A DNA stretch of 64,000 nt, taken from positions 10,992,537 through 11,056,536 of the forward strand of contig OZ038532.1 in the NCBI GenBank assembly GCA_964036665.1. Direction: 5' to 3'. Under the pieces are notes generated by a model. It was not told where the DNA came from. It saw only the letters and a program-made list of their open reading frames with translations, and did not search any database. Below, piece by piece: positions 1 through 64,000 of this stretch (its first letter is position 1; each line of letters starts with the position of its first letter). Origin of the DNA: Gordius sp. MW1 (taxonomy: Eukaryota > Nematomorpha > Gordioida > Gordea > Gordiidae). A program made the translations under genes and the position numbers.

Positions 1-2090
1 ATATGTGTGCGTGTGGACTACCGCGGTGTTGAAACTCGATTCGTTTGAAGTAATCTAGTACACGGTAACGCCCAAAAGGAGAACACTTCGGAGATTTAAG
101 TACCAATAATAGCTTGTCTACTAACTTAGCAAAATACAAGGAACAAGTTACAGGATCGTCATTGACCAATGTACTCCGCTCGAGACTGGATATTGCCACG
201 ACTGTGTCGGCGCCTTCGTAAGTTTTAGGGTATTTTAATTTATAGAGAGTGTGTAACAAATCTGGCCATACAAATTCGCAAGCACTAAGAGTAAAAAACA
301 AAGTGGGCCTGCCTAACTGGCGAAGCATGGCAAAAAGATCTTTCTTTCGACTAGACCAATAATGGACCGAATTTGGTATTGATTTAATAAAGGCTAAGTT
401 TGTGTCTAAACATTTTTCGAAATATTCCTCGTCCTCGATCATTTTTCGTGTGACACTACAAGAGTTGCTCAAAACATTTTTGAATGTAGCATACATCGAT
501 GCAGTAACACGTAATTTCATCACCTTAGCAGCCATATACAAAACATGCTCTGGGACGGCGCCTCGTCTATCCTGACGCCGAATTTCACTGGTAGCCATAG
601 TAAAAGGAGTTACTCGCACACCGTGTTTGAAAATTCGAGGCTCGCCAATGTATATACCTGGAAATGATAGCTCTTCTGCATATGTATCAAAAGCCAGACC
701 AAGTGGAGTTATGTTTTGACCAGGTGCGAGAGAAAGATAATGCTCTTCATTCCATAGCATAGTTTGCTGTTGACATGTCATATTATCGGCAGCTTCGTTG
801 ACGATGGGCAGTGTTTTGACTTCATGCTCTTCATTCCCTATCATTGTACCCTGTTGACCAGCAGTTACATTTGATATACTACTCTCAGGTTCTAAGAAGG
901 AGGCATCAATAGTAATATCTTTATAGAGGGGCTTTGTCATCAAATAACCCAACCATAAGCGGACATCTTCCTTATTTACGTAACCCACAAATTGAGACGT
1001 TTTGTAGGATTGATGTTTTTTTATATGCACGTTTATTGCATAGTCGTCAGCGACTGAAGGCGGTAATGCCGATACCATAGAATTAATGTCAGCGGGTACA
1101 TTTATAATTTGACCAAACAATCGTTTACTGCCATAGTGATAGCGCAATCGACGAATTTGTAGGAATAGTAACCGTGGTGATACCAACCTTTCTGTAACAC
1201 AATTTAACAGCGGTAAATGCTCTGGGTATGGCGGATATGCAAAACCATTTGATTTTGACAAAATAGGTATCCGAGCACCAGACAAAGATGTATAGCAAGT
1301 ATTACATAACATGAATGAAGATACCTTTTCGCCGGGAAATTCAGTCGTAAGTAATGAAACCATCTTTTTACCGACAGATCTAAGGTCATGATGGAACCAT
1401 AAACGATCGCACACGTTACAATGGTGGCCAAACCCGCATGTAAACGTTAGAGCAAATTCTCGAGAGGCGAGCTCATATATCTCGGGTACGCCAATAATTT
1501 CGTCTAAAAGACTTATTTCAGTAAGGAAGCGGGCGGGATTGCGTTTACGAGGGGGGGCCTCACCGGGTTCTTCACCAGAAGTGGCCGAGAGGCGTGCGCG
1601 GTCCGGTAGCCGAGAGGCGTGCGCGGTAAGCGCGTTTCTTGGTAGCTTCGTCGGTGTTCTTACCGGCAGCCGAGAGGCTTGCGCGGTAAGCGCATTTCTT
1701 GGTAGCTTCGTCGGTGTTCTTACCGGCAGCCGAGAGGCGTGCGCGGTAAGCGCGTTTCTTGGTAGCTTCGACGGTGTTCTTACCGGCAGCCGAGAGGCGT
1801 GCGCGGTAAGCGCGTTTCTTGGTAGCTTCGTCGGTGTTCTTACCGGCAGCCGAGAGGCGTGCGCGGTAAGCGCGTTTCTTGGTAGCTTCGTCGGTGTTCT
1901 TACCGGCAGCCGAGAGGCGTGCGCGGTAAGCGCGTTTCTTGGTAGCTTCGTCGGTGTTCTTACCGGCAGGCGAGAGGCGTGCGCGGTAAGCGCGTTGTTT
2001 GGTAGCTTCGTCGGTGTTCTTACCGGCAACCGAGAGGCGTGCGCGGTAAGCGCGTTGTTTGGCGGCCAAAATTCTGCGTTTTTAAATTAG
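1..2090 (-). CDS. Helitron Rep/helicase, N-terminal part (runs off left edge)
   Basis: The minus strand reads open from about 1600 to base 1 and has the N-terminal region of animal Helitron proteins. A zinc-finger-like segment (CGFGHHCNVCDRLW, then LCNTCYTSLSG) is followed by the 'ERLVSPRLLFLQIRRLR' block, then 'GRPTLFFTLSACEFVWPDLL', and finally 'FQHRGSPHAHI', the HUH (two-histidine) motif of the rolling-circle nuclease, which lies on the last bases of the window. The helicase half is therefore outside. Upstream, at 1572-2090, the frame holds a run of 20-residue basic repeats. One repeat unit is shortened to 25 bp near 1575-1610, which puts the repeats and the Rep region in different frames. 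No ATG opens the repeat frame, which begins after a stop near 2086. The copy is either broken at its N-terminus or started by an unseen upstream exon. Confidence 0.85.
1586..2069 (-). repeat. 60-bp in-frame tandem repeat (Helitron N-terminus)
   Basis: Seven complete and one partial 60-bp units encode KKRAYRARLSAAGKNTDEAT-like 20-mers on the minus strand, with few substitutions between units. Basic repeats of this sort occur near the N-terminus of some Helitron proteins. The near-identity of units, including silent sites, points to recent unequal crossing-over or slippage. The opposite strand is also open across the array, which is a by-product of the multiple-of-three period. Confidence 0.9.
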
Positions 2091-2338
2091 GGTCTCGTCA
2101 GCCTCATCTACTGTAGTATCCGTTAAAAATTACAGGGGGGTAATAATGATTTACGGAAGGGCACACCATAAATTTAAAAAATTTACAAATTTTTAGATTT
2201 AGATGACCTATTTGAAAATTTGAATGGATTTCCCTTAATACACATATTTGAAATTAATTGCTATTTAATATCAAATTGAATTTGTTTTAAATTATCTAAA
2301 AAGTTTTAATTCAGTTATTTTATAAAAAATACATAATA

Positions 2339-2633
2339 CAGTCGAAACTTCTTTATCGCAAATCGAATTATCGCGAAAATCTTTTAATCGCGACGTTAAC
2401 CACTATTTGGTTTTATTCAAACGATAATATTACCAAAAACATCGTTTATTGAAAAATCGCTTAATATTACAATGTCGAATATATACAAACATTTTCGAGT
2501 CCTTAAATCAACCATACAATTATATAAAATATCTTTTTTATTGCGAAGCGTATGACTTTATGTATTTACATATATCGGTTAATCGCGAATTTTTATTCAG
2601 GCCCAAGGCTTTGCAATTAAACGGTTTTGACTG
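2339..2633. mobile_element. Pogo/Tc1-like MITE
   Basis: Terminal inverted repeats CAGTCGAAAC and GTTTTGACTG bound 295 bp of AT-rich DNA rich in TCGC words. A TA dinucleotide lies immediately outside each end, the target-site duplication of Tc1/mariner/pogo elements. There is no coding potential. The family assignment rests on the TIR sequence and TA target only. Confidence 0.65.
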
Positions 2634-2719
2634 TATAGGTTTATTAATTTTATTTTTTTAGTCTATTAATTCCTAAGCTACTATAATACTAAATGTTTAT
2701 TTATTTAGGACTACTTGAT

Positions 2720-4850
2720 AAAATTTTATTCAATGGTAGTAACAAGAACAATCACAAGAGTCAAAAAAAACTCCGGGATTCTAACCCAAAAACTAGTTAA
2801 ATTGCTTAGCAATTAAGAGTAAACAACTTTTATTTATGTTTATTATAAAACATTGGTCAGCAGCCAGCGGACGGCCAAAAAGTCATAATAGCAATGGTAG
2901 GAACAGGGAACAATCATAATAGTCAAAAAAAAACGAAAAAAATAATTTCGATTCACATTTTGGCCAATGGTCATTTTTTCCAGCGGTCAGGAGCCAGCGG
3001 ACGGCCAAAAATTCTTATTATCAATGATAGTAACAAGAACAATCATAAGAGTCAAAAAAAACTCCGGGATTCTAACTAAAAAACTAGTTAAATTGCATAG
3101 CAATTAAAAGTAAACAACTTTTATTTATGTTTATTACATAATAGCTAATTTAAAAAATCTTATAAATAACACACCGAGGGAGATAGAGATGAGGGGTGGG
3201 CCACCTCTTATGCATTAATTTAAAAAATAACACAGCGAGGGAGATAGAGATGTGGGGTGGGGCACCTCTTTCTTATGCTAAAAATCGATAACCTTATATA
3301 CCCAATGCAAATAGATAGGGAGGATACAACGGACGGACGGACGGACGGACGCACACCAAAAAACGAGCCCATAAATTGCATAGCAATTAAAACCAATTAT
3401 GATGGAATAAACGTTAATAAATAATAGATTAACGTTTCAATAGTAGTTTTAATCCTTTCCTTTTTTCGATTTGAAGTTATAACAGTGGTGATAGCTAAAA
3501 ATAACACTTTTAATTCTATGCATAATTTTTAATTGCTATGCAATTTATGGGCTCGTTTTTTGGTGTCCGTCCGTCCGTCCGTTGTCCGTTACCCTCCCTA
3601 TCTATTTGCATTGGGTATATTAGGTTATCGCTTTCTTAAATTAATGCATGAGAAAGAGGTGCCCCACCCCTCATCTCTATCTCCCTCGCTGTGTTATTTT
3701 TTAAATTAATGCATAAGAGGTGGCCCACCCCTCATCTCTATCTCCCTCGCTTTCGGGCGGGGTCGGGTTTTAATTGCTACGTTAAATTAATGCATAAGTA
3801 TATTATATAATAAACATAAATAAAAGTTGTTTACTTTTTAATTGCTATGCAATTTAACTAGTTTTGGGGTTAGAATCCCGGAGTTTTTTTTGACTCTTAT
3901 GATTGTTCTTGTTACTATCATTGATAATAAGAATTTTTGGCCGTCCGCTGGCTGCTGACCAATGAAAAAAATGACCATTGGCCAAAATGTGAATCGAAAT
4001 TATTTTTTTCGTTTTTTTTTGACTATTATGATTGTTCCTGTTTCTACCATTGCTATTATGACTTTTTGGCCGTCCGCTGGCTGCTGACCAATGTTATATA
4101 ATAAACATAAATAAAAGTTGTTTACTTTTAAGTGCTATGCAATTTAACTAGTTTTTGGGTTAGAATCCCGGAGTTTTTTTGACTCTTATGATTGTTCTTG
4201 TTACTATCATTGATAATAAGACTTTTTGGCCGTCCGCTGGCTGCTGACCAATGAAAAAAATGACCATTGGTCAAAATGTGAATCCGAGTTTATTTTTTCG
4301 TTTTTTTGACTATTATGATTGTTCCTGTTACTACCATTGCTATTATGACTTTTTGGCCGGCTGCTGGCTCCTGACCGATGGAAAAAATGACCATTCCAAA
4401 ATGTGAATCGAAATTATTTTTTTCGTTTTTTTTTGACTATTATGATTGTTCCTGCTCCTACCATTGCTATTATGACTTTTTGGCCGTCCGCTGGCTGCTG
4501 ACCAATGGAATAAAATGACCATTGGCCAAAATGTGATTCGAAAACTTTTTTTTCGTTTTTTTTGACTATTATGAATTTATATCCACCTTTACCGTGTCCT
4601 GGCTGCTGACCAATGGAAAAAAATGACCATTGGCCAAAATGTGATTCGAAAGTTTTTTTTTCATTTTTTTTTACTCTTATGAATTTATATCTACTTTTAC
4701 CGTGTGCTGGCTGCTGACCAATAAAAAAAAATGACCATTGGCCAAAGTGAGCATCAAAATTTTTTATTCCGTTTTTTTGGCTATCATTGACTTATAGAGT
4801 ATCTGTTAGTACTGACCAATAAAGAAAAAATGACCATTGGCCAAATTTTT
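2720..4850. repeat. Large foldback repeat with imperfect tandem units in its arms
   Basis: The segment ending at 3390 (ACGGACGGACG..., then GAGCCCATAAATTGCATAGCAATTAAAA) is the reverse complement of the segment starting at 3527. The arms extend outward to about 2720 and at least 4200, and decaying units continue to about 4850. Within each arm a unit recurs that contains 'ctccgggattctaac' and 'ggccgtccgctggctgctgacc' in one or the other orientation. The 135-bp loop holds an LTR fragment (3391-3484). The motif AATTGCATAGCAATTA at the inner edges recurs near 5160, 23035, 23425 and 58545, so it is the end of a dispersed family. No protein is encoded. Confidence 0.75.
3391..3484 (+). repeat. LTR 3'-end fragment (same family as LTR at 13511-13944)
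   Basis: These 94 bases match 13851-13944, the last part of the Ty3 LTR, with about one visible difference, and end at the same AACA. The upstream 340 bases of the LTR are missing and are replaced by the inner edge of the foldback repeat. It could be the remnant 5' LTR of the element whose gag begins at 5702, or an unrelated solo-LTR scrap. Confidence 0.8.
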
Positions 4851-5185
4851 GATTTTTTTAATTAAAAATTGTTCAAATTCAACAAAAAATTTCTCCCAAA
4901 AATTCTGCAAATGCTTAACATTGTGATGTTTTATAATATAATGTTTATTAGACCCATATTCACTAAAAGCCATAAAAACTAATGTAATACGCAACTAGAT
5001 GCAAACACTAAATCTAACTTTAACCCTTGCCTATATTACATTTTGCCTATATTACATTTTGCCTATAAATGGAAAATTTGTATAAATAATTAATTAATCA
5101 TTAGGCATTTAATACCCCCCTATAGGCATTCTCGCCCCTTCCCACCTTTCTCGCCCATAAATTGCATAGCAAATATAATACATTT
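4851..5185. other. AT-rich intergenic DNA
   Basis: No gene is visible. A short tandem of 'ttgcctatattacatt' lies near 5028-5065, and a copy of the 'cccataaattgcatagcaa' repeat end lies near 5155. Confidence 0.5.
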
Positions 5186-5276
5186 ATACGAAGTACAGAT
5201 GAGTCGTCCCCCCTTCCCTTCCCCTCTTCCCTTCCCTTCTCCCCCTTCCCACGAGGGCCGAAGGCCCGAGTTTTAC
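5186..5276 (+). repeat. Pyrimidine-rich repeat ending in GGGCCGAAGGCCC hairpin
   Basis: A CCCTTCCC-rich tract is followed by CGAGGGCCGAAGGCCCGAG, which can fold into a GC-rich hairpin. The same segment occurs inverted at 63902-64000, the right edge of the window. It is a dispersed repeat terminus of unknown class. Confidence 0.7.
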
Positions 5277-5701
5277 TTTTTTGCTTTTGATAGTGTTGAT
5301 AATTTATTTTGTTTTAACAATTAAATTTTGCAGGCTATTTATTATTAAAATTCTTTTGTGTTATTTATTGAATACAAATTAGCTTCGATTTATCGGATTT
5401 ATTATTTGCGATTTGATTATGCAATTTAATTTAACTTTTTCTTTTTGAGATACAATTTAATGTTAGTATTATATACTGTAATATTGGTTGATTAAAATGG
5501 CGTAATATTTTTAAATTATTTTATGCATTACAATTCTATCGTACACGTTCGTGGTGTCTATTTAAATTTTACGGATGTGGTATAGAATTTTATATATATT
5601 CGGATTTTATATTATTAAGATCGAATTTTGTACGTTATATTAATTAGGTTTAATGATTTTGTTTGTATTTAATCTTAACCTAGATTTGCAGCTGTTGTAA
5701 T
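5277..5701. other. AT-rich DNA upstream of gag
   Basis: No LTR or ORF is recognised here. A pyrimidine stretch ending in 'atttgcag' lies about 10 bases before the gag ATG, so a spliced leader is possible but unproven. Confidence 0.4.
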
Positions 5702-6310
5702 ATGGTAGGATTTTCTTTATTTGAAGAAACTCGAGGTAGCGCTGTATATTTTTATATTGATGCGTGTAAGACGCACTGGTTAGTGATTTTATTATTTTTG
5801 TGTATAGTGTTTGCAGTTTATATGATAGTACAGCAAGGGAGAAAGATTAATGTTGTACAACAGGGGGTCAGGTGTTTTAACTGCGGAGGCCCGCATGTAA
5901 TAAGGTTCTGTACAAAGCGCGGCGGCAGAAATTTTAAAGGGAGGAAGAATTTTAGTGTTGGTAACGAGAATAGGAATAATTTCGGTAATGCGCCAGAAAG
6001 ATGGAATAGAGTTAACGATTTTAATGATGGTAATAAGAATTGGGGTAGTTACGGTAGTGAACCAGTTAGATGGAATAAGTTTAATGATCGTAATGTGTAT
6101 AGGAATATTAGTGGCTCCGTTCCAGTTAGGCGTGACGGATTTAACGATTGTAATGTTAGATACAGTAATGTTAGCAATATACCGGCCGATGAAATAAATG
6201 TTAGGAATAGTAATTTTAATGCGCCTTTGGCAAGAAGTAGTAATGGTAATTGTGCACATGCCGCGAATGCGATATTAAATAAAAATGATGATTTTATGTG
6301 CGCGTGTTAG
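5702..6310 (+). CDS. Ty3/gypsy Gag remnant with zinc knuckle
   Basis: This 202-residue ORF has one CCHC-type knuckle, CFNCGGPHVIRFC (about residues 58-70). Its spacing is C-x2-C-x3-H-x4-C, one residue shorter than the usual C-x2-C-x4-H-x4-C. Asn/Arg-rich imperfect repeats (RWNRVNDFNDGN, RWNKFNDRN, RRDGFNDCN) follow it. The N-terminus carries a hydrophobic run, LVILLFLCIVFAVYMIV (about residues 28-44), that looks membrane-spanning. No capsid domain is visible, so this is probably the nucleocapsid end of a 5'-truncated gag, or a gag fused to foreign sequence. The downstream protease lies in a different frame. Confidence 0.65.
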   Translation: MVGFSLFEETRGSAVYFYIDACKTHWLVILLFLCIVFAVYMIVQQGRKINVVQQGVRCFNCGGPHVIRFCTKRGGRNFKGRKNFSVGNENRNNFGNAPERWNRVNDFNDGNKNWGSYGSEPVRWNKFNDRNVYRNISGSVPVRRDGFNDCNVRYSNVSNIPADEINVRNSNFNAPLARSSNGNCAHAANAILNKNDDFMCAC

Positions 6311-6394
6311 CAATCTAGCTCTGGGGCTGGAGGACGTTGACTGTGTGTCGACGCCCTGAGCTCAAATAATTCAACAATAAATTTTAATTTGACA

Positions 6395-6585
6395 CATTCC
6401 CCATTTATTATTTGGTACGCGACTACCCACGGCGAAGGTGTGGGTGGACGGTACGTTAATTAAGTTCTTATTAGACTCTGGGGCTTGTATTTCTTTAATG
6501 TCCATTTCACAATTTAATAATCTTTGGCCTGATAAAAAAAACTTCCCGTCCTTTTTTTAATGCCCGCCAATTAGATGGTGCGGCG
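6395..6585 (+). pseudogene. Ty3/gypsy protease segment, frameshifted
   Basis: The frame beginning after a stop near 6390 reads into FLLDSGACISLM at about 6465-6500, the D-S-G active site of retropepsins. It ends at a stop near 6560, just after a run of seven T. The following frame (6586 onward) continues the protease C-terminus, so a one-base change in the T run separates protease from RT. The cause could be a mutation, a sequencing error in the homopolymer or, less likely, programmed shifting. No other protease copy is present in the window for comparison. Confidence 0.7.
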
Positions 6586-8664
6586 GTGGAGTTAGTGGGC
6601 AAGGCCAGCGTAGAGGTGGCGGCTGGCGACGCGCGCTGGACATTGGTATTATATTTAACAGCCACTAAAATCGATCCTTTAATGGGTTGGGATTGGCTGC
6701 AGGTGATAGGCCCGCGTGTTGAATGGTTTGGCTTATGTAACTCATTAAATGATTCAACCCCTAGTTATTTGGTAGCTCCTAGTGTAAACTCTTGCCCGGG
6801 TAGGGTTGCGATGATATGTAATATTGAGCTCCCCAGTGGTGCCGAAGTTACGACTTTAGTCGTGAAACCTCTTTCTACGTTAATCGTCGGTACACCTACG
6901 GGTGTGACTTCTACGGGTGTGACGTCTACGGACGTGTTGAGTGGATTCGGCGACCTGGGCAAGTCGCAATTGAATTTGCGTAATATAGTTAGGAGCTACG
7001 ATTCAGTTTTTGCTGAAGGTCTAGGGTGTTTGAAGGGTTACGAATATGAGGTGAGACTCAAACGTGGGGCCTCTCCCAAATTTTGTCCAAGTAGGCGCAT
7101 CCCGTTCATATGGCGGGACGAAGTAAATGCGGTTTTGCGGGACTGGACGGAACAGGGGATTATTACGCCCGTCGATTATAGTGAGTGGGCGACTCCTCTG
7201 GTTCCAGTTAAGAAGGTCGACGGATCTTTGAGGCTTTGTATTGACTTTAGGGTTACGCTTAATCCGTGGTTGGTGCAAATTAAGTACCCAATGCCGCGGG
7301 TGGAGGAAATTTTGGCTAACCTGAATAATGCATGTTTCTTTACAAAGCTAGATCTTAGGTCGGCTTATTTGCAGATAAAATTAAGTGCTCGTTCGGCGCG
7401 GTTGATGACAATAAATACTCCTTTGGGGTTGTTTTCGTTTAATCGCTTGCCGTTTGGCCTGAGTATTTCTGCGGCTGTATTCCAGAAAACTATGGCCTCC
7501 GTTTTTCAGGGTTTAGACGGAGTATTCTTTTATCTGGATGATGTGTTGATTGTTGGCACTACGACGCAGGAGCACGATTTGCGTCTAGAGTCAGTGTTGA
7601 AACGCATCCAGGAGAGGGGATTACGTTTGACTATGAAAAAATGCATGATCGGAGTGACAGAAGTAATATTCTTAGGGCATGTTATTGCAGGGGGGAAAAT
7701 TCGTCCTCTGGGTAGTAATGTGGCGGCGATTTTAAAGATACGAGCCCCAACTAACAAGAAGGAAGTCTTGTCTTTCATGGGGTCTGTGAATTATTATCGC
7801 AAGTTTATACCGCATTGCTCGGAGGTAGCAGCTCCCTTGCACAGATTAACTAAAGATAATGTGCGTTTTGTTTGGACCGCTAGGGAACAGTCAGCTTTCG
7901 AGAGGTTGAAAAACTTGTTAGGAAGCGACCCAGTTTTGGTGTGTTTTAATCGCGACCTTCCTATAAGGTTGGCGGTTGACGCGTCGAATAGCGGTATAGG
8001 TGGCATGCTCTTTCATGTTGTTAAGGGCGTGGATCGGCCAATACTATTTTTTTCACGTAAGTTAACGGCGGCGGAGCTGAATTACTCGGTTATTGAAAAG
8101 GAGGCTCTAGCCGTAGTTTTTGCGTTGAATAAATGTCGTGAATATCTTATTGGTCGTAAGTTTAAAATATTTACTGACCATAAGCCACTAGTCCCTCTTT
8201 TTGCGAAGTGTAATGGTAGTTTATTGCTAAGCCCTAGATTACAAAAATGGTTGTTGTTCTTAGGTAATTTTGACGTGACCTTGGAGTACAAAAAGGGCGC
8301 AACGAACTATGTTCCAGATACATTATCGCGCTTAGGTGAGAGCGATGAAGCGGTACCTAAGGAGGAACTAGAGGGTGAGAATTATTTGATTAATGTTGTA
8401 ACTCAAGCTTTTCCGTCAGTTAACCTTAAGGAGGAGGTGGACAAGGACGAGGAGTTGCATGGGGTTACAAAATACTTAAATGGTCAGGCGACAATCGAGG
8501 AGGTCGCTAGGTGTTATCGCGGCGTGGTTAACGAACTCTATCTTGATAATGGAGTTGTACTACGAGGCGAGCGCATAGTGATTCCACGGGCGTTGCGATC
8601 ACAAGTGTTGGAGTTATTGCATGCTGGACATAACGGCGCGTCTAAAAAACGGCCTCCCCGATAG
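6586..8664 (+). CDS. Ty3/gypsy reverse transcriptase-RNase H (truncated)
   Basis: The ORF has 692 codons. Residues 1-40 complete the protease. RT motifs follow: FTKLDLRSAYLQI, FNRLPFGLS and the catalytic FYLDDVLIVG. RNase H follows with its acidic residues in LAVDASNSG, EKEALAVVFAL and FTDHKPL. The zinc-binding start of integrase (LLHAGHNGAS) is the last genuine element. At 8645 the sequence switches into an inverted copy of the element's 3' end, adding KKRPPR and a stop. Integrase is therefore missing from this copy, but is present in the inverted segment to the right. Bases about 7140-8645 are almost identical to 10166-11671 on the other strand; one Ile-to-Phe difference is visible near the left end. 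Confidence 0.93.
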   Translation: MELVGKASVEVAAGDARWTLVLYLTATKIDPLMGWDWLQVIGPRVEWFGLCNSLNDSTPSYLVAPSVNSCPGRVAMICNIELPSGAEVTTLVVKPLSTLIVGTPTGVTSTGVTSTDVLSGFGDLGKSQLNLRNIVRSYDSVFAEGLGCLKGYEYEVRLKRGASPKFCPSRRIPFIWRDEVNAVLRDWTEQGIITPVDYSEWATPLVPVKKVDGSLRLCIDFRVTLNPWLVQIKYPMPRVEEILANLNNACFFTKLDLRSAYLQIKLSARSARLMTINTPLGLFSFNRLPFGLSISAAVFQKTMASVFQGLDGVFFYLDDVLIVGTTTQEHDLRLESVLKRIQERGLRLTMKKCMIGVTEVIFLGHVIAGGKIRPLGSNVAAILKIRAPTNKKEVLSFMGSVNYYRKFIPHCSEVAAPLHRLTKDNVRFVWTAREQSAFERLKNLLGSDPVLVCFNRDLPIRLAVDASNSGIGGMLFHVVKGVDRPILFFSRKLTAAELNYSVIEKEALAVVFALNKCREYLIGRKFKIFTDHKPLVPLFAKCNGSLLLSPRLQKWLLFLGNFDVTLEYKKGATNYVPDTLSRLGESDEAVPKEELEGENYLINVVTQAFPSVNLKEEVDKDEELHGVTKYLNGQATIEEVARCYRGVVNELYLDNGVVLRGERIVIPRALRSQVLELLHAGHNGASKKRPPR

Positions 8665-11600
8665 ACGTCATTGGGTCCACACTTGCTACCCATTATAACC
8701 GTCTCGCTGACTCCCTCGCTCAGCATTCCCCACTGCCTGATCATATACTATAAGCGATACCGTCGCCCTCGGCGCCAGTACCGTGTCCGAATTCACGACA
8801 TCGGGTGGGTCGAGTTGCATCGCTACATTGACGCCACCCTCACCCACGCCGGCGTTTACAGACTCAATCAACGAGACACTAGGTGCCCCCGGCGGTCTAA
8901 CCGTTGTACCTTCACACGCGGCCCTTCGATGCCGGCGTTGGCACAAACTACACCACCTTCGGGCAGGCCTGCCTCGCCCTCCGCTCGCCGCCGCCGGGGC
9001 AATCACCGTGCCCCCTCGAACCGGGCGAACCGGCGGAAGGACTTCTCTGGGATTCCTCCGAACCCCAGCAGTCGAGGTACCGCAGCCTCCAGCGCGTCCT
9101 CCACGACTGATTCTACCACCTCGTCCTCTAGTCCCGGGCTGCGGGGCACCGCCCTGAGAATATCGTCGTTCGTGGAAATTGACCATATGCGGGACACCGT
9201 CCTGTCCCACTACGACGATACGTATAATTCTGTCGGGGTGTACAGTGGCTCGATAATTTCCACTTCCACCCTGAATCGACACCATGATGCTATAATATCC
9301 ATCTAATGCAAAATAATAACAATTATATCATCATATACAAAGGATATTCTGTTCACATCGAACTCGTAATTGCTCCTCGTGTCTAACCGTGCGGTTATTA
9401 GAGCCCGTAAACTCAACCTCGTAGGCTTTTGAGCCCACGTGGGATTTTACCACAGCTTCCAACCACCGTTCGGGTCCACGATACACGCGAGCCCATACTA
9501 TATTACCCACCTCATACCGACTGGAAGTGGACTCGTCAGTTGTTTACCCGGCGTCCACCCACACATCAATTGGTATGCGAGGTAATCTGTTTAAAAATAT
9601 TTCCCCTACGGGAGCACGACACGGAAAACGAGCGGACGCATTATGTAATAACCTGTACATCCAAATGCCGTCCTTCTCTACCTTCTCATTTTTCAACCAT
9701 TTCTTAACGATCGCCACATGTCGCTCTGCCAATCCGTTAGAACTGGGATGATATGGAGGTGTTAATAATTGCAGTATACCCCACTTACCACAAAACACCT
9801 TAAACTCCGCGCTAGTAAAGGCAGTACCGTTGTCCGATACTATATACCTTGCGATACCGTAAGCGCCCATTAAATTCTTTAAAAAATCGATAACAACCCC
9901 CATCGGACAGCTTCGTAACGCGTTGAAATTCAACCCAACTCGAAGCCGCGTCCACCAGTAACAAATATTGTTTCGAATCGAAATCAAAAAAATTTAGATG
10001 TACCCGGTCCCAAACATTTTGAGCCCGCGACCACCTAGCTTGTTTATCATGCTTGGGCGATCTTGCATTTTTACTACATGCAATACATTTACGCCCATAC
10101 ATATCAATATCGCAGCCCATTTTAGGCCACCAAACATAATTACGCGCCATTGCTTTCATTTTAGACGCGCCGTTATGTCCAGCATGCAATAACTCCAACA
10201 CTTGTGATCGCAACGCCCGTGGAATCACTATGCGCTCGCCTCGTAGTACAACTCCATTATCAAGATAGAGTTCGTTAACCACGCCGCGATAACACCTAGC
10301 GACCTCCTCGATTGTCGCCTGACCATTCAAGTATTTTGTAACCCCATGCAACTCCTCGTCCTTGTCCACCTCCTCCTTAAGGTTAACTGACGGAAAAGCT
10401 TGAGTTACAACATTAATCAAATAATTCTCACCCTCTAGTTCCTCCTTAGGTACCGCTTCATCGCTCTCACCTAAGCGAGATAATGTATCTGGAACATAAT
10501 TCGTTGCGCCCTTTTTGTACTCCAAGGTCACGTCAAAATTACCTAAGAACAACAACCATTTTTGTAATCTAGGGCTTAGCAATAAACTACCATTACACTT
10601 CGCAAAAAGAGGGACTAGTGGCTTATGGTCAGTAAATATTTTAAACTTACGACCAATAAGATATTCACGACATTTATTCAACGCAAAAACTACGGCTAGA
10701 GCCTCCTTTTCAATAACCGAGTAATTCAGCTCCGCCGCCGTTAACTTACGTGAAAAAAATAGTATTGGCCGATCCACGCCCTTAACAACATGAAAGAGCA
10801 TGCCACCTATACCGCTATTCGACGCGTCAACCGCCAACCTTATAGGAAGGTCGCGATTAAAACACACCAAAACTGGGTCGCTTCCTAACAAGTTTTTCAA
10901 CCTCTCGAAAGCTGACTGTTCCCTAGCGGTCCAAACAAAACGCACATTATCTTTAGTTAATCTGTGCAAGGGAGCTGCTACCTCCGAGCAATGCGGTATA
11001 AACTTGCGATAATAATTCACAGACCCCATGAAAGACAAGACTTCCTTCTTGTTAGTTGGGGCTCGTATCTTTAAAATCGCCGCCACATTACTACCCAGAG
11101 GACGAATTTTCCCCCCTGCAATAACATGCCCTAAGAATATTACTTCTGTCACTCCGATCATGCATTTTTTCATAGTCAAACGTAATCCCCTCTCCTGGAT
11201 GCGTTTCAACACTGACTCTAGACGCAAATCGTGCTCCTGCGTCGTAGTGCCAACAATCAACACATCATCCAGATAAAAGAATACTCCGTCTAAACCCTGA
11301 AAAACGGAGGCCATAGTTTTCTGGAATACAGCCGCAGAAATACTCAGCCCAAACGGCAAGCGATTAAACGAAAACAACCCCAAAGGAGTATTTATTGTCA
11401 TCAACCGCGCCGAACGAGCACTTAATTTTATCTGCAAATAAGCCGACCTAAGATCTAGCTTTGTAAAGAAACATGCATTATTCAGGTTAGCCAAAATTTC
11501 CTCCACCCGCGGCATTGGGTACTTAATTTGCACCAACCACGGATTAAGCGTAACCCTAAAGTCAATACAAAGCCTCAAAGATCCGTCGACCTTCTTAACT

Positions 11601-11671
11601 GGAACCAGAGGAGTCGCCCACTCACTATAATCGACGGGCGTAAAAATCCCCTGTTCCGTCCAGTCCCGCAA
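8646..11671 (-). pseudogene. Inverted Ty3 pol segment: RT, RNase H, integrase, C-terminal tail
   Basis: Read on the minus strand from 11671, this begins inside RT (DWTEQGIFTPVDYSEWA). It repeats RT and RNase H, then continues into an integrase that the plus copy lacks. Integrase shows the HH-CC zinc region (LLHAGHNGAS...CIAC), then D (LLVDAASSW), D (VSDNGTAF) and E (GLAERH). A chromo/GPY-like region (VWARVYRGPERWLEAVV, about 9500-9450) and a basic Gly/Arg-rich tail follow, ending near 8664. A frameshift near 9950 separates the first catalytic Asp from the second. A one-base difference near 8735 shifts the tail relative to 13008-13504. It does not start with its own ATG or promoter and is unlikely to be expressed as such. 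Confidence 0.9.
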
Positions 11672-12287
11672 AGGAGGAGAACAAGATGATAATAAACAAA
11701 TGTGGGAAGAGAAATTTCGGCCTGTCGTTTACTTTTGGCAAGGTCGAGACGCAAGCCCCATTGGATGGTTGACATTTTCTTTCGGATTGGGTAAGAAATT
11801 TGAAGATACTTTTGGGAAGGAAAACCTGCAAGTTATCAAAGTTCTACAGCAACAAGAAAGTCCGAAATTTTTGTCGCATTTTAAACGACAATTCGTCATA
11901 CACTCCGGGCTTAGGGGCAAGAAGGGTGACGACAAAACGACTAATTTGGTGACATCTTTCGAAGAAACGAGGGAAAATGCCAAGGAATCGGTCGCGTCAA
12001 CGATCTCGTGTCGTCTCTATCAATTGAAAACGAACAATCACACCCTGTTTTACACGAGATGTGTAGAAATAAAATTAGATTGCGCCCTTCTCAATAGCTC
12101 TTTTTGTTACATCTTAAAAATTCCCAATACCAATGCGGATGATGCGTCAGATGAATCGGGGCACTGTTACGTGTGGATATTACAAAAGAGTGAACCTGAA
12201 GAGGCAGAATTAGCGCAAGAGATAGCCTACAAAATTTGCTTGATAAAATCTTATACAAAAATTCTGTCCCGAGTGCCTGTTTTCTAA
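11672..12287 (+). pseudogene. Captured flightless-1 (FLII) fragment B, processed
   Basis: The frame reads VVYFWQGRDASPIGWLTF, then QQQESPKFLSHFKRQFVIH, LYQLKTNN, TRCVEIKLDCALLNSSFCYILK and, near the end, EEAELAQEIAYKI. This is the gelsolin-like repeat region of flightless-1, an actin-remodelling protein and nuclear receptor cofactor. The homology is uninterrupted over about 560 bp, with no introns, as expected of an mRNA copy. It starts directly at the breakpoint with the inverted pol (11671/11672). Homology fades near 12250 and the frame stops at 12285. The next 80 bases to NOB1 are unassigned. In flightless-1 this segment lies C-terminal to fragment A, yet here it comes first. Confidence 0.85.
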
Positions 12288-12365
12288 CAAGGGAAAATCA
12301 ATCATTGGAACAAGAAATTACGGCAAATTTAATGGATAAAGTATATTGCGCGGACGACGAGTAAC

Positions 12366-12645
12366 TTGGAGAAAGTATTTTGTCCTAATTGTGGAAATAG
12401 ATCTCTAGCCCGAGTTGCTTACAGCCTCGATCAAGATGGCCGCCAAACTCTACACTTGAACCCGCAACATATGAGGAACAAAAAAGGAACCAAGTTCTCC
12501 ATAACCCTGCCCGAAGGTGGTAAACACCCGAGATGTAGCGTTTTGTTGAGAGAAGGTCAACGCTTTGCCGAAAATAGGGCGGTAAAGTCGAAAAAAACAG
12601 CTGACGACGCGATTGCGGCATGTACCTTCACACCGCCCACCAACG
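12366..12645 (+). pseudogene. Captured NOB1 C-terminal fragment, processed
   Basis: The frame reads EKVFCPNCGNRSLARVAYSL, then LNPQHMRNKKGTKFSITLP and EGGKHPR. This matches the second half of the zinc ribbon and following segment of NOB1, the endonuclease that trims the 3' end of 18S rRNA. Only one CxxC pair of the ribbon is present, and the PIN nuclease domain is absent. It lies between two flightless-1 pieces in the same orientation and without introns. The left edge is about 12366, just after a TAA. The right edge, near 12645, passes directly into flightless-1 in another frame. Confidence 0.75.
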
Positions 12646-13007
12646 ACATTGTTGGCTGAGAAGATTAATAACGTGGAGCGTAAGAAAGATTCTCTCCTCG
12701 TTCAATTTAAACAGGACAAGGAGCCATCTATTTTTTGGGAATTCCTGAATAATGATGAAGAATCTACTTCTAACCGAGAAATTAAGGCTAGGACTCCTCT
12801 GTCTGAGGAAGAATGCGAGACTCAAGATAGCAGTTGGGATGACGTGGTAGTATTGTACAAAGTTAGTTTGGGTACTGGTTACTTGGAGCTATATCAAGTT
12901 AGAATCCCATGCAAGGGTAAAAATATGGGTAGAGACTTGGAAAGTAAATGCGTTTACATCATGGATACATTCAAAGATTTGTACGTTTGGGTGGGTCAAA
13001 AGGGGGT
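12646..13007 (+). pseudogene. Captured flightless-1 (FLII) fragment A, processed
   Basis: The frame reads LLAEKINNVERKKDSLLVQF, then LYKVSLGTGYLELYQVRI and CVYIMDTFKDLYVWVGQK. This is a gelsolin-like repeat of flightless-1 that precedes fragment B in the normal protein. It is open and intronless for about 360 bp. At about 13006 it fuses, through a short shared GTCCTCGACTGC-like sequence, to the retroelement pol tail. With fragment B and NOB1 it makes a permuted B-NOB1-A cassette inside the element. Confidence 0.85.
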
Positions 13008-13504
13008 CCTCGACTGCTGGGGTTCGGAGGAATCCCAGAGAAGTCCTTCCGGCGATTCGCCCGGTCCGAGGGGGCACGGTGATTGCCCCGGCGGCGGCGA
13101 GCGGAGGGCGACGCAGGCCTGCCCGAAGGTGGTGTAGTTTGTGCCAACGCCGGCATCGAAGGGCCGCGTGTGAAGGTACAACGGTTACACCGCCGGGGGC
13201 ACCTAGTGTCTCGTTGATTGAGTCTGTAAACGCCGGAGTGAGTGAGGGTGGCGTCAATGTAGCGATGCAACTCGACCCACCCGATGTCGTGAATTCGGAC
13301 ACGGTACTGGCGCCGAGGGCGACGGTATCGCTTATAGAATATGATCAGGCAGTGGGGATGCTGAGCGAGGGAGTCAGCGAGACGGTTATAATGGGTAGCA
13401 AGTGTGGACCCAATGAAGTCTATCGGGGAGGCCGTTCCCGTACCTTACGGTCCGCTACAATTTTTTTGACTCCCCGCGCCCGTTCTCTTTGGGGTCTTTC
13501 CTAA
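13008..13504 (+). CDS. Ty3 pol C-terminal tail (partial)
   Basis: The sequence is homologous to the reverse complement of about 8646-9080, the tail of the inverted pol. It is open to a stop at 13502-13504, immediately before the polypurine tract. The protein is rich in Arg, Pro, Gly and Ala (PAAASGGRRRPARRWC, VNVAMQLDPPDVV). It differs from the inverted copy at several sites: GTTACACC versus GTTAGACC, CCGGAGTGAGTG versus CCGGCGTGGGTG, and one base in a G/A run. It is therefore a different allele from the inverted tail. Confidence 0.75.
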
Positions 13505-13510
13505 AGGGGA
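13503..13510 (+). promoter_or_regulatory. Polypurine tract
   Basis: AAAGGGGA lies directly before the TG that starts the LTR. That is the position and composition of the plus-strand primer of LTR retrotransposons. Confidence 0.75.
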
Positions 13511-13944
13511 TGTTGTGTTATTTGCTATTACTTACACTGATCTTATTTTCCTGGTTGTTATTATGGGGGAACCGAAGCTATTATTATTATGATGCTGGAT
13601 GATTGGTATTGATGTTGATGTTGTTGTGTTGTTGACGCCATCGCGATATAAAAGATAGAAGACAACAAGCATACACATACGGCTCTTTTATTTTTTCCCC
13701 ACATCACTTATCTGTTTCCCCAGTTTTAGTGTAACTTTCTCCCACTCATCTATTTTACTCATTCGCCTCACTCATTTTGTCCACGTTTGTAAATTATATC
13801 CCTTTTAACTTATTTGTAATTTATTATATCATTCGATATTACCCGTAAGTAACCAATTATGATGGAATAAACGTTAATAAATAATAGATTAACCTTTCAA
13901 TAGTAGTTTTAATCCTTTCCTTTTTTCGATTTGAAGTTATAACA
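13511..13944 (+). repeat. Ty3/gypsy 3' LTR
   Basis: This 434-bp segment starts TGTTGTG and ends TAACA, with short inverted ends (TGTT/AACA). It contains a TATAAAA box near 13647 and AATAAA at 13866-13871, in the order expected for U3-R-U5, and follows a polypurine tract. Its last 94 bases recur at 3391-3484. Confidence 0.85.
13647..13653 (+). promoter_or_regulatory. LTR TATA box
   Basis: TATAAAA in the middle of the LTR, about 215 bases upstream of an AATAAA polyadenylation signal. This is the expected core promoter of the retroelement. Confidence 0.55.
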
Positions 13945-14159
13945 TGTTTATAATGTATTTATTTGCAAATTTGTTGAGAGTTATCAATCTTAAACTTTAT
14001 AAAGGCAAAATATAAAATTTTTATTTGAATATAATCACATAATAATTATTAACAATTGAAAATTGAAAATAGACAAATTTTGCTGGATACAACTTTCATT
14101 TCAAAAACCTAAAATTTGTTATATAATCAGTGTTAAATTATCTAACTTACTATTACTTA

Positions 14160-15200
14160 ACAATAAATGCTGATTTAGCCTTTAAGGGTCTACCTCGCTT
14201 TCTTTTTGGCCCCAAACTTTTGGCTCTTTAGGTGGTTTGCAAAATGTAAGTTTAATTGCCAACAAAACCACATGCTTTTAAATATATTGTATAAAAAGCA
14301 AGAATTGCAATTGCCTTTAAAGCATTTTTCACAATCATTTGGAAATTCACATAGCCAAAGCCAAAAATTCTTTGACATTGCTAATGTTATTTTCACTAAT
14401 CATAATACTTCTTGCTGGTATACAATAAACAGTAATATTAAGATGTTTTTTGGCAGGCTATTAATATTATTTCTTGCAAATTCATAACCTTCTGTCCATA
14501 GCTTCAAATTTTTCATAGGTTTTGACAATTTTTTGGAGTATTTATATTCAGAGGACTAAGTTTTAACCTTGTCCAAAGCCATGACCTTAAACCTACTAAT
14601 TGGTAGGCGTTCTCTCAGTGAGAATTCATCTTTATTAGCCTATTGGCTGATTCTAAGGCATTATTAATTCATTGATCCCTAACCAGGAGGAAAGACAGGA
14701 CCTAGAGAAACCAAATACGTTGGATTTTTTTAATCTTTAAAAGTCGAAAAGTATTCAAAAGTGCATTCACACATTTTAAATTCGAATAATAGTGATTTGT
14801 TAATTTATAATAATTTCCCTAAATTTAAGAAACTTTTCATTAAATTCAATGTACCCATACCATCTAGCGCCCCCGTCGAGCGTCTTTTTAGTCTTGGTAA
14901 ATTAATTTTCAGTGAAAAGCGAAATAGCTTATTAGATGTTAATATAGAAAATAACGTATTATTGAAATCGAATCATCATTTATTACCTTCTGATTTTTAT
15001 AAAAATGTTTAAATAAATAATATCAAAAAATATTGTTTTTTGTAACTTTAGGTGTAACTAGTTCCATCAGGTAAGTAACTGGAACTGTAATCAGTTACAT
15101 TTGAAAATTTGTAATTGTAATAATTAGTTACATTTTTTGTGAAAGTAACTGTAACTTAACTTGTTACTGTGGTAAAGTAACTTTAACAACTTTTCATTAA
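14160..15200 (+). mobile_element. hAT transposon relic
   Basis: At 14770-15012 the + frame reads FPKFKKLFIKFNVPIPSS, APVERLFSLGKLIF, LLKSNHHLLPSDFY and a stop. This is the hAT C-terminal dimerisation region, whose hallmark is (S)SAPVERLFS. Just 3', at 15045-15195, the DNA is packed with GTAACT/AGTTAC words, typical of hAT subterminal transposase-binding repeats. The rest of the transposase is eroded and the left end was not located. A related hAT C-terminus lies at 46750-47055. Confidence 0.7.
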
Positions 15201-15385
15201 TAACGGCTTTATACAGCTAACTGCGAGATATCTATACAAACAAAAAAATTGTTCTATTCAAAATAGGTAATTTGAATACGGTGTATTTTCAAGTGTTACA
15301 AATAACGAAGCGTATTTTCTAAGCGGAACCCTGGGTGTATCTGACAGGCGGTACGGATACTCTTTTGTACGTGAGTATGTTGTCT

Positions 15386-15700
15386 TCAGAGATAGTTGCT
15401 GGATCGGATCTTTTTATTGGTCTCGTTTGATCTGAGTGTTTTTGTTGTTTTTTGTTGTCGAATTGCAAATGTAAGGTAACTGTTTTTTATAATAATTCTA
15501 CCCTCTCTCCAGCCGGGAGATCTGTCGTTCTTGACCCACACTTCTTGATTTGGTATAAAGTCTCTATATTCTAACCCTCGGTTTCTGTAATATTTTTGTT
15601 TCCATAAGGCATTTTCGTTGTGCATCCATTTTAGTTGGTGGAGAGTTGTACGGAGTCTTCGATTAAACATGCCTTGACCCAGACTAATACCAGTATAGTG
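15386..15700 (-). pseudogene. Gypsy-type integrase C-terminal fragment
   Basis: The minus frame reads MFNRRLRTTLHQL, then RGLEYRDFIPNQEVWVKN and PGWREGRIIIKN. This is the junction of catalytic core and C-terminal barrel in Ty3/gypsy integrases. The protein differs from the integrase at 9544-9987, so it belongs to another gypsy family. No LTR or RT is seen with it, and upstream sequence to 15905 is frameshifted. Confidence 0.65.
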
Positions 15701-15909
15701 GTATTCACAGTCGTACGCATATTAAATAAAACTTGCAACAAATATTTACGATCATTAAACCCCTATTTCTTCGAATGTAATAGGAGCCTACGGCTATTTT
15801 ATGACCACATACCCAATGAGCTGGACTTTCTTTATTTAAGGCAGTTTGTGTGATAGACTTCAACGATATCGTTAATTGTTTCTCTGGCGAACATGATGAA
15901 GTCATCTAA

Positions 15910-16440
15910 TACATTCTCATTTTCATCTTAACAGAATAATGGAAAATGTGTTTGGCGTGATTTAGTATTTAGGAGTTTAGTCGATTAACTTTTACTAAGA
16001 CTCAACGTTCGGATGACCGTCACCTTCTATAATAGTATATGCGCGTTAAATGGAAAGGTGGTGAATAACAATTCATTTTTTCATTATTTATTTTGTTTAA
16101 ATGTTCGGTATTTTATATTTGATTTTTATCCTAATCTATGTTTTCCTTATAGTCTATGAATCTGTGAATACCTTTAAATTTATAACGCCAATATCATTTT
16201 CCTAACATCAGTTCGCGTTGTTTCAGCATTGGAAGTAGATTATCGCTAGCTTAAAGTTCTCCAAAGCTGAAGGGCTCACTCTTTTATCTCTAATTTTGCT
16301 TAACACTAGATTTATATTAAAGAAAATGTTTAAAATATTTTATTGATTTATTACCTTCGATATTGCTCTTTTGATAACTCAAACATTTTGTACTTGTATT
16401 TTGTAATAGATCATTTTTCCATTAAAAAAGTTTGCATTTT
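15910..16440. other. AT-rich DNA, no gene seen
   Basis: There is no ORF of note, repeat or recognisable protein on either strand. Confidence 0.4.
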
Positions 16441-16442
16441 GA

Positions 16443-17345
16443 ACTAGACACCTCCACGGGTCTTTTTAGGCCATTCGGCCCGCCCGCTACAAAAATTTAA
16501 AAGCCCTGCCCCGTCAAAACAATATATGATAGGCCCGGCCCGCTCTCTATACAAGTTTTTTTATTTCATTTCTTTCATTTTAATTGTTTTGATTTTAAAT
16601 GGTTAAACAAAATTTGTATATTACAATTGTTAATTATAACTAAGTAAAAGTAAATCATTAATACTTTCTGTTCTAAAACGAGTTCCTCTATCTTCTAACA
16701 AGGGACAGCAGTTTAAAAATTTATTTCCTAGTGGCACTTGTAGCCGGGATACATAAAACCATATATGCTAAATAAGATAATTTTGGAAGCCTTATTTATG
16801 GTTAAAACATTTTTAATAAAAGTTTTTTAAATCTTTTCTTAGCCATCACTTTAATTATTTTGGTCTATTGATATGGAATGAAACTTTTAATGATATTTTA
16901 AATAAACTTGATAAAAAATAAGTTTTAAAATTAGTTTCTTAATATTTGATAAGTATCAAAAAATCTTACATAAACTTATAATAACCATTATCTATATATT
17001 AAATTAACTCATACTCCAATGCTGAAAGATTTTTGAAGGATATTAGGAGTGAAATAAGAGAGTCTCCAATTAACACTTATTAATTTGAACTGCGCCGTGA
17101 GATATTAATTAAAAGGTTAATAACGTGAAAATGTAATTTATTTCAATTATGAAATTAATAAAAATGTAATTTAAAAGAATAAAACATTAGAAAAGCACAA
17201 ATAAAAATCGAAATGATTTTTTAACGGGCCTTTACCGAGCTTTAAATATATAGATCCAGCCTGAGCCCACTGGGTTAAAAGACGGCCCGTAAAGGTTCAG
17301 CCCGTTTTTTATCATAACCCAGTTCACGTCCGCCCTGCGGGTCGA
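16443..17345 (+). mobile_element. hAT-like relic with CGGCCCGCCCG terminal region
   Basis: The left terminal region (16443-16560, with 'cggcccgcccgctac' and 'aggcccggcccg') and right terminal region (17215-17345, with 'acggcccgtaaagg' and 'cgggtcgagcgtc') are GC-rich islands in AT-rich DNA. At 17005-17070 a frame reads YSNAERFLKDIRSEIRESP, reminiscent of a transposase C-terminus. The left terminal region recurs at about 27960-28070, in intron 7 of the transporter gene. The exact class is uncertain. Confidence 0.5.
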
Positions 17346-18213
17346 GCGTCTTTAAAACATAGTTTTAACGACAACGATTTGACGAGGACCGCATATTTAG
17401 AGAATGTCATTATGCATTAATTTCTTTATTTTTACCTTTCATGATCGTCATAGCCTAAATCCTCAATTTCGAAGGCAGATTTATGGTATAATCGAGCATC
17501 GAACGAAAATACATAAAATTAGTGTAATGCAATAAAATTTTAATATTTAAAATAGTCGCCTTAGATTATAATTATCATTCTAAGTAAATAAATTTTGCTA
17601 TAAACAAATTCTTGTTATGATAAGTTAAACAAGCATCATTTCGGTCAAAATAATCAGGAAACCTTCTATAGGTGGTTCATGTAGGTCTAAAAAGCAATAT
17701 TAATAAATTTACCTTAGTATATACAAAAAAAGAATTACAAAACAATTATATATATATTTAAGCTTAATTGGACATGAAACCAGCATCGGCTTGAAATTCT
17801 AATAGGGCTTGATGGAATAGCCCGACGTTAGCCAACAAACCCTTTAGAATAATTAGAAACCACCCAAATTATATTCAAAATATTTATTTCGTTGAGCCTA
17901 CGTAATAGCTTTTTACCCTAATGACTTTTCGTTTTCGCTACCTATGATATGTGTTAAATATAAACCTCTCTTGCCTAGTATGTGACCAGAAATCTAATTT
18001 GGGTTACTGATGAGCTCTATTAATAGCTAAAACGTTCTTGTGTGTTATTATTTTCCGGTCACATGCTAAAAAAGATAGGGATATATTTAGCCATATTTTC
18101 TAATAATAAATAGCCCCTAGATGGCGCTAATAAGAGTATACCTATTATTTAACTTGCGGCACTCGTATATCGCTTTTTTATTGTCTTGGTGAAATTCACG
18201 TTGGTTTTGAAAG
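17346..18213. other. AT-rich DNA, no gene seen
   Basis: Neither strand shows a recognisable protein or structured repeat. Confidence 0.4.
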
Positions 18214-18866
18214 AAATAAATTATTGACTTAGTGATTACATCACATAATCTGATAAATATTTTTGATAGATTTTATGATCAACAAGAATGTATCGAGAAT
18301 CGCGAATATTTTCCCTAAGTTGTCGATATTTTGTGATTAGTGCAAAAAATGGCCCTTTAAACGTTTTTTATCGCTATATATCCACGGCATTTAACTTTTT
18401 TAATCATATGAATATTATCCGATAGAAAATTTATTGATATAAAGGATCATACTTTTATTTTTTGTTTCACATATACTTTTAGGGTATCAGCGTTTATCTG
18501 ATCCCCCTCCCCGTTTTACAGTTCCTTCTACTATATCTGGGAAAACAGGGTACAAAATTACATAGCGATGGGGTTCAGATAAATGCGGATAAAACTAAAA
18601 GTATAGGTGAAATAAAAAATAAAATTCTGATCATGTGATCAATAAGTCACCTATAAAATAAATAACATTAAAAATTAAAAGATGGCGTATAAATATAGCC
18701 TCAAAACGTTAAAAAAATTATTTTTGCACCTTTAATCTCAATTATCACAAAATCTGGCCAACTAGGGAAAAACCTTATAGCATATCATTGTTAAGCACAA
18801 AATTATCTATCAATATTATTTAATAAATCACGGGATGTTATCACACGGTCAATATTTGTAGATATT
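18214..18866. repeat. Long imperfect foldback element
   Basis: The left arm (18214-18506, starting near 'gtgattacatcac') pairs with the reverse complement of the right arm (18562-18866, ending near 'ggatgttatcacacgg'). The match includes 'tgatagatt', 'ttttgtgat', 'aacgttttt' and 'cttttagggtatcagcgtttatctgatcccc'-like blocks, interrupted by small gaps. The spacer is about 55 bp. No coding sequence is present. It may be an old MITE. Confidence 0.65.
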
Positions 18867-19157
18867 AGACCGATGCTTGCATGATACTTTCTTTGTCATA
18901 AGAATTTGGAATAGACATTTTTGATTAACAAGATATTATTTTTGTTTTAGACAAATTTACCTCTAAAAAATAAAAGAATACCCAAACAAGCTACATTATC
19001 AGCATAAAATATTGAAATATAATAATGCTTTACATAAGTATTTTATTAAAATTTTAAAGCGATTATTACAATTTTTTCGACTAAGAAATTGAAGAATTTT
19101 AGTTTATTTAATTATAAAAAATATAACTTTGTTGTTTGACATGGATTATATCGTCCA

Positions 19158-21400
19158 TTGAATGGCTAACTAAGGACATAAAGGAAACAGCGATTCGTGT
19201 TCTAGGACGGACCAGAGGAGACATAGCTAATAATAGGGAACTATGGTGGTGGGATCAATCGATTAGGGATTTCATCGAAAGAAAGAAAAATCTATATTGA
19301 CGGTGGCATAAATCAAAAATGTCAGGGACAAAGAGAGCCGCAAAAAAGGCCGTTGCAATAGCGAAGAATGCCGCGTACAATGAGATGGCAAACAAACTGG
19401 ATCAAAAGGGGGGCGATAGGCTTAGTACAAATTGGCCAAGATAAGGGAGAAGAAAAGTCGCGATGTCGGAGTCTTAAAATAGTAAAAAACGAGAAGGGTC
19501 AAACCTCATTCAAGGGAAAGGAAGTGAAGGACAGGTGGAAAGGGTATTTTAAGAGACATATGACAAAGACTCCCTTCTGGTCGCTTTTTTAGGAAGATGA
19601 AGTTAGGACACAAATGAAAAAAATGCAAAAAGGAAAAGCTAATGGCCCAGATGGAATACCTATAGTTGCTCGGGTGCTGTGAAGAAAAAGTAACCACCAT
19701 GACGAACCTACTTAACAAGATATTGATAGAAGAGCAAATTCCTAATGGAGAGCAAACACGATTATACCCTTTTTTAAAGGCAAAGGAAACCCTCAGGACT
19801 GTGGCAATTACAGATGTATCAAGCTAACATGCCGCTTAAATGTCATGGAGAGGATCTGAGTAACAAGGCTTAAAAACGAAGTGGAAATATCGACTAACCA
19901 ATTTGGATTTGTGGCCGGCAAATCCACAATCGATCGAATCTTTGCTCAAAGACAAATGATGGATAAATATGGTGAAAGAGAAGAGACTTACATATGGTCT
20001 TTATGGACTTGGAGAAAGCTTGTGACACGGTCCCTCGCGATTTAATATGGTGGTGCCTGACAAAACAAAATATCCCTGACGCATATATACGGCTTATAAA
20101 AAATATTTATGAAGCCTCAAACTCTAGTGTTAGGGCGACAGTTGGAGACTCTAAACCTTTTTGGGTTAAAAACGGATTACATCAAGGATCTGCTTTAAGT
20201 CACTTTTTATTTAATTTAATTATAGACACGATAACGAGGGACATTCAAAAGCCATCGCCATGGTGTATGCTATATGCCGATAATATAGTACTATGCGAGG
20301 AAATTGAAAAAATATAAAAAAAACAAATTAATTAAGGTTACGTTACTATTTTACTGCATATCAATCTTACCTTAATTTATTAATTCCAATTTAGACTAAC
20401 CCATGTATTTATCCGATCGTTTTAATTCATAAGCGTGCGACGGTAAGCGAAAAGGAATAATGATGATAAGCGCAAAAAATAATAATTAATAATGCGCATG
20501 AGGATATCTCTCGCGCAGAGTTACAATACGCGAACAAAGAAATATTAATTATCCAGTATGATGAACTTGTTCATCCACGCGTGACCTGCCAGCGCAGCTG
20601 GCATTAGTAAGCAAGCGTATAATAAAGCGAGGAGAGAGAGAGGTGAGGGGGGGGAAGACGCGTATGGTAGACTGCGTAGGAGAAACCACGACAGAAACAA
20701 AGGAGAAGATATTCGAAGAAGCTGAAAAGTGGTCTAAGCGCTTAGCTGGATATGGTTTAAAGGTCATCGATCGAAAAACGGTATGAACGGCACAGGCAAC
20801 CCATCGCTAGTCAACCCATCGCTGGATGACCATCTAAAATACCCAAAGACAGGTTTACATGTCTTGGCTCGATTCTACATCAAGAGGGAGGTTGCGCAAC
20901 AGAAATCAATGCCGGATCCATAAGGATGGCTTAAATAGCGAAGCATATCCTGTGTAATGTGCGACAAGAATATGCTAATATGGTTGAAGAGCAAAGCTTA
21001 CAAATCCATCGTAAGCTCAGTGTTACTCAAAGGAAGTGAAACATGAGCATAATCCCTAGAGATGAGAATCATGAGGTGGAGCTTGATGGATACTAAGCAC
21101 TTCCATATAACGAATGACTTTCTCATGACAGTCAACTTATGGCGGACATGATTAACAAAAATCGGCTAAGGTGATAATGGCATATACTGAGAAGGGACAC
21201 GAATGACGTGAATAGAAAAGTGCTGAACATCGAGGTACCGGGAAAGATACCCCCCGTGTCACGTGGAAAGGGCTAGTCGTTAAACGTTATGAAAACTAAA
21301 GATATTAGTCAAGACATAGCACTTACCCGGAAAAGATGGAAGAAACTTATCAAACAAGCCCCACGACTGTGGACCAGATAACGGATATAAAAAAAGAAGA
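19158..21400 (+). mobile_element. RTE-type LINE, 5'-truncated and decayed
   Basis: Fragments in changing frames match the two longer RTE copies at 43136-46219 and 55644-58403: LTKDIKETAIRVLGRT, ELWWWDQSIRDFIERK, AKKAVAIAKNAAYNEMANKL, the RT core, and a C-terminal part near 20940-21300. The longest open piece (19994-20317) carries MVFMDLEKACDTVPRDLIWW, GLHQGSALS and MLYADNIVLC. The second catalytic Asp of YADD is Asn. A foreign segment (20318-20690) interrupts the RT thumb region. The endonuclease domain is missing. Confidence 0.85.
20318..20690. other. Insertion inside the RTE copy
   Basis: The LINE reading frame (…LYADNIVLCEE) is resumed at about 20692 (ETKEKIFEEAEKWSKRLAGYG), whereas the related copy at 55.8-56.4 kb is continuous. 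The intervening 370 bp is unrelated to the LINE and contains GCGAGGAGAGAGAG and a G8 run. Its identity is unknown. Confidence 0.55.
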
Positions 21401-21481
21401 GAATGGCTATGCATAACCAAGCTTTAGGACATTTTGGTACTTTGTTACAAGGTGTTGTGGCCGTTGTGGCATTTAGCCGAC

Positions 21482-21727
21482 CAATGTTACACAATCCAAA
21501 TTCTTGTACTGTATAAGCGATCTGACATTCCATTTTCTTATTCGATTCAAAAATAATTATGTACCTACAAAACCTGCCCTTGCGAGACCAAAATCACAAT
21601 ATGAAAACGTGAGTAAGAAATTTTCGGAAAAACACAAATCGGCGCTTCTTTATTTTTTGGATCGAATAAGAAAATGGAATGTCATATCGCTTATACAGTA
21701 CAAGAATTTGGATCGTGTAACATTGGT
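21482..21727. mobile_element. Foldback MITE upstream of glyoxalase I
   Basis: The arms 21482-21553 and 21652-21727 are reverse complements with about three mismatches over 72 bp (CCAATGTTACACAATCCAAA... against ...TTTGGATCGTGTAACATTGG). The loop is about 100 bp. It ends 65 bp before the glyoxalase I start codon, so it lies within the presumed promoter or 5' UTR. Confidence 0.75.
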
Positions 21728-21792
21728 CCATTTAGCCCTGGTACCCATAATTGCGATTCATGATTAAATAGCGAAGTTTATTTACCCTTTAC

Positions 21793-23025
21793 ATGGCTCT
21801 CTCAACGAAAGAGGCTAGTAGCCTTTGTAAAAGTGTGGATCCCATAACTAAAGTACTATTTTTTCTCGATTAATTATGCTAAAATTAATTATAGGATTTT
21901 ATTATGCAACAAACCATGTTGCGTGTGAAAGATCCCAGAAAATCTCTAGACTTTTACACTCGAATTTTGGGAATGAGGTATTGCTGCATTTTAAATTAAT
22001 GATGTTCTGGAAGCCTTTTAGAAAAATTTGATTTTCCAGAAATGAAGTTTTCATTGTATTTTATTGGCTTTGAAAATCCCTCTGAGATCCCATCGTCTCT
22101 GAGTGAAAAAATAAAATGGACTTTTAGTAGGAAAGCCACTATTGAATTAACACAGTATGGTCACATAATTCTATGTTTATGAATAATGACATGTTATATC
22201 ATTGACCCTTACCCTTTTCTAATTATCTCAGTAATTGGGGATCTGAAAATGATGCAACAGTTAATTATCATAATGGTAATACTGATCCTAAAGGATTTGG
22301 TAATTTATATGTATATATTCTACTATTGCTTTATTTTTTTAATAAAAAAGCTTTAATCTACGATATTTTTCATTGTCAGCTTCACGATTTCTATAAATTT
22401 CCTATTATAGGTCACATAGGTATTTCTGTACCAGATGTTGCAAAAGCCTGTGAATACTTTGAAAAATGTGGAGTTAAGTTTCAGAAAAAACCAGATGAGG
22501 GTAGCCAATTTATCTCATTAATTAAATTATTTTATATAATTGCTTAAGATTTAGGTACAAGATTTTATATTAGTTATTGTTTTTTTATAGTCATTGCAGT
22601 TCAAAATTATATAGGTGGCTACGTTAAACCTTAAATTTTGATTTAGCCTACAATTTTTTTATGATTCCTTGCAAATCTTATAGTTCCCTTGAGTTATTGA
22701 GTTATCACTGGCAGGCCTTAGAGTAACAATTTATTGATTGTAGCAAAAATAACCCTTTTAATAACAACTAGGTGATTTTATGATGTGGCCAAGTTATAAT
22801 CCTTTGACCAATCCTTAATTTTAAATTAGTTACCTTTCTGGTCAAATACTTGCAATCAAATATAGTATTTTTAAAATTAACCCTTAAACATATAACACTT
22901 TTGTTTGACATGCAGGTAAAATGAAAGGAATTGCATTTATTCAAGATCCAGATGGATATTGGATTGAAGTTTTATCTTCTAAATCTATGATTGAGCTAGT
23001 CGACAAAAAACAAGCACTTTTATAA
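21793..23025 (+). CDS. GLO1: Lactoylglutathione lyase (glyoxalase I), six exons
   Basis: Exons are 21793-21852, 21895-21977, 22014-22154, 22232-22299, 22411-22500 and 22916-23025, all with GT-AG junctions and a continuous frame of 183 codons (human protein 184). The enzyme isomerises the methylglyoxal-glutathione hemithioacetal to S-lactoylglutathione in the cytosol. The zinc ligands are present and colinear with the human ones at a constant offset of eight: Gln26 (QQTMLRVKD), Glu92 (TIELTHNW), His119 ([10 protein letters not shown]) and Glu165 ([10 protein letters not shown]). Introns are 42, 36, 77, 111 and 415 bp; the 36-bp intron has a well-supported alternative-free reading (…[17 protein letters not shown]). 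The start ATG begins [20 protein letters not shown], matching the length and DP.TK motif of animal homologues. The gene looks intact and convergent with the ABC transporter. Confidence 0.95.
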
Positions 23026-24012
23026 AATTATATTAATTGCTATGCAATTTATTTGTTATTGCCTCAAAATTTTACCTTTGTTATTAAATCATTTTTTGAT
23101 ATTAACTCTTTAGCCTAATTTAAATTTGAATCATTCTTCAAATAGTGTAGAGTTTTATCCAATAAAACATTATATCAAATCATTATTTTTAGAATTTTAA
23201 TCTGATTTAGAGATATTAAAACTATATGCCAAAGTTACTAATTAATGAATACTTTTTAATACATTTTTAAGGTTTTCAAATTACGGTTGATATCTTCAGA
23301 CCTGCTTATTTGTAACTTTGTAATTATCCTATATACTAAAAACAAATATCAATATTGAATATTAAGAAATAACATAAATAACTTGATAATTTTTTTGGAT
23401 ATAGCAAATTTAAGCATTGCCTTATTAATTGCTATGCAACTTATTAGCTTGCTTTTGGTTGTCCTGTCTGTCCGTTGATGGTATCTTAGCTTCAAATATA
23501 CGTTCTCCCTGCTAAAAGTTTTTTAGCTGAAATAAATTATGACCATTTCTCGGCCAAAGATCAAGCATTTGGTCCTTTTTCCGGTCATTCTTTATTTAAT
23601 GGGAGTTTTTTGTTGGTGTGTGTGTCTGCAAAAGTTTGACACCTCCTATTCGCCCCTTCTTTGATCCCTCCCCCCTTTGAAATTTCTATTGGCAATTAGT
23701 CTAAGTTGTTGCTTTATAACGGCAAATAGCGAATGTGGCTAAATAATTACTGCAAATTAATGCTGACCCTTGCTTACTTCTACTTTATCTGACCCCGGGG
23801 CCAAAATCCATTTTGTGCCTGCAGGTTTTGGCAGTGTATTGTCAAATGTACATTTTCCTGTTAAATAATTTTTGGCTAAAGATAAATGATGCCGTTCTTA
23901 ATTTTTTGGGAGTTGGTGTGAGCGGATGCCTTTATATATATAATTTCTTTTGGCAATTTATCTAGCTTGTTGCTTTATAACAAAAAACTGTATTACCACC
24001 ACCTTGTCCCTA
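23026..24012. other. Intergenic DNA with two dispersed repeat ends
   Basis: TTAATTGCTATGCAATTTATT at about 23033 and TTAATTGCTATGCAACTTATTAGC followed by TGTCCTGTCTGTCCG at 23419-23475 match the ends of the foldback family at 2720-4850. No gene is seen. An AATAAAA at 23161 could serve glyoxalase I. Confidence 0.5.
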
Positions 24013-24560
24013 AACCATTTACTTAGCACGATACTAACCCCGTTTCTACGATATGGTGACCCAATAAGCTTTTTTCCTCTCCTAACTCCCGAGATTTTTT
24101 TTATTCCATCTGGTCTCTGATTAGCGGTACGGGCATGGGCGTAGCCAAGGGAGCGGTGCCAACTTTGTTAAAATTTCAAAAATGGCGGTACGGGCATGGG
24201 CGTAGCCAAGGGAGCGGTGCCAACTTTGTTAAAATTTCAAAAATGATCATTTTGCCCCTCCCTAAATCATTATTGCCTCATTCTAATTCCAATGCTGGCA
24301 ACGTCCATGATGCGCGCGATGTCTATTTTTCCTCTTGCGACCTCAATGCTCTTTCCCCTCAACGCTCCCACATTTCAGTATACTTCTCGCATCCTTGACA
24401 ACTAAAATTCTAAACCGCTTTTGTTGTGAGACATTAGTGTATTTTTAGCATTTCACGGGCAGAAGATGCAGTAGACCTCCTGTGTAGAGGACGTCCTAGT
24501 TTCCTTTTGCCGAATTTTCCTGACATTAATCTTCCCTGCCGACTTGGAACCGCCGTAAAA
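24013..24560 (-). mobile_element. RTE LINE 5' fragment interrupted by a MITE
   Basis: 24013-24122 and 24312-24560 match the 5' endonuclease and leader part of the RTE copy at 57955-58390 in the same orientation, for example 'acgatactaaccccgtttctacgat', 'ctctttcccctcaacgctcccacat' and 'gaggacgtcctag'. They are separated by the MITE at 24132-24311. Confidence 0.75.
24132..24311 (+). mobile_element. CATGGGCGTAGCC MITE with internal 61-bp tandem duplication
   Basis: The left end CATGGGCGTAGCCA and right end GCTGGCAACGTCCATG are degenerate copies of the family termini. The first 61 bp, including 'gcggtacggg', are present twice in direct repeat. No target duplication is recognisable. Confidence 0.6.
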
Positions 24561-25627
24561 ATTCTCTTGGTGATTTCCAAATATGGCTATTATACCTCTG
24601 GACAGAAATTATCATTCGCCTGTTCGCACTCTTTTAGGGTTTCATTTTTTGGCATTTAAAATTTATTCCAAATAAAGTTTGGAAAAAGATGATATTGTTC
24701 AATAGAACCATATATTTGAGACTTAGTTAGGCTAAGAAATTCTATAAACGAGGGTGTCTTTTTAGATTAAATGACAAACAGATTTGATAATATTCTGAAC
24801 CATCTAAAGAACTTCTTATCCTCGACGTTAAATCGCGGTTCAAGTTATGCGGCAACAAAAATGGTATGTTTATGTAAAAGTTTAACACTTTAATCAGATC
24901 TGATCTCTTTTAGCTTAATTATCCAATCTTTTTCTTACATCAAATATAAATGCAATTGATTAATTTTAACTTTCAAACCTTTTTTCTCATATTTTAAGGT
25001 TAAACAAAGATCTTGTAATCAGGGCAGTGGGAACACAGTGTTTTACGCTTTACCCTATAATCACGGTTCAAATTAAGCGCCATTTTATTAATAAGGATTC
25101 AAAAAATATATTATATAGTTGAATCATCTCTAATTTAATCTTTAAATTAGCTGACCATCAAGTGTGACAAACATCTATAGGAATAGGCTAACAAGGTTTT
25201 GTAATTATTTGTAGTTTAAGTAAACCCTGGCCTTAAATACTAATTTTTTATTCACACCTATATGCAATTTATGTAGCGCGATAACAATTTTTACTAACGA
25301 ATAAAATAATTGACGCGATGACAATTTATATTACTAACATTTAAAATAATAATAACGAAGCTATAATGACGTCAAGGTTGTGCATTATGCACTGAATACT
25401 GCTGACGTTAAAATATTACTACTACAACCGCAGGTTACAGGTGAAAGATTTTAAAAACAAGTTAAATAACTTATTGATATTCATTGAGTATTACCAAAAA
25501 TTTAGTAAATTATGAGACAAAAAATGTAAAAATTTTCTACTGGGATTGAAATATTTGGCGCTATTTGGTTTCCAAGCTTAGAGTCTCGATGCACGCACCA
25601 ATATATAACTAATTGTAATGATGATGA
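24561..25627. other. Intergenic DNA between convergent genes
   Basis: AT-rich DNA without recognisable genes or repeats, lying between the ends of glyoxalase I (+) and the ABC transporter (-). Confidence 0.4.
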
Positions 25628-25796
25628 TCATTGATGCTTATGTTCAGATTCTTCATCCAATTCCACGGGATTCAAGCCTATAGACAGGAAATGGGATGAT
25701 GCCATTGGAGGGGGTCCTAACGGAACTAAATGGCTGGTAGATGAGGGTGTTTTTTTAGGTGAAAGGTTAACGTCTAACAAGGATTCGGTTGGTAAA
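25628..25796 (-). CDS. Candidate alternative last exon of the ABCB9-like gene
   Basis: After an acceptor (TTTTATGTAG) the minus strand is open for 55 codons: LPTESLLDVNLSPKKTPSST, then HLVPLGPPPMASSHFLSIG and a C-terminal ELDEESEHKHQ. The exon begins in phase 2. The last transporter exon contains an in-frame donor at 26500 (CAAGG|GTATAA) that would supply exactly the missing two bases, joining …LVQRQLQG to this tail and replacing the 48-residue standard C-terminus. The intron would be 704 bp and would contain the MITE at 26186-26336. The inference rests on frame and splice sites only. No other gene in the gap could supply an upstream exon. Confidence 0.4.
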
Positions 25797-26185
25797 CTAC
25801 ATAAAATGACATATAAGATATAAATACTTGACTTGGGATAAGTTTTTTAATTTTTAGTTGCTTTATGCCTATTTTAGTCACTGAATGTATTGCCAATGTA
25901 AGGGCATATCGTTTAGAAGTCCTTAACATCTATGATAACAATAAGAGTTTTACGAAATAGTTATGACAAATAAAACATATATACATTAAAACTCACTTTT
26001 TACAAGAAAATAGGGAAGAATATTAAGATAATGCAACAAACCTACCTAAAAATTGAAACTTTAAAAATAGCGATAGTTAACTCTTTCTAAGCAAGGTGTA
26101 ACAAAACAGAATGTACCTTATAAAATAATGCTTTGAAAAAAGAAAATTTGCCAGAATAACAAAAATTTGTCTCAATAAGTTAGGC

Positions 26186-26336
26186 CATGGGCGTAACCAG
26201 CATTGCAATTAAAGGGGAGCAATAATAATTTAGGGAGGGGCAAAATAAACATTTTTTAAAATTTTAGCCATAGTTTTAATAAATTTTTGAATTCAGAAAG
26301 GGACAGCTGCTCCCCCCCCCCTTGGCTACGCCCATG
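26186..26336 (+). mobile_element. CATGGGCGTAGCC MITE
   Basis: The ends CATGGGCGTAACCAGC and CTTGGCTACGCCCATG are flanked by a perfect 8-bp target duplication AGTTAGGC (26178-26185, 26337-26344). It lies just beyond the stop codon of the transporter's standard last exon. Confidence 0.85.
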
Positions 26337-26352
26337 AGTTAGGCCATGACTA

Positions 26353-29300
26353 TCACTTTTTATCGAAATGATCCTTTTCGTGCGAAGAAGGTGTAGACTG
26401 TTTTTCCTTGATTTTGGACGAATGTGAATACGAAGCTTTATCTTGACTTCCCTGATCCTCTTCGACGTTATCCTGATTGCCGTTGTTGTTGGGGTTATAC
26501 CCTTGCAATTGCCTCTGCACCAAATTAGTGTAAACTCCGCCCTTGGCCAATAATTGGGCATGGGTACCCTGTTCGACTACCTCACCATTTTGCAACACTA
26601 TTATCCGATTGGCCTATGTATAATAAGAAACACAGGGGATTAACATTGAATATGGTTGTATTTCAGTACTTAATATAGATATCACCTCAACTTTGATTGC
26701 ATACATAATCTTCTATATGGAAATTTGTTATTTCAAAGGTTAATTACCCATAGATCTTTCGGATAATATCGTAATATATATTTTAAACGAAAATTAGATG
26801 GTGAAGAATTCATAAATAAGTATGGCCTAATTTAAATTAACAAAATTTGGAGGATATAATATGGGGTTGGGAAGTCTATGAGCGCAATTCGGAGCATGTA
26901 AATTTAATAAAATGCCCTTAAAAAATATGCTTTATAATTACCGATTGAACGGTACTAAGTCTATGAGCTATGATGACCACCGTTTTGCCCTTTAAATTTT
27001 TTGTGATCGCTTCTTGCACGAGGTATTCGGATTCGGCATCCAAAGCGCTGGTTGCCTCGTCCAGCAAAAGGATAGCAGGGTCTCTGACTAAGGCTCGAGC
27101 CAAAGCTATTCGCTGCTTTTGTCCACCTAGTTTTTTCAATAAATAATCCATATTTTTATACCAAAATATAATTATAGCGCGAGTATGTAAGATTTTTATA
27201 GACACCTAATAGAACTACACTTCTAAGTGTAAATGCGGCATGACCTTTGTTGGTTGAACTCACAATTAAATTTACAAGTCGATTTAACTTTAGTAAAATA
27301 TAGTCAATTAATACGGGTCGGATCTTGTGTGAGTTATTGAGATCTGGTGCAGGTCTTGGTATAACGTAATATTTGTAATTTAAATACAATCCGTTGGGCA
27401 GAAAAATGAAAATAGTAATGCTGTTCTGCAATATAGCTTTTATTTAGATTTTTGCACGTATTGCTACATATATTTGCTTCAAACCTAACTTTAGGCCGTG
27501 AATTCTCCCCTGTTAGGTTGACCTCAATATAAATAATATAGGTTAAAATAGAATTTAGGTTTCAAGATTCCGACTTCCTAGAAGACATAAATGAGCGTAG
27601 CAAAAATTTAAAAACTACCGGACTCTAAAAATATTTGAGGCGATATTATAAATCCACAACCCTCTGCATTTCAGCTTTCTTAATTGAGAGAACTTTAATA
27701 AGGTTGACCTCAAACAAATGTTCCTTGCAATGCGGTCTAATGCGGCCTAATGCGGCATAAAATACCTCGTGAGATGATAATATTCTAAGGTCATCTTCCC
27801 CCTACTAATTCAGGGTACACCTGCACGTTATTTTTTCGCCTAGTATTTTCTTGCATGATTTAATTCGAATGTTACTAAAAGAAAACAAAATTGACGACGT
27901 AAAACTTGGGAGGTATATAAATTAACTTTTATCGAGATAAGTAATTTCAAAAAATATGTGCTAACGTGTGTACGAGAGACCTGCAACGGGCCTGTATAGG
28001 TCAGTCGGCCCGCCCGTAATAAAAATTTCAAAGCCCGAGCCCGGCCCGTCAAAATATTAAGTTATACACACTGTGTACTACCTACCAGATAATTGTGAAC
28101 CCCGTTCACCGATATCGATTCCGTACCCACCCATTGATCCCGTTATAAACTGGTGAGCGTTAGAGAGATGTGCAGCTTCAACCAGCTTGGGGTCTTCAGC
28201 AGTGCTGCTCGTTCCGGACGCATGTGCGGATGGTTCGGCTTGGGAAGGAGCAGGAGCGGCGCTCCCCTCTCTCACCAAAACATTACGACTACCCTAAGAA
28301 AAATGTTTAAGTTACGATTTAAAAATTAAACGTATTAAGTGATAAAATTGGCTACGTATAGCAAGCATTGGCACTTATTTTAATCCATGGATTTAATATA
28401 AGAAAGATAATTAGAACGAAGAAATATATTAAAACGTATGAAGTATCATTAGTATAGCTCACAAAAAGTGCCCAGCTAAAGTTGAAAGATTCAAAACTAA
28501 CTTGGATGTACCAATTTTGGTTTTAACAAAAAGCTCTTTATATATATTTTAAGGCTGAGCTGCCTGCCATTTTATTTAAAGATTTACATTAGTTTGTAAT
28601 TTTATACGTTTATGCATTAAAACTAATATTTCAGGGTTCACAGGAGTGGGCGAAGCACTTCATACAAACATCCATGCGCTTAACAAGAATTTGAACAAGA
28701 GGAAATGGCAAAAAGTTTGGAAAAGATTTATAGTAGGGGAAGCAAAATAATAATTTTTCGAGATTTTAAACAAAAGATGTAACAAGTTAAATTTACCCAT
28801 CCCTGACTAGGCCCATGCAATCGTCCCATTAATAATCATTACCTGCGACGAATTTTCCATGGGGACGGTTGCGCAACATTTGTACAACCCTTGGCAGCTG
28901 TACCAGGGTCGGCGTCGGCGCGAAGTACCGACAGCTTGAGGTTCCTTAAGCAGCGCGAGGAGCGAAGTATCATACGTAGGATCGGCAAATATACCACCCA
29001 GTCGAGTTCTCATGCGTTCGCTAGCCGCTGGGTCTGCCAGATCTCGTTTAGCCGCATGCGATAACAGACCTAAGTCTTCGCGTTCTATTAAATAATCGGT
29101 TTCCCTCACATCTCCTAAACCCTCCTTCCCTTTACCGGACGTGTGAGTACTACTGACGTTACTCCTCGCGGTAACGTCACTTTCGGTCGGGCTAGGGACA
29201 TCTCGGACCGCGCCCCCTGGACCGCGTTTTAGCTTGAGCATGCTCTGCAAGTTGGTGAGTTTCTGGTTTAGGGCCTGGCCCAAGCTCAACACGCTAGGCA

Positions 29301-32300
29301 CGATGCGACGCGAATAGGGGTATGATATGTTATCCTAACAACGTTAAGAAAGACACGGTTATTTTACTCATAAATCCCATCGTGTGAAGTCAAAAAGAAA
29401 TTTTTGCATGATCTTCGCTACAGTGCGAGATTTAACCTTATTAGTATATAAAATTACACAATATCTAGTTATATAAAAAGGGCCTAAATATTAGACTATT
29501 TCGGGGAGGAACTAAAGAAAAAACGCAAAATTTAAAATTATATAGGCTGGTTGCTAAAGTCTCAAAAGAAAAATTATATAAAAACTTGTTCACAGAGTCT
29601 CCCAGTCTTTAGGGTTTAAAATTAAAACTCCGTCACCTTTACCTTATAATAAAATTAAAAAAAAAACGAATTTTTAGTCTTAACAATTTAACACATATGC
29701 AATTCATTAATAAAAGATGGCAAAACAGCTACTTCTTATGGCATATTCAAAACTACCACTGAAAATATCACCATTCAACTTGCGATATCCCTACTTGGCA
29801 AGCCCTATGTCTTGAAACGAGTGGGGGTCAAAGGAGCACATCAGAGCTCATCAGGAAAGGAGCACACTTTGTTATTATAACCCAAACCCTAACCTTAACC
29901 CTTACCCTGGCCCTAATACTTACCCTAACCCATATATTTACTTGTTATGATATCACTAGGACATGTTAATATAAAATATTTTGTGCTAAGACAATTAGTT
30001 AAATTCATCCTGAGCAGTGTGCTCCTTTTCTGATGAGTTCTGATGAGCTCCTTTGACCGGTTCCCCTTAAAACTGGCCTTAAATACCACTCTCAGTCTCA
30101 TGCTTTGGATTTGAACGCGTGAAAATTAAATATATTTTACAGTAACAAATTGTATTAATTATATATTTTAATTTCGATCCTTGATGATATAAACTTTGTT
30201 TAAAATCATTATTCTTGCAATATAGTATGCCATGCATGAGAGCACATATATATAATCTTATATAGCGCCTTTAAATTAACACTTTAAATGCAGAAGCGCT
30301 TTGGGAATAACTGTATTACACCCGATTAAAGATTTTAGAGCAAAAGCATCAAATTTCCAAGGTAACTTACGCGAACGGTCCTGGAAAAAAGGGTGGGCTC
30401 TTGCGAAACCAATGACATCTTTTGATGCAAATATGTGTGATCGTATTCGCCGACGGGAACATCGTCTATCATAACTTTCCCCTTGTCGGGCGGATAAAAA
30501 TTTTGCAACAACGCTATGCAAGAACTTTTACCCCCTCCGCTAGGCCCAACCAGGGCCACTATCTCGCCCGGATTAACCACAAATGATACGTTCTATGAAT
30601 GGTAAAAAATTTAACGGTCAATTTTATATGAAACAATTTTAGAATATAAATAGTTTGCTAATATATAAAAAAAAATAACGAAAAGTTACGAAGAAGTAAA
30701 AACTAACAATTGATTAGTAAAATAATGGGTCAATTTTAAATTACCTTTAAAGCGGGGATGTTTTTTCGACTCGGATACGAAAAGTAAACGTGGTCAAATG
30801 TAATTTTGCCATGGAAGTGTTGAGGTATATACCGTCCCGCTTCCATATTAAATGGCGGAACTCTTTGAATCAATTCAAATACCTGAAACAAAATGAAAAT
30901 AATTTACTGTCATAATTGATTTATAAATTTAAAACGTAATCATATGAGCGTATTTATAAATCATGCGCCATTAATACGTATCCTTTTAAACAAATAATAT
31001 CACAACTGACAAAATCAAATGCAAAAATATGGCTTTTAATTGCATTATAATTTAGATTTATTAATTTTTAGTAGAAAATAGTTTATAAAATTAAAATTAT
31101 AATAATGATGCTTAACTTAATACAACGCTATACCCCCTCGCAATCAACTGAAAACACAACTTAAATATAGTATCTAGTGATATTTAAAAATCTCGTACTC
31201 TGTTAGCAAATTTTGGATTTTTTTTCAAATATGACAAAAATATTATAAAGATTAATATGCACTTTTTTGGAAGATCCCACGGCTTGCATGAGACCGGTGA
31301 AGACGTTGCCTATGCTAGCTATAGCTTCCCCTAGTTGTAGTTGATAGAGCAAGAAAGATACAAAACTGCCGCCCGATATCCTTTTGGTCAGCACTAAATG
31401 GCCCCCGTAGTATAGGATGATTATCAGTATGGCCAATTCGTAGGCCTAAAAAAATAATGCGTTAATAAAACGAGGTCTTTGTTACATTGTATTAGAATAT
31501 CGTCCTGTCCTAGCCTTAGAGCTGTTTAGTTTAAATTAGGGGGGGGGGGCTATGATTTTGGGAAATAAAATAAAGACTTATTAAGCATAAACTAATAGAT
31601 TCATCTACCCCATTTGTAAAATGACCAAACTTTGACATCCATCTTAATGGTCTGGTTAGGAATATGCTTATAAAAATTATGTAGATGTTTGATGATTTTA
31701 ATATGTTCTTTTGTAATTCGTGCCCAAAATTTCACTATCAACATATTTAACTTTTAGAATGAAAAATGTTTACACTGTTTTTTGACATCACCAAATCCGG
31801 AAGTGATTTAAAAGTCGGAGGATTGATGCGAAAGTCAAAAATAATATTAAAACCTAAAAACTTAATAACTATTCATATTGTGAAATATTTAACGCAGCGC
31901 TTGTCGGTCTGAAATAAAATACGTCGCAACACGTTAAAACCTTGACCGACAATTCGAGTCATACTAACCCCCAATAGACGCCAAACATGTCAAAATTTCT
32001 AAGTATAGAACTCACACAAAAAACTAGTTCTCGGTCAGATCTTAACAAAAATCGATAAAGCTACAAGGTTAACAGTTTTCAAACTTGATCTTGAATAGCT
32101 AATACCAATAAAATCACACGTTCCTTCCCCGGGGGTTCTATGGCAAACTCGATACAATTTTCCAGATAACCATTTTCTTTAATATTACAAGTATAATCTA
32201 TTTTAGGGTTAGGTGATGTAATTTTAAGGTCGATATTCGAGGTGGCGGAGAAGAACATATTAGGGTTAAAGCCTTGAAAATGATATAAGATAAAAAGGGG

Positions 32301-35300
32301 GGTAGGGTGTTTGAAGGATTTAACGTGGCGCACATATATATCCCTCCCACCCCATATTTTTTCATGTAAAGTGTATGTATAGGTTAATGCTCAGGGTTTG
32401 TGCGAGACAAAATGGTTCGCGGGGTCGGGGGACGCGGTAAATTAATCAGAGAACGATATATACACCCAATATTTGGAAATTTATGAATTTGTCTTTTTGT
32501 TCCCCTCTAAAAACCAAGTAGGGTTGCCAAGAAAATTAGAAACCCATTAATTTAAGTGGGAATGCTCGTTATAAAAGTCCAAACCAAATGCCTTGCTCGA
32601 TCAGTACATTCGAGGCAAAATCAGTACATTCGAGGCAAAAAAGGGGAAATTTGGAATGAATTTTAATCACAAAAATAATTAAGATATAAGAATAGAATGG
32701 GTAAAAATGGAAAAAGTAGGTAGAGTGATAACATTTTAGATTACCTTACAAAAAAATAAAGATCAAATTTTTATTTACATTTATATTAGACCTCTAAATT
32801 ATGCGATTATGTGGTTGAATATTGTATCTTTTATGTAATTATTAAATAGTTATTTTATTCTTAAAACATAATAAGATTCAAAACTATGCCATCATTCTCC
32901 GATGACCACTCAAGGATTTGCTCATCTTTTAGAAAATTGACTTTTATTCAAGGGTTGAATTTTTAATATAAAAACAAAAAGCTATAATTTACATTCGCGA
33001 AAAGAGCATTTTATTAAATATAGGTTCATGCGCTTTGTACCAATAAACTTAATTAGTGTCAAAGTTTGAATCACATACATAACGAAAACCCATAGAGGGT
33101 TTAGGAAATAGTAATAGTGAAATATATTGTTAAATTTCAATAAACATAGGCAAAAATTTTAAATCTATTATAAATATTAATCATTATTTAAACAAAATAA
33201 TTGTAATTTCTTAAATTATATAAAGACAAAAACGTTATTTAGTTTTACACTTCTTCATATTATTCAGGTCTCTATTAAAAAACATCTTTAGCTTAAATAT
33301 AGGGGAAAACCTTGATAGATATATTCTAATTCAAAAAATAATTCAAAAATTTCGGTATTTAAAAGTTCTGCATCATTCACTATAATTTTTGTCAGTCTTC
33401 TATTAACACCGAACAGTTTAAGATTTTAGGTAAATAAAAGCATTTTTGAAGCCTTTTAAATCCAATAAACTCTAAGTTGGATTAATGTGTTTTAGCAGTA
33501 ATATAGATTAGTCGCATGGGCGTAGCCAGGGGGATTTACGAAAAAAAATGTTTCCAATGCAAAAACTTTGAAAAATTAAAAAATTTAATGTTTTGCCCCC
33601 CCTCTAATTGAACTTTTAAACGTTTTGCCCCCCCCCTAATCCAAAACCTGGCTACGCCCATGATTAGTCGCATAGCGACCCGAAGCAAAATATAATACAA
33701 TTAGGATGAGGACACACCTAAATATAATACTTCGTGTCAAAATCATTCCTTCCAATTACATAAAAAAGTATATCTTAAAAATAATTTTTCACACCCTTAA
33801 AACATTTCTAAACAATGATAAAACTTTTGGTAATGTTACCTTGGAAGACCACATGTAACCGGCGAAGAGGTAGGCGCCCCTCTTCATGAGCCTATACGTA
33901 CCCTTCAGGTCTCGCGCATATCTCAGAATTTCCGAATTTTCCCCGGCAAAACTTTTTACCGTTTTGATGCTGGACAGGGTTTCTTGGGCCGTATCGTTGG
34001 ATTTCGCGAGCGAAGTTTGCGTTTTTTCCGACAATTTCTCGTAAAACTTGCCGTAAACTTTGGAGAGGTAGGAGAAGAGGGGCAGGGCCAGGACGGTGAT
34101 CATACTGAGTTGCCAGGAGATGGTGAACATGAATATACAAACCCCGGCCCCCTTTACTATGCTCCGGAGGAAAACGTTGAGGTTAAGTCCGATCAAATCG
34201 CTCAAGGTTGATGTGTCCGCCGATAACCTGAGTATGAAAACAGGATGAGTACTATTGCATAATTGGTTTGTTTCAGATCAATTTCGCGTCTATAAAAGAC
34301 ACACGACATTTGATAACGTTTACACAAAGAAAATTAATTGTTACGATTTTGGCTATAAATCGATAATTATAGGCTAAAATCTTTTTGAAGGCTTATATAA
34401 AATCTAAAGAATTATGTAATATACGTTTTAAGTGTTTCAAAGTTTATGCTTCCTAAATTTTAAGTTCTAGCAGGCAATTTATATCTTGTTGCCGTTTGGT
34501 TTGAAATGAATCATTTTAGCCGAAAATTGCTAAGTCGCCTAAATTTGAGTCCAAAATCAATTATCGAAGCTCTAGCAATTTGGCAGTAAAGAAACGACAA
34601 AAATATCATTATTCAGGTCTATGAAAAATATAAAGCACATTGGTTACAAAAACCTCAAGGATTTTTTCTAATAATAATTTAATCAATGGGATGTTTTAAG
34701 TATGTTAGCGGGGAAGGGTAAGGCTATATTTTTTATTTGTGAGTCATACAAGTCTTTAGTATTTTAAATAAATCTGGGGGGGGGGGAATTTCTTCATAAG
34801 CCCCCAAAAAATCCTATGCCAATTACCTTGAAGTGAGTTCACCAGTCTTCATTTCATCAAAGAATGCCGGATCCTGATGCAAGAGTGAAGCAAACAAAGT
34901 TTTGCGAATGCGTATGTTCAGCCTGGATATGCATATGGTAAAGAAGCAGCCCCTTAGTCCAGCGGTAAAGGCTGACACTATTGAGATTATGCTCATGATT
35001 ATAATTGCATTGGAGAATTGTTTGTGTGACTTGGCTATCACTATAGCATCAATAACCTGCCCCATATAATAGGGCTGAAATATATCAGCTAGAGCTGCCA
35101 AAAATAGGAAGAAAAATGCTAATATGTAAAGGAAGTAATCACGCTTAGCATATTTGAAAAGTTGAACCATAGGAGTTATGATTAGCTTGGTGGACTCTGG
35201 AATAAAATTGTCTTCTTTAAGGGTTTCCTCTTTTTCGGATTCAGATTCTGCTGCTGTAGTCTTATCATGCAACTCCTGGCTTTTTGCATATTTTTGGGTC

Positions 35301-36040
35301 ACCTTGGGTTCAGAGTTAGGCAAGTCTGTGTTGGAATAACCTGTATTTGAAATTGATGTTAATAAAGGTGTATTAGTATTTTGTTTTATACTTTGAATGT
35401 CAATGGAATCAATTTTTTTATCTTTCATATGATTTCTTATAACACTTCTGGTGGCACCTTCAATTTTATCATTTGAGTTTTCACTTATCAATGATACAGG
35501 GCTAATAGATGACTGATATGAAGGTTGAAATGTGGCATTACTTTTAACAACAGTATTTAATTGTCCTTTAGGTTTTTTCTTTTTTGTATTCAGTTTTAAA
35601 GCAATCATTTCCTTTACTTTAAAATGTATAAGCATATAAGTAACGATTATTGCAGTTAATGTCCAAATAAAATGGCACCAAAAATAAGGACGATTGTTCC
35701 AATTCATTATCTTTTCAGACATAATTAATAATTTTATCATGAGATATGTGTATGAGAGAAGACAAAACATAATCATAAAATTTTTATAAATTTTGACAGA
35801 CTTCAATTTTGTACTTCTAGACAAAACCCATACACCAAATCCTAAAAGCAATACTGCACGTAGCACTCCAATAAACCAGGTATCAAGAATATCGTTATAC
35901 ACGTTAAAGTTGGAAAATTCCCTCATATTTTGTCTCCATGTTTTTCCTCCATGCGAATAAAATAAAGTATTTAAAGTAAAATCAAACAAGGAAAAAAATA
36001 TAATAAATATGCTCAAAACGATTGATTTTTTCGATGTCAT
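26353..36040 (-). CDS. ABCB9: ABCB9/TAPL-like lysosomal peptide ABC half-transporter, nine exons
   Basis: Exons on the minus strand are 34827-36040, 33840-34227, 31263-31445, 30745-30882, 30371-30592, 28843-29334, 28086-28293, 26942-27126 and 26353-26613. All have GT-AG junctions and add up to 1096 residues. The first exon holds a four-helix N-terminal TMD0 (about residues 7-140), a charged linker, and the start of the core membrane domain ([30 protein letters not shown]). The nucleotide-binding domain has Walker [10 protein letters not shown] (657-665), Q-loop SLVSQEP (Gln705), signature LSGGQ (947-951, split by intron 7), Walker B LLLDE (968-972) and His1003 in IIAHRLS. The family homodimer moves peptides from cytosol into lysosomes. 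At 1096 residues it is far longer than human ABCB9 (766). The excess lies in the TMD0-core linker and in an insertion of about 195 residues after DNISY (716-720), encoded by exons 6 and 7. Introns range from 152 to 2394 bp. Confidence 0.93.
27960..28070 (+). repeat. hAT-like terminal repeat (same as 16443-16555)
   Basis: 'cggcccgcccgtaataaaaatttcaaagcccg' and 'agcccggcccgtcaaaa' match the left terminal region of the relic at 16443. It sits in intron 7 of the transporter, close to the exon 7 donor. Confidence 0.6.
29824..30066. mobile_element. TIR element enclosing telomere-like CCCTAA repeats
   Basis: The left arm 29824-29868 (GGTCAAAGGAGCACATCAGA...) is the reverse complement of the right arm at about 30016-30060 (...TGATGAGCTCCTTTGACC), with a few mismatches over about 45 bp. 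Between them lies a degenerate (CCCTAA)n/(CCTTAA)n tract at 29880-29935. It sits in intron 5 of the transporter. Confidence 0.65.
33515..33662 (+). mobile_element. CATGGGCGTAGCC MITE
   Basis: Perfect 16-bp ends CATGGGCGTAGCCAGG/CCTGGCTACGCCCATG bound 148 bp and are flanked by the 8-bp duplication ATTAGTCG (33507-33514 and 33663-33670). It is located in intron 2 of the transporter. It is the best preserved copy here. Confidence 0.9.
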
Positions 36041-37410
36041 GCTTAGAAACTATTTTTCATATGATTATATTTATATTCCAGCTTATGGGTACATTTCTCA
36101 GTCACCCGTGTTTATTGTTATTACGTAACGTAGATATCTGCAAACAGTGGCGCATTCAAACTCCCGCTCATAGCAGAAATTCAAAAAAATTTCTTTTGAT
36201 TAATAAACAAATTATTAAATAAAATTAAGCTAGTTGCAAAAGAGACTAAATTTATTAATACCTTTTAATTTTTATTTTTACATCTATATATATTTTAACA
36301 AAATGTTTTAACCCAATATTTTTTTCTCATTGACTCTTGCCTGCCAAAAAAAATTTAATTAATCATTTTTGCCACAATCCGGCCCTCCTCACCTATAAAA
36401 TTTTTATTAATAGGGGTAGTTATGTTCGCAAATCTGAATTTTCTTTTATATGTTAATATAATTTTCACCTTGTAGTATCCATGTGGTATACCAAAACGTC
36501 TTTTGAGATCTTTTTAATGATATGTAACGTAAATCGGGTTTAAGAATGGTTCTGCAATCCTTGTTATAAAAATAAGGGATATGTCAAAGAGAGGCACTTT
36601 TACTGCGGGTTAACCTATACGCGAAAAAGGCAAATTTCGTTGACGCCATTTTTTTAATTACTTTTTCTTTTTCTTGTACGCCATTAACATCTGCTATTAA
36701 GAGAACTTGAAAAATGGAGTCGAGATCGAGACGAGAATTTTGATGTCGAGAGATACGAGATTTTTTCGGCGAGATCTCGCCTTTTTTTTGATCGTTAGAT
36801 TTTAGTATATTATTGTGTATTTTAATTTACATGATTTACATTTAAGGTTAAGTGTAAATTAATATGTATGGAATATATTTGATACTAAAAAACTCCTAAG
36901 TGTAGTAAATATTAAACATTTTTGCAAAAAATTTAAAATTTGGCAATCCTTAATATGGTTGACCCTAAGGGTGTGTGAATTTAATAATATATTTCTCACA
37001 TATAAGTATCCATAGCATTCTTAAATATTACAAAATTTTAGGCTTGAGTTCTGATGTAATAGTAAACTACTAAAGCATATTTATTTTCGCAGTTACGCAT
37101 CCTGTATGATGCGGTAACTATAAATTGGTGTTCAATCAGTTTGAATAATTATATAAGTTAAGCTAAGGAGGCTCGAGATTTTTGAGCACCCGCCTAACGG
37201 TTTCAAAAGTACAATAGAGTATTAAATGACACCGTAATAGATTAAATTTTAAATCATGAGTTTTTAGAAGTTTTTATGCTTCTACTAATAGTATACCTCC
37301 CAAATTTTTGAACCAAATAAGACATTATGTGATTCCATAGTTTTGCTATATGCATTACTTTTCACATTACATGCTGGGCTGGCAGGTGTCAAATTTACTA
37401 TAATTTCCAT
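36041..37410. other. Upstream region of the transporter, no gene seen
   Basis: This AT-rich stretch should include the transporter promoter, but no clear core element is visible. At 36718-36785 there is a cluster of GAGATCGAGACGAGA-like words, resembling the inverted cluster at 48400-48520; these look like the end of another transposon family. Confidence 0.4.
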
Positions 37411-37605
37411 CATGGGCGTACCCAGGTTTTGAATCAGGGGGGGGGCAAAATGTTTAAAAGTTCATTTAGAGGAAGCCAAAACATAATTTTTTTAAATTTT
37501 TCAATGTTTTTGCATCGAAAAATTTTTTTTCTCTCGTAAATTAGGGGGGGGGGCAGCCGTCCCCCCCCCCCCCCCCCCTGCCCCCCCCCCCTGGGTAAGC
37601 CCATG
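37411..37605 (+). mobile_element. CATGGGCGTA MITE, expanded by G/C tracts
   Basis: The ends CATGGGCGTACCCAGG and CCTGGGTAAGCCCATG bound 195 bp. The flanks ATTTCCAT (37403-37410) and ATTTCTAT (37606-37613) match at seven of eight bases. Long G and C homopolymers explain the extra length. Confidence 0.8.
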
Positions 37606-37971
37606 ATTTCTATAATTGTGCGATATAAAATAAATACACGAACCTATACTGTGTTCGATAAATAACTATTTAAAACATATGATTTTTACCAACTCGACTT
37701 TGGCCTACAATATTAAAACATATAACTAACTATAGCAATAATATAATCTGTAGATAGAATATACAAATAATATTTATATTAAATTCAACCACTAATTCTT
37801 CATTTATTCACATATATGACACACTTATCCATTGTTACTAGGGAAACAATTATAGAAAAAAAGACTTGACATTCATGAGGTCATTCCATTAGCAGATAGC
37901 ATTGTAACTCATATAAAATCTATGAAAGAGTATTGACGAAGAATTTTAACTATTTTTTTTATTACTAAGCC

Positions 37972-38125
37972 GGTGGCCCGTCAACTTGCCGAAAACCATC
38001 TCGCCGAATCTATCCTGGGATATTTTGTGATTGGTTGAATGGGGGACATTTTTAAATTAGGGGACATTTTTAACTGGGGGACATTAAATTCAGCGAGATG
38101 GTTTTCGGCGAGTTGATAGGGCACC
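37972..38125. mobile_element. MITE with 9-bp target duplication
   Basis: The ends GGTGGCCCGTCAACTTGCCG and CGGCGAGTTGATAGGGCACC form imperfect inverted repeats of about 37 bp. TACTAAGCC occurs immediately outside both ends (37963-37971, 38126-38134). The interior has a 'ggggacattttta' duplication. A 9-bp duplication is typical of Mutator-like elements. The class is inferred. Confidence 0.8.
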
Positions 38126-38134
38126 TACTAAGCC

Positions 38135-41100
38135 AATCTATATTATTTAGGTCTAAATAAAACTTTATTTGCCAAGATACAAAATTTCCTTAATAAAAAT
38201 TAAATTGAGTCCATTTAGGTTTAATAGAAATTAACAATATTAATCTTCTCTTGATCCCGGCATTAATAAATAAATCAACGGTTTTTGATAAAAATGAAGA
38301 AGTTCTAACTAACTTTCAAATCTCGTTACTGCAGAACAAGTTTATTGTGCCCGAGATTTAAAAATATTTGGCCGAAATTAACTTTAGTGATTTAAATTAA
38401 AATCGGCAATTGGTATTTTGTTATAAAGCTTTGTCTCAAAATCAAAAGATTTGTCGTCGCAAGAGTGCTCTCGGCACCCTAACAACTTTTAAATTAGATT
38501 TAAGCTATTAATAAAACCACACATTTTGTCTTCCAACATCAGATGCACCAATGAGCGACATTTTTTTATACTCAAACGATTAAAAACTTATTTAATAAAT
38601 AGTATATCAAAAGCTTAAATGAATTTTACAAATCATTGGGAACGCCCTACCTTAGGTGAAACCTTAGATAGACAATCGCTGGGCAAAAGAAAAAACAAGG
38701 GACTATCTTATTAAAAGGTTCTATATTCAATCCACAGAATTTAGATCTTGATCATGAGTCATATCTGTTGTAATATTTCTGCCCGAACCCGGCTAAAATG
38801 CCGGCTAGGTCCGCCCGGCCATAGAATGATTTTTAACAGTAATTTTGTTATAATTTTGAAATAATTTTTATTTAATTTTTGATTTTTTGGATAAGAACTA
38901 CGATTAATTGTTATCATTATACCATAATATAAAAATGTGACTTCGGGGAAAAACAAATTATTCATTAAATAAAGCCCATTTTTCCGGCTAGAAACTAAAT
39001 AGTCTAAGATCGTTCAAAATTGCCTTGCTGACATGAGTCCGACCGGTAAATATTTTTAGTTTCAGAGCCCATCTGATCCGCCGGAGGGTCTATAATGGCC
39101 CATTCGCAATTTGGACCTGGCAGATTTCTACCCGCGCATTTACTATTTAATGTCAAATGTTTAATTATGTATTTAATGAAAAAGATCATTAATTTTAAAT
39201 ATTGGATTAATACCCGTGACGCACCTCACTTCCTCATAAACTCTAATTCGCAATAGTCTATTCATAGTTGTAGTCTAATCTTTATATAGCTCTATCTTTC
39301 AAGGTATAGCCAGTCCCTTTTAATTTTATATTATTTAATATAGCACTTATTAATAATCTTGTATTTACCAAAAACCTAAGAGCTTGTCTCAATATCGGAT
39401 TCAGATTCAAATCGCGCGAGTTTATCTTTGTCTAAATATCAGATTCAATATCGTAAATCTCGGTTGTAATTATTACTATTTTGTTTTTTGAAAGTTAAAA
39501 ACGTTTTTTGTTTATTTCAACTCTTTTGAATTTAAACTTTTCTGATAAATTTAAAAACATACAACATTTAAGTTTAGGAAAAATTTGGCATCTTACAAAA
39601 TCGTCGTTATATTATGCGTCTGAAATGTAAATCTGCTGTGAATTCGAAGTTAAGACATGGCTATGTTATAACCCGTACGACGATTTTCGCTGCGCAGCAA
39701 AATCCGAAATTAAGACAAGCCCCAAGACGGACCTCATCCACCAATCCAAGCCCAATAATTATAGCTCAACTAGACATAACCTGACACCTTTAATCCAAGT
39801 CTGGCCGCGGCGCCCAACTGACCAAAAAAATCTTTAAACTAAGTATAGAATTCCATTTTAACCTGGTCAATTTTTTAGTGTACTCTCAATAAGTAATTTG
39901 AATAGTTCCTAGTAATATCGCTAATAATCATTTTTAATAATCATTATGATGAATAATAATAACAAAATAGGTTCCTAAATAGAATCAATTTTTTTAAATT
40001 TCAAAACTCGGTATTAATTTACAATAACTATAGATTGTAGCAATAATATAAAGATGAATTTGATATGTAGATAGTTATATAGATAGAAGATACGATATCA
40101 TCTTTGAATTATGCACATATATGACATATTCTCCTTTATAATATTCAAAGGCTCAATCTAATTAAACAATCGTCTAATTCATAAGTTCCAAAAATTTTCC
40201 AGGGGTTGTGATTAAAAAAATTATTGTTACCATTTACCTATAAATCTTCAGGCCATGCCATGCTTGACACGTGGGGTAGGTCCTGGCGGTCGGTAATGTA
40301 AGACAAATAAAGAAGACTCCGGGTATTTGAGATTTCCTTTAAACAGATGCAAAAGCGCAAAGGAACCACAAATTTCAATTGATGATATGTTATAACTAAA
40401 TCCAACTCTGGAAAAATAGATTTACCTGTTAGGTTCAAAGCATATCATGTAGATGTGAAATTGGGTACCTATCAGGTCCGACCCATCGTAATTGTTATAC
40501 AAACGAAAAAGTTATGGGAACAAACAAAACAAAAAATTTTATAGTTAAAACATTAGAAACAATAATGCCTAATTTTATCATTTCTTTAATATCTTTTCTT
40601 TCAATTTTATATTTTTCAGGGTTTAGGCCTCGAGGAGAGCACTGTATTGCAGGCCCTTTTGTTTATAAAAAGTGTGGGATATTATGTCTCACATTGTTGT
40701 TTTTGGATATTTAATAAAACCAGGCAATTGAGTGAAAGTTTAATTAAATTTCCCATTATTTTGTGTAAGTTGGGTATTTAATGAAAACATTGAAGAAATA
40801 TGGGTTATATTAATAATTTGCTAACCAAGTTTTATAATGCGCTTGTTTTTACGCTAATAAATTAAACCAAAATGTGTTATTAAATCTAATTTAAATATGG
40901 TAAATGAACACGTGTAATTAGAAAAGACCACTTGGATTAATTTTTATCCAATATCCAATATGCCCTTATGCTTTAATATATTCATATTTGCTGCCATTAA
41001 TTTAAAGTTTCGTTGTTATTGGTTAAAAAAAGAATTAAGCTAATTTGTGCTCTAGTGTCAACTAAATATCTCTGATAAGGTGTTATAATTAGAAAAGGCA

Positions 41101-41940
41101 ATTATTGTTTATTTGACTGACCCAGCTTGCATTGTTACAGGTTGGCCTGCCATTTTAGATTCTGTAGCATTTGCCCCAAAAGTGCTATGATACCTACACC
41201 ATGAATATTGTAAAACTAGTGGTTATGGATGACACTTCTCTGGGGTTGTCCTATTTTCTTAATGTTAAAAATAAAAGACTCATAAGCTCTTTGTAAACAT
41301 TATGAGTTGACATTTTACTGTGTTATGTAAGTTGACGATAGGCGTGACGAGAGTGATCCGGTCTGCCGTTTCTGCTAATTTGTCAAGCGTATTATCCCCA
41401 GTCAAAAAAAATAATGAGTATATGACAAACTGCTCAACCAAAGCTTTTATTTTTTGATCAAGCTCATCCCAGCAAGCTTTCCATGTATTGCGAAAATTTG
41501 CCATTCCACTATCTTAAATTTAATAGGGTTATAAGGTCCATTAATCGTAACGTGATTTATATGATTTATCAAATTCTATATTATTGGGAACTTCAATGGT
41601 ATAGCGTTTGCTTTGCTGCCTTCAAAGCAGCAAACATTGATCGATATCGCTAATGCATTAATGCCCCAATTTTAATATAGGGCAAAACTTTTTCGAGTGG
41701 TATAGAGACCGCTTCACCGCTGTTAGTGCCCATATAAATAGAGAAGAATGCAGCCACCTTAATATATTCTAGCAGCATCCAAAGCCCAAGGAGGCCCAAC
41801 GTTAATTTCAGCAGACAATTTCCCCGTTAAAACCTTTCAATTTAGAGCAATTCGCTTTTAAGTGGGATCAGAGATATAACGAAGTTAAATGGACCCTACA
41901 CTTATCAGTGATGTGCCGAACATGCAATCGAATGTGGTGC
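38135..41940. other. Long gene-poor AT-rich stretch
   Basis: No confident gene is present. Two short open stretches look somewhat protein-like but lack a supportable splice structure: minus 40238-40438, and minus 41280-41504 (MANFRNTWKACWDELDQKI). On + at 40620-40760, after a TTTTTCAG, a frame reads GLGLEESTVLQALLFIKSVG. None resembles a family I recognise. Confidence 0.4.
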
Positions 41941-42079
41941 TCAGTGGCGTACGCAGGGGGAGGGTTTTGGGGTTGAACCCCCCCCCGCGGACAAAAATTT
42001 ATAAAACTTATGTAATGCAATACAAAATTTAATAAGAACGATAGCGGCTTAATACTCAATTTTCCTTTACTAAATAAAT

Positions 42080-42237
42080 CATTGGGTAGTCAGGGGGGGC
42101 AGGGAAGGTCGGCTGCCCCCTCCAAATCAAAAATTTGTTGCAATATATTAAAATTATGGCTATTTCAAAAAATCTTCATTTTGCCCCTTCCTAAATCATT
42201 ATTGCCCCCCTTAATGCCAATGCTGGCTACGCCCATG
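42080..42237 (-). mobile_element. CATGGGCGTAGCC MITE
   Basis: The ends CATTGGGTAGTCAGG and GCTGGCTACGCCCATG bound 158 bp and are flanked by a perfect AAATAAAT duplication (42072-42079, 42238-42245). A different repeat end, TCAGTGGCGTACGCAGGGGG, lies at 41941. Confidence 0.85.
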
Positions 42238-42245
42238 AAATAAAT

Positions 42246-43118
42246 GAATTTCTTATCAACGCTGACAAGTAACAGAAGATATAATTCCTATACCTTTATA
42301 TTATTGGGAATAATGTTGCGAATAAAAACATTTTACATAAGATGACAGAACGTCAAAAATAACGCTATTAATAAATTAATAATTGTATCAACTAAGAATT
42401 AAAAATAAAATTTGGATCTATTTTGAGCCACAATCAAGCTTCAAAAAATTTCTGCATCTTGGTTTCCATTAAAATGATCGGGCTTTTCAAGTTATATTTT
42501 AAATAATTTTTTTTTCAACTGCAAAATTCCATCGTTGCAAAACAATTTAATTCTTCAAAACATTTACCGAAATTTTTATGATTTATCTCACTTATTAATC
42601 AAATTAAATTTATTGTATGCTAAGAGATAAATTCACATTCTGAATTCATAATTTCTTTAAAATTTACAAGCGCTTGATAACTTTATTTTTTGGACGGGCA
42701 TAACAAAAACACCAAGCTTGGATTGAGCTCAGCCCAATGAACAAATAGCAGGACTCTAAATTCGCCTAAGCAGGTGTCATTAAAACAAATTTGGAACCTT
42801 AAATGTTAATCTACACCTATCACAGGCACCAAATGCTGCCAAGTTGAAAAGGGGAAACAACGGAAAAAGAGGTTTATAGAGGAATTTTTAATTATTAGAA
42901 CAAATAAGGACAATTACAAAGTGAGACATCACATCAACTTAATCATGTGTTTACAGTGTTTTAATACCAAATTAGCTTTTTATGTTCTCATTAAAATTTT
43001 TTAAACACCAATTTAAAACATGATTGCGATGATAATACAGTATAATGCAAAAAGGCACCATGGACAAACTCACATGGATGCTACATTATGTATATAGATC
43101 TTCATTTTTTTTCTCGAT
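42246..43118. other. AT-rich DNA, no gene seen
   Basis: No recognisable coding sequence or repeat before the RTE insertion. Confidence 0.4.
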
Positions 43119-43192
43119 ATTTTGAGAAAAAATTTAACACTACCAACGACGGTCCCAAGTCCGTGTGAAAAGAGTGGAGGGTTGGCGTCAGG

Positions 43193-44101
43193 TTGGAAGC
43201 CGGCTGTAAAAAAGCAACTCCAAACAACATGGCAGCTTCAAATAAGAACTTATACCAAAATGCTAGGGCGTCCTCCCCAAACGACGCGCATTGCATCATC
43301 CGCCCGTGCAATGTGAAAAGTATACAAGGGTTACCGCCTCACTCACAACGAAGGCGGTTAAGGAATCTAGTTGTCGAACGGACAAGAGTGGCCAGCTGGA
43401 ATGTGGGCACGCTGATGGGGAAGAGCATCGAGGTTGCGCAGATGCTAAAAAGGCGAATGATACACATAGCGTGTCTACAAGAAACGCGGTGGCATGGAAC
43501 AAAAGCCAGGGAGCTAGGAGATGGTTACAAGCTATACTACTCGGGTTCTCCATCACGGAAGAACAAGGTCGGTATAGTGCTTAGCGATTCCTTTAAAGAC
43601 AAGGTATTCGAAGTCAAACAATGCTCGGATAGATTGATGTGCATAAAGCTGGCGGATCAAGGCGGCCTTGTCAATGTTATTTGTGCGTATTCGCCCCAGG
43701 TTGGATGTTCCGAAAATGAGAAGGACGAATTCTATGAGAAGCTCGAAAAAGAAATACGCTACATGAAGCCTGACGAGAATCTCATCATTGGAGCAGACTT
43801 TAATGGGCACGTTGGGAAAGAAAGGGGCGTGTACGAACGAAATCACGGCGGGCATGGCTATAAGGTGAAGAATAAAGAGGGAGAGAAGTTACTACAGATG
43901 GCGCAAGCTTACGATATGGCCATTGTGAATACCTTCTTTCAGAAGCGTACCGAACATTTAGCGACGTACAGCAGTGGGCATCACCTTACACAGGTCGACC
44001 ACATCCTAGTGAAGCGCAAAAATTTGTGGCAAGTTAAAGATTGCAAGGTTATACCGGGGGAAGAAATCGCAAACAACATCGGCCAGTTGTCCTCGATATA
44101 G
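43193..44101 (+). pseudogene. RTE endonuclease domain
   Basis: The apurinic-endonuclease fold is indicated by VASWNVGTLMGKS, ACLQETRWHG (catalytic Glu), LIIGADFNGHVG (Asp-x-Asn) and LTQVDHILVKR. The frame is lost near 44090 (EEIANNIGQL instead of the HRP.V block seen at 57.5 kb), after which the next frame continues the protein. The ATG used is the first long-frame one. The true element start may differ. Confidence 0.88.
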
Positions 44102-44224
44102 CAAGAAAGATTTTTCCCGAAAGGAGAAAAGTCTACACACCAAGGACAAAGTACGAAAAGCTTAAGGATGATCGTGCAAATGAAATGTTTCACGCTCGAG
44201 CAACTCCGATCTTGAATTGCAGGC

Positions 44225-46211
44225 TTGGGGGGCGACATTAACAAAAAATGGGACAGCGTTGCAAATGTTCTAAAGGAAACGGCCTTTCAAATCTTGGGGC
44301 GAACTAAGGGCGGCAGAGCTCACAAGCCTAAACTATGGTGGTGGAATGACTCGGTCAAAGAGGCTATAGAAGAAAAGAAGGCGTTGTACCTACGATGGTA
44401 CAAAACGAAGAAAGGAGAAGACTACGTGGCATATCGTGAAGCGAAACGCAAAGCTAAGATAGCGGTTGCGATAGCGAAGAACGAGGCTTACACCGAGATG
44501 GCAAACAAGCTCGATACCAAGGGCGGCGACATAGTCATGTATAAACTCGCAAAGATTAGGGAGAAAAAAAGTCGAGATGTCGGGACACTGAAAGTCATTA
44601 AAAGTGAAGAGGGACGAACGTTGTGCAAACCGAAGGAAGTCATCAAAAGATGGAAAGAATATTTCCAAAATAAGATGAACAAAACGAATGATAGAAGACC
44701 GCTAGAGAGGGTGGAACCGAACTCAAACTTGGTATTACCATTGCAGGCTTATGAAGTAGGAGCGCAACTAACGAAGATGCGGAAAGGGAAAGAGCTAGAG
44801 CCCGATGATCTACCGATCGAAGCTTGGCTTGGGTGCAAAGGAGAAGGAATCGACATAATGGCAGGCCTATTTAACTCTATGCTGTATGAGAGTCGTATCC
44901 CTGACCAATGGAGGGAAAGTACGATCATACCCATATACAAAGGCAAAGGAGACGCGCAGGAATGTGGCAACTTTAGAGGTATCAAGTTGACCTGCCACTC
45001 ACTAAAACTACTAGAAAGGGTGCTAGTGAAAAGGCTCAATGACGAAGTATTTCTCTCGCCTAATCAGTTTGGATTCGTGGCCGGTAAATCAACGATGGAT
45101 CCAATCTTTGCCTTGAAGCAGGCGATGGAAAAATATGGCGACATAATAAAGAACTTACACATGGTCTTCATCGATTTAGAAAAGGCCTACGATACGGTTC
45201 CGAGAGACTTAATAAGGTGGTCCCTTAGAGCCAGAAATATACCCGAAGGATAGTTCGACTTATCAAGGAAATGTATAATGGCGCGGTTGCATCTGTTAGG
45301 ACTACCGTAGAAGAAACGAAACCCTTCCGAATAATGATTGGACTACATCAAGGGTCAGCGTTAAGCCCATTCTTGTTTAATCTAATTATGGATACAATAA
45401 CAAAGTACTTGCACAAGCCAGCCCCTTGGACTATGCTATATGCCGATGATATTGTCCTATGCGATGAAACAAAAGAAGGGGTTTTTCATCAGGCGAAAAA
45501 ATGGTCAGAACGTTTTTCGGAATTCGGGTTAAAGGTCAGCGAGAAGAAAACGGTTTACATGCAAACAATGGGCGGTAGTCCGCAAATGCACAAAAATGAC
45601 GGTCCAATGTACACGGAGGTTGATAAGTTCACATATCTTGGCTAGCTATTACATCAGGAGGGAGGATGTACCGCCGAAGTCCATTCTCGGATCAAGAAAG
45701 CATGGCTCAAGTGGAGCAGCATCTCCGGTGTCATGTGTGACAAAAAGATACCATTTGGTTGAAAAGCAAGGCGTACAAAACCATCGTGCGACCGGTCTTG
45801 CTTTACGGGAGTGAAACATGGGCTGTAACCACCGCGGAGGAGAAACTCTTGCAAGTCACGGAAATGAGAATGATGCGATGGAGCTTAGGCTACACCAAGC
45901 TGGATCGCAGGACGAACGAATCCTTGATGACAAAGATGGGTATACAAGCGACGAAGGACTTCTTAAGAGAAAATCGACTTCGGTGGTACGGCCATGTATT
46001 ACGAAGAGACGAGGACGATGTCCAACGGCGAACGCTGGAGATGGACGTGCCTGGAAGAAGAGGAAGGGGCAGACCACGTGCCACTTGGAAACGACTGGTT
46101 GAAAAGGATATGGACGTCAAACAGATTGAAATTAGCATGACATTTACTCGACTCAGATGGAAGAGGCTGCTGAAAACTTACCCCACGTCTGTGGGATTTT
46201 CAACACGATAA
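44225..46211 (+). pseudogene. RTE reverse transcriptase, three frames
   Basis: 44225-45253 has WWWNDSVKEAI, the RT fingers (CGNFRGIKLTCHSLKLLERV, NQFGFVAGKSTMDPIFALKQ) and MVFIDLEKAYDTVPRDLIRW. After a frameshift at about 45250 the RT continues at 45271 with GLHQGSALSPFLFNLIMDTI and the catalytic MLYADDIVLC. After a stop near 45645 and another shift, 45759-46211 holds the C-terminus (LLYGSETWAV, RRRTLEMDVPGRRGRGRPRA). The YADD motif is intact but the protein cannot be made in one piece. Confidence 0.9.
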
Positions 46212-46400
46212 AGAAGAAGATTTTGAGAAAAAATTTGAATCCAAAAAAAAATAAAATCAGCATACGCCCCTGGTGGTGCTGTGACTAGCTCACTGCCATT
46301 GTAAACCAAATTAGGGCTAACTGGCTTAAAAGGCTTCCAATTTATAACAAAACTGGTCAGAAGGGAGCTCCTTATGTTATAGCATTACATCTTAGCTTTA

Positions 46401-47231
46401 CTAGAGCTGTTAAAGAAACTAGTTCCAAAGAACTAGTTCCTGGAACTAGTTACTTTTTTTTTTAAAGGAACTAATAAGTTCCTTTTTAAAATGAGGAACT
46501 GGAACTAGTTCCTTTTTCTCAATTTATCGCAAAAGGAACTATTTACAAGTTCCTTTTAAGTTCCTTTTGCCCATTTCAATTTACATTAAAATTTTTTAAA
46601 TTAATTTATAATTTAAATATTATTTAGTATTTTATTCACGGTAGTGTTTGTTAAATAAATTTTTCGACTTATGGTAATTTATATAAAGTTCATTTCCTTT
46701 AATTGGTTTTTAATTTTTAACATATTCCTAGTCCTAAATCTCAACAGGCTGGGCCTGGTTTATCAGAAATGGATTTTTTTGAATTAAAAAATGATGAAAA
46801 GAATGAATCAATTGAACGTTTTTTGGTTTCTAATAACCGGAATTTAAGTCTTTTTGACAGTTTTCCCCATTTAAAAAACTATTTATTAAATATAATACGC
46901 CATTACCATCAAGTGCCCCTGTGGATAGATTATTTATCTTGGGCAAAATTTTATTTGAAGACAAGCGAACATGTCTTTTAGATGACAACTTTGAAAATAA
47001 TATTTTGTTAAAATCAAATAAACATTTATTACCTGATGATTTTTATAAATTGTAATATATAATATATTGGTTTTACGAATTAATAAAAGATGTTTGTACA
47101 TTTAAAAATAAAAGTAAAAAAGGAACTTCAGAGGAACTGAACTGGAACTAGTTCCTTTTTAAAATGAGGAACTAGGAACTGGAACTAGTTCCATTTTAGG
47201 CAAAGGAACTGGAAACTTTTAACAGCTCTAG
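46401..47231 (+). mobile_element. Short hAT transposon with GGAACTAGTTCC subterminal repeats
   Basis: Perfect 14-bp inverted ends CTAGAGCTGTTAAA/TTTAACAGCTCTAG bound 831 bp. Inside each end lie many copies of GGAACTAGTTCC, itself a palindrome, in either orientation. At 46860-47055 the + strand encodes FKKLFIKYNTPLPSSAPV, DRLFILGKILFEDKRT, SNKHLLPDDFYKL and a stop, with one early frameshift. This is the hAT C-terminal dimerisation block. It is an internal-deletion derivative that keeps only the transposase tail. Target duplications are not clear. Confidence 0.85.
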
Positions 47232-49327
47232 TTATAGCTATGAGCAAGCGAGAATCATCTCTGATTTAGCACCTACCCCTAAAGATGTAGCTCGTCGGCA
47301 GCTGAAGAAACACAAGTGGCTACTTCAATGTCGGCTGATGCCACCAATACAGTATTATTTTCTTCCATGCTTATCTATCCCAGGAAGATATAGCAATGTT
47401 AGCCCACATTGCTACTGGACTACCCGGTATATGGAGCCAAGAAACTTACCTAACTGATTTTCATTAATATACTTTACCATCAACCTCAATAGCCATCAAA
47501 CTTCGCGCTCTCCAGAAGTGGCCAGATATTTAGTAAGATACGATCTTGGCCTCAAAGTGGCTATCCAATGAAATGAACATGACATGCTATTAAGTTTACG
47601 ATTTTTATGATAGCAATTATCGATTTGACTGGCGTTATAAGTTAAATCAGGCTCCATCGACCTATCAACTGAGGGACATGGAAAAGGATGACGCTTCCAT
47701 GGCTCAAGATTATGTTGAACAAATCGGATTAATCGTTAGCCCTTATTATGTATATTAAATTACACACACAAGGCAAATGAGTTTGATTTAAAAAAATAGT
47801 ACGCTAAAAATTTTATTTTCACAGAAAACTTAATCTTCTATTTGACACCCTTTCAGGACTAATTGGTTAAAAAACAAGTTAAACTTTAATTGCTTACTAA
47901 GTTTAAGCTTGTTGCGCGGTAATAAAATATAATGCTTAAAAGTGAGAAATAAGTGTTTTGAAAAGTAAAACTTAGATTCCATAATTTATAAATTTATTAT
48001 TCTTAAAAATAATATTTGACTAAATTAAAAATTTTACTTTAGGGTGAAGTAGAGCTATAATAAATTTTTTTAACGATTTAATAATAAAATTTCTTTTGGA
48101 AAATAATATAAATAAGCGTACGAATTTAGTCAAAGATTTAATTAAAATAAATTAAATTCATTGCTATTATTACAACACTACACTAACAAGAGATATATTA
48201 TTAAGTTCTCAGTTTAATGTAGGGAAATATTTGAGCAATTGGTACCAATCCCTTGCCTCTACTTTGATGTGACAAAACCAAATTATTTTTGAAGAAAGTT
48301 TTAAAAGTGAGCTTCTTATATAAACTTGCTTTAACTATTTTCGAAGATTATTGTGTTTTACTTTACAACTTTACCATCCTTAAATAACAATTAGTGTTTT
48401 GATCTCGTCTCGGTCTCGAAAGTAAAATCTCGTCTCGGGTACCATTATGAGAATCTCGATCTCGTCTCAGGTTAAAAAATCTCGGTCTCGCCTCGACGAG
48501 AATTCTCGACATGTCTCCACTTTTGAAATTTTTTTATACTGTATAAATTTTTACCCTTTTATAATACAAATACAAATTTAAAAAATTAAAATGGCGAACC
48601 ATTTTTCATTCAATATCTTTATGATCATGTTATTTTGTTGCCTGTGCACTACTTTACTAGCTGTTTTCATGTTTATACTTTATATAGAATTAAATAATAA
48701 TAAAAACATGTTAATTATGTTTGCCCCCAACAATAAAATGTATAAAGTTATTTGCTAATTAATAAAAATACAGTTTCTATATGAAAGGGTCATTTTGGCG
48801 CCGAATTAATAAAATACCATTTTAAACAATTTATGACCATTTCAAGATAGCCGCCCTACTTTCTCTTTTATTTAATTTGATTACTAGGTAGTATAAAACA
48901 TTTGTCTTAAATTTGAAACCGTTTGAGAGCGTTCAACAGTAATTATGCCATTTTGGCCATTCTGAAATGACCAATCGATAAAAAAAATTTTAAATTTTTT
49001 CCAAGGAAGTTCTTATTTATTATTACAACATGATTTTATGATTTGGGGGCCAATAACTTATAAATTTTATGAAATATAGCGTTACGAACCGATTTTTAAA
49101 AGGTCGAACCTTTGAGCGCCCACAACTCAAACTGTAGTGGCCCAAATAAGCTAAAATTTTCGGAAATTAATACTTTTATTAGTTTTAACATTTCCATTAA
49201 ATTTTTATAAAAATCTGAGGGGGTCGGCCGAAAACGTGGCGATTTGACATGGGATGTTCACATATGAAATGAAACGCAACTTAGCATGTTGGAAGACAAA
49301 AGGATCTTCCCAACACGCTCCATAAAT
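47232..49327. other. Region with weak open stretches and CTCG-rich repeat end
   Basis: Near 47640-47757 the + strand reads LNQAPSTYQLRDMEKDDASM and on to a stop; it might be an eroded retroelement gag but is not identified. 48400-48520 is a cluster of TCTCGTCTCG words, inverted relative to that at 36718. No gene is supported. Confidence 0.4.
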
Positions 49328-52020
49328 CTAGGCGATATCTTCCAGCCGCAAAAAAGCGAACCCCGAAACTCGTCGGATCAATTTCCTTATCTGCGGATCA
49401 CATATATAATCTCTTCGAAAATCGAGTTTGTCCGCCCGCCTCAACATGGCCCTCGAAAAGTGGAAGAGACAACCTTAAAAATGAAATTAAAAATGTTTAA
49501 AAAATATTACCTTTGACCACCGCGTTATTAAAACTTTCATGAATTGCACTCTTTGCAGAGCGCTTAAAATCTATCTGGTATGTAGGGTTTAATTTTAAAT
49601 TAAGTTCTCCACATATATCCTTCAATTTTGAGAACACCTTGCAGTAAGTCTCCTTCGTTCTGCTAAGCATAAACTATAGGGATCATGTGATCCTTATAGT
49701 ATGCATGGATTTTATATAGCTAAAAACATAATTATTTTGGAATTCAATTTATCATTTACTTGATAAAATAAAATGGGGCACACTTTAAATGTCCTATCCA
49801 TATACATGAATTCAACCTGACACAAAACCTTTAACAGGGAAGGCGTCCCAAATAAGATCAGGTCGTTATTTTCGTTATAAAGAAGAAACCGTTCGTTCTT
49901 TGGGGTTATTGCTTGGACGTCATAACGATTTGACTTCTGGTAGGGGAACGGGTTGTCTATCTGCAATAACCCTCTTCATCGTATTTTTAACTGACATCCA
50001 GGCAGGAATAGCCATTGGAAAGTCACTTAGATCCACGACTTCCTCTAGACGAGAGCTTAATACCTGATGATATAACTTATTAAGTTTAATGCAAGGATTT
50101 GCAACAACTGATTCTTTTAAGGCATTTATGGTTCTTAAATATTCATAATCCTCCCTTGGAGGATCATGATTGTGCTGCTGTTTAACAGCCACGGCATCAT
50201 TAATCTCCACAGCTGTTCCTGGGCACGCCTTATTCCGACACTTATAATAGGTCTTGTAGGGAGTTTTTCTACTAACATTGTACAAATAAGAGGAATGATA
50301 CATGATTTTTCCTCCCTTTTTGGATGCAATATATATGGGGTTTTGCTCTAAAATATAATTATAAATGTTTATAAAAATATGTACCTCTACAGCTCGGCTC
50401 TATCTGATTGGTGAATGCATCTTGCATTGTTGCACCATCTAAAATTAAAATTGTTAGATAAATTTAATGCTATTTATTGTAATCTCTTCCTACTTAAAGT
50501 GAGGTTTTTTGGGTCTCCAGGTTGAGAAGCCTCTGGACTTTGTATTGACTGAGCCTGAGGCACTGAGACAGCTAAAAATTTATAAACAAAAAAAAATTAC
50601 AAATTATATACTTAATTGCATGTGGTGTCTAACTATAGAACCACCAGACACCATTGGTGCAGCCCTTTGACTTTGTGTTGACTGAGCCTGATGCACTGAG
50701 AGTAAGGACTGAGGCCGAGGCACAGAGATTACAGCTAAAAATTTAGAAACAAAAAAAGTTAAAAATTATAAACTTGATTGCATGTGGTGTCTAGCCATAG
50801 AACCACCAGACACTACAATTGGTGTAGTCCTTTGACTTTGAATTAAATGAGCCTGAGGCATTGACTGAGGGCGAGGCACTGAAATTACAGCTAAAAATTT
50901 AGAAACAAAAAAAGTTAAAAATTATATACTTGATTTCATGTGGTGTCTAGCTATAGAACCACCAGACACTACAAATGGTGTAGTCCTCTGAATTGACTGA
51001 GCCTGAGGCACTGAGAATAATGACTGAGGCCGAGGCACTGAGATTATAGCTAAAAATTTAGAAAAAAAAGTTAAAAATTATATACTTGATTGCATGTGGT
51101 ATCTAGCTATAGAACCACCAGACACTACAAATGGTGTAGTCCTTTGACTTTGTATTGACTGAGCCTGAGGCACTGAGACAGCTAAAAATTTATAAACAAA
51201 AAAATGCAAATTATATACTTGATTGCATGTGGTGTCTAACTATAGAACCACCAGACACCATTAGTGCAGCCCTTTGACTTTGTGTTGACTGAGCCTGATG
51301 CACTGAGAGTAAGGACTGAGGCCGAGGCTCAGAGATTACAGCTAAAAATTTAGAAACAAAAAAGTTAAAAATTATAAACTTGATTGCATGTGGTGTCTAG
51401 CTATAGAACCACCAGACACTACAAATGGTTGACTTTGAATTGACTGAGCCTGAGGCATTGAGAGTAATGACTGAGGCCGAGGCACTGAGATTACAGCTAA
51501 AAATTTAGAAACATAAAAAGTTAAAAATTATATACTTGATTTCATGTGGTGTCTAGCTATAGAACCACCAGACACTACAAATGGTGTAGTCCTTTGAATT
51601 GACTGAGCCTGAGGCACTGAGAGTAATGACTGAGGCCGAGGCACTAAGATTATAGCTAAAAATTTAGAAACAAAAAAAGTTAAAAATTATATACTTGATT
51701 GCATGTGGTATCTAGCTATAGATCCACCAGACACTACAAATGGTGTAGTCCTTTGACTTTGTATTGACTGAACCTGAGGCACTAAGATAGCTAAAAATTT
51801 AAAAGCAAAAAAATTTAAAAATTATATACTTGATTGCATGTGGTGTCTAACTATAGAACCACCAGACACCACAAATGGTGCAGCCCTTTGACTTTGTATT
51901 GACTGAGCCTGAGGCACTGGGATTACAGCTAAAAATTAGAAATAAAAAATTTAAAAATTATATACTTTGAGAATAAATTAATTTATGAATAATAATAAAC
52001 TTACAGGATATATGTTGCAT
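49328..52020 (-). CDS. FLYWCH-MULE transposase gene with ten tandem homologous exons
   Basis: Minus-strand exons: 52005-52020 (ATG), 51830-51928, 51695-51790, 51536-51655, 51380-51496, 51219-51341, 51086-51181, 50930-51049, 50774-50890, 50612-50734, 50494-50571, 50385-50438, 49760-50347, 49511-49719 and 49328-49473. Exons 2-11 are homologous (VISVPRPQSLLSVPQAQSIQ ... GGSIARHHMQS). Each is 78-123 bp, a multiple of three, and in phase 1. Exon 13 has a FLYWCH zinc finger (YYKCRNKACPG, QQHNHD) and MULE transposase segments (FLLYNENNDLILFGT, YMDRTFKVCPILFYQ). Exons 14-15 continue with QLYKIHAYYKDHMIPIVYA and CLFHFSRAMLRRADKLDF. Apparent one- or two-base frameshifts near 49920 and 49670 and a stop at 49328 suggest the transposase core is inactive. 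The exon array itself is fully open. Introns are 36-76 bp. Confidence 0.7.
50494..51928 (-). repeat. Tandem exon array organised as a higher-order repeat
   Basis: CATGTGGT(G/A)TCTA anchors lie at 50619, 50781, 50937, 51093, 51226, 51387, 51543, 51702 and 51837. The spacings 162, 156, 156, 133 / 161, 156, 159, 135 form a four-unit pattern repeated about every 610 bp. A diagnostic TCTAAC variant occurs only at 50619, 51226 and 51837, confirming the larger period. Confidence 0.88.
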
Positions 52021-52091
52021 TTGAGGATTGATTGTATAGAATTTTCAAAGAAAATTTAGAATTCGGTCGAACTGATGAAAATGGTCTTGGG

Positions 52092-52895
52092 TTCAAAATG
52101 TCACAGTCCAAAATGTCACACGAATATCACGAAAAATTAAAATTCAAATGGGGAGGTATGTATGTATGTATGTATAAGCCCCGATGACAAACAAGAGCTT
52201 AGCTAAATCGGCAAGCTAAGATTGAGTCCCATCTAACACCATTGGTGCATCTCGGGCCACGCTAACCAAAGGTTACGTGTTCAGTTGTTAGTAGGTTAGT
52301 GGTTAATTTGTTAGTATACTAAAGCGAAGGTCAGTACTGTTAGTAAGGAGCACTAAAGTATAAGCAAAAGCGGACCATGCATGAGACTAATATAAGCATA
52401 TAAATATTAAATATTAAGGATACGACACTTCCTTGAGATTGCGGTAAGAGGACTTGAAGGTTTTCCTTTGTTCGCTAGAGCGTCGGCCTCGGGCTCACGG
52501 ATCGATGGTGTGGAAAGAAAGTGTTTTTCCGATGTGGTTGGTTTGAGGAGCTACCGCTTCTCCAATCAGATTGTGGTACTCGCTAGGAGGCTCTCCATCC
52601 CTGGTTAGCTAGTTTGGGCGTCGGATTGGGGCTTATTTACGATGCAGTTGGGTTGAGGGGCTACCGATTATCCACTCAGATTTCGGTGTAAGGCCTAGAA
52701 GGCTCTCCATGGTTAATATCTGGGAATTTGATGTGCATCTAAACCTAACCCAAACCCTAACCTAAAACGCTGACCTAAAACACTACCCAATGGAAATTAT
52801 GCGCTTGCGCAATGAGTAATTGCGAATCTCACGATCATGAGATTCGCGAATCTCACGATGTGGCTTAGTTGCATTTTGAAATGTGACATTTTGAA
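52092..52895. mobile_element. Non-autonomous element with TTCAAAATGTCACA ends
   Basis: 24-bp ends (TTCAAAATGTCACAGTCC..., inverted TTCAAAATGTCACATTTC...) enclose 804 bp with no transposase. Inside is a duplicated block (GGTTTGAGGAGCTACCG / GGTTGAGGGGCTACCG), a short TAACC/CCTAA-rich stretch at 52745-52785, and a (TATG)n run at 52158. Target duplications were not recognised. Confidence 0.55.
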
Positions 52896-53040
52896 ATGAT
52901 ACCATGAAAATGACAACTAATGAAAAAAATGAAACACAAACAAGATACTTAATCTTTATATTTAAATTAAAAAATTTATATTTATATTGATTATAATAAA
53001 ATGCAATTAATATATAATTAATAAAGTTAGGGACTCATAT

Positions 53041-53330
53041 AGTAACTAGTAATATACAATAGACTATGCTATTAAAATCAAGCTTTTGTTGAATTACATA
53101 TGTTGCTATAAATGTGTCTAGTACTTATATATTTAAATATAATTAGTAACATACAATAGGGTATAATTAATCTATTAAGATAATAGCTTTTGATAAATTA
53201 TATGAATTGCTATAGCTATGTCTAGTACTTATATACTTTAAATATAAATAGTAATATACAATATGGTATAATTAATCTATTAAAATAATGGCTTTTGATA
53301 AATTATATGAATTGCTATAAAATCAATAAA
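53041..53330. repeat. Imperfect AT-rich tandem repeat, about 100-bp unit
   Basis: Units beginning AGTAA(T/C)ATACAATA occur at 53048, 53145 and 53250 and share 'taattaatctatta', 'gcttttgataaattatatgaattgctata' and 'gtctagtacttatata'. Confidence 0.7.
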
Positions 53331-53335
53331 AATTG

Positions 53336-54950
53336 CAAATTGGTAATGTATTTTAAAATATAAATATATTATAATTAAACTATGGCCTTAAAACTATAAA
53401 TGCGTGTGCTCACTTAGATTGATATACTAAATAATATATTTTTATAGAATAGTTTTTATGAATGATAAATTCACTAAGTAAACATGGATATTAAAAAAAA
53501 ATACAAAAGCATGGATACAAATATTTTTGCTAGATAACATGGGTGTATAAATTGTTGATATATGTAGTCTATAGTTTTAAATTAAAATCATGATAGATTC
53601 AGCAAGGTCAAATAAATATTTAAAATGGTAACCATAAGACTATTCATTTGCTTAGGTATAAAACTTTTTATCAAATCTCAAACTTATTGAAGTTTGATAA
53701 AAAAAATTTAATAAATTGCAAACTAAAATATAATGTAGGTCATTTTAATAGGCCTTATTAATACTTAATATTTGATGGCAAACCTTAGTGTGATGTATGT
53801 TATATAAATAGGCATATTTATGCTACTTTTTATATATACTCTAAATACTAGCTAAAATATTTAATAGATAATACCATGGGCCAATGACAAAAAAAATTTC
53901 AATACATAAACCCTTAACAATTAAAAAAAATATGTTTTGCCCCCCCCCAAAAAACATGGCTATGCTCATGGATAATACAAAATAAGGGCTGAGATAAAGA
54001 AAATACTCAATTTTTTTATGGTGAAGTGTAACTAATGTTTGTAAAAATTATAAAAATATCAACAAGGCTGTAAGATTAAATGTAACTAATATATGTAGAA
54101 AAACAATTTTATTTTTTTTCCATATTCTTATATAAGTAATTGTCGTATATAAATATTAGGAAATATTTTTGTTGATTTTGACATTCGCTCTTATGTTTTC
54201 TTTATCTAAAACATATTAATGATATTTCAACATATGTTACCATTTATAATAGTGTTCATCACATCCCACACATTTTCTTCAGCAACCTTTAGGGTCCTAA
54301 TTAAATATAGATTTAAAATTATTTATTTGCCCATACGAAACTTGCTTTGTTGAGTCCTTCTATATTTATGAATAAGTTTTTGTGGCATTAGTCATTGTTG
54401 AGATTTAAGAGAAAGTACTAAAATACGAGTCATAAAAGACAAATAAACCTGTATATTTGCTAACTGAAACATGGGTTTCATCTAAAAACAGAAACAAAAT
54501 GATTATTTACTTGATGTTAATATATTTGGCACATTCAGATCTTGTTCTTTTGTGTCAGTGGTAGACTTAAGGATGCCTATAAGTTTGCAGGTTTATATGT
54601 TAAGTCATTACCTTTAAATTGGGATATGGTAGTTACCAATTCTGGCAAGCTTTGTTATGCACAGGATCAATCAGACAAAAGATGATCCTCCAACGTACAA
54701 AAAATTTTTTCATTGGTTTTTTGCTAACACAGTTGCAAGGTTTTCTCCCAAACTTCTGATTTTTTGTATTTAGCATTAGGATTCACTACTTTGTTTACTT
54801 GGTGAATTTATCATTCATAAGAAACTATTCTATATTAATATATTTACTATATCTATCTAAGTGAGCACACACATTAATAGTTCCAAGAGCCAAGTTTAAG
54901 TATAATATATAAATATTGTATATTAAGTTAAAATATAATACCAATTTGCT
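53336..54950. mobile_element. Element with long inverted repeats, host of a nested MITE
   Basis: The left arm 53336-53500 (…GTGTGCTCACTTAGAT…, AATGATAAATTCACTAAGTAAAC) is the reverse complement of the right arm 54783-54950 with scattered differences. The 1.28 kb interior is AT-rich and lacks a recognisable transposase. The MITE at 53875-53970 is inserted inside. Confidence 0.65.
53875..53970 (+). mobile_element. Short CATGGG MITE, internally deleted
   Basis: The degenerate ends CATGGGCCAATG and CATGGCTATGCTCATG bound 96 bp and are flanked by a perfect 8-bp duplication, GATAATAC (53867-53874, 53971-53978). It is nested in the long-inverted-repeat element. Confidence 0.8.
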
Positions 54951-55643
54951 AAAGGATGATATAATTGGTTAATAAGTTTCGATTTTATGACACATATTGA
55001 ATCATATTTTGCGAAAGTGCCAAATGATTTTATTGGTTTTGATCACTTGTATTTTTCATCACTTGTACAGAAGCGAAAATTTGCATTATTTTAAAAAAAT
55101 TATAAATTATGAGCAATTTAGAAATCAAGCTAAACATTCTCCACTTTTGGGTGACATTTTTCCTATCGTAAAAACGCGTCGCTTAAACGTTCTCCTACCG
55201 AACGAAAATAAACAACGCATCCGCGTTTCTTAAATTTTTGCTTGCTTGATTACAAATAAACAAACAACAATGCACCATTTTTTAATTTTATTCCCATTTT
55301 ATAAGCACATGTTCTTGTGGGTACCAAACTGCAATATTATATCTTGCTTACACATTTTCAAATTAAGAGAATATTTCAATATCCCATTGTTTGATCTGGA
55401 TTTATGTCATCATAGGTGGAGAAAAACTAATCCTATAACCGCAATTCCTAACCTATTAGAAATATCTTAATTTGCAGGGAATTATGACAGTTTCGCAATT
55501 ATCCGTTATAAAACAACAACCTAGACAAATTGATTAAAGAAAATTATATATCAGAAAATCAGTCGGGGTAGGGCACAAAAACAAGTATGAAAGTTGGGCT
55601 TGGGCGAGGTAACTTAATCCAACCAGCGGTCATTAGCTATTCT
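54951..55643. other. AT-rich DNA, no gene supported
   Basis: Two short + ORFs (54997-55233, 55246-55470) carry no recognisable motif and their composition is like the surrounding DNA. Confidence 0.4.
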
Positions 55644-55814
55644 CTTCTTCTTCTTTATCAGTTATTTGGTCTCACTGTCATGAAAAAGTCATTCGTCATA
55701 TGGTCGAGCTTAGTATACCCCAAGCTCCACCGTATCATTCTCATCTCTGTGGCTTGTAATAGCTTTTTGTGGTGTTTAATGCCCATGTTTCACTTCCATA
55801 GAGTAACACCGGTC

Positions 55815-56869
55815 TTACGATGGATTTGTAAGTTTGGTCTTCAACCAGATTGGCATTTTATTGTCGCACATTACACCAGATATACTTCGCCATTTAAGCC
55901 ATCCTTTTTGGATCCGGGCATTGACTTCTGTTGCGCAACCTCCCTCTTGATGTAGCATCGAGCTGAATGTAAACCTGTCTACTTTTGGGTACTTTAGGGG
56001 GTCATCCAGCGATGGGGTGCTTGCACCGTTCATTTCCATGTATACCGTTTTTCGATCGTTGACTTTTAAACCATATCCAGCTAAGCGCTTTGACCACTTT
56101 TCGGCTTCTTCGAATACTTTCTCCCTTGTTTCCTCGCATAGTACTATATCATCGGCATATAGCATACACCAAGGCGCTAGCTTTTGAATGTCCCTCGTTA
56201 TCGTGTCTATAATTATATTAAATAAAAAGGGACTTAAAACAGAGCCTTGATGTAATCCAATATTAACCCGAAAAGGTTTAGAGTCTCCAAATGTAGTCCT
56301 AACGCAAGAGTTTGAGGCTTTATAAATATTTTTCATAAGCCGTATATATGCGTCAGGGATATTTTGTTTCCTCGGGCACCACCATATTAAATCGCAAGGG
56401 ACCGTGTCATAAGCTTTCTCCAAGTCGATAAATACCATATGTAGGTCTTCCTCTTTTCACCATACTTATCCATCATTTGTCTTAGTGCGAAGAATGGGTT
56501 GATAGTGGATTTACCGTTCACAAATCCGAATTGATTAGCCGATATATCCGCCTCGTTTTTCAGCCTTGTTACTAAGATCCTTTCCTTAAGCTTCAAGGAG
56601 TGGCAAGTTAGCTTAATACCTCTGTAATTGCCACAGTCTTGAGGGTCTCCTTTGCCTTTAAATAAGAGTATAATCGTACTTACGCTCCATTGATTAGGAA
56701 TTCGCTCTTCTACCAATATCTTGTTAAGGAGGTTCGTCATGGTGGTGACTCCTTCTTCACGACATCCGAGCAATGCTTCCATAGGTATTCCATCTGGGCC
56801 ATTTGCTTTTCCTATTTGCAACTTGTTCATTTGTGTCCTAACTTCATCTTCCTGAAAGAGTTCGACCAT
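55815..56869 (-). pseudogene. RTE reverse transcriptase, two frames
   Basis: 56869-56387 holds the RT fingers (GKANGPDGIPMEALLG, CGNYRGIKLTCHSL, NQFGFVNGKSTINPFFALRQ). After a frameshift at about 56440, 56438-55815 continues with MVFIDLEKAYDTVPCDLIWW, GLHQGSVLSPFLFN and the intact catalytic MLYADDIVLCEE. The C-terminal domain is truncated after WLKTKLTNPS. This copy is closer to the relic at 19158 than to the one at 43136. Confidence 0.9.
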
Positions 56870-57271
56870 TCTTATGTTTGGCTCAATTTTGGGAAGGGAA
56901 TCCTTGTCATTTGCAATATTCTTAAAATATCCTTTCCACCACTTCTTTCGGCTTGAATAAGGTTTGACCCTTCTCGTTTTTGTCTATTTTAAGAACTCCG
57001 ACATCGCGACTTTTCTTCTCCCTTATATTGGCCAATTTGTACATAAGCCTATCGCCCCCTTTATGATCCAGTTTGTTTGCCATCTCGGTGTAGGCGGCAT
57101 TCTTAGCTATTGCAACGCCTTCTTTGCGGCCCTCTTTGCGTCCCTATACTCTTGATAATCCTCCGGCTTTTTTGACTTATGCCATCGTCTATATAGATTT
57201 TTCTTTCTTTCGATGAAACCCCTAACCGATTGATCCCACCACCATAGTTCCTTATTCATAGCTTTGCCTCC

Positions 57272-58403
57272 TTAGGTCTGTCCTAGAACATGAATTGCTG
57301 TTTCCTTAATGTCCTTAGATAGCGTCTCCCAATCGCCGTCTACGCCCCTTTGCAACTTCCTTGCACCCAAGAGTGAGGAGGCTTTTTGATGGTATTCTTC
57401 GTTCGTCGACGTATCCTTTAGCCTTTCGTATGGAATTCGAGGTTCATATACCTTTCTTCTTTCGGGGAATACTCTTCTGTCAAAATTCATAACAAGGGGA
57501 CGATGTTGCCTGGGGATTTCTTCTCCCGGTATTACTTTGCAATCCTTGATACTCCATAAGTCTTTTCGCCGTATAAGCAAATAGTCAATTTGACTAAAAT
57601 GCTTCCCACTTCTATAGGTCACAATAAGATCTTCGCGCTTTTGAAAATAGGTGTTAACGATCGCCATGTCATATGCTTGGGACCATAGCCTCCATGATTG
57701 CGTTCATACCCGAGGGGATCTTTCCCTACGTGAGCGTTGAAATCTGCCCCAATAATTAGCCTTTCTTCTTGCCCTATTCCTTGTATTTCCTTTTCCAATG
57801 AATCGAGGAATATGTCTTTCTCTGATTCCAAACACCCAATTTGGGGAGCATACGCGCACATAACGATTAGGAGGCCCCCTTGATCTGCAATCTTCACCCA
57901 CATTAGCCTGTCAGAACAACGCTTGACTTCCACCACCTTGTCCTTGAACAATTCGCTTAGAACGATACCGACCCCGTTTCTACGATTTGGTGACCCACTG
58001 TAGAAAAGCTTGTATCCTTTTCCAAATTTCCGAGCTTTCGTTCCGTTCCACCTCGTCTCTTGTAGACAGGCGATGTGTACCTTTCTTCTTTTTAGCATTT
58101 GTGGGACCTCGATGCTCTTCCCCGTCAACGTTCCCACATTCCAACACGTTATTCGCATTCTTTCAACAACTAATTTTCTTAACCGCCTTCGTTGTGAGTT
58201 GGGCATGAACCCTAGTGTATTTTTCACATTGCACGGGCGGGGTATGCAGTGAGCGTCGTTTGTGGAGGACGTCCTAGCCTTTTCTTGTAAAATCTTGTTT
58301 GAAATTATCATAATTTTGAAGTTGGTTTTTATAGCCGGTTTCCGACCTGACGCCAACCTTCCTCTTTTTGCACACGGACTTGGGACCGTCGTAGGTAGTG
58401 TAT
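57272..58403 (-). pseudogene. RTE endonuclease, two frames
   Basis: The upstream frame has ITCWNVGTLTGKS, ACLQETRWNG and LIIGADFNAHVGKD. It is shifted near 57680, after which 57667-57272 continues with MAIVNTYFQKREDLIVTYRS, QIDYLLIRRKD and HRPLVMNFDRRVFPERRKVY. The shared order with 43193-44244 shows both are remnants of one ORF that ran through endonuclease into RT. Confidence 0.88.
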
Positions 58404-58419
58404 GGTCATTAGCTATTCT

Positions 58420-59370
58420 ATAGAAAGCAAAATAAAAGTCCTTTACAGAAGCATAATCCACAGCCATTAAAAATCCGTATAAGTTTCCATAGCGATTATA
58501 AAAAAGCCAAACTGGACAAGACAGGACAACCAAAAAGAAGCCCATAAATGGATAGCAATTAAAATGCCTTATCACCCCCACCCCCCCCCCCCTGTTTAAG
58601 AAACGTCCATGTCCAAAATTATAAATAGTCCTAATCTCAGATGTGGTTAAATTTGTTTCGACTGAAAAGAGACAGTATATACACTTCCCATCTCCCCATC
58701 GAGCAAATTCCTGAAAATAATACTGGTGTCGACGTGTTTGCAATATTTACCACCATCATTCTCTTTCACTTTATTGAAATATTTCAAACTCTACATAATT
58801 GGGCCTTTTTATAAAACTCTTGTAAACAATATCTCTAGGCTTAACCAGAGGAGAAATGCCCTTCAAAACAATAATTTTATTTTATAAGTTTAATATATAT
58901 TTCTTTTAATTATTCGCATTAAGCCTCGCCAAAAATTATTGTCATCAATAGCTTAATCAAAGCTGGAAACTCAATAAATTTTGCTTATCACGCATTGACA
59001 CAATTTGCGCCTGATTCATTAACCTTACAAAATGATGCCGAATAGAATGCTCGTTGTTCAAAATTTATTTTTAAAAAAATTAGTACAAATAATCTTTTAT
59101 CATTAATTCTTGATAGCTTATGTCGATTTCATATTCTCAAAAATACATGTATTACGAAAAAATAATATAATATTATTATCAAAATTGTTGTTTATATTCA
59201 CTAGATGAACAAAAAAGAAAATGACAAAAAACAATTTGTTGAACAAAATCTATAAAATTTCGGGTTTTAATAAAATATTTTTATTATGTTAATCCATTTT
59301 ATAAGAAAGATTGATGAAGATGCGGTAAGTATAAAAAAAATTAATTGATTATTATTGAAACATTTTCGGT
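58420..59370. other. AT-rich DNA between LINE and coiled-coil gene
   Basis: GCCCATAAATGGATAGCAATTAAAA at 58541-58565 is another end of the foldback family at 2720-4850. The rest is AT-rich with no gene. Confidence 0.45.
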
Positions 59371-62300
59371 TTAAGATGGATTGTGTTTATTTTTGATTCT
59401 TTTTTTCGCACCTCCTCTGGTAAGGTCCAAAGGTGCCAGACAAGATGTGACACTGGATATGGTTGCCGAACTTATTGTGTCTATACATTCAATATTCTGA
59501 TCTTTTTCATCGTTCAATAGGTTAATGTCATTGATAAAAGACTTTTTTAAATTCATAATCTCCGTTTCCCCATCTTTACCTTCATGAAAAATGCCTAAAG
59601 CTTGGCCCAATTCAAATATAGCTGAGGTAGATGTGGGCGTCGTCGGGCTTAGCATATCACTGAGCCCATGCCCAAAAAATATACTTGTTTGATCATCGCC
59701 ATTAGTCATGATGTTAACACCGTTCTCATCTTCATGTTTAACGTTTCTATCATTATCTTGTCTAATTGAGTTTTCAACTTTCTGATCGACATTTAAAGGC
59801 ATTTTAATGTGGCAATCAGGTTTCCATAGTAACCCGGCATGTTCTTGAATTAAATCCGTAACGCATTGCGTTCTCTTATCCAACTCCAACCGTTTCAACT
59901 CGTGAGCTTTAATTCGTTTCCTGAGAGCTAAACATATTATATTTACAAACAAACTTGTTATATTTACAAAACAGTAAACTAATCCATTTTTCATCAATTG
60001 CAAGGGCGTAGCCAGCATTGGAATTAGAGGGGGCAATAATGATTTAGGGAGGGGTAAAATTATCATTTTTTGAAATTTTAGCTATAATTTTAATAAATTT
60101 TTGTTTTAGAAAGGGGCAGTCGCCCCTCCCTGCCCCCTTTGGCTACGCCCATCAATATGTAAATGTGACTTTATACAAATCCGAACTAAAATTCAAAAGC
60201 GACTCAAGAGAATGATGAGGATAATTTATTAATGACTTTTATAAACATTAATAGATTTAATTATAATAATTAAAAAAAAATGCGCGCTCCTAAGCAATTT
60301 AAAGTTGCTAAAAATTAAAGGGATTTTACCTATTAATTCTCGTCTATTTTTTTCTCGCTCGGCAATCAAGCAATTTTGGTGATGCGTTAGCTTCTCTTTC
60401 AACTTGGGTATTAATCCCAATTCCATCACGATGAAGGACAAATGCTTGGAATCTTTTAAAAGCAATTTAAATTAAATACATACACATTTAAAGTTGTTAC
60501 ATTCAATCATTTGTGCAAATTCTTGAGAATGTTGGGGAGGTAGGGTATCTTTAGATATCGCCTTTTGAATATCGTCCAGAATGGCTTTAATTTCTTGAAT
60601 AAAGTCTGGGAGCAAGTCAAGGTTTCCCATTTTTTTCCAAAAGCAAAGAGTCTCTATTAAAATTTTTAATTGAAGTTAATAAGTTTATAGTTTAAAAAAG
60701 TAAGCGCATAAACAAAACTTTTCTCTGGGCGACAGATATCGAGTCCTATATTAAGCTTTTTTTTACTTCTGACAAAAAAGGTGGCTCTAAATTTTAGATA
60801 ATTGTACCCTGTCCTCGTTAATTAATCTAACGATTCATTTATGTGCATTAGTCATTTAACATAAAGGTATATGTATTATTAAAATTAAAAAATATCTTAA
60901 ATTCAATGTAGGGGAGACCGGGGCTATCGTGTCCATAAAATTTCAAAGAGGCCTGGACAAAACATATTAACCTATTTTCATATACTTTTTTCAGAAAAAT
61001 GTTCTTGTCAGCAGTGTTTATAAAGGGGAAAAAAATTATAGCAACACAGATAATAGATTGTTAGTAATAAGGGTTCAAAAAAAAGACAACTTGTATAAAT
61101 TCGAAAAATGCCCGGGGCTATTCTTATCCCTAAGCGAGGCTATATTATCCTTTGTATTATTTTGTATTTAAACTTAATAAACCTTTGATTAAAAGAAATT
61201 TAACTCCTAAATTAACAAAATTATGACCACACACATTGTTTAAAATGCTTTTTCTATTGTTTACAATTTTGACATATAAAAAAATATCATTATTGCAATA
61301 AGATCCATGTGCTTTTGTAATGTTTTGTATTTAAACTTAATAAACCTTTGATTGAAAGATATTAAACTCCTAAATTAAAAAAATTATGACCACACACATT
61401 GGTAAAAATGCTTTTTCTATTGTTTACAATTTTGACATATAAAAAATATCTTTATTGCAACAAGTTCATGTGCTTTTGTAATGTTTTGTATTTAAACTTA
61501 ATAAACCTTTGATTGAAAGATATTAAACTACTAAAATAACAAAATTATAACCAACACATATTGTTTAAAATATTTTATTGTTTACAATTGTGACATATAA
61601 AAAATATCTTTATTGCAACAAGTTCATGTGCTTTTGTAATGTTTTGTATTTAAACTTAATAAACCTTTGATTGAAAGATATTAAACTACTAAAATAACAA
61701 AATTATAACCAACACATATTGTTTAAAATATTTTATTGTTTACAATTGTGTGTTGTAGATGTCACAAGGCAAATAGCTATATGAAGCTAATAAAGATGAA
61801 TAATTATCAAAAAAACATGTGATATTCTGTTCATTAAAACTAGTGGCCCTCAAAATGCTGGTTGGTTCTGGGGTCCTTAATGATATTTAAGGGTTTCTTT
61901 TAATAAAAGAGGTGAACCAATCAGCACCTGCTGATTCATATTCAGCCCATGAATTAGGCATTGATAAATTAAATTGTACTGCCATTTGATAAGCCAAATA
62001 CCTAACCTTAACAAAATTGAGCATAAAAAATTGATATAATACTTGTTTGGGGGTCAAGCCTGAATAAAGCTTTGCCCCCTTTATAAGGTATGATGCTAAT
62101 TTTTCCTCCTGCTCCTTATCAAATATCACTCTTGTCTTACGTTCCTTAACAAAAGATTCTCCCTTTTTGAATTTATAGTGATATTTTTTTAAAGTTGAAT
62201 AGCTAAAGTTTGTTTGTTTAGCTATATGTTTTAAGCTAATCTTTTGTTTCATAGCTTTATAGATTTCACTTTTGATGTTATTATCTTGAACAAAATTGGT

Positions 62301-63238
62301 CTTTCGTTTGTAATTTCGCACCATTTTTAAATGAATGAATCAATTATAGATAATTATAGCCCCGCTCTCAATAGCCCCATGACTAAAAAAATTTTTTGCG
62401 AGTTGTTTTAAGATAGTCATCTTCAACAAAATTATTTATTCCGAGTGGATTTTTATAGAAAAATTCATACGTTTTTACCTAAAATTAGTTTCGAGCTTAG
62501 AGATTAAATAGTTTCAAAGTTATTAGCAAAATAGAAAAATTAGAAAAAGGAGCTTTTAGCCCCGAAAAACCTTATTTTCTCTCTTACTTTTTCCCTATAT
62601 AATTTTTTCCAAAAATTTTTTAAGTATGATATGCGCCTTTATAAAGTACACTTTGTATATAAATTTGACTGGGTACAAATTAATAACATGGAAATTATCT
62701 GAGAAGATAAGTATAGCCCCGAGCTACGTATAGCCCCGGTCTCCCCTATTAATTAAAATTAAATACGGGTTTTGATTTAGGTGGAACAAATCTAGTTATT
62801 GATTGTTTTTTGGATTGGCTTTCTTTACCTTTTGTTACTTAGTTGAACTTTTCAAATTAGATTAAGGCGGAATTTTAAATTTAATTAAAAATATTCAAAG
62901 TAATTTTGGGTGGGGAATTTGTAGCAAAATAGTAACTCTGTAAAAACAAAATTATTTTTATACTTTCCACTTGCAATAGGTCGTCCTCTCCGGTGCCGTT
63001 ATCATAGGCATTAGAAACAATTTCCTCGTCTAAAATATAAAGTGTAAATAGGTATGGTGCCAATTTTAAAATAATATCTTACGTTCAACTAAGCTGTCAG
63101 CAGGCTTAATGCCAAAGCTCTTATAATTTTCCGAATCCCCATTTTGGACAGGACCTTCATCGCTAGTCGTGCCATTTAAATCAACCTTGTTTGCCGTCCT
63201 GCTCAATCGCTTAATTTGATGCTGAAGTATGGATTGAC
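59371..63238 (-). CDS. Unrecognised coiled-coil protein, at least five exons (5' end not found)
   Basis: Minus-strand exons with matching phases and GT-AG sites are 63083-63238, 62964-63029, 60501-60653, 60330-60452 and 59371-59927, giving about 351 codons to a TAA at 59371. I do not recognise the family. The middle is helical and charged (LPDFIQEIKAILDDIQKAIS, IPKLKEKLTHHQNCLIAERE, LRKRIKAHELKRLELDKRTQ), probably coiled coil. The C-terminal part is low-complexity Asp/Asn/Ser-rich, ending in a basic AKKRIKNKHNPS. The intron between 60452 and 60501 is only 48 bp. The 2310-bp intron 60654-62963 contains a pogo element, and intron 59928-60329 contains a MITE. An in-frame ATG at 60628-60630 could instead start a 269-residue form. 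Upstream exons may lie beyond the window. Confidence 0.65.
60001..60150 (+). mobile_element. CATGGGCGTAGCC-family MITE
   Basis: The ends CAAGGGCGTAGCCAGC and TTGGCTACGCCC, with the same interior as the copies at 26186 and 42080. Flanks ATCAATTG and ATCAATAT may be a decayed target duplication. It is located in an intron of the coiled-coil gene. Confidence 0.75.
61160..61753. repeat. 160-bp tandem repeat inside the pogo element
   Basis: TTTTGTATTTAAACTTAATA begins units at 61160, 61323, 61483 and 61642, giving periods of 163, 160 and 159. The last two units are virtually identical over their shared length, so expansion is recent. Confidence 0.88.
61765..62324 (-). pseudogene. Pogo-type transposase, N-terminal DNA-binding part
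   Basis: The start is MVRNYKRKTNFVQDNNIK, followed by a psq-type helix-turn-helix (MKQKISLKHIAKQTNFSYST) and the CENP-B-like second half ending AGADWFTSFIKRNP. The 145-codon ORF stops at 61887, but one base over the frame goes on as ISLRTPEPTSILRATSFNEQ to about 61765. This is the normal continuation in pogo/Tigger proteins, so an indel truncated it. Transposase catalytic residues are missing. Confidence 0.85.
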
Positions 63239-63901
63239 CTAAAAAAATGTTAATATTTTAGATTATTCCACAGTAACTAATAGAGGCAAAAAAGAAGAGG
63301 ATTTGGCCCTCTTGTAGCCTAAAATTAATATTTGATATTGCGAAAGAACTTCGATGATGCAAAATAACAATTATCAAATATTAGGCATATAGTCATGTTT
63401 ATCCATTAATAACGACGCATATTTTTTTTGGGCTTAGTATAACACAAAGTTCAAATTTTAGTTTATGTGATTGAAAGAAATTAAAGAATTATGCGTTTTT
63501 TATCTTGATGGCATGATGGTTAGATCGCCTAAATTGTTATAGAAGTATAACACCTTGCGATTAACTGCCGTTGAATTATGAAATAATAATAATTTACGCA
63601 TCGTTTTTTTAGTCTATATATGATAATGATTTAGTGTCAAATTCTATTCGGGATTTTTTTTTCAATGAGGCTAAATACATCCATAGCACAATTAACAATT
63701 GATTTGATCGTCATATTCCCCCCCCCCTCTAATTTTATAAGCAATCCATGGGATACCTGCAGAGGAAAATTTATACCAATTGTAATAATTATATTAAGTA
63801 TTTTTACTCATCATCAAAAAGGGCAATTATAGTAATTTGCCAAAGAATCTCATATATTGGAGCCAGATCGGCTATATAATATTGCAGAATATAAATAAAA
63901 C
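63239..63901. other. AT-rich DNA upstream of the last exon seen
   Basis: No further exon of the coiled-coil gene could be identified with confidence. A C-run lies at 63720. If the gene has more 5' exons, they are short or beyond the window. Confidence 0.4.
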
Positions 63902-64000
63902 TCGGGCCTTCGGCCCTCGTGGGAAGGGGGAGAAGGGAAGGGGAGTAGGGGAAGGAAAGAGGGGATGGGGGAACTCTTCTATACTCCGTATAAACGTAGC
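63902..64000 (-). repeat. Inverted copy of the hairpin-bearing repeat at 5186-5276
   Basis: ACTCGGGCCTTCGGCCCTCG followed by a GGGAAGGGG-rich tract and TACTCCGTATAAACGTAG is the reverse complement of the left copy. It is cut by the window edge. Confidence 0.75.

Follow-up and report, generated by a model that had tools for sequence, protein, structure and literature searches.

The minus strand of the window, a 64,000-nucleotide stretch of the nematomorph Gordius sp. MW1, carries a predicted gene that opens with a tandem row of homologous phase-1 exons and continues into a FLYWCH finger. We read it, with a probability of about three in four, as an old and probably dead FLYWCH-type Mutator-like (Phantom-like) transposon, in which a phase-1 exon array stands before the FLYWCH domain and the length and sequence of the encoded arm are tolerated. 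The evidence consists of a regular exon-intron grammar, a predicted spliced frame that stays open, the recurrence of such arrays in sister lineages and exon numbers that differ between near-identical copies. The genome under study comprises 211.8 Mb in 12 contigs.

A scan of the window located ten TTTTTAG acceptors on the minus strand, from 51928 to 50571, one before every exon of the array as the initial annotation had it. The resulting model has 13 exons between 52020 and 49920, namely a putative first exon, nine homologous phase-1 exons, a tenth that is half a unit, a linker and the FLYWCH exon, and splices into a single open frame of 528 codons. GT-AG ends are present at 12 of 12 introns; the nine between the ten array exons measure 36, 37, 38, 39 or 40 nt, in agreement with the 36-40 bp first proposed, and the remaining three measure 76, 55 and 37 nt. 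The putative first exon (52005..52020, on the minus strand like all features of this gene) has 16 nt and a candidate ATG, ends in phase 1 at a GTAAGT donor and was placed by in-frame splicing. The acceptor scan, the frame and the splice model give unit exons 1 to 5 at 51830..51928 (99 nt), 51695..51790 (96 nt), 51536..51655 (120 nt), 51380..51496 (117 nt) and 51219..51341 (123 nt). Exons 6 to 9, placed by their acceptors, by comparison of the units and by the splice model, follow at 51086..51181 (96 nt), 50930..51049 (120 nt), 50774..50890 (117 nt) and 50612..50734 (123 nt). The lengths vary in steps of three, and 96, 120, 117 and 123 nt each occur twice; exons 2 and 6 differ at 4 sites, exons 3 and 7 at 3 and exons 5 and 9 at 3, while exons 4 and 8 are alike in length only, with different indels and 33 ungapped differences. 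By alignment and splice model the tenth exon (50494..50571, 78 nt) starts like a unit and is otherwise unique. The claim of ten homologous exons holds for nine, the tenth being a hybrid. The linker exon (50385..50438, 54 nt) comes from the splice model and has a comparable short exon before FLYWCH in relatives read by eye; both it and the ATG exon at 52020-52005 were missing from the exon set originally proposed. The FLYWCH exon (49920..50347) ends with a stop at 49920 and matches PF04500 with E 2.2e-7 and 31.4 bits against a cut-off of 23.6; in a genome-wide search with the same profile it scored 33.3 bits.

In-frame splicing into both a FLYWCH finger and a MULE transposase had been proposed, and only the first of these stands. 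Beyond the stop at 49920 the transposase continues in a shifted frame (49712..49975, the start of the MULE part), the tblastn match changing frame near 49922. A MULE domain remnant at 49497..49673 lies under the Pfam cut-off (E 0.069, 14 bits against 27.6), and a later transposase remnant at 49328..49474 was recognised by DNA matches to the related loci L039-L043. Against each of these five loci, even the longest-reaching DNA match goes no farther than 49260-49281 of the window, so that the C-terminal part is missing. The DDE triad is incomplete, since homology ends short of the part of the relatives' sequence (judged on L043) that carries the third residue, taken to be catalytic after the Muta1 triad (PMC5225508). 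With the frame shift before the MULE part, the sub-threshold MULE score and this loss of homology, the window copy most likely no longer works as a transposase. The array and the FLYWCH domain could still be encoded.

All nine complete unit exons are divisible by three and none has a stop in the phase-1 frame, as the initial annotation had stated, and each of the two other frames has stops in 9/9. In the window model retention of any single intron of the 12 leads to an early stop, and none arises when the nine exons are skipped in any of their 512 combinations. The units give dN 0.093 and dS 0.102, a ratio of 0.91 that is near neutral; this comparison of exon copies had been proposed together with a search for further genomic copies, which found at least one second array, on contig C8. 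The predicted N-terminus is 46% Ser/Pro/Gln/Thr over 359 residues. The array would accordingly add a repetitive, probably unstructured or flexible Ser/Pro/Gln/Thr-rich arm before the DNA-binding FLYWCH domain. The proposed Ser/Pro/Gln-rich character is borne out by this composition; the length variability proposed with it is observed in a sister family described below, whose copies differ in exon number.

The array had been taken for a single odd gene, a view that we revise: in the same genome, arrays stand at the corresponding place in five other FLYWCH-MULE lineages. Relatives were sought with the transposase part and with the PF10551 and PF04500 profiles, and many were found among the matches listed. 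We read six array-bearing lineages, the window, L041, L042, the L043 family, the L046 family and L047. Phase and position are common to all six, and the array immediately precedes FLYWCH in the lineages read at length. Exon lengths across arrays are 69-123 nt and the repeat units of exon plus intron about 110-164 bp. The L043 and L045 arrays have exons of 69, 96 or 123 nt and introns mostly of 41 nt; L041 has 12 complete exons of 105 nt with introns of 39 nt; L046 has exons of 81 nt with introns of 34 or 35 nt; and L047 has two arrays, with exons of 81 and 99 nt. The array of L042 amounts to about two units only, with one complete exon of 78 nt and introns of 70 and 80 nt. In L041 the 39-nt introns are open in frame too and an 893-codon ORF spans exons and introns, so the frame there is no proof of splicing. 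Some arrays contain broken units: in the minus array of L045 2/14 exons have lengths not divisible by three and 3/14 have stops, in its plus array the figures are 1/19 and 1/19, and L033, of the L043 family, has a stop in 1/8. A chance estimate of (1/3)^13 for the exon lengths is set aside, as it takes the size classes for independent and omits the broken L045 exons. Apparent exons of 206 and 233 nt in the L043 family are two exons with the intron between them, its donor pattern having been missed, and the flagged exons in L026 and L029 are likewise missed introns.

The unit peptides of these arrays are mostly not recognisably alike. For 19/21 pairs of array types the observed match was reached by 19 to 495 of 500 shuffles, and related peptides were found in two pairs only, L046 with the first array of L047 (0/500 shuffles as good) and the window with L041 (1/500). 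The FLYWCH-to-MULE segments of the compared lineages are 63-68% identical (the L047 row is partial). Within the L043 family, which has at least 24 places in the genome and copies mostly about 95% identical to L043, the 69-, 96- and 123-nt exons come in different orders, and parsing of the three longest arrays gave 16, 15 and 20 introns. A second, different repeat stands upstream of the main array in L046 (6362-6564, 106 bp x 1.9) and L047 (1903-2709, 136 bp x 5.9), and these look as if older exon arrays had been succeeded by newer ones.

Arrays of this kind were not seen in the distant outgroup L048, where the one repeat reported by TRF is a weak one of 47 bp, 3.1 copies long, between the two genes, in the fragments L039 and L040, or in L049, which gave no hit with the L043 FLYWCH segment and whose 129-bp repeat resembles a dispersed repeat in the window. 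A scan of about 1.5 kb on each side of seven other MULE loci (L001-L003 and L005-L008) found repeats of 42-99 bp in L003, L007 and L008. Protein relatives elsewhere were limited to two distant proteins, and a search of viral contigs confirmed none.

The PF04500 search also returned many divergent pairs of FLYWCH-MULE genes, minus then plus and 4-18 kb apart. They include L045 (C7:6435400-6442900), C3:21126248/21132900, C8:22139338/22144016, C2:6414928/6420299, C4:19169437/19174141, C3:21984980/21989360, C1:18493951/18511617 and C8:35091578/35102435. At L045 the two genes form 95% identical arms with arrays in both, as in a Foldback-like element. A repeat common to L043-family copies (L043:1149-2429) extends past the 3' end of the transposase toward a reverse-transcriptase gene (RVT_1, E 8.9e-13), either as a nested insertion or as a composite element. 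On the same strand as the array gene and beyond the window end, about 16.5 kb upstream of its ATG, lies a further FLYWCH domain (L044, C6:11061093-11061281, E 3.2e-8) in a 168-codon frame; TRF found no tandem repeat in 1.6 kb upstream of it. Elsewhere in the window there are a 60-bp tandem repeat at 1603-2056 (7.6 copies, 96% matches), both strands of which are open for more than 160 codons, an AT-rich 158-bp tandem array at 61151-61750 (3.7 copies, 93% matches) tied to no gene examined, and an ABC-transporter-like exon, for which a protein search yielded three distant hits.

Exon number differs between near-identical copies in the L046 family, which occupies at least 11 places with an identical FLYWCH score in the genome profile search. 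Counted two ways, by intron and by exon, in one assembly, ten of these places have 43, 34, 15, 14, 9, 8, 8, 6, 4 and 4 unit exons; at the eleventh, L064, other sequence cuts the family off before the array. The proposal that exon number could change without cost to the frame is thus supported both by this range, 4 to 43, and by the 512/512 open skipping subsets of the window. The unit exons are 81 nt long in 145/145 cases, and those lying between two parsed introns are open in 135/135; among the latter 6 variable sites, each of which changes the protein, combine into 14 haplotypes. On the transposase side the copies on C1 and C5 are identical at 3,361/3,361 bases. The C1 copy has 5,371 bp and a 9-bp target duplication, the C5 copy 5,486 bp and an 8-bp target duplication, and the sequence identity together with these duplications suggests that the family was recently mobile. 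L046 and L050, a divergent pair on C8, agree in exon order, apart from a variant of a single base and nine exons in one block. Upstream of the L046-family array no in-frame ATG occurs before the first stop of the genomic frame is reached, so the start codon of this family is putative.

Each unit pairs one exon with one tiny intron, the exon having a length divisible by three and equal phase at both ends. Unequal exchange or slippage would then shift whole units, lengthening or shortening the protein with the frame intact, and would be harmless to the frame because of the symmetric phase and the divisible length. New unit types would arise and displace old ones. Most likely the length and sequence of the arm are tolerated, not needed, which would let arrays expand and contract freely while they remain open. 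Tandem symmetric exon units of varying number are also familiar from the kringle IV repeats of apolipoprotein(a); there they encode an extracellular domain that is structured, and the gene belongs to the host and not to a mobile element as here.

Whether the window array is spliced can be approached through its second copy. A DNA search of the genome with the array, which passes over very common words and gives a lower bound on matches, returned one other, at C8:31749497-31750836. This array has 13 complete units and one partial unit, exon abutting exon and without the 36-40 nt introns; at its commonest junction ...CAATCAA is directly followed by CTGTAATC.... Its units resemble window exon 1, which is 94% identical to one of them across exactly 99 nt. 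The C8 array has decayed: 7/13 units have a length not divisible by three and 11/13 contain stops, against 0/9 and 0/9 in the window (Fisher 0.017 and 0.0002). No other gene part was found beside it in the flanks examined, and no poly(A) tail was seen in the flank read. It adjoins a retroelement-like repeat with 26 matches, and the homology of two compared relatives ends at L038:3445. The simplest reading is that the C8 array is a copy of a spliced RNA, afterwards decayed and multiplied in place, because sister lineages have phase-1 introns at the corresponding place. A template switch during reverse transcription would fit such an origin beside the repeat, which may explain how this one copy arose and nothing further. 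From this single intronless genomic copy we infer that the window array is spliced, and it is presumably translated. The reverse order of events, with the intronless C8 array ancestral and introns gained once in a unit and multiplied with it, seems to us quite unlikely. The likeness of the C8 units to exon 1 and the lack of a flanking gene part on C8 would agree with it, but phase-1 introns, mostly after TCAA or CCAA, are also present in the sister lineages, which makes loss on C8 simpler, and the C8 array abuts the retroelement-like repeat.

The contrast between the intact window exons and the decayed C8 units is also what led us to reject a plain, non-coding satellite whose frames are open by chance. 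Tandem repeats are common in the window (35 TRF rows), but a satellite would have to account for the agreement of six lineages in phase and position and for the uniformly open exons of the L046 family, and we regard it as extremely unlikely. If instead the repeats acted as promoter elements or binding sites, in the manner of the subterminal repeats known from other Mutator-like and Foldback elements, the frame would be secondary. The excerpts available of three papers (PMC3169594, PMC5225508, PMC6446971) do describe tandem repeats in Phantom-like elements, within the ends or close to them, but in those of PMC3169594 and PMC5225508 they are 9-15 bp long and terminal or subterminal, and the units here are far longer and inside the gene. 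Unit sequences mostly differ between lineages, and binding needs no frame keeping, so a role at the DNA level appears very unlikely. Selection for variety deserves more weight, while still being unlikely in our view: host defence or self-regulation would act on the N-terminal arm, and change in exon number and sequence would be favoured. Along the same lines, it is conceivable, if doubtful, that the element has made the exon number and sequence of its own transposase fast-changing, with arrays being born, reaching more than 40 copies, being reshuffled and replaced, and with protein variety selected, for example in escaping or tuning host control.

Young arrays contain 27 replacement, 3 synonymous and 1 stop variants, against about 27% synonymous expected (binomial P(syn<=3) 0.018). 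This count leaves out L024, L027 and L030, which are the same loci as the L043 and L045 arms, and for the L043 family it covers neither the 96-nt exons nor the central 54 nt of those of 123 nt, where there is one further stop. Pure neutrality does not predict the replacement excess, and for this reason selection for variety keeps some probability. The protein-changing sites of the L046 family, combined into its 14 exon haplotypes, point the same way, as does the failure of most unit peptides to match better than shuffles beside FLYWCH-to-MULE segments that remain clearly alike. The sites are, however, few and non-independent, as units exchange sequence, the calculation ignores mutation bias, and the older window array is near neutral. 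An apparent stronger conservation of introns than of exons in young arrays was dropped, as it concerned too few sites and was not seen in the L043 family. Over 21 lineage pairs the FLYWCH segment has pS 0.54-0.88 and pN 0.16-0.47, with dN/dS 0.11-0.46 in 5/21 pairs and dS saturated in the other 16, the highest pair including the stop-bearing copy L042b. On these comparisons lineages keep the FLYWCH segment under constraint while the arrays turn over. We continue to favour an arm that is tolerated.

FLYWCH-MULE transposases make up the Phantom group of Mutator-like elements (Marquez and Pritham 2010, as cited in the available part of PMC3169594), in which FLYWCH is followed by MULE, as here. 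The FLYWCH finger scores above its cut-off in L043 (27.8 bits) as in the window, and the MULE domain, under its cut-off in the window, is over it in L043 (34.4) and the L046 family (30.7). The two L046-family target duplications, of 9 and 8 bp, fall within the Phantom-like size of 8-10 bp. In one L046-family element the 60 terminal bases share only a weak stretch and no clear terminal inverted repeat was seen; some Phantom members are described without such repeats in the excerpt of PMC6446971. A PHD finger, the mark of Rehavkus, gave no match at E <= 0.1 in nine pieces scanned, among them three of the window and three of the L043 transposase.

In the excerpts available, Phantom-type elements are described with 2 to 7 exons (PMC3169594, PMC5225508, PMC6446971): Muta1 encodes its transposase of 504 residues in two exons (PMC5225508) and Tm1-A has seven predicted exons (PMC3169594), and those excerpts describe no exon array in either. 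PMC4158355 deals with CACTA families whose exon numbers differ through intron loss. Rehavkus and aphid Phantom elements are Mutator-related and contain a tandem repeat, as here, but as excerpted in PMC6446971 that minisatellite follows the transposase ORF or stands ahead of the 3' terminal repeat, whereas the exons here are at the gene start, and Rehavkus has a PHD finger. The Tm1 Mutator/Foldback elements of root-knot nematodes are also FLYWCH-MULE and vary in repeat number between copies and ends, with repeats of about 14 bp inside the terminal repeats, unlike the in-gene exon units here (PMC3169594, in part). Schistosome micro-exon genes, too, have numerous symmetric exons whose skipping leaves the frame intact (excerpts of PMC4350168 and PMC8293314). 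There the exons are mainly of at most 36 bp and the products host-interface proteins, whereas the exons here, at 69-123 nt, are above that size and are tandem copies in a transposase. Among the matches listed in the open-access literature, judged by titles and abstract openings, there was no report of tandem exon arrays in a transposase gene. We read the locus as a Phantom-like MULE variant, new in its freely changing exon number.

The architecture is one in which exon number can change at no cost to the reading frame, as seen between copies otherwise identical over kilobases. With many near-identical copies in one genome, it becomes testable how exons are gained and lost, how small a usable intron can be (33-41 nt in most arrays) and what a repetitive arm does to a transposase. 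It is also a caution for repeat annotation, as an annotated 'satellite' may be a row of coding exons.
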